Assembly (NCBI GenBank): GCA_947465345.1
Contig: CANHZL010000045.1
Span: 1-7,684 of the forward strand
Reading direction: 5' to 3'
From: Opitutia bacterium
GTDB taxonomy: Bacteria; Verrucomicrobiota; Verrucomicrobiae; Opitutales; UBA953
Length of the DNA: 7,684 nucleotides
Shown piece by piece: positions 1-7,684 of this stretch (positions within the stretch are counted from its first letter, which is position 1; each line of letters begins with the position of its first letter). The notes beneath the pieces are model-generated. The model was not told where the DNA came from and did no database searches. It was given only the letters and a program-made list of their open reading frames with translations. The translations under genes were made by a program, and so were the position numbers.

Positions 1-963
1 AAATCGACGGTGCAGTGGTATCAGAATCCTACCTGGAAGAAGCACGTCATCGCCGAGAACCTCACGAAGGATGACAACGTCTGCGTCGCCGCGCGCGATA
101 TCGACGGCGACGGCAAGGCCGAGATCGCCGTGGGCGCGGGCTGGAATCCGGGCGACACGGTGAAGAGCGGCGCGGTGTTCTACCTCATCCCTCCGGCCGA
201 CCGCACCCAGAAGTGGGAAGCGGTGAAGCTGCACCACGAACCGACCGTCCACCGCATGGCCTGGGTCGAAGTCGCCGCGGGTCGCTGGGACCTCGTCGTC
301 CAGCCCCTCCACGGCGTCGGCAACAAGGCCGGCGCGGGCGCAGGCGCCAAGCTCCTCGCCTACCGCAAGCCCGCCAACCCGAAAGACGAGTGGAAGACCG
401 AGGTCATCAACGACGTCAGCCACATCACCCATAACCTCGACCCGGTCCGCTGGGACCGCTCGGCAAGCCAGCAGATTCTGACCGGCTCCAAGGAAGGCGC
501 CTGGCTTAATTCTTATGCCGACGGCAAGTGGAGCCAGACGCAGCTCACCAAGGAGCCCGTCGGCGAGCTCCGCGCCGGCAAGCTGCCCTCGGGCCCGATG
601 ATCGCGACGGTCGAACCCTTCCACGGCACGAAGTCGGCAGTCTATACGCGCGACGCCGCTGGCGCTTGGCAGCGCCAGCAGATCCTCGACGGCTATAAGG
701 AGGGCCACGCAGTCGCCTGCGCCGACTTCCTCGGTACCGGCTCCGACCAGGTCATGGTCGGCTGGCGCGGCACGGACCCCGGCGTCCGCCTGCTCACCCC
801 GCTCGACGACGCGGGTAAGACCTGGCGCACGAGCGTGGTCTCGACCAAAGAGATCGCCGTCGAAGACTTTAAGGCCGCCGACCTTGACGGCGACGGTAAG
901 CCCGACCTCATCGTCGCCGGCCGCCAGACCAAGAACCTCATGATCTTCTGGAACGCCCGCTAA
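1..963 (+). CDS. FG-GAP/VCBS repeat protein, 3' portion (5' end outside window)
   Basis: The reading frame is open from the first base and ends at TAA 961-963, giving 320 visible codons. A GTG at 10 is in frame, but nothing marks it as a real start, so I treat the gene as 5'-truncated by the window edge. Calcium-binding FG-GAP/VCBS-type loops are visible: DIDGDGKAE near codon 33, a degenerate one (ADFLGTGSDQ) around codon 240, and DLDGDGKPD at codons 294-302, only 18 codons from the end. The spacing and the many Trp/Gly-rich strands fit a beta-propeller. Such proteins are usually exported and bind ligands, polysaccharides or partner proteins. No enzyme motif is visible here, so the specific function is unknown. 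Base use matches the housekeeping genes in the window. The family call is firm; the biological role is not. Confidence 0.85.
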   Translation, partial: KSTVQWYQNPTWKKHVIAENLTKDDNVCVAARDIDGDGKAEIAVGAGWNPGDTVKSGAVFYLIPPADRTQKWEAVKLHHEPTVHRMAWVEVAAGRWDLVVQPLHGVGNKAGAGAGAKLLAYRKPANPKDEWKTEVINDVSHITHNLDPVRWDRSASQQILTGSKEGAWLNSYADGKWSQTQLTKEPVGELRAGKLPSGPMIATVEPFHGTKSAVYTRDAAGAWQRQQILDGYKEGHAVACADFLGTGSDQVMVGWRGTDPGVRLLTPLDDAGKTWRTSVVSTKEIAVEDFKAADLDGDGKPDLIVAGRQTKNLMIFWNAR

Positions 964-982
964 GGCGTCCCGTCTAGGCATG

Positions 983-1008
983 AAAAAGCCCTCGTGAGAG
1001 GGCTTTTT
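983..1008. terminator. Bidirectional rho-independent terminator
   Basis: A perfect 11-bp inverted repeat (983-993 with 998-1008) closes on a GTGA loop, a GNRA-type tetraloop on the + strand. It has a GC-rich core and A5/T5 edges, so both strands end in a T run. It begins 19 bp after the FG-GAP stop codon and lies 12 bp beyond the 3' end of the convergent tRNA-Gln gene, so it can serve both. Confidence 0.93.
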
Positions 1009-1020
1009 GCTTTCAGGAAA

Positions 1021-1091
1021 TAGTCCGACTAGGATTTGAACCTAGACAAGGAGAATCAGAATCTCCTGTGCTACCATTACACCATCGGACT
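1021..1091 (-). tRNA. tRNA-Gln(CUG)
   Basis: Read on the minus strand from 1091, all cloverleaf parts are present. The 7-bp acceptor AGTCCGA/TCGGACT has the weak A1-U72 pair favoured by glutaminyl-tRNA synthetase. The 4-bp D stem GTGT/GCAC ends in a G-U pair. The anticodon stem GGAGA/TCTCC carries loop TTCTGAT, followed by a 4-nt variable region. The T stem CTAGG/CCTAG carries loop TTCAAAT, and the discriminator base is A. The anticodon CTG is at 1057-1059 and reads CAG. No CCA is encoded: the genomic sequence after the discriminator is TTTCC, so CCA must be added after transcription. Length is 71 nt. Confidence 0.96.
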
Positions 1092-1106
1092 GTCCTGAGT
1101 CGTCTG

Positions 1107-1134
1107 ACGATGGGACTCCCCGGCCGTTCGTCAA
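1107..1134 (-). promoter_or_regulatory. Weak candidate promoter for tRNA-Gln
   Basis: On the minus strand TTGACG (1129-1134) resembles a -35 box. It is followed after 16 bp by CATCGT (1107-1112), a poor -10 match at 3 of 6, about 16 nt before the mature tRNA end. The position is right but the -10 is weak. I see no better candidate in 1092-1170. Confidence 0.3.
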
Positions 1135-1170
1135 AAAGAAAGGGATGCGAAAAACGAGGGAAACACGCAA

Positions 1171-1205
1171 GGGATAGGGGTAGGGGTGGGGGCAGGGGTA
1201 GTTAA
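1171..1205. repeat. Left arm of inverted repeat, degenerate GGGGTA hexamers
   Basis: Five hexamer units are based on GGGGTA (GGGATA, GGGGTA, GGGGTG, GGGGCA, GGGGTA), then GTTAA. The reverse complement matches 1685-1719 at 32 of 35 positions, including 12 unbroken positions at the inner end. Positions 1177-1198 hold four GGGG runs with 2-nt loops, a canonical G-quadruplex motif on the + strand. The arm ends exactly one base before ATG 1206, and its last AGGGG (1194-1198) lies 7 nt upstream of that ATG, at Shine-Dalgarno spacing. Confidence 0.9.
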
Positions 1206-1274
1206 ATGCAGTTAGGTGATAGTCATCAAGGGTCAGCTATTGGCGGACAAACGGAGCCTCGGCCTGCTTATGGG

Positions 1275-1688
1275 ATGGAAATCGCGAGCCTCTCCAACTT
1301 CGTCACCTGGCAGAAATCCGTCCGACTTGCCGCCGACGTAATCAAGCTCACCCAACGCACTTCACTCAGCCGACATCTCTGGGCCTGCGACCAGCTACGT
1401 CGCGCCGCGCTATCGGTCCCGAGCAATATCGCTGAAGGCTATGAGCGAAGGGCCGAGAAAGATACCGAGCGCTTCTACCTCATCGCAAAAGGTTCCTGTG
1501 CCGAAGTACTCACGCAAATCAAAGTCGGCCAACTGGCGGATCTTCTGAGCCAGCAAGAAGCCGCGCCTATCGTGGCTCAGTGCGAAGAGATTCTCCGACT
1601 GATCGCCGGAGTGCTTAAGGCGCGCCGACTCGCGCGCGACTCAAATGCATTCGCGCCACAAGCTTCCACCGATAAGCCACGGCGTTAA
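1275..1688 (+). CDS. Four-helix-bundle protein, 23S rRNA intervening-sequence (IVS) family
   Basis: This 137-residue protein carries the family signature: NFVTWQKSV near residue 8, DQLRRAALSVPSNIAEGYER at 39-58 and FYLIAKGSCAEVLTQI at 67-82. These fall on the amphipathic helices of a small all-helical bundle. Relatives are encoded inside insertions in 23S rRNA helices, and the Avd accessory protein of diversity-generating retroelements shares the fold. The biochemical role of stand-alone members is not established, though nucleic-acid binding is suspected. I chose ATG 1275 because family members begin just before the F-x-x-W-Q-K motif. An in-frame ATG at 1206 adds 23 atypical residues but has a better-placed AGGGG in the left repeat arm, so it may be the real start. 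The stop codon (1686-1688) lies inside the right arm. The gene looks less GC-rich than its neighbours, which suggests acquisition. No rRNA is nearby, so this is a free-standing copy. Confidence 0.88.
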   Translation: MEIASLSNFVTWQKSVRLAADVIKLTQRTSLSRHLWACDQLRRAALSVPSNIAEGYERRAEKDTERFYLIAKGSCAEVLTQIKVGQLADLLSQQEAAPIVAQCEEILRLIAGVLKARRLARDSNAFAPQASTDKPRR

Positions 1689-1725
1689 CTACCCCTACCC
1701 CTACCCCTACCCCTACCCCTACCCC
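1685..1725. repeat. Right arm of inverted repeat, six perfect TACCCC hexamers
   Basis: Positions 1690-1725 are six exact TACCCC units, preceded by TTAAC. Positions 1685-1719 are the inverted partner of 1171-1205 (32 of 35 match). The minus strand reads GGGGTA six times and could form a G-quadruplex. The arm contains the stop of the four-helix-bundle gene (1686-1688) and the TAG stop of the convergent doc gene (1719-1721), so the two stops are 30 bp apart inside one repeat. This arm is perfect while the left arm is degenerate. Confidence 0.92.
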
Positions 1726-2129
1726 TTCTTCCTCTTCTTCGCCTTCGGTTCGCCCACCGACTTAGCCAACCACTGTCCATATTCAGCCTCGGAGATCTGG
1801 CTGGCCGCCAGACCGAGCGTCTTGATCACGACTTCGACTTCCGACGCCTCGAAGGTCAGGCCATTTAATTCCATGAAGGCCGCGGCCGCCATGAAGCCGG
1901 TCCGCTTGTTGCCATCTGTGAACAGATGACCCTGGACGATGCCGACCGCATAAGCCGCGGCGAGCCGGGCCAAGGTGGGTTCGCCGTAAGAGAACAGATG
2001 CTTTGGTCGCGCCAAAGCCGACTGCAGGCGACCGGCGTCGCGAATGCTCGCATCGCCACCATAGTCGGCGACGACCAACTCGTGGAGAGCCAGAACGGAC
2101 TCCAGTCCCAGCCAATGCGGCTCTTTCAT
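1719..2129 (-). CDS. doc: Doc (death-on-curing) family toxin, Fic fold
   Basis: This 136-residue protein carries the Fic/Doc active-site motif HLFTDGNKRT at residues 68-77. The motif includes the His, the Asp, the Asn-Lys-Arg of the Doc subtype and the anchoring Phe. Doc enzymes phosphorylate EF-Tu and halt translation, and the HxFxDxNKR form distinguishes them from AMPylating Fic proteins, which carry GNGR. The N-terminal segment LGLESVLALHELVVADYGG and the region RLQSALARPKHLFSYGE are also typical. The length is normal for Doc. The start codon overlaps the antitoxin stop (ATGA at 2126-2129), so translation is probably coupled. The basic tail (KAKKRKKG) is unusual and its last codons and stop lie in or beside the TACCCC array, so the C-terminus may have been altered when the repeat arose. 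All motif residues are intact and the toxin looks functional. Confidence 0.92.
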   Translation of the reverse strand: MKEPHWLGLESVLALHELVVADYGGDASIRDAGRLQSALARPKHLFSYGEPTLARLAAAYAVGIVQGHLFTDGNKRTGFMAAAAFMELNGLTFEASEVEVVIKTLGLAASQISEAEYGQWLAKSVGEPKAKKRKKG

Positions 2130-2353
2130 TTGGCAAGTTCGCCCAGGGCGTTACGATAGCGACGGCTGAGGGATTTGAAGACCGCCAGCTCCTTGGCGAA
2201 ATCCGGATTGGTCGCGAATAGGCGGACGCCATCCTTGGAGGCCGAGTAATCGAGGCCATCGCCCTCCTCGACGCGGAGCTGCTCGAGGATTTCCTTAGGC
2301 AGGATCACCCCGAGCGAATTGCCGATGCGACGCACTTTGAGCTTTTTGGCCAT
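2126..2353 (-). CDS. AbrB/MazE/SpoVT-family antitoxin
   Basis: This is a 75-residue protein. Residues 2-45 fit the swapped-hairpin AbrB/MazE DNA-binding domain: KLKVRRIGNSLGVILPKEIL (IGNSLGVxLPK is the family core), then LRVEEGDGLDYSASKDGVRL. The C-terminal part (about 50-75), rich in charged residues and Leu, is where such antitoxins bind and block their toxin. It overlaps the downstream doc gene by 4 bp, the usual toxin-antitoxin arrangement with the antitoxin first. Classical Doc partners are Phd proteins; AbrB-type partners are also known. It probably represses its own operon through the palindromes directly upstream. No Shine-Dalgarno sequence precedes ATG 2353, and the nearest promoter-like boxes would give a nearly leaderless mRNA. 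Confidence 0.9.
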   Translation of the reverse strand: MAKKLKVRRIGNSLGVILPKEILEQLRVEEGDGLDYSASKDGVRLFATNPDFAKELAVFKSLSRRYRNALGELAK

Positions 2354-2358
2354 ATTCT

Positions 2359-2387
2359 TGTTGTAACAACATTTGTTATAACATCAA
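2359..2387 (-). promoter_or_regulatory. Toxin-antitoxin operator pair and overlapping promoter candidate
   Basis: Two palindromes lie directly upstream of the antitoxin gene: TGTTGTAACAACA (2359-2371) and TGTTATAACA (2374-2383). They share TGTTRTAACA, with starts 15 bp apart. On the minus strand TTGATG (2382-2387) and TACAAC (2360-2365), separated by 16 bp, make a reasonable -35/-10 pair. The palindromes cover the -10 box and most of the spacer, just touching the -35, so a bound antitoxin would block RNA polymerase. Transcription would then begin at about the ATG (2353). Operator function is inferred from symmetry and position. Confidence 0.6.
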
Positions 2388-2411
2388 GCCGAAAGCAAAC
2401 TTCCCAGCTCC

Positions 2412-2570
2412 CGGTCTCCCCTTGAGCCTTGCCTCTCTGCCTTGGGTAGGGACGTGATTGCCATCACGTCCGTTCGCCGATCCACACAGTTATTGATCTG
2501 ACTTAGCTAAGACCCGGCGACTCTCAGACTTCGGCCTCGAACGGATGCGATGGCAATCGCATCCCTACCC
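2412..2570. repeat. Interspersed repeat copy 1: REP doublet (BIME/REPIN-like)
   Basis: The core 2444-2570 matches 5208-5334 at 121 of 127 positions without gaps. Weaker similarity (about 30 of 37) continues upstream through 2412. The core has 33-bp terminal inverted repeats (2444-2476 and 2538-2570; 29 of 33). Each terminus is itself a hairpin with a 9-bp stem and 4-nt loop: 2450-2471 (loop TGCC) and 2543-2564 (loop GGCA). Each has GTAG at its outer foot (2446-2449, and 2565-2568 on the minus strand), the hallmark of REP elements moved by RAYT (TnpA_REP) transposases. The roughly 60-bp middle includes the palindrome CTTAGCTAAG. It lies between the patB-like gene end and the toxin-antitoxin promoter, where it could also stop transcription. 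Confidence 0.85.
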
Positions 2571-2582
2571 ATTGCCTTCCTT

Positions 2583-2614
2583 GTCAACTGACCAGCCGGC
2601 CAACGGGTCAACTC
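2583..2614. repeat. Degenerate octamer array (GTCAACTG type), 4 units
   Basis: Four 8-bp units, GTCAACTG, ACCAGCCG, GCCAACGG and GTCAACTC, follow REP doublet copy 1 after 12 bp. The array matches a similar octamer stretch after REP copy 2: GGCCAACGGGTCAACT against GGTCAACGGATCAACT, 14 of 16. Confidence 0.6.
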
Positions 2615-2627
2615 GCGTTGTCTCTCT

Positions 2628-2659
2628 CCGGCCCTCGTGTCCTCCAGCCCTCCTGCCCT
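2628..2659. repeat. Degenerate octamer array (CCNGCCCT type), 4 units
   Basis: Units CCGGCCCT, CGTGTCCT, CCAGCCCT and CCTGCCCT share an 8-bp period. They end 6 bp before the stop codon of the PatB-like gene at 2666. A comparable GCCTCYGG octamer array sits near the end of the RluA-family gene (5402-5425). No function can be read from them. Confidence 0.5.
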
Positions 2660-2665
2660 CTACGC

Positions 2666-3829
2666 TTACTTCCCCTTTCCCGGCGCGCGATCCACGACCT
2701 TCTTCATCCGCCGCAAAATCTCGCGCAGACGTTCGCGCGGACAGCCGAAATTGAGTCGCACGTGACCGGGTCCTCCGAAATCGGCGCCGTTACTGAAACC
2801 GATGCCGCCCTTCTCGAACTCGGCATGCGCGTCCTCGAAACCGAGCGCGGTGATGTCGAACCACACGAGGAAGCTAGCCTGCGGACGCTGACGGAGCACG
2901 ACGCCAGGCATAGACTTGAGTTCCTGTTCAATGAGGTCGAGGTTACCGCGGAGATATTCCACGCACTCGAGGCGCCACGGCTCCCCGTGGTCGAACGCCG
3001 CCTGGGTGGCGGCGAGGCCGAAGACATTCTGGTCCAACGAAAGGCCTTGGAGGACGCGGCGGAAGCGCGTGCGTAGTCCGGCGTCCGGGATGATCGCAAA
3101 TCCACAGGTGAGGCCGGCGATATTGAAGGTCTTGCTCGCGGCCATCAAGGTGACCGTTCGTGCGGCGAGATCCTCTCCCAGCGCAGCGAAGACGGTATGC
3201 TGCACAGCTGGATCGAGCACGAGGTCGCAGTGGATCTCGTCGGAGCAAACGGTGAGGTCATGCTTGCGCACCAAAGCGGCGAGGCGGTCGAGCTCAGCGC
3301 GGTCGAAGACGCGGGCGAGCGGGTTGTAGGGATTGCAGAGCAGGAGCACCTTGGCGTGCGGCTGCGCGCAGGCGACCTCGAGCTTGGCCCAGTCGAACGT
3401 CCAGCGGCCGCCCTCGAACACCATCTCGAGTTTGAGCGGATTGCGCTCGGACAGCACCGGTGCGGTCATGAACGGCGGGTAGACGGGGACGGTCGTGACC
3501 ACAGACTCGCCCGGCTTGCTGGCGCAACGGATGGCGGCATGAATGCCGGGCACGAGCGAGCACATGAACGTGATCCACTCGGGCTTGACCTCCCAGCCAT
3601 GGCGACGGCGGAGGTGATTGACGATGGACGCAAAGACCGCATCGCGCTGCGCGGGGTAACCATACACGCCATGGGCGGCGCGGGCCTGGACGGCGTCTAC
3701 CACGGCGGGCGGTGCCTTGAAGTCCATATCCGCGATCCAGCAAGGGATGATGTCCTTGTCAGAATACTTGTGCCACTTGGTGCTGTCGGTCCCGGCGCGT
3801 TCCGGACAGCTGTCGAAATCGAAAGCCAT
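2666..3829 (-). CDS. MalY/PatB-family PLP-dependent C-S beta-lyase
   Basis: This 387-residue fold-type I aminotransferase-like protein probably cleaves C-S bonds of cystathionine or cysteine conjugates, giving a thiol, pyruvate and ammonia in the cytoplasm. Family marks are WIADMDF at 31-37 and the YGYP pocket at 56-59. NPYNP at 166-170 stands where most relatives have NPHNP. SDEIH at 196-200 includes the Asp that pairs with the PLP ring nitrogen. K233 in ASKTFNIAGL is the Schiff-base lysine, and R358 in VRLNFG binds the substrate carboxylate. The length is normal. ATG 3829 is chosen because the protein then starts in the usual place (FDFD...TKWHKY); the open frame continues further upstream but overlaps the divergent methyltransferase gene. 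No Shine-Dalgarno sequence is visible. The 55-bp divergent gap (3830-3884) shows no promoter I would call. The exact substrate (malY-like or patB-like) cannot be settled from sequence. Confidence 0.92.
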   Translation of the reverse strand: MAFDFDSCPERAGTDSTKWHKYSDKDIIPCWIADMDFKAPPAVVDAVQARAAHGVYGYPAQRDAVFASIVNHLRRRHGWEVKPEWITFMCSLVPGIHAAIRCASKPGESVVTTVPVYPPFMTAPVLSERNPLKLEMVFEGGRWTFDWAKLEVACAQPHAKVLLLCNPYNPLARVFDRAELDRLAALVRKHDLTVCSDEIHCDLVLDPAVQHTVFAALGEDLAARTVTLMAASKTFNIAGLTCGFAIIPDAGLRTRFRRVLQGLSLDQNVFGLAATQAAFDHGEPWRLECVEYLRGNLDLIEQELKSMPGVVLRQRPQASFLVWFDITALGFEDAHAEFEKGGIGFSNGADFGGPGHVRLNFGCPRERLREILRRMKKVVDRAPGKGK

Positions 3830-3884
3830 AGTCTGAGGAGAACCTTGGATTGAACCATGCGACGGGCAAACGCAATCTGCCGAC

Positions 3885-4352
3885 ATGTCTTCCGTTCGTG
3901 TCATGCCCGCCGACCTCGCCGGATGCCGGGTACGTGTCGGCACCCTCGACGGCTTCACGGTCGCGGTGACCGAGGCCGGCGAACTGATCCTCCGCCTGCC
4001 GACCCGGTCGGCCGAGTTCCGCCGCCGACTAAAGTCCTGGGGCTGCATCGCGGTCCCCGGCCGCCTGCCGAAGGTGCGCGCCATCCGCGCCCATGGCTCC
4101 CGTTTCCAGCTCAAGGTCTGGCAGGCCTGCCAACGGATTCGCCCCGGCCAGACCGCCACCTACGGCGCACTGGCCAAGGCCGTCGGCTGCCGGTCCGCCC
4201 AAGCGGTCGGCACCGCCCTCAGCGCCAATCCCCTCGCGGTCCTCATCCCCTGCCACCGGGTCGTCAGCGCCACCGGCACAGGCGGCTTCGCCTGGGGCCT
4301 CGCCCGGAAACGCCGTTGGCTAAAGGCCGAACGCGATGGGCTGGCTGACTGA
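3885..4352 (+). CDS. ogt: Methylated-DNA--protein-cysteine S-methyltransferase (Ogt/AdaC type)
   Basis: This 155-residue suicide repair protein moves the alkyl group from O6-alkylguanine to its own cysteine. The acceptor is C123 in IPCHRV (121-126). Residues 73-101 (FQLKVWQACQRIRPGQTATY and the following LAKAVG) form the helix-turn-helix DNA-binding region. GGFAWGLARKRRWLKAE (133-149) matches the C-terminal active-site loop. It lacks the Ada zinc domain, so it is the single-domain Ogt kind. One oddity is that the arginine finger that flips the base (human R128, in AARAVG) aligns with Q106 in SAQAVG. ATG 3885 is used; ATG 3903 is a possible internal start and neither has a clear ribosome-binding site. 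The gene is divergent from the PatB-like gene and overlaps comF by 17 bp, so it probably leads a two-gene operon. Confidence 0.92.
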   Translation: MSSVRVMPADLAGCRVRVGTLDGFTVAVTEAGELILRLPTRSAEFRRRLKSWGCIAVPGRLPKVRAIRAHGSRFQLKVWQACQRIRPGQTATYGALAKAVGCRSAQAVGTALSANPLAVLIPCHRVVSATGTGGFAWGLARKRRWLKAERDGLAD

Positions 4353-5064
4353 CCTCGACCGCGGGTTCTTCGACCTGGTCTTCCCTCGGGACTGCGCGGT
4401 CACGCAGGAGCCGATGGACGACGCCGAGCGCCTTCACCTCTCGGCTGCTGGGGCTAATCAGCTCCCCCGCATCACCGACCCCCGCTGCCTGACGTGCGGC
4501 CACCCGTTCGAAGGCATCCTCGAAGGCGACCGGGCCTGCCCCCATTGCCTCGACCTCCAGCCGGCCTTCGCCCGGGCGGTCTGCGCCTTCCGTGCGCGCG
4601 GCCCCGCCCGCCGGATTATCCACCGCATCAAGTACGAGCGCTGCCCGTTCCTGATCGACGACCTCGCCCACGCGGCGCTTTCGGACGACGTCTTCCGACG
4701 CCACCTCGCCGGGTCGGTGTTGGTCCCAGTCCCGCTGCACGGCGCCCGCCAGTTCGACCGCGGCTACAATCAGGCGGAACGGATCGCCAAGGTGTTGGCG
4801 ACGCACGTCGCGGGGTGTCGCGCGGATTTCCTCCTCCGCAAACAGCACGAGACCATCTCGCAGACGCGACTCGGGCGACAAGAGCGCCGTAAGAACGTCG
4901 CCGGCGCGTTCGTCGTCGCCGACGGGATATCCGTCGATCCGAATACCCGCTATGTCGTCATCGACGATGTCCTCACCACCGGCGCGACGCTGCATGCGTG
5001 TACGATCACGCTGAAGAAAGCGGGCGCAACATTGGTGGATGCTGCGGCTCTGGCGCATGGGTGA
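4336..5064 (+). CDS. comF: ComF-family phosphoribosyltransferase with zinc finger
   Basis: This 242-residue protein resembles ComF/GntX, which supports DNA uptake or transformation in competent bacteria; its substrate is not known. A zinc site is visible as C51-x2-C54 and C68-x2-C71. The N-terminal FPRDCAVT (16-23) keeps only one Cys where many relatives have C-x2-C. The segment PVPLHGARQFDRGYNQAERI (131-150) is a ComF hallmark. The PRPP-binding loop VVIDDVLTTGAT lies at 207-218, so the phosphoribosyltransferase active site is intact. The length is typical. ATG 4336 falls inside the end of the methyltransferase gene (17-bp overlap, different frame). AAAGG at 4322-4326 may act as a weak ribosome-binding site, and translational coupling is likely. 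The gene ends facing the convergent RluA-family gene across a repeat-rich gap. Confidence 0.92.
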   Translation: MGWLTDLDRGFFDLVFPRDCAVTQEPMDDAERLHLSAAGANQLPRITDPRCLTCGHPFEGILEGDRACPHCLDLQPAFARAVCAFRARGPARRIIHRIKYERCPFLIDDLAHAALSDDVFRRHLAGSVLVPVPLHGARQFDRGYNQAERIAKVLATHVAGCRADFLLRKQHETISQTRLGRQERRKNVAGAFVVADGISVDPNTRYVVIDDVLTTGATLHACTITLKKAGATLVDAAALAHG

Positions 5065-5073
5065 GTAAGAATA

Positions 5074-5121
5074 GAGGGCTGGGTCGATGACTGCGTTGAG
5101 GGCTGAATCGAGGACTGAGTT
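5074..5121. repeat. 12-bp tandem repeat, 4 imperfect units
   Basis: There are two 24-bp units (5074-5097 and 5098-5121, 20 of 24 identical), each made of two related 12-mers such as GAGGGCTGGGTC and GAGGACTGAGTT. They begin 9 bp after the comF stop. Nothing further is recognisable between here and the next repeat at 5176. Confidence 0.7.
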
Positions 5122-5175
5122 GATGTTTCACCCGTCACCTTTGCGAATGTGCGCTCCAGCCAATCATCCAGTCTA

Positions 5176-5334
5176 CGGTTTCCCTTTGAGTGCTGGCTCT
5201 CTACCTTGGGTAGGGACGTGATTGCCATCACGTCCGTTCGCCTAGCGACACAGTTATTAATCTGACTTAACTAAGACCCGACGACTCTCAGACTTCGGCC
5301 TCGAACGGATGCGATGGCAATCGCATCCCTACCC
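5176..5334. repeat. Interspersed repeat copy 2: REP doublet (BIME/REPIN-like)
   Basis: This is the second copy of the 2412-2570 element, in the same orientation. The core 5208-5334 differs at only 6 of 127 positions, all in the middle, and both terminal 33-bp arms are identical between copies. Hairpins are at 5214-5235 and 5307-5328, with GTAG feet at 5210-5213 and, on the minus strand, 5329-5332. It sits between the convergent ends of comF and the RluA-family gene, a typical REP location, and could terminate both transcripts. No RAYT gene is in the window. Confidence 0.85.
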
Positions 5335-5346
5335 GATGCATTGGTC

Positions 5347-5378
5347 TGGCCAACTGGCACACTGGTCAACGGATCAAC
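5347..5378. repeat. Degenerate octamer array (TGGTCAAC type), 4 units
   Basis: Units TGGCCAAC, TGGCACAC, TGGTCAAC and GGATCAAC follow REP copy 2 after 12 bp, in the same relative position as the array after copy 1. The similarity makes the octamers look like part of the larger interspersed unit. Confidence 0.6.
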
Positions 5379-5401
5379 TTTGTCGCTCTCTGGTCAACCG
5401 A

Positions 5402-5469
5402 GCCTCTGGGCCTCCGGGCCTCTAAGTTGCCTCCCTTGCCAACTTGTCAACTGGTCAACTGATCAACTT
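5402..5469. repeat. Two more octamer arrays, running into a coding 3' end
   Basis: Three GCCTCYGG-type units (5402-5425) are followed, after 20 bp, by three units GTCAACTG, GTCAACTG and ATCAACTT (5446-5469). The second array covers the stop codon (5447-5449) and last codons of the RluA-family gene on the minus strand. Confidence 0.65.
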
Positions 5470-6250
5470 CTTCGCCGGAGACGCCCATCTTAGCGACCAC
5501 GAACTCCCTCATATCCGGCGCGAGCGGCGCGGTGAAAGTGCGCGTGATGCGGGGCGGGAAACGGAACTCAAGCTTGGCGGCGTGCAGCGCCTGGCGGCCC
5601 ATCTCAAGCGCGGTGGCGAGACGAGGCGTCCAACCATGCGCAACAAATTCCATATAGAGCGAATCGTCGCCGCCGTAGAGTTTGTCGCCGATGACGGGAT
5701 ACCCGAGCCAGAAGGCGTGCGCGCGGATCTGGTGCTTGCGGCCGGTGTGAGGCTGCACGCGCGCGAGGGTGTAGCCGTTACGAACGAGCACGGGCTCGAA
5801 GAACGTCGCGGCTGGTAAGGTGCCGGGGCCTTCGCGCACGGCGGTCTTCACCACGACCTGGCTGGTCTCGTCGGGACCGAGCGGTTGATCGACCATAACG
5901 GGCTCCTTGAGCTCGCCCTTGAGCAGCGCGTAGTAGGTCTTGAGCACCATGCGACGCTCCATCGCGGTCTGCGCGGCGGAGGCGGCATCGTAATGCTTGG
6001 CGATGAGGATTACGCCGCTGGTCTCGCGGTCGAGGCGACTGACGAGGTGCGAGACGTCCATCTGCTTCCATTCCTTCACCGCACCGACGAGTGAGGACCA
6101 TGGGCCGTCCTTCGACGGATGGCACACGAGCCAACCCGGCTTGTCGAAGACCATGTAGTCGTCGTCTTCCTGGATTAGCCACTTTGGCAACTCCGCCGGA
6201 TCGACCTTCGGCGTCGTGCTACTCGGCGGAACGAAGGAGTAGTCGGTCAT
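5447..6250 (-). CDS. RluA-family RNA pseudouridine synthase
   Basis: This 267-residue enzyme isomerises uridine to pseudouridine in rRNA or tRNA. The catalytic motif HLVSRLDRETSG is at 68-79, with D74 as the catalytic aspartate. VFDKPGWLV (34-42) and VQPHTGRKHQIRAH (165-178) are the other conserved family blocks. There is no N-terminal S4 domain: the catalytic domain begins almost at once, so the target cannot be assigned to a specific Rlu enzyme. ATG 6250 overlaps the folC stop (ATGA, 6247-6250), indicating translational coupling as the third gene of an accD-folC operon. A long upstream extension of the frame is only a shadow of folC. The last residues (DQLTS) and stop are encoded by the octamer array, so the C-terminus may have drifted with the repeat. 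Confidence 0.93.
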   Translation of the reverse strand: MTDYSFVPPSSTTPKVDPAELPKWLIQEDDDYMVFDKPGWLVCHPSKDGPWSSLVGAVKEWKQMDVSHLVSRLDRETSGVILIAKHYDAASAAQTAMERRMVLKTYYALLKGELKEPVMVDQPLGPDETSQVVVKTAVREGPGTLPAATFFEPVLVRNGYTLARVQPHTGRKHQIRAHAFWLGYPVIGDKLYGGDDSLYMEFVAHGWTPRLATALEMGRQALHAAKLEFRFPPRITRTFTAPLAPDMREFVVAKMGVSGEEVDQLTS

Positions 6251-7512
6251 CGGGCGGAAGGCAGGCGATCCTGCCAGGCGTCGGGGAGTCCGTGGCCGCG
6301 CAGGCGCGCGAGGACTTCGCCGACGAGATAAAGCGAACCGAGTACGACAATCGTCTCGCCGTCGGCGAGGCACGTGGCCGGCGATGGGAAGAGTTCCGCG
6401 ACCGACGCGCGGCGCACCTCGCCACGGAAATCCGCCGGCACGAGCGCGGCGAGTTCCTCGACAGAGCAGGCACGTTCGTTGTCGGGACGCACCAGCACCA
6501 GGCGGCCGGCGGCCTTTGCGGCGGCGGCCACGAGCGGGCGCGCGCGTTCGATGCCCAACGCGCCCACGATGACGGTCGGCGAGGACAAGGCGGCAAGCAA
6601 AGGGGCGACGGCGCGGATGCCCTCTTCGTTGTGCGAGCCGTCGACAATCAGGCGGCGTCCGTCGATGAGGCGGAACTCCTGCCAGCGGCCGGCCCACTCG
6701 ATGGAGCGCAGCGCAGCGCGGGCCTTGGCGTCGTCGATGGGTAGGCGTGTCGCGAGCTCGCACGCGAGCAGCGCCGCGCCGGCATTACGGCGCTGGTGTT
6801 CTCCGGCGAGATTCGTCTCCGGGAGACCGTCGGCGAAACGATCGCGGACGAAATGGAGCGGCGCGCCGACCTCACGGGCGCGGGCGACGATGACCGCTTC
6901 GGCTTCGGGCGGAACATCGCCCACGACGCACGGCACGCCCGGCTTGAGGATGCCCGCCTTCTCGGCGGCGATGGCGGCGAGCGTCGGGCCAAGGTACTCC
7001 TGGTGGTCGAGTCCGATAGACGTGATCACGCAGACTTCCGGGGCGCAGACATTGGTGGCGTCGAGCCGTCCGCCGAGGCCGGTCTCGAGGATGGCGACAT
7101 CGACCTTCCGTTCGGCGAATTCCAGCAGCGCCGCGGCGGTGATCAGCTCGAAGAAGGTCGGGGCGTCCTCCTGGTCTTCGGCACGGATGGCTTCGTAATG
7201 CGGACGGAGGCGTTCGGCCAAGGCGACGACCGCCGCGTCGGACAGCGGCGCGCGGTCGACCTGGATGCGTTCGCCGATCGCGACGAGGTGCGGACTGGTG
7301 TAGAGGCCCGTGCGGCGACCCTGCGCGCGCTGGATCGCTTCGATCATCGCGGAGGTCGAGCCCTTGCCGTTGGTGCCGGCGATATGGAAGCACGGCTGGG
7401 CGCGCTCGGGATTACCGATGCGGGCGGCGAGGAGGCGCATGCGGTCCACGCCGAGGCGCGAACCCAGGTTACGTAGTCCCGTCAGCCAGCGGAGCGTCTC
7501 TTCTGGAGTCAT
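6247..7512 (-). CDS. folC: Folylpolyglutamate synthase / dihydrofolate synthase
   Basis: This 421-residue Mur-ligase-type enzyme adds glutamate to dihydropteroate and/or to folates using ATP, in the cytoplasm. The P-loop HIAGTNGKGST is at 43-53, followed by YTSPHL at 71-76 and ERI at 81-83. LETGLGGRLDATN (142-154) and SIGLDHQEYLG (165-175) bind metal and substrate. IAAEKAGILKPG (181-192) contains the lysine carbamylated in relatives, and DGSHN (291-295) is the C-terminal-domain motif, usually DGAHN. The length and full motif order indicate an intact gene. It starts 17 bp after the accD stop, an order also seen in E. coli, and overlaps the pseudouridine synthase gene by 4 bp. GGAG abuts the ATG directly, too close to serve as a normal ribosome-binding site. 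Confidence 0.96.
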   Translation of the reverse strand: MTPEETLRWLTGLRNLGSRLGVDRMRLLAARIGNPERAQPCFHIAGTNGKGSTSAMIEAIQRAQGRRTGLYTSPHLVAIGERIQVDRAPLSDAAVVALAERLRPHYEAIRAEDQEDAPTFFELITAAALLEFAERKVDVAILETGLGGRLDATNVCAPEVCVITSIGLDHQEYLGPTLAAIAAEKAGILKPGVPCVVGDVPPEAEAVIVARAREVGAPLHFVRDRFADGLPETNLAGEHQRRNAGAALLACELATRLPIDDAKARAALRSIEWAGRWQEFRLIDGRRLIVDGSHNEEGIRAVAPLLAALSSPTVIVGALGIERARPLVAAAAKAAGRLVLVRPDNERACSVEELAALVPADFRGEVRRASVAELFPSPATCLADGETIVVLGSLYLVGEVLARLRGHGLPDAWQDRLPSAR

Positions 7513-7529
7513 CTCCGCGGCGGTCGCGC

Positions 7530-7684
7530 TCAGGCGCGGCTCTTCACGGCCTTCACCTTCACCTTACGGTGGGCGAGGGCGCGGAGGAGGCTGGCGAGCT
7601 TCGACTTCATCTCCTTGCGGTGGATGATCATGTCGATGAGGCCGCGCTTGAGGAGGAACTCGGAGGTCTGGAAACCTTCGGGGA
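7530..7684 (-). CDS. accD: Acetyl-CoA carboxylase carboxyltransferase subunit beta, C-terminal end
   Basis: Only the last 50 codons plus stop are in the window; the gene runs off the right edge. The stretch [20 protein letters not shown], then HRKE, is the conserved C-terminal part of the AccD carboxyltransferase domain (family pattern LPEGFQxxEFLLxxGxxDxxVHR). AccD and AccA together transfer the carboxyl group from carboxybiotin to acetyl-CoA, giving malonyl-CoA for fatty-acid synthesis. The tail after residue 30 of this fragment is very Lys/Arg-rich ([13 protein letters not shown]), as is common at AccD ends. It stands first of the visible genes in the operon with folC, 17 bp away. Confidence 0.93.

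Follow-up and report, generated by a model that had tools for sequence, protein, structure and literature searches.

Inverted arrays of short repeats around genes of the 23S rRNA intervening-sequence protein family probably delimit insertion units that carry no recombinase of their own

Introduction

Proteins of the PF05635 family (TIGR02436, 23S_rRNA_IVP; here IVP) are common and, in the portions of the literature covered, have been functionally uncharacterised since their discovery in 23S rRNA intervening sequences (IVSs). According to the accessible parts of the respective reports, the IVS of Coxiella comprises 428 nt with a 28-bp stem (PMC4990558), CPR bacteria have IVP ORFs in 16S and 23S insertions as well (PMC11270868), and 18 IVP genes are located in cas loci (PMC3936711). 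The window analysed here, the whole stretch of 7,684 nucleotides from an Opitutia bacterium (contig CANHZL010000045.1), raises the question of what such a gene represents when it stands between a tRNA gene and a toxin gene, enclosed by inverted hexamer repeats. We consider that the gene and its two arms probably constitute a discrete insertion unit, a selfish or mobile cassette (~0.55 kb here) without its own recombinase, whose arms are putatively recognised by the IVP protein. Support is good for the insertion unit as such and moderate for the putative recognition of the arms by the protein. The original prediction, made from the letters of this DNA, envisaged a compact mobile unit of this composition. 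An IVP gene with inverted arms and no transposase is indeed found, the arms recur and unit-less sites exist, but GGGGTA as the signature of such units and quadruplexes as their general basis had to be given up.

The unit in the window

The left (5') arm (1171..1205, + strand) consists of five GGGGTA-type hexamers (GGGATA GGGGTA GGGGTG GGGGCA GGGGTA, 1171-1200) followed by GTTAA, and its inward-reading strand is purine-rich. The right (3') arm (1685..1725, + strand) is composed of TTAAC and six TACCCC units, which span 1690-1725 and extend 6 bases past position 1719, where the arm had been thought to end. The segments 1171-1205 and 1685-1719 are inverted copies, identical at 32 of 35 positions; the match is most exact at the inner ends, with 12 unbroken positions counted from the inner end; the left arm's inner 12 bases (1194..1205, + strand) are the exact inverse of 1685-1696. 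These features had been described correctly, as had the location of the IVP stop codon (TAA, 1686-1688) within one arm. The sequence GGGGTAGGGGTA, with one mismatch at most, occurs 8 times in the window, every time within the arms (shuffled mean 0.02), and in the RNA fold of 1168-1729 the closing stem is formed by the two arms (z = -6.5). The unit has terminal inverted repeats, as insertion sequences do, and complementary ends that enclose an ORF, as IVSs do. Its location outside any rRNA gene keeps it from being classed as an IVS: an Rfam scan of the window matched the tRNA alone, with no rRNA gene around the unit. Nor is it classed as an insertion sequence, since its protein has no transposase domain.

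The neighbours outside the unit are, on the left, a tRNA-Gln (CTG) gene (1021..1091, - strand), conserved next to the insertion site in the orthologous loci L001-L006, and on the right a DOC/Fic toxin gene (1719..2129, - strand), accompanied on that side by a MazE-like antitoxin gene. The stop codon of the toxin gene, on the opposite strand, overlaps the right arm.

The IVP gene (1275..1688, + strand) encodes a four-helix-bundle protein of 137 aa. Its frame is open from an ATG at 1206, and such an in-frame ATG beside the left arm had attracted attention from the outset. It does lie directly inside the arm but is probably not the true start, because homologues begin at the ATG at 1275 and the AF2 model of the long reading has pLDDT below 50 at residues 1-24. 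A length of 137 aa is found in 19 listed homologues, and in the six of them that were aligned the first residue is that encoded by ATG 1275. The protein scores 98 bits against PF05635 (cut-off 33.8), its sole Pfam match, and 95.7 against TIGR02436 (cut-off 24). The Pfam scan of the unit's protein detected no transposase or recombinase domain and likewise no Y1/HUH (RAYT) domain, and there was no reverse transcriptase among the nine proteins scanned in the 7.7-kb window.

The AF2 model (mean pLDDT 80.7) has the expected four-helix-bundle fold, the top ten Foldseek matches all being chains of 2gsc and 2rld (TMt 0.83-0.87); 8ub7 and 4dwl, the Avd proteins of diversity-generating retroelements (DGRs), rank below them with weak E-values of 0.24-0.37. 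Each of the solved relatives 2gsc and 2rld contains five chains. Xcc0516, a solved IVP protein, originates from Xanthomonas campestris, and Lin et al. 2006 has a title that names five four-helix bundles.

Arms around other IVP genes

An early look at other copies revealed inverted arrays of other hexamers in Opitutae and of 7-, 8- and 9-mers in other phyla. IVP genes were then found by profile in the fetched loci, and each was scored by the best inverted Smith-Waterman match between its 400-base flanks, which could be done for 220 of 224 distinct genes and for 152 of 154 representatives below 70% amino acid identity. Inverted arms reached a score of at least 36 in 89 of the 152 representatives and at least 30 in 114, leaving 63 below 36 and 38 below 30. 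When flank partners were swapped, 1 of 606 pairs reached 36 and 5 of 606 reached 30; for control ORFs, from which those near IVP matches were excluded, the numbers were 5 and 11 of 293. Direct instead of inverted matching of the IVP flanks gave 22/152 at 36 and 31/152 at 30, so that tandem arrays evidently add some orientation-independent matches. PIN-domain genes from the same order never reached even 30 (0/30). The expectation that other copies of the family carry arms was thus borne out, as was the expectation that such arrays are not equally frequent away from these genes: a stricter array-pair detector, applied to 151 of the 154 representatives, detected a pair around 57, against zero in 654 kb of sequence drawn from 40 genomes of that order.

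The arrangement is spread over distant groups. In a first set, arms at 36 or above were found in Nitrospirota (4/5), Bacteroidota (2/3), Planctomycetota (2/4) and Clostridia (2/4), with smaller numbers elsewhere, and in Gammaproteobacteria 11 of 30 loci reached 36 and 20 reached 30. A separate arm scoring covered 78 of 81 loci, three with short flanks being dropped, and its control contained one IVP gene (L026). The IVP set as a whole is non-random, 80 loci having been picked by likeness to the window protein and most others being among the best matches of one order. Of the plasmid records, 18 had an IVP match and eight loci were fetched, seven from Cyanobacteria and one from Riemerella, two of them identical copies; six of the seven distinct loci reach 36 and the seventh scores 32. 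No relatives were confirmed in viral contigs and phages. The gene is patchily distributed in the order (at least 79 of 177, among the matches listed), and 11 genomes chosen for having it contain 2-7 copies.

The position of the window unit next to a tRNA gene does not extend to a general target. A tRNA gene lies within 700 bp of 11 of the 154 representatives, always tRNA-Gln, and ten of these are proteobacterial and belong to one recurrent arrangement, the eleventh being the window. A tRNA was near 18 of 233 control ORFs, and no enrichment is claimed, as these controls include neighbours from the same loci. In the proteobacterial arrangement (L015, L021, L027, L031, L034, L042, L050, L060, L063, L187) the tRNA-Gln gene is placed ~120-180 bp downstream of the IVP gene; judged by eye, an rpsI-like end precedes the gene in L186 and L187.

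Arm design and its relation to the protein

The repeat unit is 6-9 nt long and differs between loci, which rules out GGGGTA as the family-wide signature that the window had suggested. Among the 89 arm pairs the period is 7 (or 14) in 59, 8 in 19, and 6 or 12 in 7. A purine-rich 5' arm was seen in 84 of the 89 and, owing to the inverted orientation, the purine strand points inward at either end. Arms contain a median of 4.9 and 4.8 units with a mode of 5 (n=73, the pairs of the 89 with a clear period), a mode that is only suggestive because very short arms are less likely to pass the score threshold. Quadruplex recognition, proposed at first as a possible principle, is ruled out as the general basis: four G-runs are present in 13 of 89 5' arms.

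The sequence of the arms follows the protein even at unrelated loci. For pairs of genes with unrelated flanks, mean arm similarity falls from 0.40 at protein identities of at least 70% (n=10) to 0.30 (n=125), 0.21 (n=800), 0.18 (n=979) and finally 0.17 at 40-45% (n=2335), the last equalling random pairs (0.17); 809 pairs with too short flanks were excluded. The pairs have genes in common and lack independence, and there are few in the top bin. Such a trend is what co-inheritance, and probably also recognition, would predict.

The mechanism that we consider most likely is the following. Each end presents a short locus-specific unit about five times, inverted, with the purine-rich strand facing inward, and the IVP protein, a homopentamer in the solved relatives, would recognise the units of its own arms, conceivably, as a guess, one repeat unit per subunit of the ring. 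The substrate might be arm DNA or a hairpin RNA from the transcribed unit, which a host or neighbouring enzyme would then cut and join.

Evidence for insertion

Comparison of otherwise colinear sites with and without the unit indicates that it inserts. One case is a site downstream of a TraM-like gene on Nostoc plasmids, which measures 52 bp in p057_A and p057_K of strain C057 and 50 bp in UHCC 0302, and which is occupied by an IVP cassette in C052 and N. edaphicum; the TraM proteins of C052 and C057 are 95.9% identical. The survey included 6 plasmid records besides C052 and N. edaphicum, of 235 with the gene. In pNsp_c of ATCC 53789 the TraM-like gene is followed by a gene-less arm pair with nearly the same starting bases, and in p057_H of C057 by a different gene-less inverted insert; in pNsp_b of ATCC 53789 the next gene differs, which places this plasmid outside the comparison. 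The Nostoc alignment shows no target duplication, and the cassette replaces, rather than splits, 42 bp of the empty site.

In one genome (G018) two IVP copies are 93% identical over 453 bp, and their homology begins and ends within the arrays. Their outer flanks differ except for ~60 bp, the left outer flank of one resembling the right outer flank of the other inverted. One of the copies occupies the ilvC-hemC interval and starts at the ilvC stop codon. Five of the seven other genomes of the family have this interval without the unit, with ~95-110 bp between the matches; of the remaining two, G100 contains nested gene-less arms round an assembly gap, and in G059 the stretch has no hemC match. 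The gap region of G100 (L388) holds a number of gene-less inverted arms that belong to different types and lie one inside another. Pairs of at least 70% identity make up only 4 of 124 same-genome IVP pairs, one at separate loci (G018) and three formed by local neighbours, which implies that recent jumps are rare.

A further site is the type I-D CRISPR locus of Anabaena 90 plasmid pANA02 (L254), where cas6 and cas4, only 23 bp apart in Nostoc UHCC 0302, enclose an IVP gene; Dolichospermum UHCC 0315A has another inverted insert at this place. The AGGTGAC/AGGGAAC arrays of L254 are long on the left, and the matching right array is located within the annotated start of cas4. Insertion of the unit would explain the presence of IVP genes in cas loci.

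History of the window locus

The loci closest to the window come from Opitutae and other Verrucomicrobia MAGs. With the neighbouring gene as anchor, 26 of 30 loci from the family were read, four weak matches being left out. The IVP gene is present in 4 of the 26, in one of them internally deleted. Another locus (L265) has kept the left arm and lost the gene, and in two (L271 and L272, judged by eye) tRNA-Gln is directly followed by the DOC-like gene without the unit. A gene-less GGGTGGC-type insert was found in 7/26, other sequence with the IVP gene absent in 6/26, and 3/26 end just past the tRNA; tRNA-Gln was not found in 3/26. In a single-gene tree of the anchor, loci with the IVP gene are interleaved with those that lack it (for L259 the state is that of L005 from the same genome). 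The left arm is constant at five units across orthologues, including L001-L006, and the right arm varies from ~3 to 8. For six window-locus orthologues dN/dS was 0.04-0.09 in 12 diverged pairs and 0 to 0.33 in three near-identical pairs; L006, whose reading frame ends differently, was left out. We read the unit of the window as probably one old insertion between the tRNA-Gln and DOC genes, which some lineages would have kept under purifying selection and several others lost. Vertical conservation with no empty sites had been named as evidence against mobility. The tRNA-Gln site of the window does look old and vertical, but losses and unit-less relatives occur there, and insertion is seen more directly at other loci.

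This history, with its vertical descent, losses and purifying selection, would also fit a locus that has never been mobile and regulates itself, the arms of the mRNA pairing into a hairpin as a substrate for RNase III or a binding site for the protein, and presence and absence reflecting loss only. The arms do close the RNA fold of the window unit, and stems of 23S IVSs are cut by RNase III, as stated in the accessible part of PMC4990558. We nevertheless consider such autoregulation unlikely, as it does not agree with two 93% identical copies at different loci whose homology ends in the arms (G018), nor with colinear unit-less sites in several relatives, and gene-less arm pairs with inward purine polarity have no such mRNA to regulate.

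GxxExxY genes

The insertion unit is not confined to IVP genes in its design. GxxExxY genes (PF13366, PDDEXK_3) were expected to have similar surroundings, which was tested on 29 of 30 loci of the same order (L327-L356). Inverted arms of short repeats surround the gene in 21/29 at a score of at least 36 and in 25/29 at 30. The protein family is unrelated to IVP, and the arm unit, of the CACAGAG/CGCAAAG type with a period of ~8-10, is more uniform than around IVP genes. GxxExxY proteins are presumably PD-(D/E)XK-like, as the family name implies, and it may be speculated that they provide IVP units with the cutting step.

The shared design raises the alternative that the arms are used by the machinery of another element, a GxxExxY nuclease or a reverse transcriptase, with IVP as a passenger or accessory comparable to Avd in DGRs. 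In G018 an IVP copy is bordered by sequence which, by eye, is like the arms of the GxxExxY gene of this genome, and the IVP fold weakly resembles Avd (8ub7, 4dwl). The units of IVP arms track the IVP protein, however, and IVP and GxxExxY genes within ~1.5 kb of each other were seen by eye in two genomes only, among the matches listed, which makes this explanation rather improbable, more so than autoregulation.

Relation to known systems

An insertion unit of IVP gene and arms resembles the 23S IVSs of Leptospira and Coxiella, which encode the same protein family and have the ORF looped between complementary ends in a unit of ~0.4 kb. Unlike these, the window unit is located between protein and tRNA genes rather than in an rRNA gene, gene-less forms occur, and the ends are built of about five locus-specific tandem units, the IVSs having been compared on end complementarity. 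REPIN-RAYT systems consist of a small single-domain gene with flanking short inverted repeats, and in some genomes gene-less inverted pairs are dispersed. The small gene, the short inverted repeats and the gene-less pairs are common to both, but the HUH/Y1 transposase domain is missing here and the arms are tandem arrays, not single palindromes. Avd is part of a retroelement with a reverse transcriptase and template repeats; it shares the fold class with IVP, with weak E-values in Foldseek, whereas the nine proteins of the window include no reverse transcriptase.

No published account of such arms around IVP or GxxExxY genes was recognised in the open-access literature searched, a body of text with most subscription papers and bioRxiv outside it. 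The repeat-arm architecture would be of a new kind, and it could also be counted under IVSs. Its recurrence across many phyla, together with behaviour like that of an inserted unit, points to overlooked selfish or mobile DNA. A broader proposal, which we regard as possible but less likely than not, is that an unnamed class of transposase-less cassettes is formed by IVP or GxxExxY genes in inverted arrays of about five repeats, that the pentameric IVP ring reads one repeat per subunit, with protein and array co-evolving at each locus, and that 23S IVSs, IVP genes of cas loci and many unexplained intergenic heptamer repeats are the products or remnants of such cassettes. The PF05635 family gains a testable substrate from the pairing of protein and arms, and IVSs may become one instance of a broader kind of insertion. 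Should the protein count repeats, it would recognise DNA or RNA in a new way.

Gene-less forms and array-rich genomes

Insertion units may also leave arms without a gene, and these offer a possible source for intergenic heptamer repeats that have hitherto had no clear explanation. L402 is such a gene-less arm pair, and by eye L170, L171, L177 and L402 all have inward purine polarity. In L185 (G405:C186) an IVP remnant of 31 bits, below the curated cut-off, lies between GGGACTC arms, and a GGGACTC pair with no gene is found in that genome too (L171); together the two possibly represent a decay series. No excess of gene-less pairs was seen in IVP-positive genomes (0 vs 0, in 20 and 20 pieces), and an IVP match is absent in 5 of 11 array-rich genomes, so IVP is not the sole source of arrays. 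A simple model of source and copies also does not suit G530, because its genome-wide GGGATTC arrays are not the arm unit of its own IVP genes, one of which has GGCAGTC arms and the other a weak arm match.

In the accessible parts of PMC4692102, 186 and 183 G-rich heptamer repeat patterns are described for two Xanthomonas genomes, with 70 (Xcc) and 75 (Xac) convergent pairs and a preference for four units; the heptamer is GGGAATC in Xanthomonas and GGGGA(C/T)T in Nostoc. The 7-nt units and convergent pairs are shared with IVP arms, unlike any link to IVP, the terms 'four helix' and '23S rRNA' being unmatched in the parts of that paper searched. Heptamer arrays of this sort, right arms of ~3-8 units such as slippage would give, and array-rich genomes without an IVP match could speak for independent simple-sequence repeats, arisen by slippage or for other reasons (quadruplexes, terminators) and with the gene landing nearby, but this very improbable explanation, already disfavoured, is at odds with arms of one locus that share a unit in inverted orientation (1/606 for swapped partners), with arms that track protein identity at unrelated loci, and with PIN genes of the same order (0/30).

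Extra gene-less array pairs accompany the IVP genes of L029 and L076 at a distance of ~1-2 kb, with the same unit as the adjacent IVP arms. The window itself also contains a 167-bp intergenic repeat in two copies that are 90% identical (2412-2578 and 5176-5342); each has its own inverted arms (GGGTAGGGACGTGATTGCCATCACGTCC...), and portions of it also match L001 and L002.
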